From NCBI GenBank assembly GCA_947172415.1, contig OX359197.1, positions 3,100,001 to 3,164,000 of the forward strand: a stretch of DNA of 64,000 nt. Direction: 5' to 3'. Positions 1-64,000 of this stretch are shown here, piece by piece. The translations under genes and the position numbers were made by a program. Source of the stretch: Chondrosia reniformis (lineage: Eukaryota; Porifera; Demospongiae; Chondrillida; Chondrillidae). Under the pieces are notes generated by a model. That model had not been told where the DNA came from. It saw only the letters and a program-made list of their open reading frames with translations, and ran no database searches. The number at the start of each line of letters is the position of its first letter. The first letter of the stretch is position 1.

Positions 1-479
1 TTCCTGTTCTAGTTCTATTCCGTGGCTTCCCAGTATCAATCTGGCTACTTCAAGACAGTTCTCCTATGCTTTGAGCACTCCAGCCAATTTTTGTGTTTAA
101 CCACAAGAGCTGTGAGTGGATCATTTGCAGTATGGCGGTATCTTGCCAGATTCAAAACAGCCCTGTCGTGATCCAAAGGAAAACTACAGAGCCCTCTACC
201 ACCTTGAGAGTGAAGCAAGTTCACTCTCTCAATGGCAGAGTTATAGTGATGACACTGGTACTTTCTCATGATCTTTCTCACCATTCGGTCCTGTTTTGGA
301 AGCTCACTTTGTGTCCACCTCAAAACTGTGTAAGAGTATCTCAATAGAGAGGCAGACAACTTGTTAGAGGCTTCTGCAGTATTCTTACCATTGAGGTGAG
401 AGCCCCACACTTTGTGGAGTCTCCTCCTCAATTCGTTGATCAAGCAAGCTTTGATCTTGCTGTCATCTATATACTTCAA
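1..479 (-). pseudogene. LINE copy A: post-RT (thumb) region, continues off the window
   Basis: 144 codons in one frame from 479 to 45, continuing from the YKYLRLEQLFEV segment after a frameshift at about 470-480. It includes a conserved block with ERVNLLHSQGGRGLCSFPL, a Gly-Gly-Arg-Gly-Leu motif typical of the post-RT region in this LINE group. The equivalent stretch in copy B (8036-8866) is a single frame through the same point, so the break at about 475 is private to copy A: an extra TATA-containing insertion interrupts the CATCTA-CTTCAA junction. Confidence 0.75.
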
Positions 480-1650
480 ACAGTTGTTCTAGCCTTAGGT
501 ACTTATAAGTAGTACCTTTTTCAAGGCTCCTTATGGATTCTCCACTGTGTTCAGGGTTGTCTGGGCCAGCCAGAACTTTCCCCTTTTGCATGTGAGCTGT
601 TCCACACTTTCTCACTCCAAACCTTATGCCAATGGCATTTGAGGTTTTCTCCACACATTCCATGGCTTCCCTGAGTATATCAGGTCCTCCAGCATATATC
701 TTAAGGTCATCCATGTACAACAAGTGTTACATGGTGTTCCTTTCCCCATTATGCCAGAGAGTCTATCCCTTGGTTCTATTAAGAACTTGGGATATGGGAG
801 CTATGGACAGACAAAAGAGGAGTGGCGATAAGGAGTCTCCTTGGAAGAGTCCCCTGTTATATTTAACAAGGCTTCTCCTAACCACCTTCCCCACAGTCCT
901 CAACTCAAGTACAGTAGCCCAGTGTTTGGAGAAGAGCTCTATAGACCTCCGGATCCCACCTGGGCACCTGATGGTTTTTAGCACTTTCATCACCCACTTG
1001 TGAGGCACTCTGTCGTATACCTTCTCATAATCGATCCATGCCACACTAAGTGGCTTGCCAGTAATTTTGGCTTTTAGAACCATTGTTTGATCCAGCAGTA
1101 GACAGTCCACACAGCCCCACCTCCCTTTCCTCATGCCTTTTGGGCAATAGGCAAAAGATCATTAGGGTAGGTGTAAGTGATTAATTCTGATGCAATGTAT
1201 GCTGTGACAGCCTTGTGCATTGTGTTGAGACCCGCAATAGGTCGGTAGTTGGCTGCACTTTTCAGGTCATTTTTTGGGGATGAGTAGAGTGCGACTCCTT
1301 GTAAGCCAGTCAGGAACTGACAGATCTCCACTCACCACCTTCTGTAGTACATCTGCCAAGGAAGACTGTGCAGAGGGGAGTGCTTTCACCCAAAAAGTGT
1401 GCATGCAATCCAGGGCAGGGGCTAACCAGCTTTTTGCCTTTTTCAAGGCTTTCCACAGTTTGGTCTCATCAATGCTATCGGGACCTTCAGAGGAGGTTCT
1501 ACCCACCCTCTTTTTGGTTTCCTTTAGCCATTCTTTCACACCTGGGTCGTCTTTGTTGACCTTACCAAGAGTACCTACAATATTTGTCCAAAAGTCTCTT
1601 ACTACCTCAATTGAGACAGCTTCATTGGAGGTTGGAACATTGCCATTCAT
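463..1650 (-). pseudogene. LINE copy A: reverse transcriptase domain (broken)
   Basis: Four pieces of one RT domain lie in order on the minus strand. 1267-1650 ends with TLLIPKK (motif 1). 1131-1331 has YRPIAGLNTMHKAVT (motif 2). 763-1134 holds motif A (WIDYEKVYDRVPHKW) and motif B (GLFQGDSLSPLLFCLS). 463-723 holds the catalytic YMDDLKIYA (motif C). Frameshifts separate the first three pieces. Between motifs B and C the frame is kept but is interrupted by TAG (about 763-765) and, 12 codons further on, by TAA (about 727-729), just upstream of YMDD. Copy B has both stops at matching places. An active enzyme would copy element RNA into DNA at a nicked target; this one cannot be made full length. 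Confidence 0.85.
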
Positions 1651-2213
1651 CCGGAACTTCCTTTGGGTATTCCAAAGGTGCGTTCAGCCGATCTTCGCTC
1701 TTGTAGGGTCCAGACCCTGAGTTTCCCCGGTGTCTGTTCCCGAGTTCTGATCAGCACATTCAGGTTTAATGAATGGAACTCCCTCCTAAGCTTTCTTTGG
1801 AGTACTGTCTGGTGTTTGGTCATAGGATTATTACTTTGTTGACGCGCTATTTCCACATCCAACCAGGCAAGCAGTCTTCTAAACCTAAGGCCTTTGGCCT
1901 TCCTGTCACTTATGTGATCTCCTTGTCTCTTACTACTCATTTGATTGTCTGATTTCCTTCCATGGTTGCATGGCTGCGATTCGTTGGTTGTTTTTCCCCT
2001 CACAGCCATAGCAACAGAGTAGACCAGCCAGTTCAGGTGCCAGGCCGACCAAGGGCCTTCCTGCCACTCTTTCTCCACCCAATCATTGGCCTCCTGAAGC
2101 AGTACTGCATCAACATGGTTGAACCGCACCGCCCCACAGGGTTTTCTATCAGCAAAATCTCCAGGTTTCTTTCGGAGACAAGCATCTTTTGGTTTACCTA
2201 AAAGTTGCATCAT
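1647..2213 (-). pseudogene. LINE copy A: linker between DNA-binding region and RT
   Basis: A 188-codon open stretch, rich in Arg/Lys/Gln, with a central basic part (RKLRREFHSLNLNVLIRT). No catalytic motif is visible. Its position between the Myb-like region and RT, and the basic helical character, fit the poorly conserved linker of R2/NeSL-like proteins. The 2214-2470 stretch upstream is also element-derived but has no open frame of useful length. A GATCAT motif occurs twice there (about 2217 and 2244). Confidence 0.5.
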
Positions 2214-2470
2214 ATGATCATTGCCACTTGTCCTGGACTGGGATGATCATGTGTGGGAGTTTCAACAAGGCCTGTAAACAGCTCACCATTTTGTCCAGTC
2301 CCAGCCTGAACTTGGTGAGGCTCCTCCTGTCCCTGAGCTCACACACCTTCCTCCACAGTCTCAGTTAGGGTGGCTACACTACGAGAGTCAGGTTCCACAA
2401 GGTTTAGTCTTGAGAGACCTTGACCTCTTCGGATTCTATTAACTCTTGTAGTTAGCGCTACCTTTGTGGT

Positions 2471-3018
2471 TTAATGGTCTGGCATTTTAGCATTCCAAGC
2501 CTGGTACAACGGCTCGGCATACCCCTTTTCCATGGGCTTACTTTCTCGGTAGAGCTCCATGAGGATATTATCCCTCTGAAGGTTCCAGATCACCCCTTGG
2601 ATCCTTCTCCTTATAGAGGCACCTTGCGGTGCATCATTAACCAAATCTAAATCTCGGCTACCAGTTACTTGCAGTACTCCGACTCCTACCAAGTTCCTTT
2701 TGCTTGGAAGGCAAGGGTTCGACCGGTCTGAGGGAAATGTGGGTAGTTGCTCAGCCATTCCCGCTCTAAACACTTCTGATAGCCACCTCCTTTGGGTTCA
2801 GATCGCTCATAGCAATCAATTAGTGGCCTAACCATTTCCTCGGTCCAGATGGCTGGTTGGCCCGTCATGGGGACCGAAGAAAGGCTATTACATCCAGGTA
2901 CATCTACCTGTGATGCACCAGTCGAATCACTTATTCTGGTTGACCCAGGGTTTTCTTCACCACTGCTGCACCTAGGCCACAGGCTGTCTTGAAAATTGTT
3001 ATTCTCATGGCGCAACAT
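2471..3018 (-). pseudogene. LINE copy A: N-terminal Myb-like DNA-binding region
   Basis: Two overlapping frames (2686-3018, then 2471-2773) together give the N-terminal part of the LINE protein. The core reads WTEEMVRPLIDCYERSEP followed by a GYQK...W segment and an LAFQ motif. This matches the Trp/Cys-Tyr spaced Myb/SANT-like domain that precedes RT in many R2/NeSL-like elements of marine invertebrates, where it is thought to help target recognition. The second frame continues with a basic helix (IRRRIQGVIWNLQ). The frame change near 2690-2770 is a frameshift. The family assignment is from recalled consensus features, not a search. Confidence 0.6.
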
Positions 3019-3186
3019 AACCCAGTGAAGCTGCCAGATGGGGGGTTAGCCCATGCTGACAGGGAGGCTGATTTAGCCACAGTATGCCACATGAGGGGCT
3101 AAGCAACCTGCTCGGTCGGGGGGTTGAACTGGACAATACCCATCCTCTTGTCAGCCCGGAACCACAGCCTCCAATTCCCACGACCT
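3019..3186 (-). other. LINE copy A 5' leader
   Basis: 168 bp of GC-richer sequence between the first coding codons of copy A and the start of the satellite at 3187. By position it is the 5' untranslated end of the element. R2-group elements often carry an HDV-like self-cleaving ribozyme at the 5' end. I looked for such a fold and could not convince myself of one. G-runs occur at about 3041-3045 and 3117-3122. Confidence 0.45.
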
Positions 3187-4306
3187 TACAACTAGTACCT
3201 ATAACTTGTACCGAACTACTACATATCATTATTACATACACATATAACTGGTACCTAAAAATAATACATACACCTAGTACATACAATTTGTACATACAAA
3301 TAGTACATACAAATAGTACATACAACTAGTACATACAAGTAGTACATAAAACTAGTTCATATAACTAGTACATACAATCAGTACATACAACTAGTTCAAA
3401 CAATTAGAAAATACAACTACTACATAAAACTAATACCTATAATTCGTAAATATAACTTGTACTAGTACATACAACTTGTGCATAAAACTAGTACCTACAA
3501 CTAGTAAATTTTACCAGTACTAGTACATACAACTAGTTATCAGAACTAGTAAATGCAACTAGTACATAAAAAATACGCACAGTTAAAACATACAAATAGT
3601 ACACACAACTATTACATACAACTAGTATATAACTAGTATATACAACTAGTACATAAAACTAGTTCATGCAATTAGAACATACAAGTACTACATACAACTA
3701 GTACATACAATTAATACCTACAACTAGTAAATATAACTTGTACTTGTACATACAATTAATTCATACAACTATTACATACAACTAGTACATGCAACTTGTA
3801 CCTAGAACTAGTGAATATAACTAGGGCTAGTACATACAACTAGCACCTACCTAGTAGCTAGTATAACTAGTACTAGATCCAACAAGTAGTACATATACTA
3901 GTATATACAACTAGTACATACAACTAGTTCATATAACTAGTACAAGTAGCTACTACGTATAACTAGTACATACACAGAGAGCTAGTACATATAAATAGTA
4001 CATACCACAGTACATACAACTAGTACATAAAACTAGTTCATATTAGTTGTACATACAACTACTACATACAACTATAAACTAGTGCATGGAACTAGAACAT
4101 ATAACTAGTACACACCCCTAGTTCATAAAACTAGCACATACAACTAGTACTTATCTCTATAACATACACGTTTAACTAGTACATATAAATAGTCCATACA
4201 ACTAGTACATAAGACCAGCACAAACAACTAGTAAATACAACTAGTAACCATAACTAATAGTACTAGTACATACAACTAGTAAATGTAACTATTAAATATA
4301 ACTTGT

Positions 4307-4559
4307 TTAGCATAGTGAGCCAAGGATTCACAGAAGATCAAGATAAAGAAAAAGACAAAGACTCCCAGGATCACTGATGAAGGGTGGAATTCCCAGAAAT
4401 GGCTGTCTGACCCAGTGGAGAAGAAGATGAAAGAAGGGAAAGAAGGAAGAAAAGACTACTATATCTTCATCTAAAGCTCTCTTTAGGTTTAGTTCCCCTA
4501 TAGGCTCTTTTAACAGAATAGGCATATAGCATGTAGGAAAATGGTATCTTAGATTTTTC
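4307..4559 (+). mobile_element. Solo terminal repeat (PLTR) of a Naiad-like PLE, copy 1
   Basis: A 253-bp island, about 90% identical (by eye) to the reverse complement of 14410-14662 and of the left terminal repeat of the PLE at 18736-22299. No element body is attached. Its + strand corresponds to the PLE sense strand and carries the hammerhead-like motif at 4363-4418. Boundaries are set by the return to 13-bp units on both sides; I could not define a target-site duplication. It may be a solo PLTR or a small non-autonomous element mobilised by PLE proteins. Confidence 0.7.
4363..4418 (+). ncRNA. Hammerhead ribozyme-like motif (PLTR copy 1)
   Basis: CTGATGA core at 4374-4380, stem II arms GGG (4382-4384) and CCC (4392-4394), GAAA at 4396-4399, a two-pair stem III closing on GTC at 4405-4407, and stem I halves on each side (GGATCA before the core, TGACCC after GTC) with a mismatch. 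This is the type I layout known from PLE terminal repeats. The A.A apposition at the base of stem II and the T after GAAA are departures from the ideal core, so activity is uncertain. Confidence 0.6.
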
Positions 4560-7048
4560 TTATACTAGTACATGCAACTAGTACACAGAAATAGTACATA
4601 AAACTATGCAAATAACTAGTACTTAACAAGTACATACAATTAGTACATACAACTAGTTCAAACAATTAGAACACACAACTACTACATATAACTAATACCT
4701 ATAATTAGTAAATTTAACTTGTACCAGTACAAACAACTAGTGCATGAAATTAGTACCTACAACTAGTAAATATTACCAGTACTAGTACATACAACTAGTT
4801 ATTAGAACTAGTATATGCAACTACTACATAACTAATAGATAAAGTTAATACATACAACTAGTACACACAACTAGTACAGACAACTAGAATATACAACTAA
4901 TACATACAACTAGTATATAACAACTACATGCAACTAGTACATGCAACTAGTTCTTACAACAATTACATTCAACTAATACATACAACCAGTACTTACAACT
5001 AGTAAATATAACAAGTACTAGTACGTACAACTAGTACATACAACTAGTGGCTACAGTTAGGAAATACTACCAGTACTAGTACATACCACTAGTTAATATT
5101 ACTAGTACATACAACTTGTATATAACTAGTACATTCATCTAATATAATTAATTAATATAACTAGGACTTGTACATACAACTAATACCTACTAAGTATCCA
5201 GTATTACTACTACTAGAACCTACAACTAGTATATATAACAGGCACATACACCTAGTTCATACTACGAGTACATACAAATAGTACATACAACTAGTACATA
5301 CAAGCAGTACATTCAACTAGGACATACAACTAGTTAATACAATTCATACAACTAGTATTTACATCTAGTATATAACTAGTTGCTACAAGTAGTACATACA
5401 ACTAGTTCATACAATTAGAACACACAACTACTACATGAAAGTTGTCCATGCAACTAATACCTAAAACTAGTAAACATAACTTGTATTAGTACATACAACT
5501 AGTACATGCAACTAGTATTTACAACTAGTAAATATAACCAGTAATAGTACATACAACTAGAGAATACAAGTAGTACATAAACCTAGTCCATGAAATTAAT
5601 TCGTATAACTAGTACATACACATAGAGCTTGTACATATAAATAGTACATACCATAGTACATACAACTAGTACATACAACCAGTTCATATTAGTTCTACAT
5701 ACAACTACTACATACAACTAGAAACTAGTGTATGGAAATAGAACATATGACTAGTACATACCACTAGTTCATACAACTGGAACATAAAACTAGAACTCCA
5801 ACTGCGACATATAATTATTCCATACAACTAGTACATACAACTAGTACTACAACTAGTACATACAACTGGTACATAAAACCAGTACAAACAACTAGTAAAT
5901 ACAACTAGTAAATATAACGAATAAATAAAACTTGTACTAGTACATACAACTAGTAAATGTAACTATTAAATATAACTTGTACTAGCAGATACAACTAGTA
6001 GATACCACTAGTACCTACTTAGTACCTAGTTTTACTAGTACTGGAACTTACAACTAGTACTTATAACTAGTACCGAACTACTACATATAATTAGTATATA
6101 CACATATAACTGGTAAATATAAATATTACATACACCTAGTACATACAATTTGTACATACAAATAGTACATACAAATAGTACATACAACTAGTACATACAA
6201 GTAGTACATAAAACTAGTGCATACAACTAGTACACAGAACTAGTACTTAAAAACTAGTTCATATAACTAGTACACACAATTAGTACATGCAACTAGTTCA
6301 AACAATTAGAACATACAACTACTACATACAACTAATACCTATAATTAGTAAATATAACTTGTACTAGTACATACAACTTGTGCATAAAACTAGTACCTCC
6401 AACTAGTAAATATTACCAGTACTAGTACATACAACTAGTTATTAGAACTAGTACATGCAACTAGTACATAAGTAATACACACAGTTAATACATACAAATA
6501 GTACACACAACTATTACATACAACTAGTATATAACTAGTAAATATAACTAGTACATAAAACTAGTTCATGCAATTAGAACATACAAGTACTACATACAAC
6601 TAGTAAATATAACTTGTACTTGTACATACAACTAATTCATACAACTATTACATTCAACTAGTACATACAACTAGAACCTACCCAGTACCTTACATAACTA
6701 GCACAAGAATCAACAACTAGTATATACAACTATTATATACATACAACTAGGATATACTACTAGTTCATAGAACGAATACATAATACTAGAACATACAACT
6801 TGTATATGCAACTAGTACATAACTAGTACATACACATACTACATTTAACACATATATCTTGTAATTATAAATAGTATATACAACTAGTATATACAGCTAG
6901 TGCATACAACTAGTACATATAACTAGTACACAAACATACAACAAGTACATACAATTAGCACATACAACTAGTACATTCAACTAGTACATACAGCTAGGAC
7001 AAACAGCCAAGACAAAAACAAAAGCCTTAACGGAGAACCTTGTTACTT

Positions 7049-7072
7049 CTTGCCTTAGTGTACTAAGGCAAG
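7049..7072. repeat. Perfect hairpin in LINE 3' UTR
   Basis: Arms CTTGCCTTAGT (7049-7059) and ACTAAGGCAAG (7062-7072) with a 2-bp centre. It lies about 35 bp from the 3' end of LINE copy B, where a structure recognised by the element's own RT would be expected. That role is inference. Confidence 0.7.
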
Positions 7073-7279
7073 GAGTATCTGGCTTGGACAACCCTCAGTC
7101 AGTTATATTTTCCTTTCTTTGGGTTTTTAGCCAGAAGCATCGGCTTTGCCTCCTTCCGGCAACAGCAGACGGGTGCACGTCGGGCCAAAGTTGACCGTCA
7201 TAATAGGAGGGAGTACCTCCATACACCAATCCACCACTGCTTTCCAGAGGTCGACAGGCAAGGACTGGGACAGGACTAC

Positions 7280-7675
7280 TTATCGTCCAGGCCCCAATCC
7301 CTCAACAGATAGATGTCGCCTAAATATCCTCACAGCCGAACAGAGAACAGTTCTCTGCATGGCTCTCATCACTTCTACTACACTTTTTGACAGCTTTGGA
7401 ATTCCCCTAAGGTCTTCAAGGAGCATGTCCACTGTCCCCAAAGCACCAATTATCATTGGGACTACCTTAATTCGGTAGCCCCTAAATTGTTTCCTCATAT
7501 CAGCCGCCAGCTTCTGGTTCTTTTGGAACTTCTCTTGCCATCTTCCATTAATATTGTTGTCAGTAGGAACTGACATCTCAATAATGAAGATGGACTTACA
7601 TAGCCGATCCTCAACCACTAAGTCTGGCCTTCTTTCTGTCATTTCATCATCTGTAGGGATACTAGGATCCCACAA
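7280..7675 (-). pseudogene. LINE copy B: C-terminal restriction-like endonuclease
   Basis: A single open frame of 131 codons. It shows RRPDLVVEDRLCKSIFIIEM, the R-PD-x14-(D/E) signature of the PD-(D/E)xK endonuclease of R2/NeSL-group LINEs, followed by a basic stretch (WQEKFQKNQKLAADMRKQ), then VVPMIIGALGTVDMLLEDL and a C-terminal helix with RTVLCSAVRIFRRHL. All are hallmarks of this family's C terminus. The enzyme would nick the target strand to prime reverse transcription. The catalytic Pro-Asp and Glu are present, so this domain looks intact even though the rest of the protein is not. Confidence 0.85.
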
Positions 7676-8035
7676 GATTTTGACAGCCCTATTCGCATAG
7701 ACTGGTTTTGCTTCTAGTTTGTATCAGGGCTCTTCCTCCTTGAATCCATATTCTTTCAACAGTCTCCACAACACTATCAGTATTGCCCGGTCATGTCTCT
7801 CTTTGTAGAGAGAAATCCCTTTGGCTCACACATGTTTAGTATGTGCTTGACTGTTTCCATAGCTTTGCCACATTCTCTGCACATTAAGAGGCAAGAATTC
7901 CTCAGAATCCTATTTCAGTACCACCTAGTGTGCAGCAAGAATCAGAGGCTCAGTTTGAGGTCTGAGTCTCCCTTCAGAAAGCCACACATAAGACTCCCTA
8001 TTTGTGACTTGTCTGTGGTATGAGCCCTGGTGAGA
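7676..8035 (-). pseudogene. LINE copy B: zinc-knuckle region between RT and endonuclease
   Basis: No single frame stays open, but at 7828-7881 the minus strand reads CRECGKAMETVKHILNMC, i.e. C-x2-C-x8-H-x4-C. This is the CCHC knuckle found just before the endonuclease in R2/NeSL-like proteins, where it contributes to nucleic-acid binding. Flanking sequence decodes to element-like residues in alternating frames, so there are frameshifts on each side. The knuckle's four ligands are all present. Confidence 0.7.
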
Positions 8036-8866
8036 CTATTCGGCTAGGTTACTTTTTAACCTTTCAGTCTGAGCCTCCCGGAGGTCACGTGCCACTCTCC
8101 TCCATTCTCTTACACTATTTTGTGAGGGATCTGTCTTTAGCCACATTTCCGGTTCTAGTTCAATTCTTTGGCTTCCCAGTATCAATCTGGCTTCTTTCAA
8201 GACAGTCCTCCTATGCTTTGAGCACTCCAGCCAATTTTTGTGTTTAACCACAAGAGCTGTGAGTGGATCATTTGCAGTATGGAGGTATCTTGCCAGATTC
8301 AAAACAGTCCTGTCGTGATCCAAAGGAAAACTACAGAGCCCTCTACCACCTTGAGAGCAAGGCAGGTTCACTCTCTCAATGGCAGAGTTATAGTGATGAC
8401 ACTGGTACTTTCTCATGATCTTTCTCACCATTCAGTCCTGTTTTGGAAGCTCACTTTGTGTCCACCTCAAAACTGTGTAAGAGTATCTCAATAGAGAGGT
8501 ACACAACATGTTAGAGGCTTCTGCAGTATTCTTACCATTGAGGTGAGAGCCCCACACTTTGTGGAGTCTCCTCCTCAATTCGTTGATCAAGCAAGCTTTG
8601 ACCTTGCTGTCATCTACCTCAAACAGTTGTTCTAGCCCTAGGTACTTATAAGTAGTACCTTTTTCAAGGCTCCTTATGGATTCTTCACTGCGTTCAGGGT
8701 TGTCTGGGCCAGTCAGAACTTTCCCCTTTTGCATGTGAGCTGTTCCACACTTTCTCACTCCAAACCTCATGCCAATGGCATTTGAGGTTTTCTCCACACA
8801 TTCCATGGCTTCCCTGAGTTTATCAGGCCCTCCAGCATATATCTTAAGGTCATCCATGTACAACAA
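8036..8866 (-). pseudogene. LINE copy B: RT motif C and thumb region
   Basis: Two open stretches in the same frame (8432-8866 and 8036-8431), separated by a TGA stop at about 8432-8434. The first begins just upstream of YMDDLKIYA and includes YKYLGLEQLFEV. The second has the SQGGRGLCSFPL block and ends in a Glu/Arg-rich helix. The motif B-C interval upstream (8867-8930) holds the same TAG and TAA stops as copy A. The element ends 5' at about 9012, so motifs 1, 2 and A are missing. Confidence 0.8.
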
Positions 8867-9014
8867 GTGTTACATGGTGTTCCTTTCCCCATTATGCCAG
8901 AGGGTCTATCCCTTGGCTCTGTTAAGAACTTGGGATATGGGAGCTATGGACAGACAAAAGAGGAGTGGCGATAAGGAGTCTCCTTGGAAGAGTCTCCTGT
9001 TATATTTAACAGGA

Positions 9015-9034
9015 ACACACACACACACACACAC
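9015..9034 (+). repeat. CA dinucleotide tract at LINE 5' junction
   Basis: About ten CA units sit between the truncated 5' end of LINE copy B and resumed satellite. The related satellite copy at 16620-16650 lacks them, so the tract arose with or after insertion, perhaps as filler DNA at the 5' junction. Confidence 0.8.
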
Positions 9035-9811
9035 ACCTACTACATATAACACATATATCTTGTAATTATAAATAGTATATACAAATAGTATATACAGCTA
9101 GTGCATACAACTAGTACATATAACTAGTACACAAACATATAACTAGTACATAGACACATAACTGGTTCTTATAAATAGTACATACACATAGTACATACAA
9201 AGAGTAGATACAACTAGTACATACAACTAGTACATACAACTATAAACTAGCACATACAACTAGTTCATAGAACGAGTACATAATACTAGAAATTACAACT
9301 TGTATATACAACTAGTACATAGCTACAACATACAACTTGTTTATATGTAAAACTAGTACGTACAACTCATACATAACTACTATAACTAGTAAAAATAACT
9401 AGTACTAGTACATAAAACTATTGCATACAACTTGTACATGCAACTAGTACATACAACTAGTACAACCAAATAGTACACACAACTAGTACATACAACTAAT
9501 ACATACAACTAATACAAAAAAGGACATATAGCTAGTACATACACCTACTACATATAACTAGTACATACACATATACCTAGAAATTATAAATAGTACATGC
9601 AACTAGTACACACAGTTAGTGAATACAGCTAGTACATATAGCTAGCACACAAACATAAAGTTGGTACTTATAAATAATACATACACATAGTACATACAAC
9701 TAGTATATACAACTGGTACACACAACTATAAACTTGTACATACAACTAGTTCATAGAACAAGTACTTAATACTAGAACGTACGACTTGTATAAAAAAGTA
9801 GTACATAGCTT
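9035..9811 (+). repeat. 13-bp satellite, + orientation, block 2
   Basis: Continuation of the array after LINE copy B. 9043-9140 nearly duplicates 6845-6950 (a run with CATATATCTTGTAATTATAAATAG followed by TATATACAGCTAGTGC) in the same orientation, so this is a second higher-order copy rather than the direct continuation of block 1. Confidence 0.9.
9800..9811. repeat. Target-site duplication of PLE copy 1 (left half)
   Basis: AGTACATAGCTT here is repeated at 11249-11260, directly flanking PLE copy 1 on both sides. The word is a variant of the satellite unit, so part of the match could be coincidence, but both copies abut element ends recognisable from the other PLE copies. Confidence 0.7.
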
Positions 9812-9879
9812 ATCTTTGTAAAGGTTCATCTTTCGTCTATTAGAAGGTCTAGAGACGCAGTTTTTTCAAATTCTTCTGT

Positions 9880-9926
9880 CTGCCAAACCTTTCGACCCAG
9901 GGGGTCTTTTTCAGTGACTGGTGTTG
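9880..9926 (-). ncRNA. Degenerate hammerhead-like motif of PLE copy 1
   Basis: The copy-1 counterpart of the motif described at 51281-51325. The core reads CTGAAAA instead of CTGAAGA, and GAAA is followed by GG instead of CG, so it is unlikely to be active. Confidence 0.35.
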
Positions 9927-9945
9927 GTCTTCAAGGTGTCTTAAT

Positions 9946-10332
9946 TTATAGGCATCCTTTCCCGCCATTTTTGATTACCTCATCAATGATGTCATCGGTT
10001 ACATCATTTCCGGAAGAAGGAGAGGTGAAGGGAGTATTCAGAAAAAAGGGTTTCCAACCACTTCTTAGTACAAATCCTTGATCTAAGTTCATTCTTGCCC
10101 GACATTGTTGGATCTTCAAGGCTTCCTTAATTCTTTTTCTGTACCAGTTCTCTTCCTTCTCCAACACTCTGGCTTGGCTCCACTCAATTGGATGGCCAGT
10201 TTTTAGGGAGTGAACAGCTAAGCCGTTGTTCACATCCCCCATCATGACTTTTAGCGTTCTTCCAGTTTCTCCAGTGTACACTGCAGGGCAACTAGAACAT
10301 GGGATCTGGTAAACGACACCTTTAATATCCAT
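9946..10332 (-). pseudogene. PLE copy 1: GIY-YIG endonuclease domain
   Basis: The minus strand reads VVYQIPCSSCPAVYTGETGR, the PLE form of the GIY-YIG motif with its CxxC pair, then continues to the C terminus of the protein ending at TAA near 9946. Compared with copies 2-4 it lacks about ten residues just after TGRTLKV (the R-x-x-EHKRAVR stretch), an in-frame deletion that removes conserved positions of the nuclease fold. The domain would cut target DNA for integration; this copy is probably inactive. Confidence 0.85.
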
Positions 10333-10374
10333 GGTAGGCTGGGGTTGTTTAGGCCTAGAGAGGATACTCCTCAG

Positions 10375-11136
10375 TCAACTCTGCTTTGTGAAGATGGTTT
10401 GAATGTTCATCTTCCGGCATGTTCTGGAGATCATTTCACTGAGGCCTTTTACATATGGAATAAAAAGTTTACGTTTACCATCTACCCTACTTCCCTGGTT
10501 CCGTAGTCTCTTCTTCATGTGACTAGCAGCAACCTTACTGGGGTATCCGTTGGCCTGGAGTACCCCTTTCAGGTGCTCTTTTTCCTCTTGGAGGACACTG
10601 GATCCAGCACCACAGATCTTCTCCGCTCTGTCCCTGAGGCAAAGGGCAATGCCAACTTTCACTTTAGGATGGTGATGAGACGAGAAGTGAAGGTATCTAT
10701 CCGTGTGGGTTGGTTTTCTGTACACGGATGTACTCAAACTTCCTTTGTTCTTCTTCACTAGCACGTCAAGAAACGGGATTGAGCCATCTGTCTCCTCCTC
10801 CATGGTGAACTGGATGTTTCCGTGTCTTCCATTAAGGAAAGACAGAAAATCCTCCAACTGATCCCTACCTTGGCTCCAGATGACAAAGGTTTCGTCTATA
10901 TAACATAGCCAGAGCCTAGGTTTGGAGCCAACCTCCGGGAGGGCTTCGTTTTCAAACTCTTCCATGAAGATGTTTGCCACCACTGGAGAGAGAGGAGAGC
11001 CCATGGCTGCCCCATCCTTCTGCTCAAAGAACTCGTTAACGTACTGGAAGGACGTTGTCCTAAGACAGAGTTCTGTGAGCATCGTGATGGTGGGAGGGTC
11101 CAGAGTGGTCCGGTCTGAAAGGATGTTGTCTTCCCT
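10375..11136 (-). pseudogene. PLE copy 1: reverse transcriptase domain, 5'-truncated
   Basis: Contains RT motif B (QKDGAAMGSPLSPVVANIF), motif C written CYIDETFVIW, motif D-like FLDVLVKKN, and the PLE-specific YRKPTHTDRYLHFSSHHHP block. The catalytic YxDD is altered to YIDE (Glu codon at 10891-10893); copy 3 keeps YVDD at the matching place. Motif A and everything upstream are absent because the body stops at about 11137. A stop and frame change near 10375 separate it from the endonuclease. The Asp-to-Glu change and the truncation make it non-functional. Confidence 0.85.
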
Positions 11137-11248
11137 CAGCCTCAGACAAAAGAATTGAAAAAACTGCATCTCTAGATGCTCTAAAAGTCAAAAGATAAAA
11201 CTTTACAAAGATAAGTTCGACGCAGTTACAAGAAATCCTTATTCCATT
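11137..11248 (+). repeat. Inverted copy of PLE 3' end at its 5' side
   Basis: Read on +, this matches the 3' terminal sequence of the element (AAGAATTG, then A-run and ACTGC, then TCTAAAAGTC, then CTTTACAAAGATAAG) and extends it with TTCGACGCAGTTACAAG and CCTTATTCCATT. It is in opposite orientation to the body at 9812-11136. The same extension in reverse begins PLE copies 2 (29971) and 4 (55048). Confidence 0.8.
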
Positions 11249-11260
11249 AGTACATAGCTT
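11249..11260. repeat. Target-site duplication of PLE copy 1 (right half)
   Basis: Second AGTACATAGCTT, immediately after the terminal CCTTATTCCATT of the element. Confidence 0.7.
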
Positions 11261-11837
11261 CTGCATACAACTAGTACAAACGACTGGGACATATAACTTG
11301 TACATACACCTACTACATATAACTAGTACAACACATACACCTAGTAATTATAATAGTATATACAACTAGTACATACACCTAGTGTATACAACTAGTATAT
11401 ATAACTAGTTCACAAACATATAACTAGTATATACAAATAGTAAATACAACTATTACATACAACTAGTACAAACAACTTGTACCTACAACTAGTTCATAAA
11501 ACAAGTACAAACAGCTAGAAAATACAACTAGTTTCTAGTGCATACAACTAGTACCTTCCTAGTACCTAGTATAACTAGTAAAAGAAGCTACAACAAGTAC
11601 AAACAACTAGTACCTTCAACTAGAACACTCAACTAGTACGTAGGTAGTACATAAAACTAATATATACATACAACTAGTACACACAACTAGAACATAGAAT
11701 TTGTACATACAACTACTGTATACAACTACCACATAAAACTAGTAACTACAACTAGTAAATATAGCTAGTACTAGTCCAAACAACTAGTATATAAAACTAG
11801 TACTTGCAAATAGTTTATATAACTAATACATAAAAAC
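11261..11837 (+). repeat. 13-bp satellite, + orientation, block 3
   Basis: Array between PLE copy 1 and the first hairpin-ended element. Nothing else is visible in it. Confidence 0.9.
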
Positions 11838-12268
11838 AAGTATTTCGAGTTTAAAAACTCGTGGGGCTGCCGCCCCCCGAATCAACTCGAACTACTTGGC
11901 CGTATCGTTGGTATTTAATATATATATTCGTAATACTAACGATTGAAGACGCTTAAGTGTCCTGAACACTATAAATAGCGACAGAAAAGCTTCGTTAACT
12001 AAAGCTTCCTGAACGCCGCCATTTGCAAAACGATGTATTGATGTATAAATTAAGTATTATAAAGTATTATAATAGTTGCGTATATATGAACCTGTATTAA
12101 ATATATATCGACGTATAAATAAAGTGTTATAACAGTTGCGTATGAACCCGTATTATATATATAGATATATATATATATATCTATATATATATCTTTCCGT
12201 AACATGAAGCCGTACAACGTAATCGGCAAATGAAAACAATATAAGGGGCTGCCTGTGGCAGCCCCTAA
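11838..12268 (-). mobile_element. Hairpin-ended non-autonomous element, copy 1
   Basis: One of four related islands (others at 15687, 37805, 46976). One end is a long foldback: AAGTATTTCGAGTT (11838-11851) pairs with AACTCGAACTACTT (11885-11898), enclosing a GC-rich stretch (GGGGCTGCCGCCCC). The middle has the shared AAATGGCGG-type and CTTAAGTGTCCTGA motifs and a TA microsatellite (about 12155-12192). The other end has a second hairpin, GGGGCTGCC (12245-12253) and GGCAGCCCC (12257-12265). There is no coding capacity. The class is unknown: terminal hairpins without clear inverted repeats recall Helitrons, but the TC and CTRR ends are not present. Confidence 0.6.
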
Positions 12269-13750
12269 TAAAACTAGTACATATAAATTGTACATACATA
12301 GTACATACAAGTAGTACATAAAACCAGTACATACAACTACAAACTAGTTCATACAACTTGTACATACAACTAGAACTTGCAACTACTACATATAGCTAGT
12401 ACATACATTTAGTTCACACAACTAGTGCACACAAATAGTAAATATAACTTGTTCATATAACTAATAATTAGAACATATAACTAGTACATACATATAGTAA
12501 ATACAACTAGTACATACAACTAATACATACAACTAGTACATATAACTAGTACACAAAATAACTACATATAACCAGAACAGAAAAATAGTAAATACATCTA
12601 GAACATACAACTAGTACATACAACTAGTAAATATAACTAGTACATACAATTAGTACATACAACTAGTACATAAAACTAGTATACAGCTAGTACAAACAAC
12701 TAGTGCATGCAACTAGTATATAGAACTGGTTAATATTTAGTACATTCAACTAGTACGTGCAATTAGTAAATACAACCAGTATATACATACAGCTATTACA
12801 CATAAGGAGTATATATACCTAGTACATAAACATATAATTAGTACATATAAAAGTACGTATAACTAGTACAAACAACTACTACATATATCTAGTACATAAA
12901 ACTAGTACAAATATCTAGTGAAGACAATTATAACGAGTACATTTAAGTACTACATACAACCAGTACATACAACGAGTACATATATATTGTACATACAACT
13001 AGTACATACAACAATTACACACAACTAGTATATATAACTAGTGCATACAACTGGTACATAAAAATAGTACATATAACTAGTATATACAACTAGTATCTAG
13101 TACACACAACTAGTACCTACCTAGTACCTGGTATAACTAGTCCTGGAAACTACAACTAGTACATACAACTAGTACATACCACTAGTAAATACAACAAGTA
13201 AATACAATTAGTACATACAACAAGGTACATAAAACTAGCTAGTACAAACAACTAGTGCATACAACTAGTACAAAGAACTGGTTAATATTTAGTACATACA
13301 ACTAGTACATACAACTAGTACACACAATTAGTACACACAACTACCACATACAGGTTTTACATACAAATAGCAGGCACAACTAGTAAATATAACTAGGCAG
13401 CCCCTAAAAACTATTAAATACAACTAGTACATTTAACCGGTTCATATAATTAGTACAAACAACTAGTACATAGAACTAGTCCATACAACTACTACAAACA
13501 ACTAGTATCTAGCACATACCACTAGTACATCCAACTAGTACATATACCTAGTACAAACAACTAGTATATACATGTAGTAGACAGAACTGGAACACACAAC
13601 TAGTACATACAACTATTACATTCAACTCATACATATAACTAGAACCTACGACTGGTTAATTTAATTAGTACAAGTACATACAACGAGTACCTACTTAGTA
13701 CGTAGTGTAACAAATACTAGAACTTGCAACTAGTACAAAAAACCAGTATA
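12269..13750 (+). repeat. 13-bp satellite, + orientation, block 4
   Basis: Array with the usual unit. At 13395-13408 it holds a short GGCAGCCCCTA fragment identical to the end hairpin of the element at 11838-12268, a tiny relic or gene-conversion footprint of that family. Confidence 0.9.
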
Positions 13751-13988
13751 TTGGTTTGGTTTGGTTTGTTAAGCTTATTTAAACAGGGAAAGCCTTTAGC
13801 CAGTGGCTCCTATTCTAGGCACCTTGTAAAATACAGTAATACAAAAGGACAAAACATAACAGTTCTGAGATTCAAATAAATAAGAGTCATGCAGATTTAA
13901 TAAATATAAAAGGAAAGGATTATGTGTGTGAGTCAAAATAATTGTGTGCAGTCCTTGAGAAATTCTTTAGTGATCCAGAATCACATAT
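13751..13988 (-). mobile_element. 3' end of a 5'-truncated LINE or SINE
   Basis: A 238-bp island. On the minus strand it ends in an (ACCAA)n-type tail (13751-13768 on +: TTGGT repeats) preceded by AAATAAGCTTAACAAACC. Simple-repeat 3' tails of this sort are typical of CR1/L2/RTE-like LINEs and their SINE partners. No open frame exists. TATAT occurs near both edges, which may be a short target duplication. Confidence 0.5.
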
Positions 13989-14409
13989 ATACAACTAGTA
14001 CATCAAACAAGTACCTATAACTAGTTCCCAACTACTACATATAACTAGTACATACACATATAACGGGTACCTATAAATAGTACATACACCTAGTACATAT
14101 AATAGGAACCTACATACATACAACTAGTACATACAAGTAGTATCCAATTAGTACATGCAAATAGTACACATAAATAGTACATAAAACTATACATATAACT
14201 AGTACTTAACTAGTACATACAACTAGTTCAAACAATTATAACATACAAATACTACATACAACTAATACCTATAATTAGTAAATTTAATTTGTACTACTAC
14301 ATACAACTAGTTATTAGAACTAGTATATGCAACTAGTACATAACTATTACATACAGTTAATACATACAACTAGTACACACAATTAGTACATACAACTGGT
14401 ATATACAAG
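13989..14409 (+). repeat. 13-bp satellite, + orientation, block 5
   Basis: Short array between two insertions. It shares unit variants with 4600-4920 (TAACTAGTACTTAAC, then TTCAAACAATTA), so it is another higher-order copy. Confidence 0.9.
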
Positions 14410-14675
14410 AAAAATCTAAGACACCATTTTCCTACATGCTATATGCCTATTCTGTAAAAAGAGCCTATAGGGGAACTAAACCTAAAGAGAGCTTTAGATG
14501 AAGATACAGTAGTCTTTTCTTCCTTCTTTCTCTTCTTTCATCTTCTTCTCCACTGGGTCAGACAGTCGTTTCTGGGAATTCCACCCTTCATCAGTGATCC
14601 TGGGAGTCTTTGTCTTTTTCTTTATCTTGATCTTCTGTGAATCCTTGGCTCACTATGCTAAATCTATGGGCCTTA
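14410..14675 (-). mobile_element. Solo terminal repeat (PLTR) of a Naiad-like PLE, copy 2
   Basis: Close match in the same orientation to 18736-18990, and in reverse to 4307-4559. It starts with GAAAAATCTAAG and runs past the CTCACTATGCTAAATC end of copy 1 to GGGCCTTATA, as the Naiad-like left PLTR does. There is no element body. The sense strand is minus, as judged by the hammerhead motif. Confidence 0.7.
14549..14608 (-). ncRNA. Hammerhead ribozyme-like motif (PLTR copy 2)
   Basis: On the minus strand: CTGATGA core (14588-14594), GGG/CCC stem II, GAAAC, a stem III AC...GT closing loop GACT, and GTC at 14561-14563 as cleavage triplet, then TGACCC for stem I. Stem III loop sequences differ among the three PLTR copies (GGCT, GACT, AGCT) while the GTC and core are kept. 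Confidence 0.6.
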
Positions 14676-15686
14676 TACAACTAATACATACAACTAGTAT
14701 ATAACTAGTACATACAACTAGAACATAAAACTACTTCATCCAATTACAAGATACAACTACTACATACAACTAGTACATAAATCTAGTTCATACAATTACA
14801 ACATACAACTACTACATACAATTAGTACATACAACTAATACCTACAACTAGTAAACATAACTTGTACTAGTACATACAACTAGTACATGCAACTAGTATT
14901 TACAACTAGTAAATATTACAGTAATAGTACATACAACTAGTAAATATAACTAGTACATATAACTAGTCTAGCAACATCTACGTATAACTAGTACATACAC
15001 ATAGAGCTAGTACATATAAATAGTACATACCATAGTACATACCATAGTACATACAACTAGTACATACAACTAGTTCATATTAGTTGTACATACAACTACT
15101 ACATACACCTAGAAAATTGTGCATGGAACTAGAACATATAACTAGTGAATACCACTAGTTCATACAACTGGCACATACAACTAGTACCTAGGACTATAAC
15201 ATACACATATAACTAGTACATGGAAATAGTCCATACAACTAGTACATTAAACTAGAACTCCAACTGTGACGTCTAATTATTTCATACAACTAGTACATAC
15301 AACCAGTCCTACAACTAGTACTACAACTAGTACATACAACTGGTACATAAAACCAGTACAAACAACTAGTAAATACAACTAGTAAATATAATTAATAAAT
15401 ATACTTGTACTAGTACATACAACTAGTAAATGTAACTATTAGATATAACTTGTACTAGCAGATACAACTAGTAGATACAACTAGTACCTACTTAGTACCT
15501 AGTTTCACTAGTACTGGAACTTACAACTAGTACCTATAACTAGAACCGAACTGAACATATAACTAGTATATACACATATAACTGGTACCGATAAATATTA
15601 CATACACCTAGTACATACAATTAGTACATACAAATTGTACATACAAATAGTACATACAACGAGTACAGAGAAGTAGTACATAAAAC
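14676..15686 (+). repeat. 13-bp satellite, + orientation, block 6
   Basis: Includes 15240-15420, whose reverse complement matches 33700-33910 unit by unit, including the unusual GTCACAGTTGGAGTTCTAG word. 15520-15686 matches the higher-order stretch at 6050-6210. Confidence 0.9.
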
Positions 15687-16040
15687 AAGTAGTTCGAGTT
15701 TAAAAACTCGTGGGGCTGCCGCCCCCCGAATTTACTCCAACTACTTGGCCGCATCGTTGGGCTTTGACATATTACTCTTAAGCCTAACGATTGAGGACGG
15801 TTAAGTGTCCTGAAAATTATAAATAGCGACAGGAAGGCTTCGTTAACTAAAGCTTCCTGAACACGCCATTTGCAAAAACGCTGTATTGACGTATAAATTA
15901 AGTGTTACAATAGTTGCGTATGAACTCGCATTATACATCTATCGACGTATAAAAGGTGTTATAACAGCTGCGTCTGAACTCGTTTTATATATATATATAT
16001 ATATATATATACCCATACATAAATCGCGTTATGAAAGCAA
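15687..16040 (-). mobile_element. Hairpin-ended non-autonomous element, copy 2
   Basis: A 354-bp relative of 11838-12268 with the same foldback end (AAGTAGTTCGAGTT at 15687-15700). The undisrupted satellite at 6195-6235 is the empty site: there CATAAAAC runs directly into TAGTGCATAC, and here the element lies exactly between those two words. No target duplication of 2 bp or more is visible. It carries a TA microsatellite at about 15988-16011. Confidence 0.65.
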
Positions 16041-17249
16041 TAGTGCATACAACTAGTACACAGAAGTAGTATTTAAAACTAGTTCATATAAATAGTCCAT
16101 ACAATTAGTACATACAACTAGTTCAAACAATTAGAAAATACAACTACTACATACAACTAATACCTATAATTAGTAAATATAACTTGTACTAGTTCATAAC
16201 ACTAGTGCATAAAACTATTACCTACAACTAGTAAATATAACCAGTACTAGTACATACACCTAGTTATTAGAAGTAGTTTATACAACTAGTCCATACAATT
16301 AGTACATACTACTAGTTCATAGAACGAGTACATAATACTAGAACATACAACTTGTATATGCAACTAGTACATAACTAGTACATGCAACTACTACATACAA
16401 CTTCTACATACAACTAGTACCTACAATTAGTAAATATAACTAGAGCTAGTATATATAACTAGTGCATACAATTAGTACAAACAATTAGTACATACAACTA
16501 GTACATGCAACTAGTAAATACAACTAGTACATCACAAATAGTCCACACAACTAGTATATACAATTAGAACATACAACTAGTACATTCAACTAGTACATAC
16601 AGCTAGGACAAACAGCTAAGACATATAACTAGTACATACACCTACTACATATAACTAGTAAATACACATATACCTTGTAATTATAAATAGTACATACAAC
16701 TAGTATATACATCTAATGCATACAACTAGTATATAACTAGTACATACAACTAGTACATAAAACTAGTTTATACAAGTACAACATACAACTAATAGATACA
16801 ACTAGTACATACAACTAATACCTACAACTAGTAAATATAACTTGTACTAGTACATACAACTAGTTCATGCAACTATTACATACAACTAGTACATACAACT
16901 AGTGTCTACAGTTAGTAAATTTTACCAGTTCTAGTACATACCACTAGTTAATACTACAAGTACATACAACTAGTACATGCAACTAGTACATAACTAGTAC
17001 AAATAACTAGAACAAAACACTACTATATATAACTAGTACATAAAAAGTACATACACCTCGTACATACAACAAGTGCACACAACTATAGAGTAAATACATC
17101 TAGTATATACAACTAGTACATGCAACTAGTACATACAAGTAGTAGACACAAGTAGTACACACAACTAGTACATACAACTAGTACATACAACTGGTACATA
17201 CAACTAGTACATATAATTAGTACATACACATATAACTAGAATATATAAA
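16041..17249 (+). repeat. 13-bp satellite, + orientation, block 7
   Basis: Array with an uninterrupted version (16590-16650) of the site where LINE copy B landed near 7015/9012. Confidence 0.9.
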
Positions 17250-17494
17250 AGAGAACAATAAAAATTTTCTACAAAAATAGTGAAGATATAGGGATGGCAC
17301 AAAAAGCACAGAAACAAGAAAGGGATGTTACACAGTGAAGCATTAGCTGTATATGCATAAATCATACAACACCCTTGCTTGTAGGATTCATGCATAGCTA
17401 ATGCTTCACTGTGTAACATCCCTTTCTTGTTTCTGTGCTTTTTGTGCCATCCCTACATCTTCATTATTTTTGTAGAAAATTTTTATTGTTCTCT
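17250..17494. repeat. Long near-perfect palindrome, 99-bp arms
   Basis: 17250-17348 and 17396-17494 are reverse complements with very few mismatches, separated by a 47-bp centre that itself holds ATGCAT-type words. Arms include AGAGAACAATAAAAATTTTC and GGATGGCACAAAAAGCAC. Transcribed, it would form a hairpin of about 99 bp. It sits at the edge of a non-satellite segment (to about 18014) and could be one end of a foldback transposon or a local inverted duplication. No coding sequence. Confidence 0.85.
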
Positions 17495-18014
17495 AGTTTC
17501 TGTACTTTTTATGGAGCATAAGCTAAGAATTCGTTGTAAACCACTTTGGTTTCGCAATCTTCGACTGATTATGACGTCATTAAAATGGCGAATGTATTGA
17601 AGCCTTGACTCTTAGGCAATGAAAACCGTCATGCTCAATAATAAAGTAATCGCTCTCGCTTCTACAAAAGAATATAGCGCGGAAAATTTAGAGTATTTTC
17701 GCTTTAGAAGTAGTCCGAAAGCTTCTTTCCTTTTTTAGTTATAGCGAGCGAAGAAGATGAAGAAGAAGAAGATGAAGATGAAGATGAAGAAGAAGAAGAC
17801 AAAAATTGGAATTTTTAAAGTTAATTATTTCGCCAGCGGGACATATTCGCTTGCCTTTAAGGTCTATTTAGAGTATGTATATGGTATATTTAGCTATACA
17901 TAGCCTTCTTTTGTCGATTTTCGGCCTATTTCGGGATTTTCCTCGTATACCGATGTATGGGGAAAACGAAAAAACCCGCGTCATCCCTACATAGGGAGTA
18001 CTACCGTACTCCCT
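17495..18014. mobile_element. Unclassified non-satellite segment next to the palindrome
   Basis: About 520 bp, single copy within the window. It holds an imperfect GAA/GAT purine tract at about 17749-17802 and ends with a small hairpin, AGGGAGTAC (17993-18001) with GTACTCCCT (18006-18014). The purine tract reads as Glu/Asp in one frame, but a TAG stop lies about 20 codons upstream and a TAA just downstream, so I do not call a gene. Probably a non-autonomous element or its remnant together with 17250-17494. Confidence 0.4.
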
Positions 18015-18655
18015 GATAGTACGTACATTAAACTAAAACTCCAACTCCTACATAGAATTATTACATAAAATTAGTACATAAATCTAGTACATGCAACTAG
18101 TACAAACAACTAGGACATAAAACTAATAAATATAACTAGTAAATATTACTTGGACTAGCACATACAACTAGTACATACAACTAGTGCCTAAAGTTAGTAA
18201 ATATTACAGTACTACTACCTACCACTAGTTCATGCAACTTGTTCTTACAACTAGTATCTATGTCTAGAACATAGACATATAACTAGTACATAAATATTGT
18301 ACATACAACTAGTAGAGTAAACTGGAACTCCACTTACTATTACATACAATTAGTATATACATCTAGTACATACAACTAGTACAAACAACTAGGATATACA
18401 ACTAGAATATACAAATAGTACATAGAACTGGTACATAATTAGTACTTTAAACTAGTACATAAAATTTGTACATACAAATAGTACACAGTAATATTATATG
18501 CAATTAGTACATACAACTTTTACATTCAACTAGTACATATAACTAGTACCTACAACTAGTTAATTTAATTAGTACTAGTACATACAACGAGTGCTAATAT
18601 ATTTAGTACCTCAGTTTTACTAATACTAGAACCTGCAACTAGTACATAAAATATT
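18015..18655 (+). repeat. 13-bp satellite, + orientation, last block before the strand switch
   Basis: Final stretch with units reading ACTAGTACATACA on the + strand. It ends at CTAGTACATAAAATATTG, just before GGTACTAGTTGTATTTACT begins. Confidence 0.9.
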
Positions 18656-18735
18656 GTCATTGGTACTAGTTGTATTTACTAGTTGTATGTACTATTACTG
18701 GTAATATTTACTAGTTGTAAATACTAGCTGCATGA
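18640..18735. other. Satellite orientation switch point
   Basis: Left of about 18650 all units read ACTAGTACATACA; from about 18657 all read TGTATGTACTAGT and continue so to the end of the window (the Naiad-like PLE is inserted 80 bp later). The inverted 18676-18735 stretch matches 59160-59217 closely. No foreign sequence is needed at the joint beyond a few bases (ATATTGTCATT). Confidence 0.85.
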
Positions 18736-19016
18736 AAAATCTAATAATAATAATTTTCCTACATGCTATATGCCTATTCTTTAAAAAGAGCCTATAGGGG
18801 AACTAAACCTAAAGAGAGCTTTAGATGAAGATACAGGAGTCTTTTCTTCCTTCTTTCATCTACTTCTCCACTGGGTCAGACAGCTGTTTCTGGGAATTCC
18901 ACCCTTCATCAGTGATCCTGGGAGTCTTTGTCTTTTTCTTTATCTTGATCTTCTGTGAATCCTTGGCTCTCTATACTAAATCTAGGGGCCTTATATACAC
19001 TATTTTGGCGCCAAAA
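18736..19016 (-). repeat. 3' PLTR of the Naiad-like element
   Basis: Direct-repeat partner of 22178-22299 and parent type of the solo copies at 4307 and 14410. It ends internally at the perfect palindrome TTTTGGCGCCAAAA (19003-19016). Confidence 0.8.
18869..18925 (-). ncRNA. Hammerhead ribozyme-like motif (Naiad-like 3' PLTR)
   Basis: Minus strand: CTGATGA (18906-18912), stem II GGG/CCC with an A.A apposition at its base, GAAA, stem III AC...GT with loop AGCT, and GTC at 18879-18881. Stem I forms from GGATCA and TGACCC with one mismatch and continues past an internal loop. It lies on the element's sense strand. The word GAAACAGCTGTCTG is shared exactly with the ribozymes at 31888 and 32279. 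Confidence 0.65.
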
Positions 19017-19279
19017 GTTAAATAAGGTGTTAACTAAGACACATGATGAAATTTAATTTTATGAAAGGAATGTAGGTCCAATTAACTTCATGAATTAATT
19101 ATAAATCTATTAGTAATCTTGCTTAGAGGTAAAACAGGCTCAGCATAACTATAGACACAAGTAGGACATATTACATAAGTCTACCCTTAGGTATTCTAGT
19201 AGTAACATTTCTTTGGAGGTGGGGTAACACAAGACAGTCCTTAAGCATACTAGCTACTTTTTGCTTAACTTGATTCTAA
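19017..19279 (-). other. 3' UTR of the Naiad-like element
   Basis: 263 bp between the RT stop codon and the PLTR. No open frame. Naiad elements can be selenoproteins needing a SECIS element; I see no in-frame TGA upstream and no convincing SECIS core here. Confidence 0.5.
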
Positions 19280-20965
19280 CTAGAGGCTGCCGGGATAGGA
19301 AGGTTTAAAGGTTGATTTTAGCTTAAAGTATTTGTAACCCTGTTTAATAAGCCTACTGCATAAATGCAAACTTTTAGACTGAAAACTGGAATACCTAATT
19401 AGTTGTGAAATAAAGACACCATAGGCTGGGGTATTAGGAATATTACTATCTAAATGGGGGAAATTTACTATATCAAAGTTAAAGTCCTCTCGCTTATCAT
19501 ATACTTTAGTGATAAATTGATTGTTAGTAATGGTTATATCTAAGTCTAAAAAGGGGGATTTACTAGGGCTGGTATTTGTCTTTTTAAGATTAATTTGTTT
19601 GGGGTAAATATCACTAATTGACAGTTCAAAATCCTTGTTGTTAATACAAAAAAGGTCATGAATATACCTATAAGTATTGGAAAATTTAATAGCTAAGGTG
19701 ATGTTATCCTTAAGTAGTCCTTTCATAAACTCATACTCATATGCAAACAGAAAAAGATTAGCAACTACAGGGGCACAGTCAGTACCCATTGGGACACCTA
19801 CGCATTGCCTAAATACAGAACCGTCTACACATACATAAATGTTGTCAATAAAGTAGTTAAAGAGCTCTACTAAATGAACAGCTGTGACTGCTTTATTGGA
19901 GACATTGTTAGACCAAAAGGCTTTATCCTGACAGACTTCTATATATTGGGACTTCCTACAGGTATAGGCACTATGAATAAGGTTAGTAATCTTGTCTTTA
20001 AGTAAGTTATGGGGGATCGCTGTATATAAGGTAGAAAAATCAAAACTAGCTAGCTGTGCTTTTCTAGCGGGTATAGACCTAAGACTATCTAAGACTTCTT
20101 GTGAGTTTTCTACTATCCAAAAGGCATTAACACCAGTATTCCTATATATACCTAGGCAGTATTCTCTAAAATGTTTGAGAATTAGTCTGAGTGTCGAATT
20201 TAGAAATCTAGAAAGAGGTTTGGTAGTACATTTGTGAGAGGCAGCTATGAATCTGTAGCTGTAAGGGTTCTTATGTAGCTTAGGCATCCAGTAAAAAGAG
20301 GGAAGGTTGCACCAGTCTGGTTTAGGTTCTAAGTTCTCTAGTTTTAAGAAATCTATGTGTTTCCTAATTAACTGTTGGGGTTCTACTGTACACTTAGCAT
20401 AAGTGGAGGTACTGCCTAGTTCTTCATTAATAATTTGTCTATAGTAGGACTTACATATAAATATTATATTATTAGAGGCCTTTCTGGCAGGGGCTATAAC
20501 ATACTTATCATGTAGGTCTGCTAAGAATTTCTTAATTTTAGGGCAAGTAAGGGTCTTCTTGGCTACTGAGGATTTGGTATACAATTTAGACAGCTTAGAG
20601 ATCCTATCATTAATTTTCCTAAGTACAGTATTTTCCCACTCACTAAATACAGAAATAGATACATTTTCTCTACGGGCCCAGGTAATCTTATATTTTCTAA
20701 GACGTTCCTTACACATTTTTAAAGCAGTTACCCAATTAAAGTTATTAGGTTCTCTAAATTTTGGTCCTTTCTGAAGAAGTTTTCTATGTTTTGGGTAACT
20801 AACAATACGTAGGTCACCTGTTATAACATGGCCTAGGGGCTTGTAAATGAAGGGGGACTTGTGACACTCACATTGTTCTGGTTTTCTAAAGACATCTGAC
20901 TTAGAGGCTTGCGAAAAGTTAAAGATTTGAGATCCTATTGGTTGAGTATACTTATTACTACACAT
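19280..20965 (-). pseudogene. Naiad-like PLE: reverse transcriptase frame (561 codons, altered active site)
   Basis: A long intact frame ending in TAG. Early residues have C-E-C (33-35) and the HVITGDLRIV block (46-55). RT proper: PKLHKNPYSYRFIAAS (about 228-243), motif A ASFDFSTLYTAIPH (306-319), motif B QCVGVPMGTDCAPVVANLF (387-405), motif C YRYIHDLFC (432-440), motif D PFLDLDITI (471-479). The second-to-last position of YxDD is His (codon 19658-19660) where the family has Asp, which should abolish catalysis. APARKASNN at 158-166 also has Arg in place of a usually conserved Asp. The first codons overlap the upstream frame by 31 bp at a run of C, so this is the downstream part of one polyprotein, not a separate gene. 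Confidence 0.85.
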
Positions 20966-21362
20966 GGGGGCTCTTTGTTTTGTATAAAAGGTGGGACAGT
21001 TTCTAACACTAACTTTTGGTTTAAGATACCCGAGAGGCCTATTTTTTCCACACCTTTAATATGAAACATGATTTCAAGAAACCCTTCTGGACTTGTCGTT
21101 TTCGTTGGGTGTTTGGGAAGGCTGGCTGAAGCGAGTGTTTTAATAACATCTTTAATCATTAGCATAAGTCTAAGCGGAAAAGCTGTTTCTGGGGAATCGA
21201 TGAGACGTTGTACCGAGTTTAACAAACGATGAAGGTGTCGAGCTTGTAATGCAAAAGTATCGCGTTTAAGTTTGGCTAGAAAGCCCACGTTCTTGTAAAG
21301 TGGTAGTCGTTCTTTGAGCCATTCAGTGTCGAAGGTAGCGTTATTACTACTGCCTGTCAATT
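20935..21362 (-). pseudogene. Naiad-like PLE: linker region between GIY-YIG and RT
   Basis: About 141 codons without an ATG start, preceded by a basic KRHRRSNLKL stretch. It ends ...VLETVPPFIQNKEPP, which in relatives continues directly into the next frame. The join to the RT frame is a one-base shift within CCCCC (about 20961-20965), and the join to the GIY-YIG frame a one-base shift in the A-run near 21386-21392. Its role in PLEs is unknown. A Leu-rich helix (LQARHLHRLLNSVQRL) is visible. Confidence 0.7.
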
Positions 21363-21917
21363 TTAGATTGGAGCGCCGATGCCGTTTTTATGAGATAAGC
21401 GATTAAAAAGGTTCCATACGATGATTTCTTTTTTAAGTTTTGAAATATTGACAACACCTTTAATGTTATCGTTAAGTCCATATGGGTAAATAGAGCAGAG
21501 TGCCTTGTACCAGAACACTTCTCTCAGTAGTCTGAGGCTAGTAGAATTAGGTGTCTCAGGTATCTGTTCTATGGGCATAATCAAGGCATCATCAAAACTA
21601 CGGTTATCAGAATTAAAGTGATTATAAAGATACAGCGGCTTAAAGCCTTTGGTACTAGTCCTATGGTTGTTCATTCTACTCCTAAGCATTTGAGAGGTTT
21701 CTCCTACATACTGTACATCACATTGTTTACAAGTAATAAGATACACAACATTCCTACTCTGGCATCCTAGGGGACCACAAGGGCTACGGACTTGATAGGT
21801 CCTGCCAGTAACTGAACTCTTAAAAGTAGGGCCAGTAACTAAAGAGGGACATGTTTTACACCGCTTATTGCTACACTTCTTAACTAGTGAGGGGCTAGCT
21901 TGCCCAGCAGTAGGCAC
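21363..21917 (-). pseudogene. Naiad-like PLE: N-terminal CxC zinc motif and GIY-YIG endonuclease
   Basis: The frame holds KKCSNKRCKTCP (a C-x4-C-x2-C cluster), CGPLGC, then VVYLITCKQCDVQYVGETSQ, which is GIY-YIG written VYL...YVG with a CxxC pair between, followed by R-x-R-x-x-x-H (MLRSRMNNHR). A Lys-rich tail follows to a TAA. In this clade the domain is at the N terminus and supplies target cleavage. There is no ATG: the frame opens after a TAA with GTG, and the more 5' residues (DEKLANSPPSVGKG) are found in another frame across a GGGG run, so there is a frameshift at about 21918. Confidence 0.85.
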
Positions 21918-22177
21918 CCCTTACCTACAGATGGGGGAGAGTTAGCTAACTTTTCATCACCATGCACCCTAAATTTACCTAATGACGGGGAGTTGTTAAC
22001 CCGGGCGACCACCCAGCCGGTATCCTATCTCTATACTTTGTACTTGTCATGATTGGAAATGGGTCAAGGACTAGACAAGCTAGTCCACAAAGACCTAACC
22101 TATTACATGTAGCCGGGGCTATTTAAAGGCAACAATGGCTCAACAGCCACCAGGGACTACCATGAGGCTAAGTAAAC
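21918..22177 (-). other. 5' leader and frameshifted N terminus of the Naiad-like element
   Basis: 260 bp between the GIY-YIG frame and the 5' PLTR. The first 120 bp decode to a plausible N terminus in another frame (WVVARVNNSPSLGKFRVHG); the rest is untranslated. A small hairpin, GGACTAG with CTAGTCC, lies at about 22067-22085. Confidence 0.45.
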
Positions 22178-22299
22178 ACATGAAAAATCTAATATACCAT
22201 TTTCCTACATGCTATATGCCTATTCTGAAAAAAGAGCCTATAGGGGAATTAAACCTAAAGAGAGCATTATATGAAGATACAGGAGTCTCTTTTTCCTTC
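22178..22299 (-). repeat. Partial 5' PLTR of the Naiad-like element
   Basis: Matches the first 120 bp of 18736-19016 in the same orientation (GAAAAATCTAA through the AGCCTATAGGGG and GATACAGGAGTC words) and stops at the satellite before reaching the hammerhead part. In sense direction this is a 5'-truncated upstream PLTR. Confidence 0.75.
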
Positions 22300-25200
22300 A
22301 ATGTACCAGTTGTATGAACTAGTACAAGTTATGTTTACTAGTTGTAAGTATTAGTTGCATGTACTAGTTGCATGTAGTGGTTGTGTGTTCTAATTGTATT
22401 AACTAGTTGCATATACTACTTGTATGGACTAGTTATATATTAGATGTATGTACTAGTTGTATGTACTAGTTGTATGTCCTAGTTGTATTTACTACTTGTA
22501 TGTCCTAGTTGAATGTACTACTTGTATGTACTACTTGTATATCCTATTTGTATGTACTCGTAGTATGTACTAGGTGTACGTACCTGTAATATGTACTAGT
22601 TATAGGTTCTAGTACTAGTGATACTAGATGCTTAGTAGGTATTACTTGTATGTACACATCCTAGTTATATTATTTAATTATATAGATGAATGTACTAGCT
22701 TTGTACAAGTTGTATGTACTAGTAATATTAATGAGTGGTATGTACTAATACTGGTAATATTTCCTAACTGTAGCCACAAGTTGTGTGTACTAGTTGTATG
22801 TATTAACCTTATGTATTAGTTATGTACTAGTTGCATATACTAATTCTAATAACTAGTTGTATGTACTAGTAATGGTAATATTTACTAGTTGTAGGTACTA
22901 GTTTTATGCACTAGTTGTATGTACTAGTACAAGTTAAATTTACTAACTATAGCTATTAGTTGTATGTAGTAGTTGTATGTTATAATTGTTTGAACTAGTT
23001 GTATATACTAGTTTTATTTACTAGTTGTATATACTAGTTGATGATTCTTGTGCTAGTTATGCTAGGTACTAGGTAGGTTCTAGTTGTATGTCCTAGTTGT
23101 TTGTACTAGTTGTATGAACTAGATGTATGTACTAATCGTATGTAATAATTCTATATACTAGTTGGATTTCCAGTTTAATGTTCTAGTTGTATGTACTATG
23201 TTTTATATGTACTAGTTATATGTGTATATGCTTGTCATAGGTACTAGTTGTTAGTACAAGTTGCATGAACTAACGGTATGTACTAGAACTTGTAATATTT
23301 ATTAACTGTAAGCAGCAGCACTTGTTTATCCTAGTTGTATGTACTAGTTGTATGTACTAGTCCAAGTTATATTTACTAGTTATATTTACTAGTTGTATGT
23401 ACTAATTGTATGTACTAGGTGTATGTACTATTTATAGGTACCAGTTATATGTGTATGTACTAGTTATATGTAGTAGTTGGGTACTAGTTATAGGTACTAG
23501 TTGTAAGTTCTAGTACTAGTAAAACTAGGTACTAAGTAGGTACTAGTTGTCTGCACCAATTGCATATACTAGTTGTATTTACTAGTTGTTTGTACTGGTT
23601 TTATGTACTAGTTGTATGGACTATTTATATGTTCTAGTTATATGTGAAATGATAGGGGGTAATTTTAGTTGCGTTCATTATGAAAGATAAGTTTATTGGA
23701 GCTATCGGCAACAAAATTGAGCAAGATTGTAGTTATATGTGTATGTTATAGTGATAGGTACTAGTTGTATGTGCTAGTTGCATGAACTAGTGGTATGTAT
23801 TAGTTATATGTTCTTGTTCCATGCACTAGTTTGTAGTTCTATGTAGTAGTTGTGTGTAAAACTAATATGAACTAGTTGTATGTACTAGCTCTATGTGTAT
23901 GTACTAGTCATACATAGTAGTTACTTGTACTAGTTATATGTACTAGTTGTAAGTACTAGTTGTACACACTAGTATATGTACTATGTGTAGGTTCTAGTAC
24001 TAGTTATACTAGGTACTAGGTGGGTGCTAGTTGTAAGCACTAGCTCTAGTTATATGTACTAGTTCTAGGTACTAGTTTCATATACTTGATGAATGTTATT
24101 AGTTGTATTTACTAATTGTATGTACTGGTTGTAGGTACTAGTTGTATGAACTAGTTATGTACTATATAGTTGCATGTACTAGTTGTATGTACTACCAATA
24201 TGTACTAGTTATGTACTAGTTGTTAGTAGTAGTATTATTAACTAGTTGTATGTACTATTACTGGTAATAATTACTAGTTGTAAATCTTAGTTGTATGTAC
24301 TAGTTGTATGTACTATTACAAGTTATGTTTACTAGTTGTAGGTATTAGTTGCATGTACTAGTGGCATGTAGTAGTTGTGTTTGCTAATTGTACTTACTAC
24401 TTGTATTGACTAGTTATATACTAGGTGTATGTACTAGTTGTGTGTACTAATTTTATGTCCTAGTTGTATTTCTACTTGTATGTCCTAGTTGAATGTACTA
24501 CTTGTATGTACTAGTTGTATGTACTATTTGAATGTACTCGTAGTATGTACTAGGTATATGTACCAGTTATGAACAAGTTGTATGTACTAGTAGTATTAAC
24601 TAGTGGTGTGTACTAGTACTGGTAATACTTACTAACTGTAGCCACTAGTTGTATGTACTAGTTGTATGTACTAGCACTTGTTATATTTACCAGTTGTAGG
24701 TACTAGTTGTATGTACTAGTTGTGTGTACTAGTTGTGTCTACTACTTGTATGTACTAGTTGTATGTACTAGTTGTATGTACTAGTTGTATTTAATAGTTG
24801 TATGTACTAGTTCTATGAACGAGATGTATGTACTTTTATGTACTAGTTATATATAGTAGTTGTTTGTACTAGTTATATGTACTACTTATGTACTAGTTGT
24901 ATGTACTAATAGTATTAACTAGTGTTATGTACTAGTACTGGTAATATTTACTAACTGTAGCCAATAGTTGTATGTACTAGTTGTATGTACTAGCACTTGT
25001 TATATTTACCAGTTGTTAGGTACTAGTTGTATGTACTAGTTGTGTGTACTAGTTGTGTCTACTACTTGTATGTACTAGTTGTATGTACGAGATGTATGTA
25101 CTTTTTATGTACTAGATATATATAGTAGTTGTTTGTACTAGTTATATGTACTACTTATGTACTAGTTGTATGTACTAGTGGTATGTACTAATAGTATTAA

Positions 25201-28200
25201 CTAGTGTTATGTACTAGTACTGGTAATATTTACTAACTGTAGCCACTAGTTGTATATACTAGTTGTATATACTAGTTGTTTGTACTAGTTGTATGAATTA
25301 ACTGTATGTATTAGTTATGTACTAGTTGCATATACTAGTTCTAATAACTAGTGGTATGTACTAGTACTGGTAATATTTACTAGTTGTAGGTCCTATTTTT
25401 ATGCACTAGATGTATTTACTAGTACAAGTTAAATTTACTAATTATAGGTATTAGTTGTGTGTAGTAGTTGTATGTTCTAATTGTTTGAACTAGTTGTATG
25501 TACTATTTATAGGTACCATTTATATGTGTATGTACTAGTTATATGTAGGAGTTGGCTACTAGTTATAGGTACTTGTTTGATGTACTAGTTGTATACACTG
25601 GTTTTATGTACTAGTTGCAAAGTCTAGTATTAGTAAAACTACGTACTTAGTAGGTACTCGTTGTATGTACTAGTACTAATTAAATTAACTAGTTGTAGGT
25701 ACTAGTTATATGTACTAGGTGAATGTAATAGTTGCTTTTGCTAATTGCATATACTAGTTGTGTGTACAATATGTATGTACTAGTTTTATGTACTAGTTTA
25801 ATGTACTAGATGTATGTACTAATTGTTTGTAATAATTCTACGTACTAATGGGAGTTATAATTTAATATACTAATTGTATGTACTATATATATGTTCTAGT
25901 TATATGTGTATGTTCTTGTCATAGGTCCTGGTTGTAGGTAAAAGTTGCATGAACTAGTGGTATGTACTAGTACTGGTAATATTTACTAACTTTAGTCACT
26001 AGTTGTATGTATTAGTTGTATGTACTAGTTTTATGTACTAGATGTATCTACTAATTCTATGTAATAATTCTATGTACTAGTTGGAGTTCTAGTTTAATGT
26101 ACGTACTATTAAAATATACTAGTTATATGTGAATGAACTAGGTATATGTAGTAGTTTTATGTACTAGTTGTATGTACTAGTTGCATGTACTAGTTATGTG
26201 TTCTAGTTGTATGTACTAGTTGTATGTACTAGTTGTATGTGCTAGTTGTATGTACTAGTTGTGTGTACTAGCTGTGTCCACTACATGTATGTACTAGTTG
26301 TATGTACTAGTTGTATGTTCTAGTAGTGTGTACTAGTTCTGTCTACTACATGTATGTACTAGTTGTATGTAGTAGTTGTATTTACTAGTTTTAGGCACTA
26401 GTTGTATCTACTAGATGTATGTATGTTTCATGTATTATATGTAGTAGTTGTTTGTACTAGTTATATGTACTAGTGGTATGTACTAGTTGTATGTGCTAGA
26501 TACTAGTTGTATGTAGTAGCTGTATGGAATAGTTCTATGCACTAGTTGTATGTACTAGATACTAGTTGTATGTACTAGTTATATATACTATTTATATGTA
26601 CCAGTTGTATGTACTAGTTATATGTACTAGTTATGTGTAATTGTTGTATGTACTAGTTGTATGTACTAGATGAATATACTATGTTATGCGATGTACATAC
26701 TATGCTATATACTTGTTTGTACTTGTTGTAAGTTCTTGTACTAGTTATACTAGGTACTAGCAAGGTACTAGTTGTATGTACTAGTTGTATGTACTAGTTG
26801 TAGGTACTAGTTGTATCTACTCTTTGTATGTACTATGTGTATGTACTATTTAAAAAAACTAGTTATATGTGTATGTACTAGTTATATGTTTGTGTACCAG
26901 TAATATGTTTTAGTTGTATGCACCAGCTGTATGTACTAGTTTTATATACTATATATAATTACAAGGCATATGTGTATTTACTAGTTATATGTAGTAGGTG
27001 TGTGTACTAGTTATATGTCTTAGCTGCTTGTCATAGCTGTATGTACTAGTTGAATTTACTAGTTTTATGTGCTAATTGTATGTACTAGTTGAGTGTACTA
27101 TTTGTCATGTACTAGTTGTATTTACTAGTTGCATGTACTAGTTGTATGTATAATTGTTTGTACTAGTTGTATGCACTAGTTATATGTACTAGCTCTAGTT
27201 ATATTTACTAATTGTAGGTACTATGTAGAAGTTGTATATGTAGTAGTTGCATGTACTAGTTATGTACTAGTTGCATATACAAGGTGTATGCACTAGTATT
27301 ATGGACTCGTTCTATGAACTAGTTGTATGTACTAGTTGTATGTACTAGTTGAATGTAATAGTTGTATGAATTAGTTTGATGTACTAGTACAAGTTATTTT
27401 CAATAGTTGTAGGTATCAGTTGTATGTACTTGTTGTATGTACAACTTGTATGTTCTAATTGCATGAATTAGTTTTATGTACTAGTTGTATGTACTAGTTA
27501 TATACTAGTTGTATGTCCTAGTTGTATTTACCACTTGTATGTCCTAGTTGAATGTACTACTTGTGTGTACTAGTTGTATGTACTCCTAGTGTGTACTAGG
27601 GGTATGTACCTGTTATATGTACTAGTTGTAGGTTCTAGTACTAGTAATACTAGATGCTTAGTAGGTATTAGTTGTATGTACAGGTCCTAGTTATATTAAT
27701 TAATTATATTTGATGAATGTACTAGTTATGTACAAGTTGTTTGTACTAGTAGTATTAACTAGTGATACGAACTAGTACTGGTAATATTTACTAACTGTAG
27801 CCACTAGTTGTATGTACTAGTTGTACGTACTAGCACTTGTTATATTAACTAGTTGTAGGAACTAGTTGTATGTACTAGTTGAATGTAATAGTTGTATGTA
27901 CTAGTTGTATGTACTAGTACAAGTTTTATTTACTAGTTGTAGGTATTAGTTGTATGTACTAGTTTTATGTGGTAGTTGTATGTTGTAATTGTATGAACTA
28001 GTTTATGTACTAGTTGTATGTACTAGTTATATACTAGTTGTATGTATTAGTTGTATATGCTAGTTGTATGTACTAGTTGTGTGTACTAGTTGTGTGTATT
28101 AACTGTATGTATTATTTATGTACTACTTGCATAAACTAGTTCTAATAACTAGTTGTAAGTACTAGTACTAGTAATATTTACTAGTTTCAGGTACTAGTTT

Positions 28201-29823
28201 TATGCACTAGTTGTATGTACTAGTACAAGTTATTAGTTGTATGTAGTAGTTGTATCTATATATTAGTTGTATGTACTAGCTAAGTACTAGTTGAATGTTC
28301 TATTTGAAGGTACTTGTTGTTTGTACTTGGTGTAGCTTCTTGTACTAGTTATTCAAGGTACTAGCAAGGTACTAGTTTGAACTAGCTGTATGTACTAATT
28401 GTATGTAGTAATATTATATACTAGTTGGAGTTCTAGTTTAATCTACTAGTTGTAGGTACTATATTTATGTACTAGTTATATGTCTATGTTCTAGTCATAG
28501 GTCCTAGTTGTAAGAACAAGTTGCATGAACTAGTGGTATTTACTAAAAGTGGTAAAATTTACTAACTGTAGGCACTAGTTGTATGTACTAAGTGTATGTA
28601 CTAAGTGTATGTACAAGTCCATAGCATATTTACTAGTTATATTTACTAGTTGTATGTTCTAGTTGTTTGTACTAGTTGCATGTAGTAGAAGTATGTTCTA
28701 ATTGTATGTAATAAATCTATGTATTAGTTGGAGTTCTAGTTTAATGTATGTACTATTTATATATACGCGTTATATGTGTATGTACTAATTATATGTAGAA
28801 GTGCTATGTACTAGTTGTGTGTACTAGTTGTATGTACTAGTTGTATGTACTAGTTGTGTGTACCAGTTGTATGTACTAGTTGTATGTGCTAGTTCTATGT
28901 ACTAGTTGTGTGTTCTAGTTGTGTCTACTACATGTATGTACTAGTTGTATGTACAATTTGTATGTCCTAGTTGTATGTACAAGTTGTATTTACTAGTTGT
29001 ATGCACCAGTTGTATGTACTAGTTGTATGTACTACTTGTATGTACTAGTTGTGTGGACTAGTTCTGTCTACCTACATGTATGTACTAGTTGTATGTACTA
29101 GTTGTATGTGCTAGTTGTATTTACAAGTTTTAGGCAGTAGTTGTATCTACTAGATGTATGTACGTTTTATGTACTAGCTATATATAGTAGTTGTTTGTAC
29201 TAGTTATACGTACTAGTTGTATGTACTGGTTGTATGTGCTAGTTGTATTTACAAGTTTTAGGCAGTAGTTGTATCTACTAGATGTATGTACGTTTTATGT
29301 ACTAGCTATATATAGTAGTTGTTTGTACTAGTTATATGTACTAGTTGTATGTACTAGTTGTATGTGCTAGATACTAGTTGTATGTAGTAGCTGTATGGAA
29401 TAGTTCTATGTACTAGTTGTATATACTAGTTATATGGACCTGTTGAATGTACTAGTTGTATTTAATAGTTTTATGTACTAGTTTTATGTACTAGTTGCAT
29501 GTACTAGTTGTATTTACTAGGTTTAGGTCCTAGTTGAATGTACTATTACTAGTTATATTAACCAGTTCTTTGTACTAGTTGTATGCACTAGTTGTTTGTA
29601 CTATTTATATGTGCTGGTTTTATGTAGTAGTGCTATGTACCAGTTGTATGTACTATTTTTATGTACTAGTTATATGTACTAGTGGTAGGTTCTTGTACTA
29701 GTTTATTAAATCCTAGGTAGGTACTAGTTGTATGTACTCTTTGTGTGTACTAATTGTAGGCACTAGTTGTATGTACTAGTTGTATTTACTGGTTGTATGT
29801 ACCACTTAAATGTACTCGTTATA
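22300..29823 (-). repeat. 13-bp satellite, inverted orientation, long block
   Basis: About 7.5 kb with units reading TGTATGTACTAGT on +. Several kb-scale internal duplications are visible, for example 24600-24900 with 24900-25230 (the GGTAATATTTACTAACTGTAGCC word). The only foreign piece I see is 23647-23729. Confidence 0.95.
23647..23729. mobile_element. 83-bp insertion with 12-bp target-site duplication
   Basis: Non-satellite sequence flanked by TAGTTATATGTG at 23635-23646 and 23730-23741. The paralogous satellite at about 36680-36720 is uninterrupted at this point. On + it can be read as a short open stretch (MKDKFIGAIGNKIEQD), but that is too short to identify. Duplication length and target word resemble those of the retrozyme-like insertion at 31739. 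It could be a severely truncated retrotransposon or a captured RNA fragment. Confidence 0.65.
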
Positions 29824-30074
29824 CAGTGAAAACTGGTTAACACGAAGTCACTTTACACAATAAATTGCTTAACACAAACAAATCGCCGAGACCAGGTTAT
29901 TTACCCTACTAAATATACTGTTTTACGTAAAAAGTGCCTGTTAATGGGAAAGCATTAACATGAGTAATTTAATGGAATAAGGATTTCTTCTAATTGCGTC
30001 GAACTTATCTTTGTAAAGGTTCATCTTTCGACTTTTAGAGCGTCTAGAGACGCAGTTTTTTCGATTCTTCTGTC

Positions 30075-30118
30075 TGCCAAACGTTTCGAACCTGGGGGTC
30101 TTCTTCAGTGACTGGTGT
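30075..30118 (-). ncRNA. Hammerhead-like motif of PLE copy 2
   Basis: Counterpart of 51281-51325: CTGAAGA core, GAAAC, and stem II weakened by a G-to-T type change (the 3' arm reads GGTTC instead of GGGTC). Confidence 0.4.
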
Positions 30119-30139
30119 TGGTCTTTAAGGTGTCTTCAT

Positions 30140-30655
30140 TTATAGGCATCTTTTCCCGCCATTTTGGATTACCTCATCAGTGATGTCATCGGTTACATCA
30201 TTTCCGGAGGAAGGAGAGGTGAAGGGAGTATTCATAAAAAAGGGTTTCCAACCACTTCTTAGTACAATTCCTTGATCTAAGTTCATTCTTACCTGACATT
30301 GTTGGATCTTCAGGGCTTCCTTAATTCTTCTTCTGTACCAGTTCTCTTCCCTCTCCACCACTCTGGCTTGGCTCCACTCAATTGGATGACCAGGTTTTAG
30401 GGAGTGAACAGCTAAACCATTGTTCACATCCCCCATCCTGACGGCACGTTTGTGCTCCACCATCCTGACTTTTAGTGTTCTTCCAGTTTCTCCAGTGTAC
30501 ACTGCAGGGCAACTAGAACAGGGAATCTGGTAAACGACACCTTTAATATCCATGGTAGGCTGGGGTTGTTTAGGCCTAGAGAGGATACTCCTCAGTGATC
30601 TCTGCTTTGTGAAAATGGTTTCGATGTTCATCTTCCGGCATGTTTTGGAGATCAT
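30140..30655 (-). pseudogene. PLE copy 2: GIY-YIG endonuclease domain
   Basis: The best preserved family-1 endonuclease: VVYQIPCSSCPAVYTGETGR followed by TLKVRMVEHKRAVRMG and an uninterrupted C terminus with DVTDDITDEVIQNGGKR. It begins with MISKTCRKMNIETIFTK, the segment joining RT to the endonuclease. Frame continuity with RT is lost at about 30652-30655 (one-base shift). The nuclease motif residues look intact. Confidence 0.85.
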
Positions 30656-31057
30656 TCACTGAGGCCTTTCACATATGGAATAAAAAGTTTAGGTTTACCA
30701 TCTTCCCTACTTCCCTGGTTCCGTTGTCTCTTCTTCATGTGCCTAGCAGCAACCTTACTGGGGTATCCGTTGGCCTGGAGAACCCCTTTCAGGTGCTCTT
30801 TTTCCTCTTGGAGGAAACTGGATCCAGCACCACAGATTTCTCCGCTCTGTCCCTGAGGCAAAGGGCAATGCCAGCTTTCACCCTAGGATGATGATGAGAT
30901 GAGAAGTGAAGGTATCTATCCGTGTGGGTTGGTTTTCTGTACACGGATGTACTCAAACTTCCTTTGTTCTTCTTCACTAGCACGTCAAGAAACGGGATAG
31001 AGCCATCTGTCTCCTCCTCCATGGTGAACTGAATGTTTCCGTGTCTTCCATACAAAG
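30652..31057 (-). pseudogene. PLE copy 2: C-terminal RT fragment
   Basis: Two overlapping frames (30652-30861 and 30789-31057) covering the FTMEEETDGSIPFLDVLVKK motif D region, YRKPTHTDRYLHFSSHHHP and the basic region after it. RT motifs A-C are absent by 5' truncation. Confidence 0.8.
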
Positions 31058-31436
31058 ATGAGTAATTTGTTTGCGAAGACAAATTTCCAACTTAGAGAGC
31101 CTTTTGGCGTCAATCTTTTCGATCTTGAAATCTATCGAGTAGCTTCATAAAAAGTACGAAATTCCCAATTCAACACTGTCTACTTTCTTGAAGAACAGGA
31201 CTAAAGTCGAGGGGAAACACTCCAGCACCAACGGGTGTAGAAAACCTACTGTGATATCGACGAAGCTCTCTCTTGCGTATGCAGTTCATTTTTGGCCTAT
31301 CAATGTGTTTATATCCATATATATATATACACCTTGGATCATTACATTACATGTATGGAATCTGATAACAAGAAATACTGTTAACGAGAAATGATTTGGC
31401 CTGCACCGTGAATTTCTCGTTAAGCAGTTTTCACTC

Positions 31437-31738
31437 TATTTGTATGTACTAGTTTTATGTACTAGATATATGTAGTAGTTGTTTGTACTAGTATATTTGT
31501 ACTAGTTGTACTTACTATTTATATGTACTAATTATATGTGTATGTACTAGGTATATGTACTACTTGTATGTACTAGCTGTATGTATATACTAATGGTATT
31601 TACTAATTGCATGTACTAGTTGAATGTACTATTACTAGTTATATTTACTAGTTGTATGTGCTAGTTGTATGTACTAGTTGTATATGGTAGTTGTATGTAC
31701 TAATTGTATTTACTATATGTATATACTAGTTATATGTT
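31437..31738 (-). repeat. 13-bp satellite, inverted orientation, between MITE and retrozyme-like insertion
   Basis: Matches 42004-42313 closely, the stretch beside the other MITE copy. This identifies the latter as the empty site for the next feature. Confidence 0.9.
31728..31738. repeat. Target-site duplication of the retrozyme-like insertion (left)
   Basis: AGTTATATGTT, repeated at 32517-32527. The paralogous sites at about 42310 and 63590 have it once. Confidence 0.85.
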
Positions 31739-31887
31739 GATAAGCAAAGGTATTCACTGGAAGATATTACGCCAAACCAGCCAAGGGACCGAAGTCTAAT
31801 CTTGGCTGGGGGACCGAAGTCCTATTAAAAATGGCAACCAGTGATGGCCTCCCAGTCATCCAAGATGGAAAAAAATTCATCAAAGAA

Positions 31888-31930
31888 CCACAGACAGCTG
31901 TTTCACCCTCATTTGGGCTCATCAGTGTGG
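31888..31930 (-). ncRNA. Type I hammerhead ribozyme, left arm
   Basis: On the minus strand: stem I halves CCACA (31926-31930) and TGTGG (31888-31892), five Watson-Crick pairs; core CTGATGA (31919-31925); stem II GCCC/GGGT with loop AAATGA; GAAA; short stem III AC/GT with loop AGCT; cleavage expected after GTC (31893-31895). Every conserved core position is present. Short stem III ribozymes of this kind are often active as dimers. Confidence 0.9.
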
Positions 31931-32278
31931 TACACTTCAATGATGGTGATTTGGATGACCGTCTTCACTTATTAATCAGCCACAAGTGAAACACTTGTGG
32001 TTTCATAATAAGCAAAGATGGAGGGCTGCAGTCTAAGCAAGACCGAGCGCTCACAATGAAAAAAGGGAGTTAATTGCACTGATCTGTGCAAAGGCTAGGA
32101 TGATAAGCAAAAGTATTCACTGGAAGATATTATTATATACTCCCTTTTTTCATTGTGAGCGCTCGGTCTCGCTTAGACTGCAGCCCTCCATCTTTGCTTA
32201 TTATGAAACCACAAGTGTTTCACTTGTGGCTGATTAATTAGTGAAGACGGTCATCCAAATCACCATCATTGAAGTGTA

Positions 32279-32321
32279 CCACGCTGATGAGCCCAAATGA
32301 GGGTGAAACAGCTGTCTGTGG
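32279..32321 (+). ncRNA. Type I hammerhead ribozyme, right arm
   Basis: Same motif as the left arm with one stem I change giving a G.T pair (CCACG at 32279-32283 with TGTGG at 32317-32321). Core CTGATGA 32284-32290; stem II 32291-32294 with 32301-32304; GAAA 32305-32308; stem III loop AGCT 32310-32313; GTC 32314-32316, cleavage expected after 32316. Confidence 0.9.
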
Positions 32322-32516
32322 TTCTTTGATGAATTTTTTTCCATCTTGGATGACTGGGAGGCCATCACTGGTTTCCATTTTTAATAGGACTTCGGTCCCC
32401 CAGCCAAGATTAGACTTCGGTCCCTTGGCTGGTTTGGCGTAATATCTTCCAGTGAATACTTTTGCTTATCATCCTAGCCTTTGCACAGCTCAATGCAATT
32501 AACTCCCTTTTTTCAT

Positions 32517-32527
32517 AGTTATATGTT
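32517..32527. repeat. Target-site duplication of the retrozyme-like insertion (right)
   Basis: AGTTATATGTT directly after the right arm; satellite then resumes with CTAATTATTAG exactly as at 42316. Confidence 0.85.
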
Positions 32528-35500
32528 CTAATTATTAGTTGTATGAACAAGTTATATATACTATTTGTATGTACTAGTTGTGTGTACTACATGTATGTAC
32601 TAGCTATATGTAGGAGTTGTATGTTCTAGTTGTATGTACTTGTTGTATGTACTAGTTTGTAGTTGTATGTACTGGTTTTATGCACTACTTGTATGTACTA
32701 TGTGTATGTACTATTTATATGTACTAGTTATAATTTTATGTATTAGTTATATATACTAGTTGCAAGTACTAGTTGTATGTACTAGTTGTATGGACTAGTA
32801 CTAGCTATATTTACTAGTTGTAGGTACTAGCTGTATGTGGTAGTTGTATGTAGTATTTATATGTACAAATTTTATGTATTAGTTGTGTGTACTAGTTGTA
32901 TGTATATATTAGTTGTATGTACTAGCTAAGTACTAGTTGAATGTTCTATTTGAAGGTACTTGTTGTTTGTACTTGTTGTAGCTTCTTGTACTAGTTATTC
33001 AAGGTACTAGCAAGGTACTAGTTGTATGTACTAGTTATATGTTTGTGAACTAGTTAAATGTACTAGTTGTATACACTAGGTGTGTGTACTAGTTGTATAT
33101 ACTATTATAATTACTAGGTATATGTGTATGTACTAGTTATATTTAGTAGGTGTATGTACTAGTTATATGTCCTAGTCGTTTGTACTAGTTGTATGCAGTA
33201 GCTATGTACTAGTTTTATATACAAGTTGTATGTTCTAGTATTATGTACTCGTTCTATGAACTAGTAGTATTTACTAGTTTTATGTACTAGTTATATATAC
33301 TAGTTGTTGATTCTTGTGCTAGTTATGCTAGGTACTAGGTAGGTTCTAGTTGTGTGTACTAGTTGAATGTAATAATTGTATGAATTAGTTGCATGTACTA
33401 GCACAAGTTATATTTACTAGTTGTAGGTATCAGTTGTATGTACTAGTTGTATGTAGAACTTGTAATTTCTAATTGCATGAACTAGTTTTATGTACTAGTT
33501 GTATGTATTAGTTATATACTAGTTATATGTAATAGTTATGTGTATATACAATTTGTATGTGTTAAATGTGTGTATTAGTTATGTACTAGTTACTTGTACT
33601 AGTTCTAATAACTAGTTGTATGTACTAGTACTGGTTATATTTATTAGTTATATTTACTAGTTGTATTTACTAGTACAAGTTATATTTATTAGTTATATTT
33701 ACTAGTTGTATGTACTAGTACAAGTTATATTTATTAGTTATATTTACTAGTTGTATTTACTAGTTTTTTGTACTGGTTTTATGTACTAGTTGTATGTACT
33801 AGTTGTAGTACTAGTTGTATGTACTAGTTGCATGAAATAATTATACGTCACAGTTGGAGTTCTAGTTTAATGTACTAGTTGTATGGACTTATTATATGTA
33901 CTAGTTATATGTGTATGTTATATTCATAGGGACTAGTTGTATGTTATAGTTATATGTTCTAGTTCCATGTTCTAGTTTCTAGGTGTATGTAGTAGTTGTA
34001 TGTACAACTAATATGAACTAGTTGTATGTACTATGGTATATACTATTTATATGTACTAGCTATATGTGTATGTACTAGTTACACATAGTAGTTGCTTGGA
34101 CTAGTTTTATGTACTAGTTGTATTTACTTGTTGTATGTAGTAGTTCTATGTTCTAATTGTATGAACTAGTTGTATGTACCAATTGTATCGACTAGTTATA
34201 TACTAGATGTAAGTACTAGTTGTATGTACTAGTTGTGTCCTATTTGTATGTTCTCCTAGTATGTACTAGGTGTACATACCTGTTATATGTACTAGTTGGA
34301 AGTTCTAGTACTAGCAATACTAGATACTAGTAGGTATAGGTTGTATGTACAAGTCCTAGTTATATTAATTAATTATATTAGATGAATGTACTAGTTATGT
34401 ACAAGTTGTATGTACTAGTAGTATTAACTAGTGTTATGTACTAGTACTGGTAATATTTACTAACTGTAGCCACTTGTTTTATGTGCTAATTGTACGTACT
34501 AGCACTTCTAATAATTACTAGTTGTAGGTACTAGTTGTATGTACTAGTTGAATGTAATAGTTGTAATAACTAGTTGTATGTACTAGTACCAGTTATATTT
34601 ACTAGTTGTAGGTCCTAGTTTTATGCACTAGTTGTATGTACTAGTACTAATTAAATTTATGAATTATAGGTATTAGTTGTATGTAGTAATTTTATGCTTT
34701 AATTGGCTGAACTAGTTGTATGTACTAATTGTATATACTAGTTAAGTTCTAGTTAAATGTATAGCTTTATGTACTATTTCTGTGTACTGGTTGTTTGTAC
34801 TAATTGTATACTACTTGTGTGTACTAGTTGTATGTACTATTTATAGGTATTTATTGTATGTACAAGGTGTATGCACTATTTATAGGTACCAGTTTAATGT
34901 GTATGTACTGGTTATATGTAGTAGTTGGGTACTAGTTATAGGTGCTTGTTTGATGTACTAGTTGTATATACTGGTTATATGTACTAGTTGCAGGTTCTAG
35001 TATTTTAAAACTACGTTCTAAGTAGGTACTCGTTGTATGTACTAGTTCTAATTAAATTAACTAGTTGTAGGTACTAGTTATATGTACTAGTTGAATGTAA
35101 TAGTTTTTTTACTAATTGTAAATACTAGTTGTGTGTACTAGTTGTATGTACAAGTTTAATGTACTAATTATGTACCAGTTGTATGTACTATTTGTATGTT
35201 CTAGTTGTATGTCCCAGTTGTTTGTACTAGTTGAATGTACTAGATGTATGTACTAATTGTATATAATAAATGTATATACTAGTTGGAGTTCCAGTTTAAT
35301 GTACTAGTTGTTTGTACTATATTTATATACTTGTTATATGTCTATATTCTAATCATAAGTACTAGTTGTAAGTACAAGTTGCATGAACTAGTGGTATGTA
35401 CTAGTACTGGTAATATTTACTAACTTTAGGCACTGGTTGTATGTACTAGTTGTATGTGCCGGTCCAAGTTATATTTACTAGTCATATTTATTAGTTGTAT

Positions 35501-37804
35501 GTCCTAGTTGTTTGTACTAGTTGCATGTACTAGATGAATGTACAAATTGTATGTAATAAATCTACGTATTAGTTGGAGGTCTAGTTTAATGTGCGAACTA
35601 TGTATATATACTAGTTATATGTGTATGTACTAATTATATGTATATGTTGTATGTACTAGTTGTATGTACTAGTTGTATGTACTAGTTGTATGTACTAGTT
35701 GTATGTACTAGTTGTATGTCCTAGTTGTATTTACTAGTTGGATGCACTAGTTGTATGGATGAGATGTATGTACTTTTTATGTACTAGTTATATATAGTAT
35801 TTTTTGTACTAGTAATATGTACTAGTTATGTACTAGTTGTACGTAATAGTTGTATGTACTAGTAGTATTAACTAGTGGTATGTACTAGTACTGGTAATAT
35901 TTACTAACTGTAGCACTAGTTGTATGTACTAGTTGTACGTACTAGTACTTGTTATATTTACTAGTTGGAGGGACTAGTTGCATAAACTAGTTCTAATAAC
36001 TAGCTGTATGTACTAGTACCGGTAATATTTACTATTTGTAGGTATTATTTTTATGCACTAGTTGTATGTACTAGTACAAGTTATATTTACTAATTATAGG
36101 TATTAGTTGCATGTAGTAGTTGTATGTTTTAATTGTTTGAACTAGTTGTATGTACTAATTTTATGTACTAGTTATATGACCTGGTTTTATGTACTAGTTC
36201 TGTGTACTAGTTGTATGCACTAGTTTTATGCACTACTTGTATGTACTAGTTGTATGTACTATTTGTATGTACTAATTGTATGTACTAGGTGTATGTAATA
36301 TTTATATTTTCCAGTTATATGTGTATGTACTAGTTATATGTAGTAGTTCAGTACTAGTTATAGGTACTAGTTGTAAGTTCCAGTACTAGTAAAACTAGGT
36401 ACTAAGTAGGTACTAGTTGTATCTACTAGTTGTATCTGCTAGTACAAGTTATATCTAATAGTTACATTTACTAGTTGTATGTAGTAGTACAAGTTATATT
36501 TATTAGTTATATTTACTAGTTGTATATACTAGTTGTTTGTACTGGTTTTATGTACTAGTTGTATGTACTAGTTGAAGTACTAGTTGTAGTACTAGTTGCA
36601 TGTACTAGTTGTATGAAATAATTATACGTCACAGTTGGAGTTCTAGTTTAATGTACTAGTTTTATGGACTATTTGTTATGTACTAGTTATATGTGTATGT
36701 TATAGTCATAGGTACTAGTTGTACGTGCTAGTTGAATGAACTAGTGCTATGTACTAGTTATATGTTCTAGTTCCATGCACTAGTTTGTAGGTGTATGTAG
36801 TAGTTGTATGTAAAACTAATATGAACTAGTTGTATGTACTAGTTGTATGTACTATGGTATGTTCTATTTATATGTACTAGCTATATGTGTATGTTATACG
36901 TAGTAGTTGCTAGGACTAGTTATATGTACCAGTTGTATTTACTAGTTGCATGTACTATTACTGGTAATATTTACCAGTTGAAAAAACTAGTTCCATATAC
37001 TAGTTGTGTGTACTAGTACAAAATATGTTTACTAGTTTTAGGTTTTAGGTATTAGATGTATGTACTGGTTGTATGTAGTAGTTGTATGTTGTAATTGTAT
37101 GAACTAGATTTATGTACTAGTTGTATGTACTAGTTATATACTGGTTGTATGTATTAGTTGTATATACTAGTTGTATTTACTAGTTGTGTATACTAGTTGT
37201 ATCTATTAACAGTATGTATTAGTTATGTACAAGTTGCATATACTAGTTCAAATAACTAGTTGTATGTACTAGTAATGGTAATATTTACTAGTTGTAGGTA
37301 CTAGTTTTATGCACTAGTTGTATGTACTAGTACAAGTTAAATTTACTAATTATAGCTATTAGTTGTATGTAGCAGTTGTGTGTTCTAATTGTTTGAACTA
37401 GTTTTATGTACTAATTGTATGTACTAGATGTATGTACTATATGTATGTACTAATTGTATGTAATAATTCTATGTACTAGTTGGAGTTCTAGTTTAATGTA
37501 CGTACTATTAATATATACTAGTTATATGTGTATGAACTAGGTATATGTACTAGTTGTTTGTACTAGTTCTGTCTGCTACATGTATGTACTAGTTGTATAT
37601 ACTAGTTATAGGTAGTAGTTGTATTTACTAGTTTTAGGCACTAGTTGTATCTACTAGATGTATGTATGTTTTATGCATTAGTTATATGTAGTAGTTGTTT
37701 GTACTAGTTATATGTACTAGTGGTATGTACTAGTTGTATGTGCTAGATACTAGTTGTATGTAGTAGCTGTATGGAATAGTTCTATGTACTAGTTGTATGA
37801 ACTA
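32528..37804 (-). repeat. 13-bp satellite, inverted orientation
   Basis: About 5.3 kb. Two stretches with the AATTATACGTCACAGTTGGAG word (about 33838 and 36610) mark higher-order copies 2.77 kb apart. Nothing else is visible. Confidence 0.95.
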
Positions 37805-38173
37805 TTGCTTTCATAACGCGATTTATGTATGGCTTCATGTTACGGATATATACATATATATAAATATATATAAAATACGAGTTCATAAACAAGTTCTATA
37901 ACACATTTTATACGTCGATATATGTATAATTCGTGTTCATACGTAACTATTGTAACACTTAATTTATACGTCAATACATCGTTTTTGCAAATGGCGGCGT
38001 TCAGGAAGCTTTAGTTAACGAAGCTTTTCTGTCGCTATTTATAATTTTCAGGATACTTAAGCGTCCCCAATCATTAGGATTAAGAATAGTATATCAAAGC
38101 CCAACGATGCAGCCAAGTAGTTGGAGTAAATTCGGAAGGGGGAGAAACATGAGTTTTTAAACTCGAACTACTT
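37805..38173 (+). mobile_element. Hairpin-ended non-autonomous element, copy 3
   Basis: Reverse orientation relative to copies 1 and 2, as expected in the inverted half of the array. It begins TTGCTTTCATAACGCG and ends CGAACTACTT; the foldback end (38110-38173) is degraded in its GC core (AAGGGGGAGAAACATG). Removing it rejoins TATGAACTA to GTTTGTACTAG, a normal satellite junction, with no target duplication. It keeps the AAATGGCGGCGTTC and TTAACGAAGC words of the family. Confidence 0.65.
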
Positions 38174-41100
38174 GTTTGTACTAGTTTAATGTACTAGTTG
38201 CATGTACTAGTTGTATTTACTAGTTGAAGGTCCGAGTTGAATGTACTATTATTAGTTGTATGTACTAGTTGTATGTACTAGATATTAACCAGTTCTTTGA
38301 ACTAGTTGTATACACTAGTTGTTTGTACTATCTATGTACTAGTTTTATGTACCAGTTGCATATACTAATTGTATGTACTAGTTGTATGTTGTATGTGCTA
38401 GTTATATGTTTGTGAACTAGTTACATGTACTAGTTGTATACACCAGGTGTATGTACTAGTCGTATATACTATTATAATTACTAGGTGTATTTGTTGTACT
38501 ATTTATATGTAGTACTAGTTGAATGTCCTAGTTGTATGTCCTAGTTGTTGTACTAGTTGTATGCCGTAGCTAAGCACACAAGTTGTACGTTCTAGTATTT
38601 AGTACTCGTTCTATGAACTAATTGTATGTACCAGTTTCTAGTTGTATGTACTATGTGTATGTACTATTTATAAGTACCAACTTGATGTTTGTGTACTAGT
38701 TATATGTACTAGTTGTATTCACTAGCTGTGTGTACTAGTTGCATGTACTATTTATAATTTCTAGGTGTATGTGTATGTACTAGTTAAATGTAGTAGGTGT
38801 ATGTACTAGCTATATGTCCTAGTTGTTTGTACTAGTTGTATATACTAGTTGTATGTACTAGTTGTGTGTACTATTTGGTTGTACTAGTTGTGTGCACTAG
38901 TTTTATGTACTAGTACTAGTTATATTTACTAGTTGTAGGTACTAGTTGTATGTAGGAGTTACGTTCGAGTTGTACGTAGTAGTTTTACGTATAAACAAGT
39001 TGTAAGTAGTAGCTATGTACTAGTTGTATATACAAGTTGTACATCCTAGTATTATATACTCGTTCTATGAACTAGTTGTATGTACTAGCTTCCTAGTTGT
39101 ATGTACTAGTTGTAGGTACTAGTTGTATCTACTCTTTGTATGTACTATGTGTATGTACTATTTATAAGAACCAGTTATATGCGTATGTACTAGTTATATG
39201 TTTGTGTACTGGTAATATGTATTAGTTGTATGCACTAGCTGAATGTACTAGTTGTGTATTCTATTTATAATTACATGGTAAATGTGTATTTACTAGTTAT
39301 ATGTAGTAGGTGTGTGTACTAGTTACATGTCTTAGCTGTTTGTCCTAGCTGTATGTACTAGTTGAATGTACTAGTTGTATGTGCTAATTGTATGTACTAG
39401 TTGTGTGTACTGTTTGTCATGTACTAGTTGTATATACTAGTTGCATGTACTAGTTGTATGTACTAATTGTTTGTACTAGTTGTAGGTACTAGTTGTATGT
39501 AGAAATTGTATGTAGTAGTTGCATGTACTAGTTATTTACTAGATGCATATACAAGTTGTATGTTCTAGAATTATGTTCTCGTTCTATGAACTAGTAGTAT
39601 ATGCTAGTTGTATGTACTAGTGGTATGCACTATGTGTAAGTACTCTTTATAAGTACCAGTTATCTGTGTATGTACTAGTCATATTTAGCAGGTGTGAGAA
39701 CTAGGTAGATGTACTAGTTACATGTATTAGTTGTACGCACTAGCTGTAAAAACTAGTTGTTAATTCTTGTGCTAGTTATGCTAGGTACTAGGTGGGTTCT
39801 AGTTGTATGTACTAGTTGAATGTAATAGTTGTATGAATTAGTTTTATGTACTAGTTGTGTGTACTATTTGTATGGACTAGTTATATACTAGATGTAAGTA
39901 CTAGTTGTATGTACTAGTTGTATGTCCTAGTTGTATTTACTACTTGTATATCCTAGTTGAATGTACTACTTGTGTGTACTAGTTGTATGTATTCGTAGTA
40001 TGTACTAGGGGTATATACCTGTTATATGTACTAGTTGTAGGTTCTAGTACTAGTAACACTAGATACTTAGTAGGTATTAGTTGTAGGTACTAGTCCTAGT
40101 TATATTAATTAATTATATTAGATAAATGTACTAGTTATGTACAAGTTGTATGTACTAGTAGTATTAACTAGTGGTACGAACTAGTACTGGTAATATTTAT
40201 TAACTGTAGCTACTAGTTGTATGTACTAGTTGTACGTAATAGCACTTATTATATTACCTAATTGTAGGTACTAGTTGTATGTACTAGTTGAATGTAATAG
40301 TTGTATGAACTAGTTGTATGTACTAGTAGAAGTTTTATTTACTAGTTGTAGGTATTAGTTGTATGTACTAGTTGTATGTGGTAGTTGTATGTTGTAATTG
40401 TGTGAACTAGTTTTATTTACTAGTTGTATATACTAGTTATATACTAGTTGTATGTATTAGTTGTATATACTAGTTGTATGTACTAGTTGTGTGTACAAGT
40501 TGTGTGCATTAACTGTATGTATTATTTATGTACCAGTTGCATATACTAGTTCTAATAACTAGTTGTATGTACTATAACTGGTAATCTTTACTAGTTGCAG
40601 GTTCTAGTTTTTTGCACTAGTTGTATGTACTAGTACAAGTTAAATTTAGTAATTATAGGTATTAGTTGTATGTAGTAGTTGTATGTTCTAATTGTTTGAA
40701 CTAGCTGTATGTACTAATTGTATGTATTAATTCTATATACTAGTTGGAGTTCCAGTTTAATCTACTAGTCGTAGGTACTATATTTATGTACTAGTTATAT
40801 GTCTATGTTCTAGTCATAGGTACTAGTTGTAAGAACAAGTTGCATGATCTAGTAGTATGTACAAAAACTGATAATATTTATTAACTGTAGGCATTAATTG
40901 TATGTACTAGTTGTATGTACAAGTCCATAGTATATTTACTAGTTGTATGTCCTAGTTGTTAGTACTAGTTGCATGTACTAGATGTATATACTAGTTGTGT
41001 GTAATAATTCTATATACTAGTTGGAGTTCTAGTTTAATATACGTACTATTTATATATATAGTTATATGTGTATGAACTAGGTATATGTACTAGTTGTATG

Positions 41101-41467
41101 TACTAGTTTTATGTACTAGTTGTATGTACTAGTGTGTGTTCTAGTTGTGTCTACTACTTGTATGTACTAGTTGCATGTACTAGTTGTGTGTACTAGTTCT
41201 GTCTACTACATGTACGTACTAGTTGTATATACTGGATGTATGTACTATTTATATGTGCTTGTTTTATGTAGTAGTGCTATGTACCAGTTGTATGTACTAT
41301 TTTTATGTACCAGTTATATGTACTAGTTTTAGGTTCTAGTACTTGTTTATTAAATCCTAGGTAGGTACTAGTTGTGTGTACTCTTTGTGTGTACTAATTG
41401 TAGGCACTAGTTGTATGTACTAGTTGTATTTACTGGTTGTATGTACCACTTAAATGTACTCGTTATA
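38174..41467 (-). repeat. 13-bp satellite, inverted orientation
   Basis: About 3.3 kb of array. Its last 200 bp (41262-41467) duplicate 29640-29823, including the AAATCCTAGGTAGG and CTCTTTGTGTGTAC words. Confidence 0.95.
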
Positions 41468-42003
41468 CAGTGAAAACTGGTTAACACGAAGTCGCTTTAC
41501 ACAAAAAATTGCTTAACACAAACAAATCGCCGAGACCAGGTGATTTACCCTACTAAATATACTGTTTTACGCGAAAAGTGCCTGTTAATGGGAAAGCATT
41601 AACACGAGCAATTTGCTTGCGAAGATAAATTTCTGACTTAGAGAGCCTTTGGGCGTCAATCTTTTCGATCTTGAAATGTATTGAGTAGCTTCGTTGCTTG
41701 TAAAAGTACGACATTCCCAATTCGAAACTGTCTACTTTCTTGAAGAACAGGACTAAAGTCGAGGGAAAAACTCCAGCACCAACGGGAGTAGTAAACGTCG
41801 TCGCGAAACAGCCTACTCTGATATCGACGAAGCTCTCTCTTGTGTATGCAGTTCATTTTTAGTGTATCAATGTCTTTATATCCATATATATTTATACAAC
41901 TTGGATCATTACATTTCATGTATGGAATCTGATAACAAGAAATACTGTTAACGAGAAATGATTTGGCCTGCACCGTGAATTTCTCGTTAACCAGTTTTCA
42001 CCC
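41468..42003. mobile_element. pogo/Tigger-like MITE, copy 2 (intact)
   Basis: 536 bp flanked by TA. Terminal inverted repeats are about 23 bp and imperfect: CAGTGAAAACTGGTTAACAC on the left, and the right end read inward gives GGGTGAAAACTGGTTAACGA. Such CAGTG...GTTAA termini with TA targets are typical of pogo/Tigger elements. There is no transposase; the 105-codon minus frame inside has no recognisable domain. A second inverted pair, GTTAACGAGAAAT with ATTTCTCGTTAAC, is subterminal at the right end. Confidence 0.75.
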
Positions 42004-45000
42004 TATTTGTATGTACTAGATATATGTACTAGTTTTATGTACTAGATATATGTAGTAGTTGTTTGTATATACTGGTAATTCGTACTTGTTACTATTTATA
42101 TGTACTAATTATATCTTTATGTACTAGGTATATGTACTCCTTGTATGTACTAGCTGTATGTATATACTGGTTGTATTTACTAATTGCACGTACTAGTTGA
42201 ATGTACTATTACTAGTTATATTTACTAGTTGTATGTGTTAGTTGTATGTACTAGTTGTATGTGGTAGTTGTATGTACTAATTGTATTTACTATATGTATG
42301 TACCTGTTATATGTTCTAATTATTAGTTGTATGAACAAGGTAAATGTACTATTTGTATGTACTAGTTGTGTGTACTATTTGTCATGTACTAGTTGTATGT
42401 ACTAGTTGCATGTACTAGTTGTATGCCCTAGTTATATGTACTAGCTCCAGTTATATTTACTAATTGCACGTACTAGTTGAATGTACTGTTACTAGTTATA
42501 TTTACTAGTTGTATGTAGTAGTTGCATGTACTATTTATGCACTAGTTGCATATACAAGTTGTATGTTCTAGTAGTATGTACTAGTTTTATGTGCTAGTTA
42601 TATATACTAGTTGTTGATTCTTGTGCTAGTTATGCTAGGTATTAGGTAGGTTCTAGTTGTATGTACTAGTTGAATGTAATAGTTGTATGAATTAGTTGTA
42701 TGTACAATTTATATATACTAGTTGTAGGTATCAGTTGTATTTACTAGTTGTATGTAGTAGTTGTATGTTCTAATTGCATGAACTGGTTTTATGTACTAGT
42801 TGTATTTACTAGTTATATACTAGTTGTATGTAATAGTTGTGTGTACTATTTGTATGTGTTAACTGTGTGTATTAGTTATGTACTAGTTGAATATACTAGT
42901 TCTAATAACTAGTTGTATGTACTAGTACTGGTAATATTTACTAGTTGTAGGTAATAGTTTTATACCCTAGTTGTATGTACTAGTAAAAGTTATATATACT
43001 AATTATAGGTATTAGTTGTATGTAGTAGTTGTATGTTCTAATAGTTTGAACTAGTTGTATGTACTAATTGCATGTACTAGTTATGTACTAGTTATATGAA
43101 CTAGTTTTAAGTACTAGTTCTGTGTACTAGTTGTATTCATTAGTTTTATGTACTACTTGTATATACTAGTTGTATGTACTATTTGTATGTACTATTTGTA
43201 TGTACTAATTGTATGTACTAGGTGTATGTTATAATTATATTTTCCAGTTATATGTGTATGTACTAGTTATATGTAGTAGTTCGGTACTAGTTATAGGTAC
43301 TAGTTGTAAGTTCCAGTACTAGTAAAACTAGGTACTAAGTAGGTACTAGTTGTATCTACTAGTTGTATCTGCTAGTACAATCTATATTTAATAGTTACAT
43401 TTACTAGTTGTATGTACTAGTACAAGTTATGTTTATTAGTTATATTTACTAGTTGTATTTACTAGTTGTATTACTTGTTGTATGTACTAGTTGTATGAAA
43501 TAATTATACGTCACAGTTGGAGTTCTAGTTTAAAGTACTAGTTGTATGGACTATTTATATGTACTAGTTATATGTGTATGTTATAGTCATAGGTACTAGT
43601 TGTATGTGCTAGTTTTATGAACTAGTGGTATGTATTAGTTGTATGGACTAGTTGTATGTACTATTGTATGTACTATTTATATGTACTAGCTATATGTGTA
43701 TGTACTAGTTATACGTAGTGGTTGCTTGGACTAGTTGAATGTACTAGTTGTATTTACTAGTTGTATGTACTATTACTGGTAATATTTACTAGTTGTAAAT
43801 TCTAGTTGCATGTACTAGTTGTATGTAGTAGTTGTATGTTCTAATTGTATGAACTATTTGTATGTACTACTTGTATGGACTAGTTATATACTAGATGTAA
43901 GTACTAGTTGTATGTACTAGTTGTTTATCCTAGTTATATTAACTAACTGTTTATCCTAGTTGAATGTACTACTTCTATGTACTAGTTGTATGTCCTATTT
44001 GTATGTACTCCTAGTATGTGCTATGTGTATGTACCTGTTATATGGACTAGTTGGAAGTTCTGATACTAGTGATACTAGATGCTTAGTAGGTATTAGTTGT
44101 ATGTACAAGTCCTAATTATATTAATTAATTATATTAGATGAATGTACCAGTTATGTACAAGTTGTATGTACTAGTAGTATTAACTATTGGCACGTAGTAG
44201 TACTGGTAAAATTTACTAACTGTAGCCACTAGTTGTATAGTAATTGTAAGTATTAGCACTTGTTATAATTACTGGTTGTATGTACTAGTTGTATGTACTA
44301 GTTGAATGTAATAGTTGTATGAACTAGTTGTATGTACTAGTACAATTTATATTAACTAGTTGTAGGTATTAGTTGTATGTACTAGTTGTATTTAGTAGTT
44401 ATATACTAACTGTATGTATTAGATGTATGTACTAGTTGTGTGTACTAGTTGTATGTATTAACTGTATGTATTAGTTATGTACTAGTTGCATATACTAGTT
44501 CTAATAACTAGTTGTATGTACAAGTACTGGTTATATTTACTAGTTGTAGGTCCTAGTTTTATGCACTAGTTGTATGTACTAGTACAAGTTAAATTTACTA
44601 ATTATAGGTATTAGTTCTATGTAGTAGTTGTATGTTTTATTTGGCTGTACTAATTGTATGTACTAGTTGAGTAGTAGTTACATGTATAGTTTTATGTACT
44701 ACTTCTGTGTACTGGTTGTTTGTACTAATTGTATACTACTTGTATGTACTAGTTGTATGTACTATTTGTAGGTACTTATTGTATGTACTAGGTGTAATTA
44801 CTATTTATAGGTACCAGTTATATCTGTATGTACTGGTTATATGTAGTAGTTGGGTATTAGTTATAGGTACTTGTTTGATGTACTAGTTGAATATACTGGT
44901 TTTATGTACTAGTTGCAGGTTCTAGTATTTGTAAAACTACGTTCTAAGTAGGTACTCGTTGTATGTACTAGTTCTAATTAAATTAACTAATTGTAGGTAC

Positions 45001-46975
45001 TAGTTATATATACTAGTTGAATGTAATAGTTGTATGTACTAATTGCTTATACTAGTTGTGTTTACTAGTTGTATGTACAAGTTTTGGGTAGTAGTTAAAT
45101 GTACTAATTATGTACCAGTTGTATGTACTATTTGCATGTTCTAGTTGTATGCCCTAGTTGTTTGTACTAGGTGTATTTACTAGATGTATGTGCTAATTGC
45201 ATGTAATAATTCTATATACTAGTTGGAGTTCCAGTTTAATGTACTTGTTGTATGTACTATATTTATGTACTAGTTATATATCTATGTTCTAATCATAGGT
45301 ACAAGTTGTAAGTACAAGTTGCATGAACTAGTGGTATGTACAAGTGCTGTTAATATTTATAACTCTAGGCACTAGATGAATGTACTAATTGTATGTGCCG
45401 TTCCAAATTATATTTACTAGTTATTTTTATTAGTTGTACGCACTAGTTGTATATACTAGATGTATGTACTAGTTGTATACTAGTTGTGTCTACTACTTGT
45501 ATACACTAGTTATTTGTACTAGTTGAATGTTATAGTTCTATGTACTAATTGCATATACTATTTGTGTGTACTATTTGTATGTACCAGTTGTATGTTCTAT
45601 ATTTATGTAATAGTTATATGTGTATGTTCTAGTCCTAGGTACAAGTTGTAAGTACAAGTTACATGAACTAATGGTATGTACTAGTACTGTAATATTTACT
45701 AACTTTAGGCCCTAGTTGTATGTACTAGTTGTATGTACTAGTCTAAGTTATATTTACTAGTTATATTTACTAGTTGTATGTCCTAGTTGTTTGTACAAAT
45801 TGTGTGTACTAGATGTATGTACAAATTGTATGTTTGAGTTCTAGTTTAATTTACGTACTATTTATATATACTAGTTATATGTGTATGTACTAATTATATG
45901 TACAAGTTGTATGTACTAGTTATATTAACTAATTGTATGTACTAGTTGTATATACTAGTTGTGTGAATATACTAGCATTGTCTACTAATTGTATGTACTA
46001 GTTTTATGTACTAGTTGGATGTACTAGTTGTAAGCACTAGTTGTATGTACGAGATGTATGTACTTTTTATGTACTAGTTATATATAGTAGTTTTTGTACT
46101 AGTTATATGTACTAGTTATGTACTAGTTGTATGTACTAGTTGTATGAACTAGAAGTATTAACTAGTGGTATGTACTATTACTGGTAATATTTACTAACTG
46201 TAGCCACTAGTTGTAAGAACTAGTTGTACATACAAGCACTTGTTATATTAACTAGTTGCAGGTACTAGTTTTATGTACTAGTTGAATGTAATAGTTGTAT
46301 GAACTAGTTGTATGTCCTAGTACAAGTTATATTTACTAGTTGTAGGTATTAGTTGTATGTACTAGTTGTATGTAGTAGTTGTATGTTGTACTTGTATGAA
46401 CTAATTTTATGTACTAGTTGTATGTATTAGTTGAATACACTAGTTGTATGTACTAATTGTGTATACTAGTTGTATGTATTAACTGTATGTATTAGTTATG
46501 TACTAGTTGAATATACTAGTCCTAATAACTAGTTGTATGTACTAGTACTAGTAATATTTACTAGTTGTAGGTACTAGTTCTTTTGCACTAGTTGTATGTA
46601 CTAGTACAAGTTAAATTTAGTAATTATAGGTATTAGTTTTATGTAGTAGTTGTATGTTATATATAATTGTTTGAACTAGTTGCATGTACTAGATGTATGT
46701 ACTAATTGTATGTAATAATTCTATGTACTAGTTGGAGTTCTAGTTTAATGTAGGTACTATTTATATATACTAGTTATATGTGTATGTACTAATTATATGT
46801 ACAAGTTATTGTACTAGTTGTATACACTAGTTGGGTGTACTAGTCGTGTCTACTACTTGTATGTTCTAGTTTTATGTACCAGTTGTATGTACTAGTTGTA
46901 TTTACTAGTTGTATGCACTAGTTGTATGTACGAGATGTAAATACTTTTTATTTACTAGTTATATATTGTAGTTTT
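42004..46975 (-). repeat. 13-bp satellite, inverted orientation
   Basis: About 5 kb. It begins with the empty counterpart of the 31739 insertion site (about 42305-42320). Confidence 0.95.
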
Positions 46976-47350
46976 GGGGCGCTGCAGGGGCCCCTATATT
47001 GTTTTCAGAAATTCGGTTAACGTATGTCTTCCTGTTCGTAGTCTTGTATATATATATATATGTATATATATATCTGTCAAAAAATGGCGGACGTTCGGCT
47101 AGCTTTCGTTTTCTAGCTTAAAATTAGCTTTCTCTTCCTTAGCGTAGAACATTGAACAAACGAAATGGACTTAAAAACCACCCTTACTAATACTATGTAA
47201 CGTAAAGCTTGCGCAAAAACGTTTTCTACGAGATGGGGCCTTGAAAAATTGAGGGCCAACAAGAGTCAATCGGAAATCGGTTAACCGTATATCTATGAGA
47301 ACCAGCCAAGGAGTTCGAGTTTACTTACTTTTTTAAACTCGAACTCATTG
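46976..47350 (+). mobile_element. Hairpin-ended non-autonomous element, copy 4 (divergent)
   Basis: Same architecture as copies 1-3 but a divergent interior. Left end hairpin GGGGCGCTGCAGGGGCCCC followed by TATATTGTTTTCA, as in copy 1 read in reverse; TA microsatellite about 47043-47072; AAAATGGCGGACGTTC; right end foldback GAGTTCGAGTTT (about 47311) with AAACTCGAACTC (about 47335). It is preceded by TAGTTTT and followed by TTTTGTAC. No coding capacity. Confidence 0.6.
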
Positions 47351-50300
47351 TTTTGTACTTTTTGTATGTTCTATTAGTATTTACTAGGGTTATGTACTGG
47401 TAATATTTACTAACTTTAGCCACTAGTTTTATGTACTAGTGTTATGAACTAGTTAAAGTTATATTTACTAGTTATATGTGTATGAACTAGGTATATGTAC
47501 TAGTTTAATGAACTGGTTGTATGTACTAGTTGTATGAACTAGGTATATGTACTAGTTTAATGAACTGGTTGTATGTACTAGTTGTATGTACCAGTTGTGT
47601 GTTCTTGTGTCTACTACTTGTATGTACAGGTTGTATGGGCTAGTTGTATGTACTGGTTGTATTTACTAGTTGTATGCACTAGTTGTATGTACTAGTTGTG
47701 TGCACTAGTTGTGTCTACTTCATGTATGTCCTAGTTGTTTGTACTAGTTATATGTAGTAATTGTATGTACTAGTTGTATGTGCTAGATACTAGATGTATG
47801 TAGGAGTTGTATGGACTAGTTCTATGTACTAGTTGTATGTACTATGTGTATCTACTATTTATATGTACGAGTTATATTTTATGTATTAGTTATATATACT
47901 AGTTGCAAGTACTAGTTGTATGTACTAGTTGTTTGGACTAGAATTAGCTATTTTACTAGTTGTAGGTACTAGTTGTATGTGGTAGTTGTATGTAGTAGTT
48001 GTATGTACAAATTGTATGTATTAGTAGTGTGTACTAGTTGTATGTATATATTAATTGAATGTACTAGCTATATACTAGTTGAATGTTCTAGTTGAAGGTA
48101 CTAGTTTCATGAACTATATAGTTGTAGGTACTAGTTGTTTGTACTAGTTGTATGTAATAGTTATATTTACTATTTGTATGTACTAGTTATATGTTTGTGA
48201 CCCAGTTATATGTACTAGTTTTATACACTAGGTGTATGTACTAGTTGTATATACTATTATATTTACTAGGTATATGTGTATGTACTAGTTATATTTAGTA
48301 AGTGTATATACTAGTTATATGTCCTATTCATTTGAACTAGTTGTATGCAGTAGCCATGTACTAGTTGTATATACAAGTTGTACGTTCTAGTATTAAGTAC
48401 TCGTTCTATGAACTAGTTGTATGTACCAGTTTCTAGTTGTATGTACTAGTTTTATCAACTAGTTGTATGTACTATGTGTATGTACTATTTATAAGTGCCA
48501 ACTTTATGTTTGTGTACTAGCTATATGTACTAGTTGTATTCGCTAGCTGTGTGTACTAGTTGTATGTACTATATATAATTTCTAGGTATATGTGTATGTA
48601 CTAGTTATATGTAGTAGGTGTATGTACTAGCTATATGTCCTAGTTGTTTGTACTAGTTGCATATACTAGTTGTATGTACTAGTTGTGTGTACTATTTGGT
48701 TGTACTAGTTGTATGTGCTAGTTGCATGTACAAGTTGTATGCAATAGTTTTATGTGCTAGTTCTGGTTATATTTACTAATTGTGGTAGTTATGTTCGAGT
48801 TGTACGTACTAGTGTTACGTATAAACAAGTTGTATGTAGTAGTTATATACTAGTTGTATATACAAGTTGTAATTTCTAGTATCATGTACGCGTGCTATGA
48901 AGTAGTTGTAGGTACTAGTTTCTAGTTGTATGTACTAGTTGTATGCACTTGTTGTATCTACTCTTTGTATGTACTATGTGTGTACATACACATAGTACAT
49001 ACAAAGAGGTATAAGTTTGTGTACTAGTTATATGTACTAGTGGTATGTACTAGCTGTATGTACTAGTTGCATATTCTATTTATATTTACAAGGTATATGT
49101 GTATTTACTAGTTATGTGTAGTAGGTGAATGTACTAGTTATATGTCTTAGCTGTTTGTCCTAGCTGTATGTACTACTTGAATGTACAAGTTGGGTGTGCT
49201 AATTGTATATACCAGTTGTGTGTACTATTTGTCATGTACTAGTTGTATATACTAGGAGCATGTACTAGTTGTATGCACTAGTTATATGTACTAGCTCTTG
49301 TTATATTTACTAATTGTAGGTACTAGTTGTATGTAGAAGTTGTATGTAGAAGTTGCATGTACTAGTTATGTATTAGTTGCATATACAAGTTGTATGTTCT
49401 AGTTGTATATACTAGTTGTTGATTCTTGTGCTAGTTATGCTAGGTACTAGGTAGGTTCTAGTTGAATGTACTAGTTGAATGTTAAAGTTGTATGAATTAG
49501 TTGTATGTACAAGTACAAGTTATATTTACTAGTTATAGGTATCAGTTGTATGTACTAGTTGTATGTAGTACGTGTATGTTCTAAATGCATGAACTAGTTG
49601 TGTGTAGTAGTTGTATGTTCTAATTGTTTGAACTAGTTGTATGTACTAATTGTATGTACTAGTTAAGTACTAGTTATATGTATAGTTTTATGTACTATTT
49701 CTGTGTACTAGTTGTATATACTAATTGTATACTACTTGAATGTACTAGTTGTATGTACTATTTATAGGTACCAGTTATATGTGTATGTACTAGTTATATG
49801 TAGTACTTGGGTACTAGTTATAGGTACTAGTTGTAAGTTCTAGTACTTGTAAAAGTAGGTACTAAGTAGGTACTTGTTGTCTGTACCAATTGCATATACT
49901 AGTTGTATATACTAGTTATGTACCAGTTGTATGTACTAGTTGTATGTATTAGAACAAGTTATAAAAAATAGTTACATTTACTAGTTGTATGTAAAAGTGC
50001 AAGTTATATTTATTAGTTATGTTTATTAGTTGTATTTACTAATTGTTTGTACTGGTTTTATGCACTAGTTGTATGGACTATTTATATGTACTAGTTTTAT
50101 GTGTATGTTATAGTGATAGGAACTAGTTGTATGTGCTAGTTGTATGAACTAGTGGTATGTACTAGTTATATGTTCCAGTTCCATGCACTAGTTTCTAGTT
50201 CTATGTAGTAGTTGTGTGTAAAACTAAAATGAACTAATTGTATGTACTAGCTCTATGTGTATGTACTAGTTATACGTAGTAGTTACTTGTATTAGTTATA

Positions 50301-51215
50301 TGTATTAGTTGTATATACTAGTTGTATATACTAGTATATGTACTACTTGTAGGTTCTAGTACTAGTTATACTAGGTACTAGGTGGGTGCTAGTTGTATGT
50401 ACTAGCTCTAGTTATATGTACTAGTTTTAGTTATATGTACTTGTTGAATGTTATAGTTGTATTTACTAATTCTATGTCCTGGTTGTAGGTACTAGTTGTA
50501 TGAACTAGTTATGTACTATATAGTTGTATGCACTATTTGTATGTACTCGTAGTTTGCACTAGGTGTATGTACCAGTTATGAACAAGTTGTATGTACTAGT
50601 AATATTAACTAGTGGTATGTACTAGCACTGGCAATACTTACTAACTGTAGCCACTAGTTTTATGTCCTAGTTGGACGTAGTAGCACTTGTTTTATTTACT
50701 ATTTGTTTGTACTAGTTATATGTACTAGTTGAATGTACTAGTTGTATGTACTAGTTGTGTGTACTATTTGTGTCTACTACTTTTATGTACTAGTTGTATG
50801 TACTAGTTGTATGTACTAGTTGTAGGCACTAGTTGTATGTACGATATGTATGTACTTTTTTGTACTAGTTATATAGAGTAGTTGTTTGTACTAGTTATAT
50901 ATACTAGTTATGTAGTAGTTATATCTACTAGTTGTATGTACTAGTAGTTTTAACTACTGTTATGTACTAGTACTGGTAATATTTACTAACTGTAGCCACT
51001 AGTTGTTTGAAATAGTTGTACGTAATAGCACTTGTTATATTTATCAGTTGTAAGTACTAGTTGTATGAACTAGTTGAATGTACAAGTATAAGGTATATTT
51101 ACTAGTTGTAGGTATTAGTTGTATGTACTAGTTGTATGTATTAGTTGTATGTTGTTCTTTTATGAACTTGTTTTATGTACTACTTGTATGTACTAGTTAT
51201 ATACTAGTTGTATGT
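47351..51215 (-). repeat. 13-bp satellite, inverted orientation
   Basis: About 3.9 kb of array up to the PLE island. It includes an exact tandem duplication of about 55 bp near 47465-47575 (the GAACTAGGTATATGTACTAG word twice) and the hairpin at 48961. Confidence 0.95.
48961..49008. repeat. Perfect 21-bp-arm palindrome inside the satellite
   Basis: 48961-48981 and 48988-49008 are exact reverse complements (outer word CTCTTTGTATG) around GTACAT. It is the only place in the right half where satellite units briefly switch strand, then the array returns to its prior orientation. Confidence 0.9.
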
Positions 51216-51280
51216 ATCTTTGTAAAGGTTCATATTTCGACTTTTAAAGCGTCTAGAGACGCGGTTTTTTCCAATTCTTC

Positions 51281-51325
51281 TGTCTGCCAAACGTTTCGAC
51301 CCTGGGGGTCTTCTTCAGTGACTGG
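51281..51325 (-). ncRNA. Hammerhead-like motif of PLE family 1 (copy 3)
   Basis: On the element sense strand, just after the coding region: CTGAAGA (51312-51318), a bulged A, stem II GACCC/GGGTC with loop CCA, then GAAAC and ACGT, a self-complementary four-base stem III that could only form between two molecules, and stem I GTCA with TGGC (one G.T pair). Conserved in copies 2-4. PLE terminal regions are known to carry hammerheads that act as dimers; the extra A before stem II makes me cautious. Confidence 0.45.
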
Positions 51326-51349
51326 TGGTGGTCTTCAAGGTGTCTTCAC

Positions 51350-51765
51350 TTATAGGCATCTTTTCCCGCCATTTTGGATTACCTCATTAGTGATGTCATC
51401 GGTTACATCATTTCCGGAGTAAGGAGAGGTGAAGGGAGTATTCATAGAAAAGGGTTTCCAACCACTTCTTAGTACAAATCCTTGATCTAAGTTCATTCTT
51501 ACCCGACATTGTTGGATCTTCAGGGCTTCCTTAATTCTTCTTCTGTACCAGTTCTCTTCCCTCTCCACCACTCTGGCTTGGCTCCACTCAATTGGATGGC
51601 CGGTTTTTGAGGGAGTGAACAGCTGAGGCCATTGTTCACATCCCCCATCCTGATGGCACGTTTGTGCTTTGCCATCCTGACTTTTAGTATTCTTCCAGTT
51701 TCTCCAGTGTACACTGCAGGGCAATTGGAACAGGGGATCTGGTAAACGACACCTTTAATATCCAT
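51350..51765 (-). pseudogene. PLE copy 3: GIY-YIG endonuclease domain
   Basis: Split between two frames at about 51610-51630 (one extra base in the GTTTTTGAGGG stretch). The upstream part has VVYQIPCSNCPAVYTGETGR and the EHKRAIR-type stretch; the downstream part has the QLSGAKPEW or IEWSQARVV segment and the common C terminus ending at TAA near 51350. Motif residues are intact but the protein is frameshifted. Confidence 0.8.
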
Positions 51766-53130
51766 GGTAGGCTGGGGTTGTTTAGGCCTAGAGAGGATAC
51801 TCCTCAGTGATCTCTGCTTTGTGAAGATGGTTTCAATGTTCCTCTTCCGGCATGTTCTGGATATCATTTCACTGAGGCCTTTCACATATGGAATAAAACG
51901 TTTATGTTCACCATCTACCCTACTTCCCTGGTTTCGTTGTCTCTTCTTCATGTGCCTAGCAGCAACCTTACTGGGGTATCCGTTGGCCTGGAGTACCCCT
52001 TTCAGGTGCTCTTTTTCCTCTTGGAGGACACTGGATCCAGCACCACAGATCTTCTTCGCTCTGTCCCTGAGGCAAAGGGCAATGCCAGCTTTCACTTTAG
52101 GATGGTGATGTGACGAGAAGTGAAGGTATCTATCCGTGTGGGTTGGTTTTCTGTTCACAGATGTACTCAAACTTCCTTTGTTCTTCTTCACTAGCACGTC
52201 AAGAAACGGGATAGAGCCATTGTCTCCTCCTCCATGGTGAACTGGATGTTTCTGTGTCTTCCATTAAGGAAAGACAGAAAATCCTCCAGCTGATCCCTAC
52301 CTTGGCTCCAGATGACAAAGGTGTCGTCTACATAACGTAGTCAGAGCCTAGGTTTGGAGCCAGCCTCCTGGAGGGCTTCGTTTTCAAACTCTTCCTTGAA
52401 GATGTTTGCCACCACTGGAGAGAGAGGACAGCCCATGGCTGCCCCGTCCTTCTGCTCAAAGAACTCGTTACCGTACTGGAAGGACGTTGTCCTAAGACAG
52501 AGTTCTGTGAGCATCGTGATAGTGAGAGGGTCCAGAGTGGTCCGGTCTGATAGGGTGTTGTCTTCTCTCAGCCTCCTATCAATGATCTGTAAGGAGAGAT
52601 CTATAGGCACCTTCGTAAACAAACTCTTCACATCAAAACTGATTAACTTATCTTCATTCTCTACTTGTAATCCCCTGATTGTCTTCACAAAATCCTCCGA
52701 GTTCCTCACAAAGTGAGGAGTGTTCCCTCACAAAGGTGACAGGATATTTGCCAGATATCTGGATTGGTGGTAGGTAGGAGAGTTTATAGAGGAAACAATA
52801 GGTATCAAGGGGCAACTGGCCTTAGGGATCTTTGGGAGTCCATATAACTAGGGGGTGGAGCTCTGTTGGTTCTCAACCCTCTTCCTCAGATCATTGGGGA
52901 GTTTGCCATTTCTTTACAGTGACCGGAGAACTTCAGTTACCTTCCGTTCTATTTTCAATGTTGGGTTCTTTTTGATTGGTTCATAGCTTGAATCATCCAA
53001 AAGTTCCCTTACTTTGCGGTCATACTCTTCTTTGTCCCGGAGGACTGTGGCATTTCCCTTGTCTGCTGGAAGAATGATGGTATCAGGATCCACCTTGAGC
53101 TCCTTGATGGCTGCTGTCTGACGTTTGGTC
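51766..53130 (-). pseudogene. PLE copy 3: reverse transcriptase domain
   Basis: Sequence blocks in order on the minus strand: IILPADKGNATVLRD (about 53040-53085), a degraded stretch at 52713-52913, then LISFDVKSLFTKVPIDLS (motif A), QKDGAAMGCPLSPVVANIF (motif B), LRYVDDTFVIW (motif C, about 52310-52345), FLDVLVKKNK (motif D), and the RKPTHTDRYLHFSSHHHP block. The catalytic Asp pair is preserved. Frame changes near 52200-52340 and 52710 break the protein. Function in an intact relative: target-primed synthesis of element cDNA. Confidence 0.85.
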
Positions 53131-53480
53131 AGATTAGGGCTCGGGACCCCAGCTTTGACAGGCATCATTGGACTTCACTCCTGAGTTGTTCTCCCTGGTG
53201 ACCAGGTAAGTAACGAGCTAAGGATTCTGTCACTGCAATGATGTCAACCTGTGGAATGTGACAAGGAGTTGGTATAAAATTAAGGCCAAGGGTAAGAAAC
53301 TGTCTCTGTTGTGGTGTCAACTCCCTCTTAGAAAGGTTGATGATCAGTTTTTCTGGGTCAATGGGAGTGCGCATGTGGAACATGTCTACGAATTTCCGAT
53401 TTTTGTAAACATTATATTAGCGCCTACAGAGGTGTCACATTCCAGGCGGAAGTGTCTCTGGCATATGACCTGCGCGTGAA
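52914..53480 (-). pseudogene. PLE copy 3: N-terminal region
   Basis: 53165-53383 reads IINLSKRELTPQQRQFLTLG followed by LNFIPTP, the signature that starts the conserved part of many PLE proteins. The next frame (52914-53168) has TAAIKELKVDPDTIILPADK, the run-up to RT. Upstream of 53383 the frames decay; a Cys/His-containing stretch is readable to about 53480. Confidence 0.8.
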
Positions 53481-53559
53481 GTGGAGCAACAGCCACTGAA
53501 ACGTCACGAGGCATCACTACTTGTTATCGATGTTAAATTATCAATTGTGAAAACTTATG

Positions 53560-53825
53560 ATAGTATAGCGGAGGAAGGCCAATAAAGGCCTTCGTGACCG
53601 AAACGTTCTATTTTTCTTTTGATTATACTACGCTAATAATCAAAAGAAGAATAGAACGTTTTTCTTTTGATTATACTACGTTATTAATCAAAAGAAGAAT
53701 AGAACGTTTCGGTCACGTAAGCCTTAATTCCTCAGCTATTATTAACGTCGTATAATAGCTGAGGAAGTAAGGCCTATACGTGACCGAAACATTCTATTTT
53801 CTTTTGATTATACTTCGTTAATTGT
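53560..53825. repeat. Cluster of alternating inverted copies of a ~70-bp module
   Basis: The module ends in GTGACCGAAACGTTCTATT followed by CTTTTGATTATACTACG. It occurs on + from about 53568 and from about 53755, and on - at about 53685-53740, with shorter inverted pieces between (AATCAAAAGAAGAATAGAAC at about 53638 and 53687). A GAAGGCC/GGCCTTC hairpin precedes the first copy. The CTGAGGA...GAAAC layout in the copy starting near 53759 resembles a hammerhead core, so this may be the terminal region of another PLE family, but I cannot fold it convincingly. Confidence 0.55.
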
Positions 53826-54191
53826 TCATACATTCTCGTCATTGATAATTACATAGATATTAGTAGACATGCAATATGCTTACTGTTTTCACTTACCTCT
53901 TACGACAACAAAAAACTTCGATCAAGGGGCGCTACCGAGAAGCCATACAACTTCGGAAGTCTAATGTTTGTATAACGTGTTACCAAATATTTGGGTGCAT
54001 ATGCAACGTCATAAGATGTCATTGTATGACGGCTTGGCAATACTACTAGTATTAGGCTGACTGTCACGTGACAATACCGTTATTCGAAGGAGAAGAGACA
54101 AATGGAAAACGAACCGATTACCAGACAGTGGAGGATTGTATATCAAACCATTTTTTGACATCAATCTCTTCAGTAAGTAACAGCCTAAAAG
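53826..54191. other. Unassigned spacer in the PLE island
   Basis: 366 bp without recognisable coding content or internal repeats. Not satellite. Probably remnant transposon sequence. Confidence 0.4.
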
Positions 54192-54326
54192 TTGTATGTA
54201 TACTCCTTCAATATTCCCTTGTTTAACTGAGATATGAAGTACTAGAGGCGCCCGATTAAGGTAAGAAAACACGTTTTCGATTATAATTCAAAAACTAAAG
54301 GGAATTTAAAAGGAGTATACATACAA
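54192..54326. mobile_element. Small palindromic MITE-like element (135 bp)
   Basis: Perfect 17-bp terminal inverted repeats, TTGTATGTATACTCCTT at 54192-54208 and its complement at 54310-54326. Pairing continues with mismatches into AATATTCCCTT and AAGGGAATTT. There is no coding sequence. The superfamily is unknown and I see no clear target duplication. Confidence 0.55.
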
Positions 54327-54561
54327 TCGTTAGATATCATTATCCTTCATAGATTGGTGTCACCATTTATTCTATTTTCGTATTTTCCACTGTCTGCTAA
54401 AACGTTTTGCCGATTTGGCACCTATCACTTATGGCCACTTCCCTTCTTCTTTAAGCCTGCAATCGTGACGCTGTTGTAGCCAAAATATTAGGAAAGAATA
54501 GCGCTTCAATTCCATATAATGTGTTTAACGATACGATGTTTCTAAAGTAAAATAGAATAAA
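54327..54561. other. Unassigned spacer in the PLE island
   Basis: About 235 bp. I see no gene, repeat or structure in it. Confidence 0.4.
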
Positions 54562-54960
54562 TTAAAAAAGAGTCTTAGTTAGCGAGTTTTTTTGAAAATT
54601 TGCGGAAGTGTTGACATGTTCCACTAGCGTGAACCTGTTGACCACGATGTTCCTGTTCAGCAGAGACTGGAACTTCACCCTATGCCTCTCCTTGGTTTCC
54701 TGGAAGGTCCTTTCAGCAATGTTGTCACTCCATTCCTTCAGTTTAGAGAAGGATTCCCTGCTGACCAACTTCATTAAGGAAGCTTTACAGGATTCCAAAG
54801 CATTCGGGAGTGATGTAATGTCCTATGAACCGCGCCAATACGTTCACGTACTAGAGCCATTGATGTGTGAAACGCTAATCGTTTAGCCTTTTCTGTGATG
54901 ATTGGGAGCGGTATTTAAAGTCGTTTCGGCACAATCTTCTTGTCCCTACATCTGAGGAAG
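54562..54960 (-). pseudogene. Fragment of a PLE N-terminal region (tentative)
   Basis: About 79 codons: ESCKASLMKLVSRES...ETKERHRVKFQSLLNRN. A Cys-containing helix followed by an E-R-H-x-x-K-F-x-x-L-L segment is what I recall for the region upstream of the NLS..LT..Q..L block of Penelope-type proteins. It could be the displaced 5' part of copy 3, separated by 1 kb of later insertions, or of a third PLE. A frameshifted extension runs to about 54870. The low similarity makes this tentative. Confidence 0.4.
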
Positions 54961-55419
54961 AAAACTAGATGGTTACAGTAACGGGCATTCTTTGATGTTC
55001 CTAAGTTGGGAGCACACGGCGATTGTAGTTCGCTCTGAGCGATCAATAATGGAATAAGGCTTTCTTATAACTGCGTCGATCTTATCTTTGTAAAGGTTCA
55101 TCTTTCGACTTTAAGAGCGTCTAGAGACGCAGTTTTTTCCAATTCTTCTGTCTGCCAAACGTTTCAACCCTGGGGTTCTTCTTCAGTGACTGGTGGTGGT
55201 CTTCAAGGTGTCTTCATTTATAAGCATCTTTTCCCGCCATTTTAGATTACCTCATTAGTGATATCATCGGTTACGTCATTTCCTGAGGAAGGAGAGGTGA
55301 AGGGAGTATTCATAGAAAAGGGTTTCCAACCACTTCTTAGTACAAATCCTTGATCTAAGTTCATTCTTACCTGACATTGTTGGATCTTCAGGGCTTCCTT
55401 AATTCTTCTTCTCCACCGG

Positions 55420-56119
55420 GTGAAAGCTGGCATTGCCCTTTGCCTCAGGGACAGAGCGGAGAAGATCTGTGGTTCGGGATCCAGTGTCCTCCAAGAGGAA
55501 AAAGAGCACCTGTAAGGGGTACTCCAGGCCAACGGATACCCCAGTAAGGTTGCTGCTAGGTACATGAAGAAGAGACAACGAAACCAGGGAAGTAGGGTAG
55601 ATGGTGAACATAAACTTTTTATTCCATATGTGAAAGGCCTCAGTGAAATGATATCCAGAACATGCCGGAAGATGAACATTGAAACAATCTACACAAAGCA
55701 GAGAACACTGAGGAGTATTCTCTCTAGGCCTAAACAACCCCAGCCTACCATGGATATTAAAGGTGTCGTTTACCAGATCCCCTGTTCTAGTTACCCTGCA
55801 GTGTACACTGGAGAAACTGGAAGAACGCTAAAAGTCAGGATGGCAGAGCACAAACGTGCCGTCAGGATGGGGGATGTGAACAATGGCTCAGCTGTTGACT
55901 CCCTAAAAACCGGCCATCTGGTACAGAAGAAGAATTAAGGAAGCCCTGAAGATCCAACAATGTCGGGTAAGAATGAACTTAGATCAAGGATTTGTACTAA
56001 GAAGTGGTTGGAAACCCTTTTCTATGAATAATCCCTTCACCTCTCCTTACTCCGGAAATGATGTAATCGATGACATCACTAATGAGGTAATCCAAAATGG
56101 CGGGAAAAGATGCCTATAA
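55420..56119 (+). pseudogene. PLE copy 4: late RT and GIY-YIG endonuclease
   Basis: Begins in the basic region after RT (LQEEKEHL-type) and passes through KKRQRNQGSR to VVYQIPCSSYPAVYTGETGR and TLKVRMAEHKRAVRMG. The second Cys of the CxxC is Tyr here, which would disturb the small zinc-like cluster. An internal deletion of about 40 bp at about 55920 (after KTGH) shifts the frame, and the C terminus resumes in another frame to TAA at 56117-56119. Confidence 0.8.
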
Positions 56120-56143
56120 GTGAAGACACCTTGAAGACCACCA

Positions 56144-56190
56144 CCAGTCACTGAAGAAGACCCCCAGGGTCGAAACGTTTGGCAGACAGA
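56144..56190 (+). ncRNA. Hammerhead-like motif of PLE family 1 (copy 4, 3' side)
   Basis: CTGAAGA 56151-56157, stem II GACCC/GGGTC (56159-56163 with 56167-56171), GAAA 56172-56175, then CGTTTGGC. A mirror copy lies in the inverted left part at about 55152-55197. Confidence 0.45.
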
Positions 56191-56256
56191 AGAATTGGAA
56201 AAAACTGCCTCTCTAGACACTCTAAAAGACGAAAGATGAACCTTTACAAAGATAAG

Positions 56257-59200
56257 TACAAGTTATATTTGCTAGTTGTAGGTATCAGTTGTATGTAGTA
56301 CTTGTATGTTCTAATTGCATGAACTAGTTTTATGTACTAGTTGTGTGTACTAGTTATATACTAGTTGTATGTAATAGTTGTATACTATTTGTATGTGTTA
56401 ACTGTGTGTATTAGTTATGTACTAGTTGCATGTACTAGTTCTAATAACTAGTTGTATGTACGTATACTGGTAATATTTACTAGTTTTAAGTCCTAGTTTT
56501 ATACACTAATTGTACGCACTAGTACAAGGTAAATTTACTAATTATAGGTATTAGTTGTATGTAGTAGCTGTATGTTTTAATTGTTTGAACTAGTTGTATG
56601 TACTAATTGTATGTACTAGTTATGCACTAGTTATATGTATAGTTTTATGTACTATTTCTGTGTACTAGTTGTTTGTACTAATTGTATACTACTTGTATGT
56701 ACTATTTGTAGGTACTTATTGTATGTACTAGGTGTATGTACTATTTATAGGTACCAGTTATATGTGTATGCACTGGTTATATGTAGTAGTTGGGTACTAG
56801 TTATAGGTACTTGTTTGATGTACTAGTTGTATATACTGGTTTTATGTACTAGTTGCAGGTTCTAGTAATAATAACCCTACGTACTAAGTAGTACTCGTTT
56901 TATTTACTAGTACTAATTAAATTAACTAGTTGTAGGTACTAGTTATATGTACTAGTTGAATGTAATAGTTGTATGTACTAATTGCATATAGTATTTGTGT
57001 GTACTAGTTGTATGTACAAATTTTATGTACTAGTTTAATGTACTAATTATCTACCATTTGTATGTACTATTTGTATGTTCTAATTGTATGTCCTAGTTGT
57101 ATGTACTAGATGTATGTAGTAGATGTAGGAACTAATTGTATGAAATAATTCTATATACTAGTTGGAGTTCCAGTTTAATGTACTAGTTGTATGTACTATA
57201 TTTATGTACTAGTTATATCTCTATGTTCTAATCATAGGTACTACTTGTAAGTACAAGTTGCATGAACTAGTGCTGGTAATATTTACTAACTTTAGGCACT
57301 AGTTGTATGTACTAGTTGTATATGTTGGTCCAAATTATATTTACTGGTTATATTTACTAGTTGTATGTACTAGTTGTATATACTAAATGTATGAACTAGT
57401 TGTGTACTAGTTGTGTCTACTCCTTGTATGTACTAGTTGTATGTCCTAGTTGTTTGTATTAGTTGTATGTACTAGATGTAGGTACTAATTGTATGAAATA
57501 ATTCTATATACTAGTTGGAGTTCCAGTTTAATGTACTAGTTGTATGTACTATATTTATGTACTAGTTATATCTCTATGTTCTAATCAGAGGTACTACTTG
57601 TAAGTACAAGTTGCATGAACTAGTGCTGGTAATATTTACTAACTTTAGGCACTAATTGTATGTACCAGTTGTATGTGCTGGTCCAAATTATATTTACTAG
57701 TTATATTTACTAGTTGTATGTACTAGTTGTGTACTAGTTGTGTCTACTACTTGTATGTACTAGTTGTATGTACTAGTTTTATTTACTAGTTGTATTTACT
57801 AGTTGTATGCACAAGTTGTATGTACCAGACGTATGTACTTTTTATTTATTAGATATTGATAGTAGTTGTTTGTACTAATTATATGTACTAGTTAGGTACT
57901 AATTGAATGTACTGGTGTTATGTACTAGTTGTATGTGCTGGTCAAAATTATATTTACTAGTTATATTTACTAGTTGTATGTACTAGTTGTATATACTAGA
58001 TGTATGTACTAGTTGTATATACTAGATGTATGTACTAGTTGTGTACTAGTTGTGTCTACTACTTATATGTACTAGTTGTATGTACTAGTTGTATGTACTA
58101 GAACAAGTTATCTTTACTAGTTTTAGGTATCAGTTGTATGTACTAGTTGTATGTAGTACTTGTATGTTCTAATTGCTTGAACCAGTTTTATGTACTAGTT
58201 GTGTCTACTATTAGTATGTATTAACTGTGTGTTTTAGTTATGTACTAGTTGCTGGTACTAGTTCTAATAACTAGTTGTATGTACCAGTACTGGTAATATT
58301 TACTAGTTGTAGGTGCTAGTTTTAGGCACTAGTTTTATGTACTACTTGTATGTACTAGTTGTAGGTACTAGTTTTATGCACTAGTTTTATGTACTATTAC
58401 AAGTTATATTTACTAATTATAGGATTAGCTGTATGTAGTAGTTGTATGTTCTAATTGTTTGAACTAATTGTATGTACTAATTGTATGCACTAGTTATATG
58501 AACTAGTTTTAAGTACTAGGTCCGTGTACTAGTAGTATGCACTAGTTTTATGTACTACTTGTGTGTACTAGTTGTATGTACTATTAGTATGTACTATTTG
58601 TATATACTATGTGTATGTACTAGGTGTATGTAATATATATATTTACCAGTTATATGCGTATGTACTAGTTATATGTAGTAGTTACATCTACTAGTTGTAT
58701 GTACTAGTACAAGTTATATTTATTAGTTATATTTACTAGCTGTATTTACTAGTTGTTTGTACTGGTTTTATGTTCTAGTTGTATGTACTAGTTGTAGTAT
58801 TAGTTGTAGTACTAGTTGTATGTACTAGTTGTATGAAATAATTATACGTCACAATTGAATTTCTAGTTTAAAGTACTAGTTGTATGGACTATTTATATGT
58901 ACTAGTTATATGTGTATGTTATGGTCATAGGTACTAGTTGTATGTGCTAGTTGTATGAACTAGTGCTATGTACTAGTTATATGTTCTAGTTCCATGCACT
59001 AGTTTCTAGTTGTATGTAGTAGTTGTATGTACAACTAATATGAACTAGTTGTATGGACTAGTTGTATGTACTATGGTTTGTACTATTTATATGTACTAGC
59101 TATATGTGTATGTACTAGTTATACGTAGTAGTTGCTTGGACTAGTTATATGTACTAGTTGTATTTACTAGTTGTATGTACTATTACTGGTAATATTTACT

Positions 59201-62200
59201 AGTTGTAAATACTAGTTGCATGTTCAAGTTGTATGTACTAGTACAAGTTATGTTTACTAGTTGTAGGTATTAGTTGTATGTACTAATTGTATGTAGTAGT
59301 TGTATGTTGTTATTGTATGAACTAGATTTATGTACTAGTTGTATGTACTAGTTATATACTAGTTGAATGTTGTAGTTCTCTATACTAGTTGTATGTACTA
59401 GTTGTGTGTACTAGTTGTATGTATTAACTGTACGTATTAGTTGTGTACTAGTTGCATATACTAGTTCTAATAACTAGTTGTACTAGTACTGGTAATATTT
59501 ACTAATTATAGGTACTAGTTTTTTGCACTAGTTGTATGTACTAGTACAAGTTAAATTTACTAATTATAGGTATTAGTTGTATGTAGTAGTTGTACGTTTT
59601 AATTGTTTGAACTAGTTGTATGTACTAATTGTATGTACTAGTTATTCACTAGTTATATGTATAGTTTTATGTACTATTTCTGTTTACTGTTTTATGTACA
59701 AATTGTATGCTATTTGTAGGTACTAATTGTATGTACTATTTGTAGGTACTTATTGTATGTACTAGGTGTATGTACTATTTATAGGTACCAGTTATATGTG
59801 TATGTGCTAGTTATATGTAGTAGTTGGGTACTAGAGTTATAAGCACTTGTTTGATGTACTAGTTATATATACTGGTTTTATGTACTAGTTGCAGGTTCTA
59901 GTATTAATAAACCTACGTACTAAGTAGGTACTCGTTGTATGTACTAGTACTAATTAAATTAACCAGTTGTAGGTACTAGTTATATGTATGAGTTGAATGT
60001 AATAGTTGTATGTACTTATTGCATATACTATTTGTGTGTACTATTTGTATGTACATGTTTTATGTACTAATTAAATGTACTAATTATGTACCAGTTGTAT
60101 GTACTATTAGTATGTTATGTCCTAGTTGTTTGTACTAGTTGTTTGTACTAGTTGCATGTACTAGATGTATGTACTAATTGTCTGAAATAATTCTATATAC
60201 TAGTTGGAGTTCTAGTTCAATGTATGTACTATTTATATATACTAGTTATATGTGTATGTACTAATTATATGTACAAGTTATTGGACTAGTTGTATGTACT
60301 AGTTGTATTTACTAGTTGTATGCACTAGTTGTATGTACGAGATGTATATATTTTTTATATACTAGTTATATATAGTAGTTTTTTGTACTAGTTGTATGTA
60401 CTTGTAGTATTAACTAGTATTATGTACTAGTACTGGTAATATTTACTAACTGTAGCCACTAGTTTTATGTACTAGTGTTATGTACTAGTTCAAGTTATAT
60501 TTACTAGTTATATGTGTATGAACTAGGTATATGTACTTGTTTAATAAACTGGTTGTATGTACTAGTTGTATGTACTAGTTGTGTGTTCTAGTTGTGTCTA
60601 CTGCTTGTATGTACAGGTTGTATGTGCTAGTTGTATGTACTAGTTGTATTTACTAGTTGTATGCACTAGTTGTATGTACTAATTGTATATGCTAGTTGTA
60701 TGTACTAGTTATATGTACTAGTTGAATGTACTAGTTGTATGTGCTAGATACTAATTGTTTGTAGTAGTTGTATGGACTAGTTCTATGTACTAGTTGTATG
60801 TACTATTTTTATGCACTATTTATATATACTAGTTATATTTTTTGTATTAGTTATATATACTAGTTTCAAGTACTAGTTGTAGGTACTAGTTGTTTGGAGT
60901 AGAACTAGTTGTATTTACTACTTGTAGGTACTAGTTGTATATGGTAGTTGTATGTAGTAGTTGTATGTTTATATTAGTTGTATGTACTAGCTATATACTA
61001 GTTGAATGTTGTTTGTACTTGTTGTAGGTTCTTGTACTAGTTATACTAGGTGCTAGCAAGGTACTAGTTGTATGTACTAGAAACTAGCTGTATGTACTAG
61101 TTGTATGTACTAGTTTTATGAACTAGTTGTAGGTACTAGTTGTATGTACTAGTTGTATGGAATAGTTGTATTTACTATTTGTATGTACTAGTTATATGTT
61201 TGTGAACTAGTTATATGTACTAGTTGTATACACTAGGTGTATGTCCTAGTTGTATATACTATTATAATTATTAGGTATATGTGTATGTACTAGTTATATG
61301 TAGTAGGTGTATGTACTACTTATATGTCCTAGTCATTTGTACTAGTTATATGCAGTAGCCATGTACTAGTTGGATATACAAGTTGTACGTTCTAGTATTA
61401 AGTACTCGTTCTATGAACTAGGTGTATGCACTAGTTATATGTACTAGCTCTAGTTATATTTACTAATTGTAGTTACTATTGTATGTAGAAGTTGTATGTA
61501 GTAGTTGCATGTACTAGTTATGTACTAGTTGCATATACAAGTTGTATGTTCTAGTATTATGTACTGATTCTATGAATTAGTAGTGTGTACTACTTTTATG
61601 TACTAGTTGTATATACTAGTTGTTGATTCTTGTGCTAGTTATATAAGGTACTAGGTAGGTTCTAGTTGTATGTACTAGTTGAATGTAATAGTTGTATGAA
61701 TTAGTTGTATGTACTAGAACAAGTTATATTTACTAGTTGTAGGTATCAATTGTATGTACTAGTTGTATGTAGTACTTGTATGTTCTAATTGCATGAACTA
61801 GTTTTATGTACTAGTTGTATGTACCATTTATATACTCGTTGTATGTAATAGTTGTTTTTACTATTTGTATGTATTAATTGTGCGTATTAGTTAATTACTA
61901 GTTGCTTGTACTAGTTCTAATAACTAGTCGTATGTACTAGTACTGGTAATATTTACTAGTTGTAGGTACTAGTTTTATGCACTAGTTGTATGTACTAGTA
62001 CAAGTTATATTTACTAATTATAGGTGTTAGTTGTATGTAGTAGTTGTATGTTCTAATTGTTTGAACTAGTTGTATGTACTAATTGTATGCACTAGTTATA
62101 TGAACTAGTTATAAGTATTAGTTCTGTGTACTAGTTGTATGCACTAGTTTTATGTACTACTTGTATGTACTATTTGTATGTACTAGGTGTAAGTAATATT

Positions 62201-64000
62201 TATAGGTACCTGTTGTATATGTATGTACTAGTTATATGTAGTAGTTCAATACTAGTTATAGGTACTATTTGTAAGTTCAAGTACTAGTAAAACTAGGTAC
62301 TAAGTAGGTACTAGTTGTATCTGCTATTACCAGTAATATTTAATAGTTACATTTACTAGTTGTATCTGCTAGTACAAGTAATATTTAATAGTTATATTTA
62401 CTAGTTGTATTTACTAATTGTTTTTACTGGTTTTATGTACCAGTTGTATGTACTATTTATAGAACTAGTTGTATATACTAGTTGTATGAAATAATTATAC
62501 ATCACAGTTGGAGTTCTAGTTTAATGTACTAGTTGTATGGACTATTTATAGGTACTAGTTATCTGTGGATGTTATAGTCATAGGTCCTAGTTGTATGTGC
62601 TAGTGGTATGAACTAGTGGTATGTACTAGTTATATGTTCTAGTTCCTTGCACTAGTTTCTAGTTGTATGTAGTAGTTGTATGTATAACTAATATGAACTA
62701 GTTGTGTACTAGTTGTAGGAACTATGGTATGTACTATTTATATGTACCAGCTATATTAGCTAGCTGTACTAGTTATACGTAGTAGTTATATGTACTAGTT
62801 GTTTGTACTAGCTATGTACTAGTTTTATGTACTAGTTGTATGTACTAATTGTATATACTAGTTGTATTTACTAGTTGTATGTACTAGTTGTATTTACTAG
62901 TTGTATGTACTAATTGTAGGTACTAGTTATATGTACTAATTATATGTACCAGTTGTATGTACTAGTTATATGTACTAGTTGTGTGTAATTGTTGTATGTA
63001 CTAGTTGTATGTACTGTATATATGTACTTGCTGTATGTACTGGTTGTATGTACTATTTAAATGTACTAATTACATTTGTATGTACTAGATATATGTAGTA
63101 GTTGTTTGTACTGGTTTTACGTACTTTTTATATGTACTAATTATATGTTTATGTACTAGGTATATGTACTCCTTATGTGTACTAGCTGTATGTATATACT
63201 GGTTGTATTTACTAATTGCACGTACTAGTTGAATGTACTATTACTAGTTATATTTACTAGTTGTATGTGGTAGTTGTATGTACTAATTGTATGTACTAGT
63301 TGTATATACTAGTAGTATGTACTAGATATTAACCAGTTCTATGTACTAGTTGTATGCACTAGTTGTTTGTACTAGCTATATACTAGTTTTATGTACTAGT
63401 TGTATGTACTAATTGTATGTACTAGTTGTATTTACTAGTTGTATTTGCTAGTTGTATGAACTAGTTGTATGTACTAGATGTATATACTATTCATCTGTTC
63501 TGGTTATATGTAGTAGTTTTGTGTTAGTTATATATTCTATTTGTATGTATTAGTTGTATGTACTAGTTGTATTTACTATATGTATGTACTAGTTATATGT
63601 TCTAATTATTAGTTGTATGAACAAGTTATATATACTATTTGTATGAACTAGTTGTGTGTACTAAATCTATGTACTAGCTATATGTAGTAGTTTCATGTTC
63701 TAGTTGTATGTACAAGTTGTATGAACTAGTTTGTAGTTGTATGTACGGGTTTTATGTACTGCTTGTATGTACTATATGTATGTACTATTTATATGTTCTA
63801 GTTATATTTTTATGTATTAGTTATATAAACTAGTGGCAAGTTCTAGTTGTATGTACTAGTTGTTTGGACTAGTACTAGCTATATTTATTAGTTGTAGGTA
63901 CTAGTTGTATGTGTAGTTGTATATAGTAGTTGTGTGTACAAATTGTATGTATTGGATGTGTGTACTAGTTGTATGTATATATTAGTTGTATGTACTAGCT
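56257..64000 (-). repeat. 13-bp satellite, inverted orientation, to window end
   Basis: About 7.7 kb of array with strong higher-order duplication: 57080-57330 and 57440-57690 are near-identical neighbours (the TATCTCTATGTTCTAATCA word in both). It contains an empty version (about 63590) of the 31739 insertion site and of the Naiad-like insertion site (about 59215). No foreign insert is seen. Confidence 0.95.

Follow-up and report, generated by a model that had tools for sequence, protein, structure and literature searches.

How an inverted pair of hammerhead-bearing units came to lie within a 13-bp satellite is the question raised by a 777-bp insert (positions 31739 to 32515) in contig OX359197.1 of the sponge Chondrosia reniformis. 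We analyzed a stretch of 64,000 nt of this contig, referred to as the window, and coordinates are window positions unless stated otherwise; the genome searched was the 117.38-Mb, 15-contig assembly that contains the window. The insert is an inverted pair of a 363-nt unit, the arms of which are 98% complementary over 338 nt, and both arms are slightly longer than one 363-nt circle. Its parts, and one element outside it, are as follows.

31727 to 31738, no strand: left target site duplication TAGTTATATGTT, identical to 32516 to 32527
31739 to 32132, minus strand: left arm, 394 nt, a full circle plus 31 nt; the RNA 3' end is site A (GCTTATC..) at 31739
31879 to 31943, minus strand: left-arm type I hammerhead, identified by its core motif and by alignment with relatives; cleavage is predicted between 31893 and 31892
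32133 to 32138, no strand: filler TTATAT, 6 nt, at the head-to-head junction
32139 to 32515, plus strand: right arm, 377 nt, a full circle plus 14 nt; the RNA 3' end is site B (CTTTTTTCA) at 32515
32266 to 32330, plus strand: right-arm type I hammerhead, identified by its core motif and by alignment with relatives; cleavage is predicted between 32316 and 32317
32516 to 32527, no strand: right target site duplication TAGTTATATGTT
18731 to 22335, minus strand: Penelope-like element with a GIY-YIG frame upstream of a reverse transcriptase (RT) frame and the 3' end TTTTTCAT; candidate helper type, outside the insert

Among the frames of at least 120 aa, none overlaps the insert, in agreement with an initial annotation of this DNA in which the unit was described as devoid of coding capacity. 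Rfam matches to MIR5048, MIR2871, MIR7696, mir-556, and snoR125 over the insert were set aside, since they were below their cut-offs and tracked the long inverted repeat. A strong hairpin is also present at 48947 to 49019, where several microRNA models match both strands, all below their cut-offs. The satellite is found in the window from 3240 to 64000, reading CATACAACTAGTA in the left part and TACTAGTTGTATG in the right part, and GC and AT skew shift near 18.6 to 19 kb. Genome-wide, there are 5,900 exact dimers of this satellite; the 100 of these that were listed lie at 3.8 to 4.2 Mb of contig C1, where strand switches were seen as well. The satellite region may be a pericentromeric marker.

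Both arms were annotated initially as hammerheads, and complete cores (CTGATGA, GAAA, and GTC, with CAGCTG as stem III) are indeed present, on the minus strand in the left arm and on the plus strand in the right arm. The pattern CTGATGA-N4..20-GAAA occurs six times in the window, compared with 0.07 occurrences expected. Three of the remaining four cores (4374, 14569, and 18887) are the minimal hammerhead of a Penelope-like element, and the fourth, at 30152, which overlaps the end of a GIY-YIG frame, looks fortuitous. The pairing-preserving G.T change reported for stem I of the right arm is real (CCACG versus CCACA). The first pair of stem II is G.U in both window hammerheads (GGGT), the commonest form among 96 sampled copies being GGGC, and the right hammerhead has an additional G.U at the base of stem I. 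The Infernal check against Rfam proposed with the annotation failed for the window copies, which scored 24.8 and 22.2 bits with the HH9 model (threshold, 52), and succeeded for some of the relatives. In a search of the whole window, only the 24.8-bit match passed an E value of 0.5. The low scores are explained by the G.U that both copies carry at the first pair of stem II. With the type I model RF00163, three of four relatives (L017, L038, and L045) reached 34.6 bits, above the cut-off of 34, and the fourth (L071) remained below it with 27.9 bits.

A genome search for the unit, likewise proposed with the annotation, yielded many related copies, and two-armed inserts were common. The best 40 candidates scored in the first similarity search gave 40 clusters, and further searches added more; each search scored its best candidates only (40, 40, 40, and 73), so that the counts given here are no census. 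The criterion for picking loci was resemblance to the unit or the hammerhead score, irrespective of their ends. The copies belong to two subfamilies, U1 (363 nt) and U2 (359 nt), and to a further family, U3 (354 nt), which is identical to U1 at 196 of 339 aligned positions (58%). The genome search with RF00163 gave 72 matches from the best 73 of 11,921 first-look candidates, and 51 of these matches were above the cut-off; among 14 control genomes, one gave a match, which was below it. It was through this search that U3 was recognized. The hammerheads of U3 and other families scored 37 to 43 bits with Rfam. An ungapped exact core pattern was found at 325 places in the genome, some of which are of the Penelope minimal type, versus none for the reversed control, and the exact U1/U2 core was found at 97 places. 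Among the latter, 11 neighboring pairs on opposite strands lie less than 900 bases apart, and by eye all of them read minus and then plus. Tandem copies are present at several loci (for example, L020, L038, and L055); the window insert is inverted and not tandem. A further type of hammerhead, with the stem II GCCC-NAAAGA-GGGC, was noticed at L131 (C1:1460499) and at places listed for the ungapped core pattern and has opposite-strand neighbors at C3:6124324-6124642, which suggests another retrozyme family. An exact scan of viral contigs for the hammerhead core and a blastn search of a phage collection gave no match.

The hammerhead is conserved among these copies. (i) An intact core was recognized by pattern in 85 of the 96 sampled copies. 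(ii) Comparison of the U1 and U2 majority sequences revealed differences at 39 aligned positions, all of them outside the hammerhead region (u309-363 and u1-28 of the unit). (iii) Within U1, variability is 0.014 in the hammerhead versus 0.047 in the rest of the unit; within U2, it is no lower in the hammerhead than in the rest (0.026 for both). (iv) In a set composed of U1, U2, U3, and further copies (21 sequences, 19 of them distinct), four stem pairs have changed on both sides between families, and 95.9% of the cells are paired. All 500 shuffles fell short of the covariation score and of the count of cells with two-sided changes. However, the number of pairs with a change on both sides was reached by 190 of the 500 shuffles, and the count of pair types was below that of the shuffles (500 of 500); few events underlie the covariation. 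Within U1 and U2 alone, covariation was near chance. Given its palindromic stem III (CAGCTG), the ribozyme may work in dimeric form, as has been reported for amphibian and Penelope hammerheads according to the excerpt of a review.

Many of the inserts are flanked by target site duplications. Edges sharing at least 11 nt were found in 31 of 67 U1/U2 inserts but in only 8 of 1,321 shuffled flank pairs, and edges sharing at least 10 nt in 10 of 19 U3 inserts but in only 1 of 709 shuffled pairs; a shared 11-nt edge is absent in the other 36 U1/U2 inserts. The duplications are 12 to 14 nt long in 33 of 37 repeats, and 74% of their bases are A or T. These 37 repeats comprise 30 of the 31 U1/U2 cases, the 22-nt satellite match of L065 having been omitted, and 7 of the 10 U3 cases. 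Some of the duplications are in periodic satellite, where a match is less informative, and the shuffles include satellite flanks; by a threshold set in this analysis, 22 of the 67 inserts have satellite-rich flanks. The 12-bp duplication of the window insert alone is weak evidence, since it is located in the 13-bp satellite. The length of 12 to 14 bp is close to the satellite period of 13 bp. The initial reading of the unit as a retrozyme-like element with type I hammerheads is supported by the number of copies, by their conservation and the covariation between families, and by the target duplications.

To determine the anatomy of the inserts, 67 U1/U2 inserts (66 loci) were aligned with the circular form of the unit; pieces totaling less than 150 nt were left out of this set and of the counts of 97 arms used below, from which the inserts L014, L015, L061, and L063 were also left out. 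Two arms were found in 44 of the 67 U1/U2 inserts and in 15 of the 19 U3 inserts analyzed (a set that excludes L131, which is of another family, and in which L121 is truncated where the retrieved sequence ends). In all of them the minus arm precedes the plus arm, so that the RNA 3' ends point outward. The window insert had been described as an inverted full-unit dimer. The inversion holds, but the arms slightly exceed one unit, and the arrangement is a common insertion product rather than a special dimer.

The outward ends cluster at two sites of the unit, namely, site A (..TTATCAT, with TCAT at U1 153-156) and site B (..TTTTTCAT, with TCAT at U1 197-200), which are 44 nt apart in U1/U2. Both ends lie within 6 nt of a site in 36 U1/U2 inserts, and 35 of these combine one A with one B end (18 with A on the left and 17 with B on the left), one is A/A (L056), and none is B/B (P = 1e-9 against a proportion of 0.5). 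One end is off both sites in eight two-armed inserts (L009, L031, L033, L062, L063, L066, L067, and L068), and the remaining 23 inserts have a single detected arm, although inspection by eye indicates a second, short arm (about 11 nt) in L036. In U3, the corresponding sites are ..GATGATGACAT and ..TTTTTTCCAT, which both end in CAT and are about 51 nt apart, and all nine inserts with both ends definable are A/B. The windows for A and B were set after inspection of the ends, in U3 as well; for this family, the pairing rule alone had been predicted beforehand. The two inserts at L032 share a flank, and L115 and L117 look like one duplicated insert; after duplicated loci were merged, the A/B counts were 34 of 35 (U1/U2) and 8 of 8 (U3). 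U1 folded as a circle has a free energy of -113.6 kcal/mol (z of about -6 versus 60 mononucleotide shuffles), and no common motif was found at A and B in the circular fold.

These end and polarity rules bear on an origin at the DNA level, either as a small terminal-inverted-repeat transposon or by recombination or palindrome formation after tandem insertion. Viewed alone, the window insert, with its 98% inverted arms and target duplication, resembles a small element of this kind, and segmental duplication of inserts does occur (L115/L117 and L013 to L015). However, the outward ends differ from each other (A versus B), junctions and arm lengths vary by locus, and polarity is always outward in the sample, so that the identical inverted termini and fixed internal structure of such a transposon are not found; moreover, the hammerhead is a block without fixed differences between U1 and U2. 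We regard an origin of this kind as the least probable of the explanations considered. The duplicated U3 insert is apparently present twice on contig C8 in opposite orientations (L115 and L117); its two arms are 93.3 and 91.6% identical to each other in the two copies, and matching arms are 97.7% identical between copies.

The junctions between arms were compared with another possibility, proposed for Penelope inverted repeats in the part of PMC3846280 consulted, namely, that a single cDNA folds back, primes its own copying, and is inserted as a hairpin. Mirror-like junctions, as a snap-back would leave, were seen within 10 nt at 7 of 59 junctions (5 if duplicated loci are merged), compared with about 3 expected by chance in rough arithmetic. 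At the other 52 junctions, in contrast, the arms end at different places of the circle, and a hairpin would not yield one A and one B end. Furthermore, in some inserts one arm resembles the sequences at other loci more than it does its partner (24 of 50 loci for L033 and 19 of 21 for L122), which suggests different template molecules; the partner arm was closest, or equal closest, in 13 of 41 inserts with comparable arms. For some inserts, the sequence comparison is thus suggestive of two arms copied from different templates. Self-priming therefore appears highly improbable. An overlap of at least 3 nt is present at 20 of the 59 junctions and filler of at least 1 nt at 20 of the 59, as in microhomology joining.

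The positions at which arms stop bear on the form of the template. In 76 of the 97 arms, copying continued for more than 10 nt past the predicted cleavage site, and 2 arms end near it, so that cleaved linear monomers were not the usual template. The distribution of arm lengths has its maximum slightly beyond one turn of the unit: stops within 110 nt of the start were observed in 6 of 97 arms on the first pass versus 36 of 54 after one turn (P = 2e-15, or 2e-7 on the assumption that each of the 23 one-armed inserts conceals another, very short arm). An enzyme on a closed circle meets its own primer and cDNA after one turn, which would explain a stop at this point, and the full-turn stops point, indirectly, to a circular template. 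Many stops are near the foot of a predicted GC-rich hairpin (u83-116), which is a competing cause, and the full-turn peak is weak in U3, where 4 of 27 arm lengths are at one turn (348, 348, 353, and 356 nt). The hairpin, which accounts for some stops, also fits linear templates, in which the RT would copy uncut multimers or jump between cleaved monomers, with twin priming and no RNA circle. The tandem arrays at L020, L038, and L055 could yield multimeric transcripts, and the two arms, in L043 and L052, whose ends are no more than about 10 nt from the cleavage site are likewise in favor of such templates. However, the excess of full-turn stops is unexpected from multimers or separate monomers. 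End-to-end template jumps often leave extra or missing bases, and no indel was visible across the cleavage site in the copies compared. We thus consider linear templates unlikely.

Which machinery copies the unit is suggested by the Penelope-like element of the window, although the non-coding unit, lacking RT and GIY-YIG genes of its own, is not itself a Penelope element. In the element at 18731 to 22335, the GIY-YIG domain was matched with an E value of 3.3e-5 and RVT_1 with 0.0088, the latter below its cut-off; homologues of 989 aa with 47 to 48% identity have both domains. The order, with GIY-YIG upstream of RT, is presumably that of the Naiad/Chlamys group. Its RT frame was found at more than 70 places in the genome (75 matches from the best 74 of 1,201 candidates scored), and the pLTR of the family has a minimal hammerhead with GAAACRGCTGTC. 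Of 20 sampled copies, 19 have the 3' end TTTTTCAT, which is the sequence of retrozyme site B, and 1 has TTTTTCA. In nine inserts of the family (five non-satellite and four in satellite, the latter uninformative), no clear 12- to 14-bp duplication was found, and the local family may therefore not be the helper. The sole inverted pair of Penelope pLTRs seen (L016) is B/B and not A/B. The retrozymes of L043 and L045 share one insertion point in a Penelope pLTR, 31 nt short of its end, and lie in opposite orientations. Pieces of a second Penelope-like family, with a GIY-YIG-like motif after the RT frame, are located at 9946-11187, 30140-30655, 51350-52727, and 55242-55938; they match RVT_1, and the GIY-YIG E value at 30140 is 0.011. 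The copies of this C-terminal type at 9946, 30140, and 51350 were discarded as a source of the sites, their 3' regions being unlike A or B. RT fragments (RVT_1) of other retroelements are present on the minus strand at 763-1158 and 8432-8869.

Biochemical and genomic data on Penelope elements, as given in the excerpts of the articles used here, provide a precedent. Cutting of both strands, and extension of both, has been demonstrated with purified Penelope protein, which initiates at two neighboring internal sites with an interval that matches the 30- to 40-bp tail (Frangieh et al. 2024, PMC11167929), and Penelope inserts have inverted pLTRs with a tail on one of them and 8- to 10-bp duplications (Arkhipova et al. 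2013, PMC3846280). The same combination of inverted outward ends, one of them tailed, is found in the retrozyme inserts (A/B in 35/36 and 9/9), and in the excerpt of PMC7229834, Penelope elements are described as no more than a strong candidate for the entry of animal retrozymes into genomes. The best reading is that Penelope-type machinery mobilizes the retrozymes, the local family being a candidate only.

The window insert and its relatives probably arose when Penelope-type machinery copied RNA circles by target priming at two ends, and this is the best explanation that we can offer. Outward polarity, A/B pairing, duplications, copying across the cleavage site, and the full-turn stop are read directly from many inserts; we infer self-cleavage, RNA circles, and the mobilizing enzyme. 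The transcript of the non-autonomous retrozyme would cut itself by its hammerhead and close into a 363-nt RNA circle. An endonuclease/RT, putatively of Penelope type, would cut an AT-rich target with a stagger of about 12 to 14 bp, as judged from the target duplications, and each free 3' end would prime copying of a circle, one at site A and the other at site B. The two copies would grow toward each other, usually for about one turn or less, preferentially halting just past their own start, and the cDNAs would be joined, often via a few shared bases or filler. The predicted product is two arms with outward RNA 3' ends, one A and one B, between target duplications.

We are evenly divided on whether this reaction is concerted, that is, whether a complex with two distinguishable RT positions (A and B) primes from the two 3' ends of a single staggered cut, each copying about one turn, sometimes from two RNA molecules. 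If it is, the one-sided Penelope tail would be the mark of an obligatory A/B pairing and not of an optional extension, and full-turn arms would be a genomic fossil of circular RNA templates. With dozens of readable junctions, the mechanism can be described by near-strict rules, namely, outward polarity, one A and one B end, a stagger of 12 to 14 bp, and a preferential stop after one turn. This end signature can be used to seek insertions templated by circular RNA in other genomes, and it offers a possible reading of the Penelope tail. The layout of the inserts also hints at how RNA circles spread, with circular RNA copied into both ends of one DNA break.

Among known systems, LINE twin priming also produces inversions, since both target ends prime on the element RNA. 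One of these ends starts at the RNA 3' end or poly(A), whereas both ends of the sponge retrozymes are fixed internal sites. Plant LTR retrozymes are likewise hammerhead retroelements thought to spread via RNA circles (PMC4918200), but, in the excerpts of PMC7761336 and PMC7229834, they differ by type III hammerheads located in LTRs, 4-bp duplications, and larger units. The animal non-LTR retrozymes (Cervera and de la Pena 2020, PMC7229834, in excerpt) are much closer, with a non-coding unit of 170 to 400 nt, a type I hammerhead, no LTR, tandem copies at some loci, and target duplications of more than 4 bp; in the sponge, we found type I hammerheads, non-coding units of 354 to 363 nt, tandem loci, and duplications of more than 4 bp. 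RNA circles have been shown for those retrozymes and would be expected here. Those elements are described in the excerpt as tandem repeats, whereas most of the inserts sampled here are inverted pairs with two fixed, different ends.

The inverted form had been considered unusual in the initial annotation. PMC7229834 does not contain the words "inverted," "head-to-head," or "sponge," or any that begin with "priming," no paper in open-licence PubMed Central combines "hammerhead ribozyme" and "Porifera," and among the matches listed in that literature no title or start of an abstract describes inverted retrozyme inserts. Within the literature searched, this form thus appears to be unreported for retrozymes, although it is the common insertion product of the families sampled here.

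The closest parallel to the layout of the inserts is found in Penelope-like elements, for which the excerpts of PMC3846280 and PMC11167929 describe inverted outward ends, a tail at one end, target duplications, AT-rich targets, internal start sites about 30 to 40 nt apart, and a hammerhead in the pLTR. The sponge duplications, at 12 to 14 bp, are longer than the 8 to 10 bp quoted for Adineta in PMC3846280. Compared with Penelope, the sponge unit is non-coding, its start sites are 44 nt (U1/U2) and about 51 nt (U3) apart and are paired in a nearly strict A/B manner, and its template behaves like a small circle that is copied into arms of about one turn.
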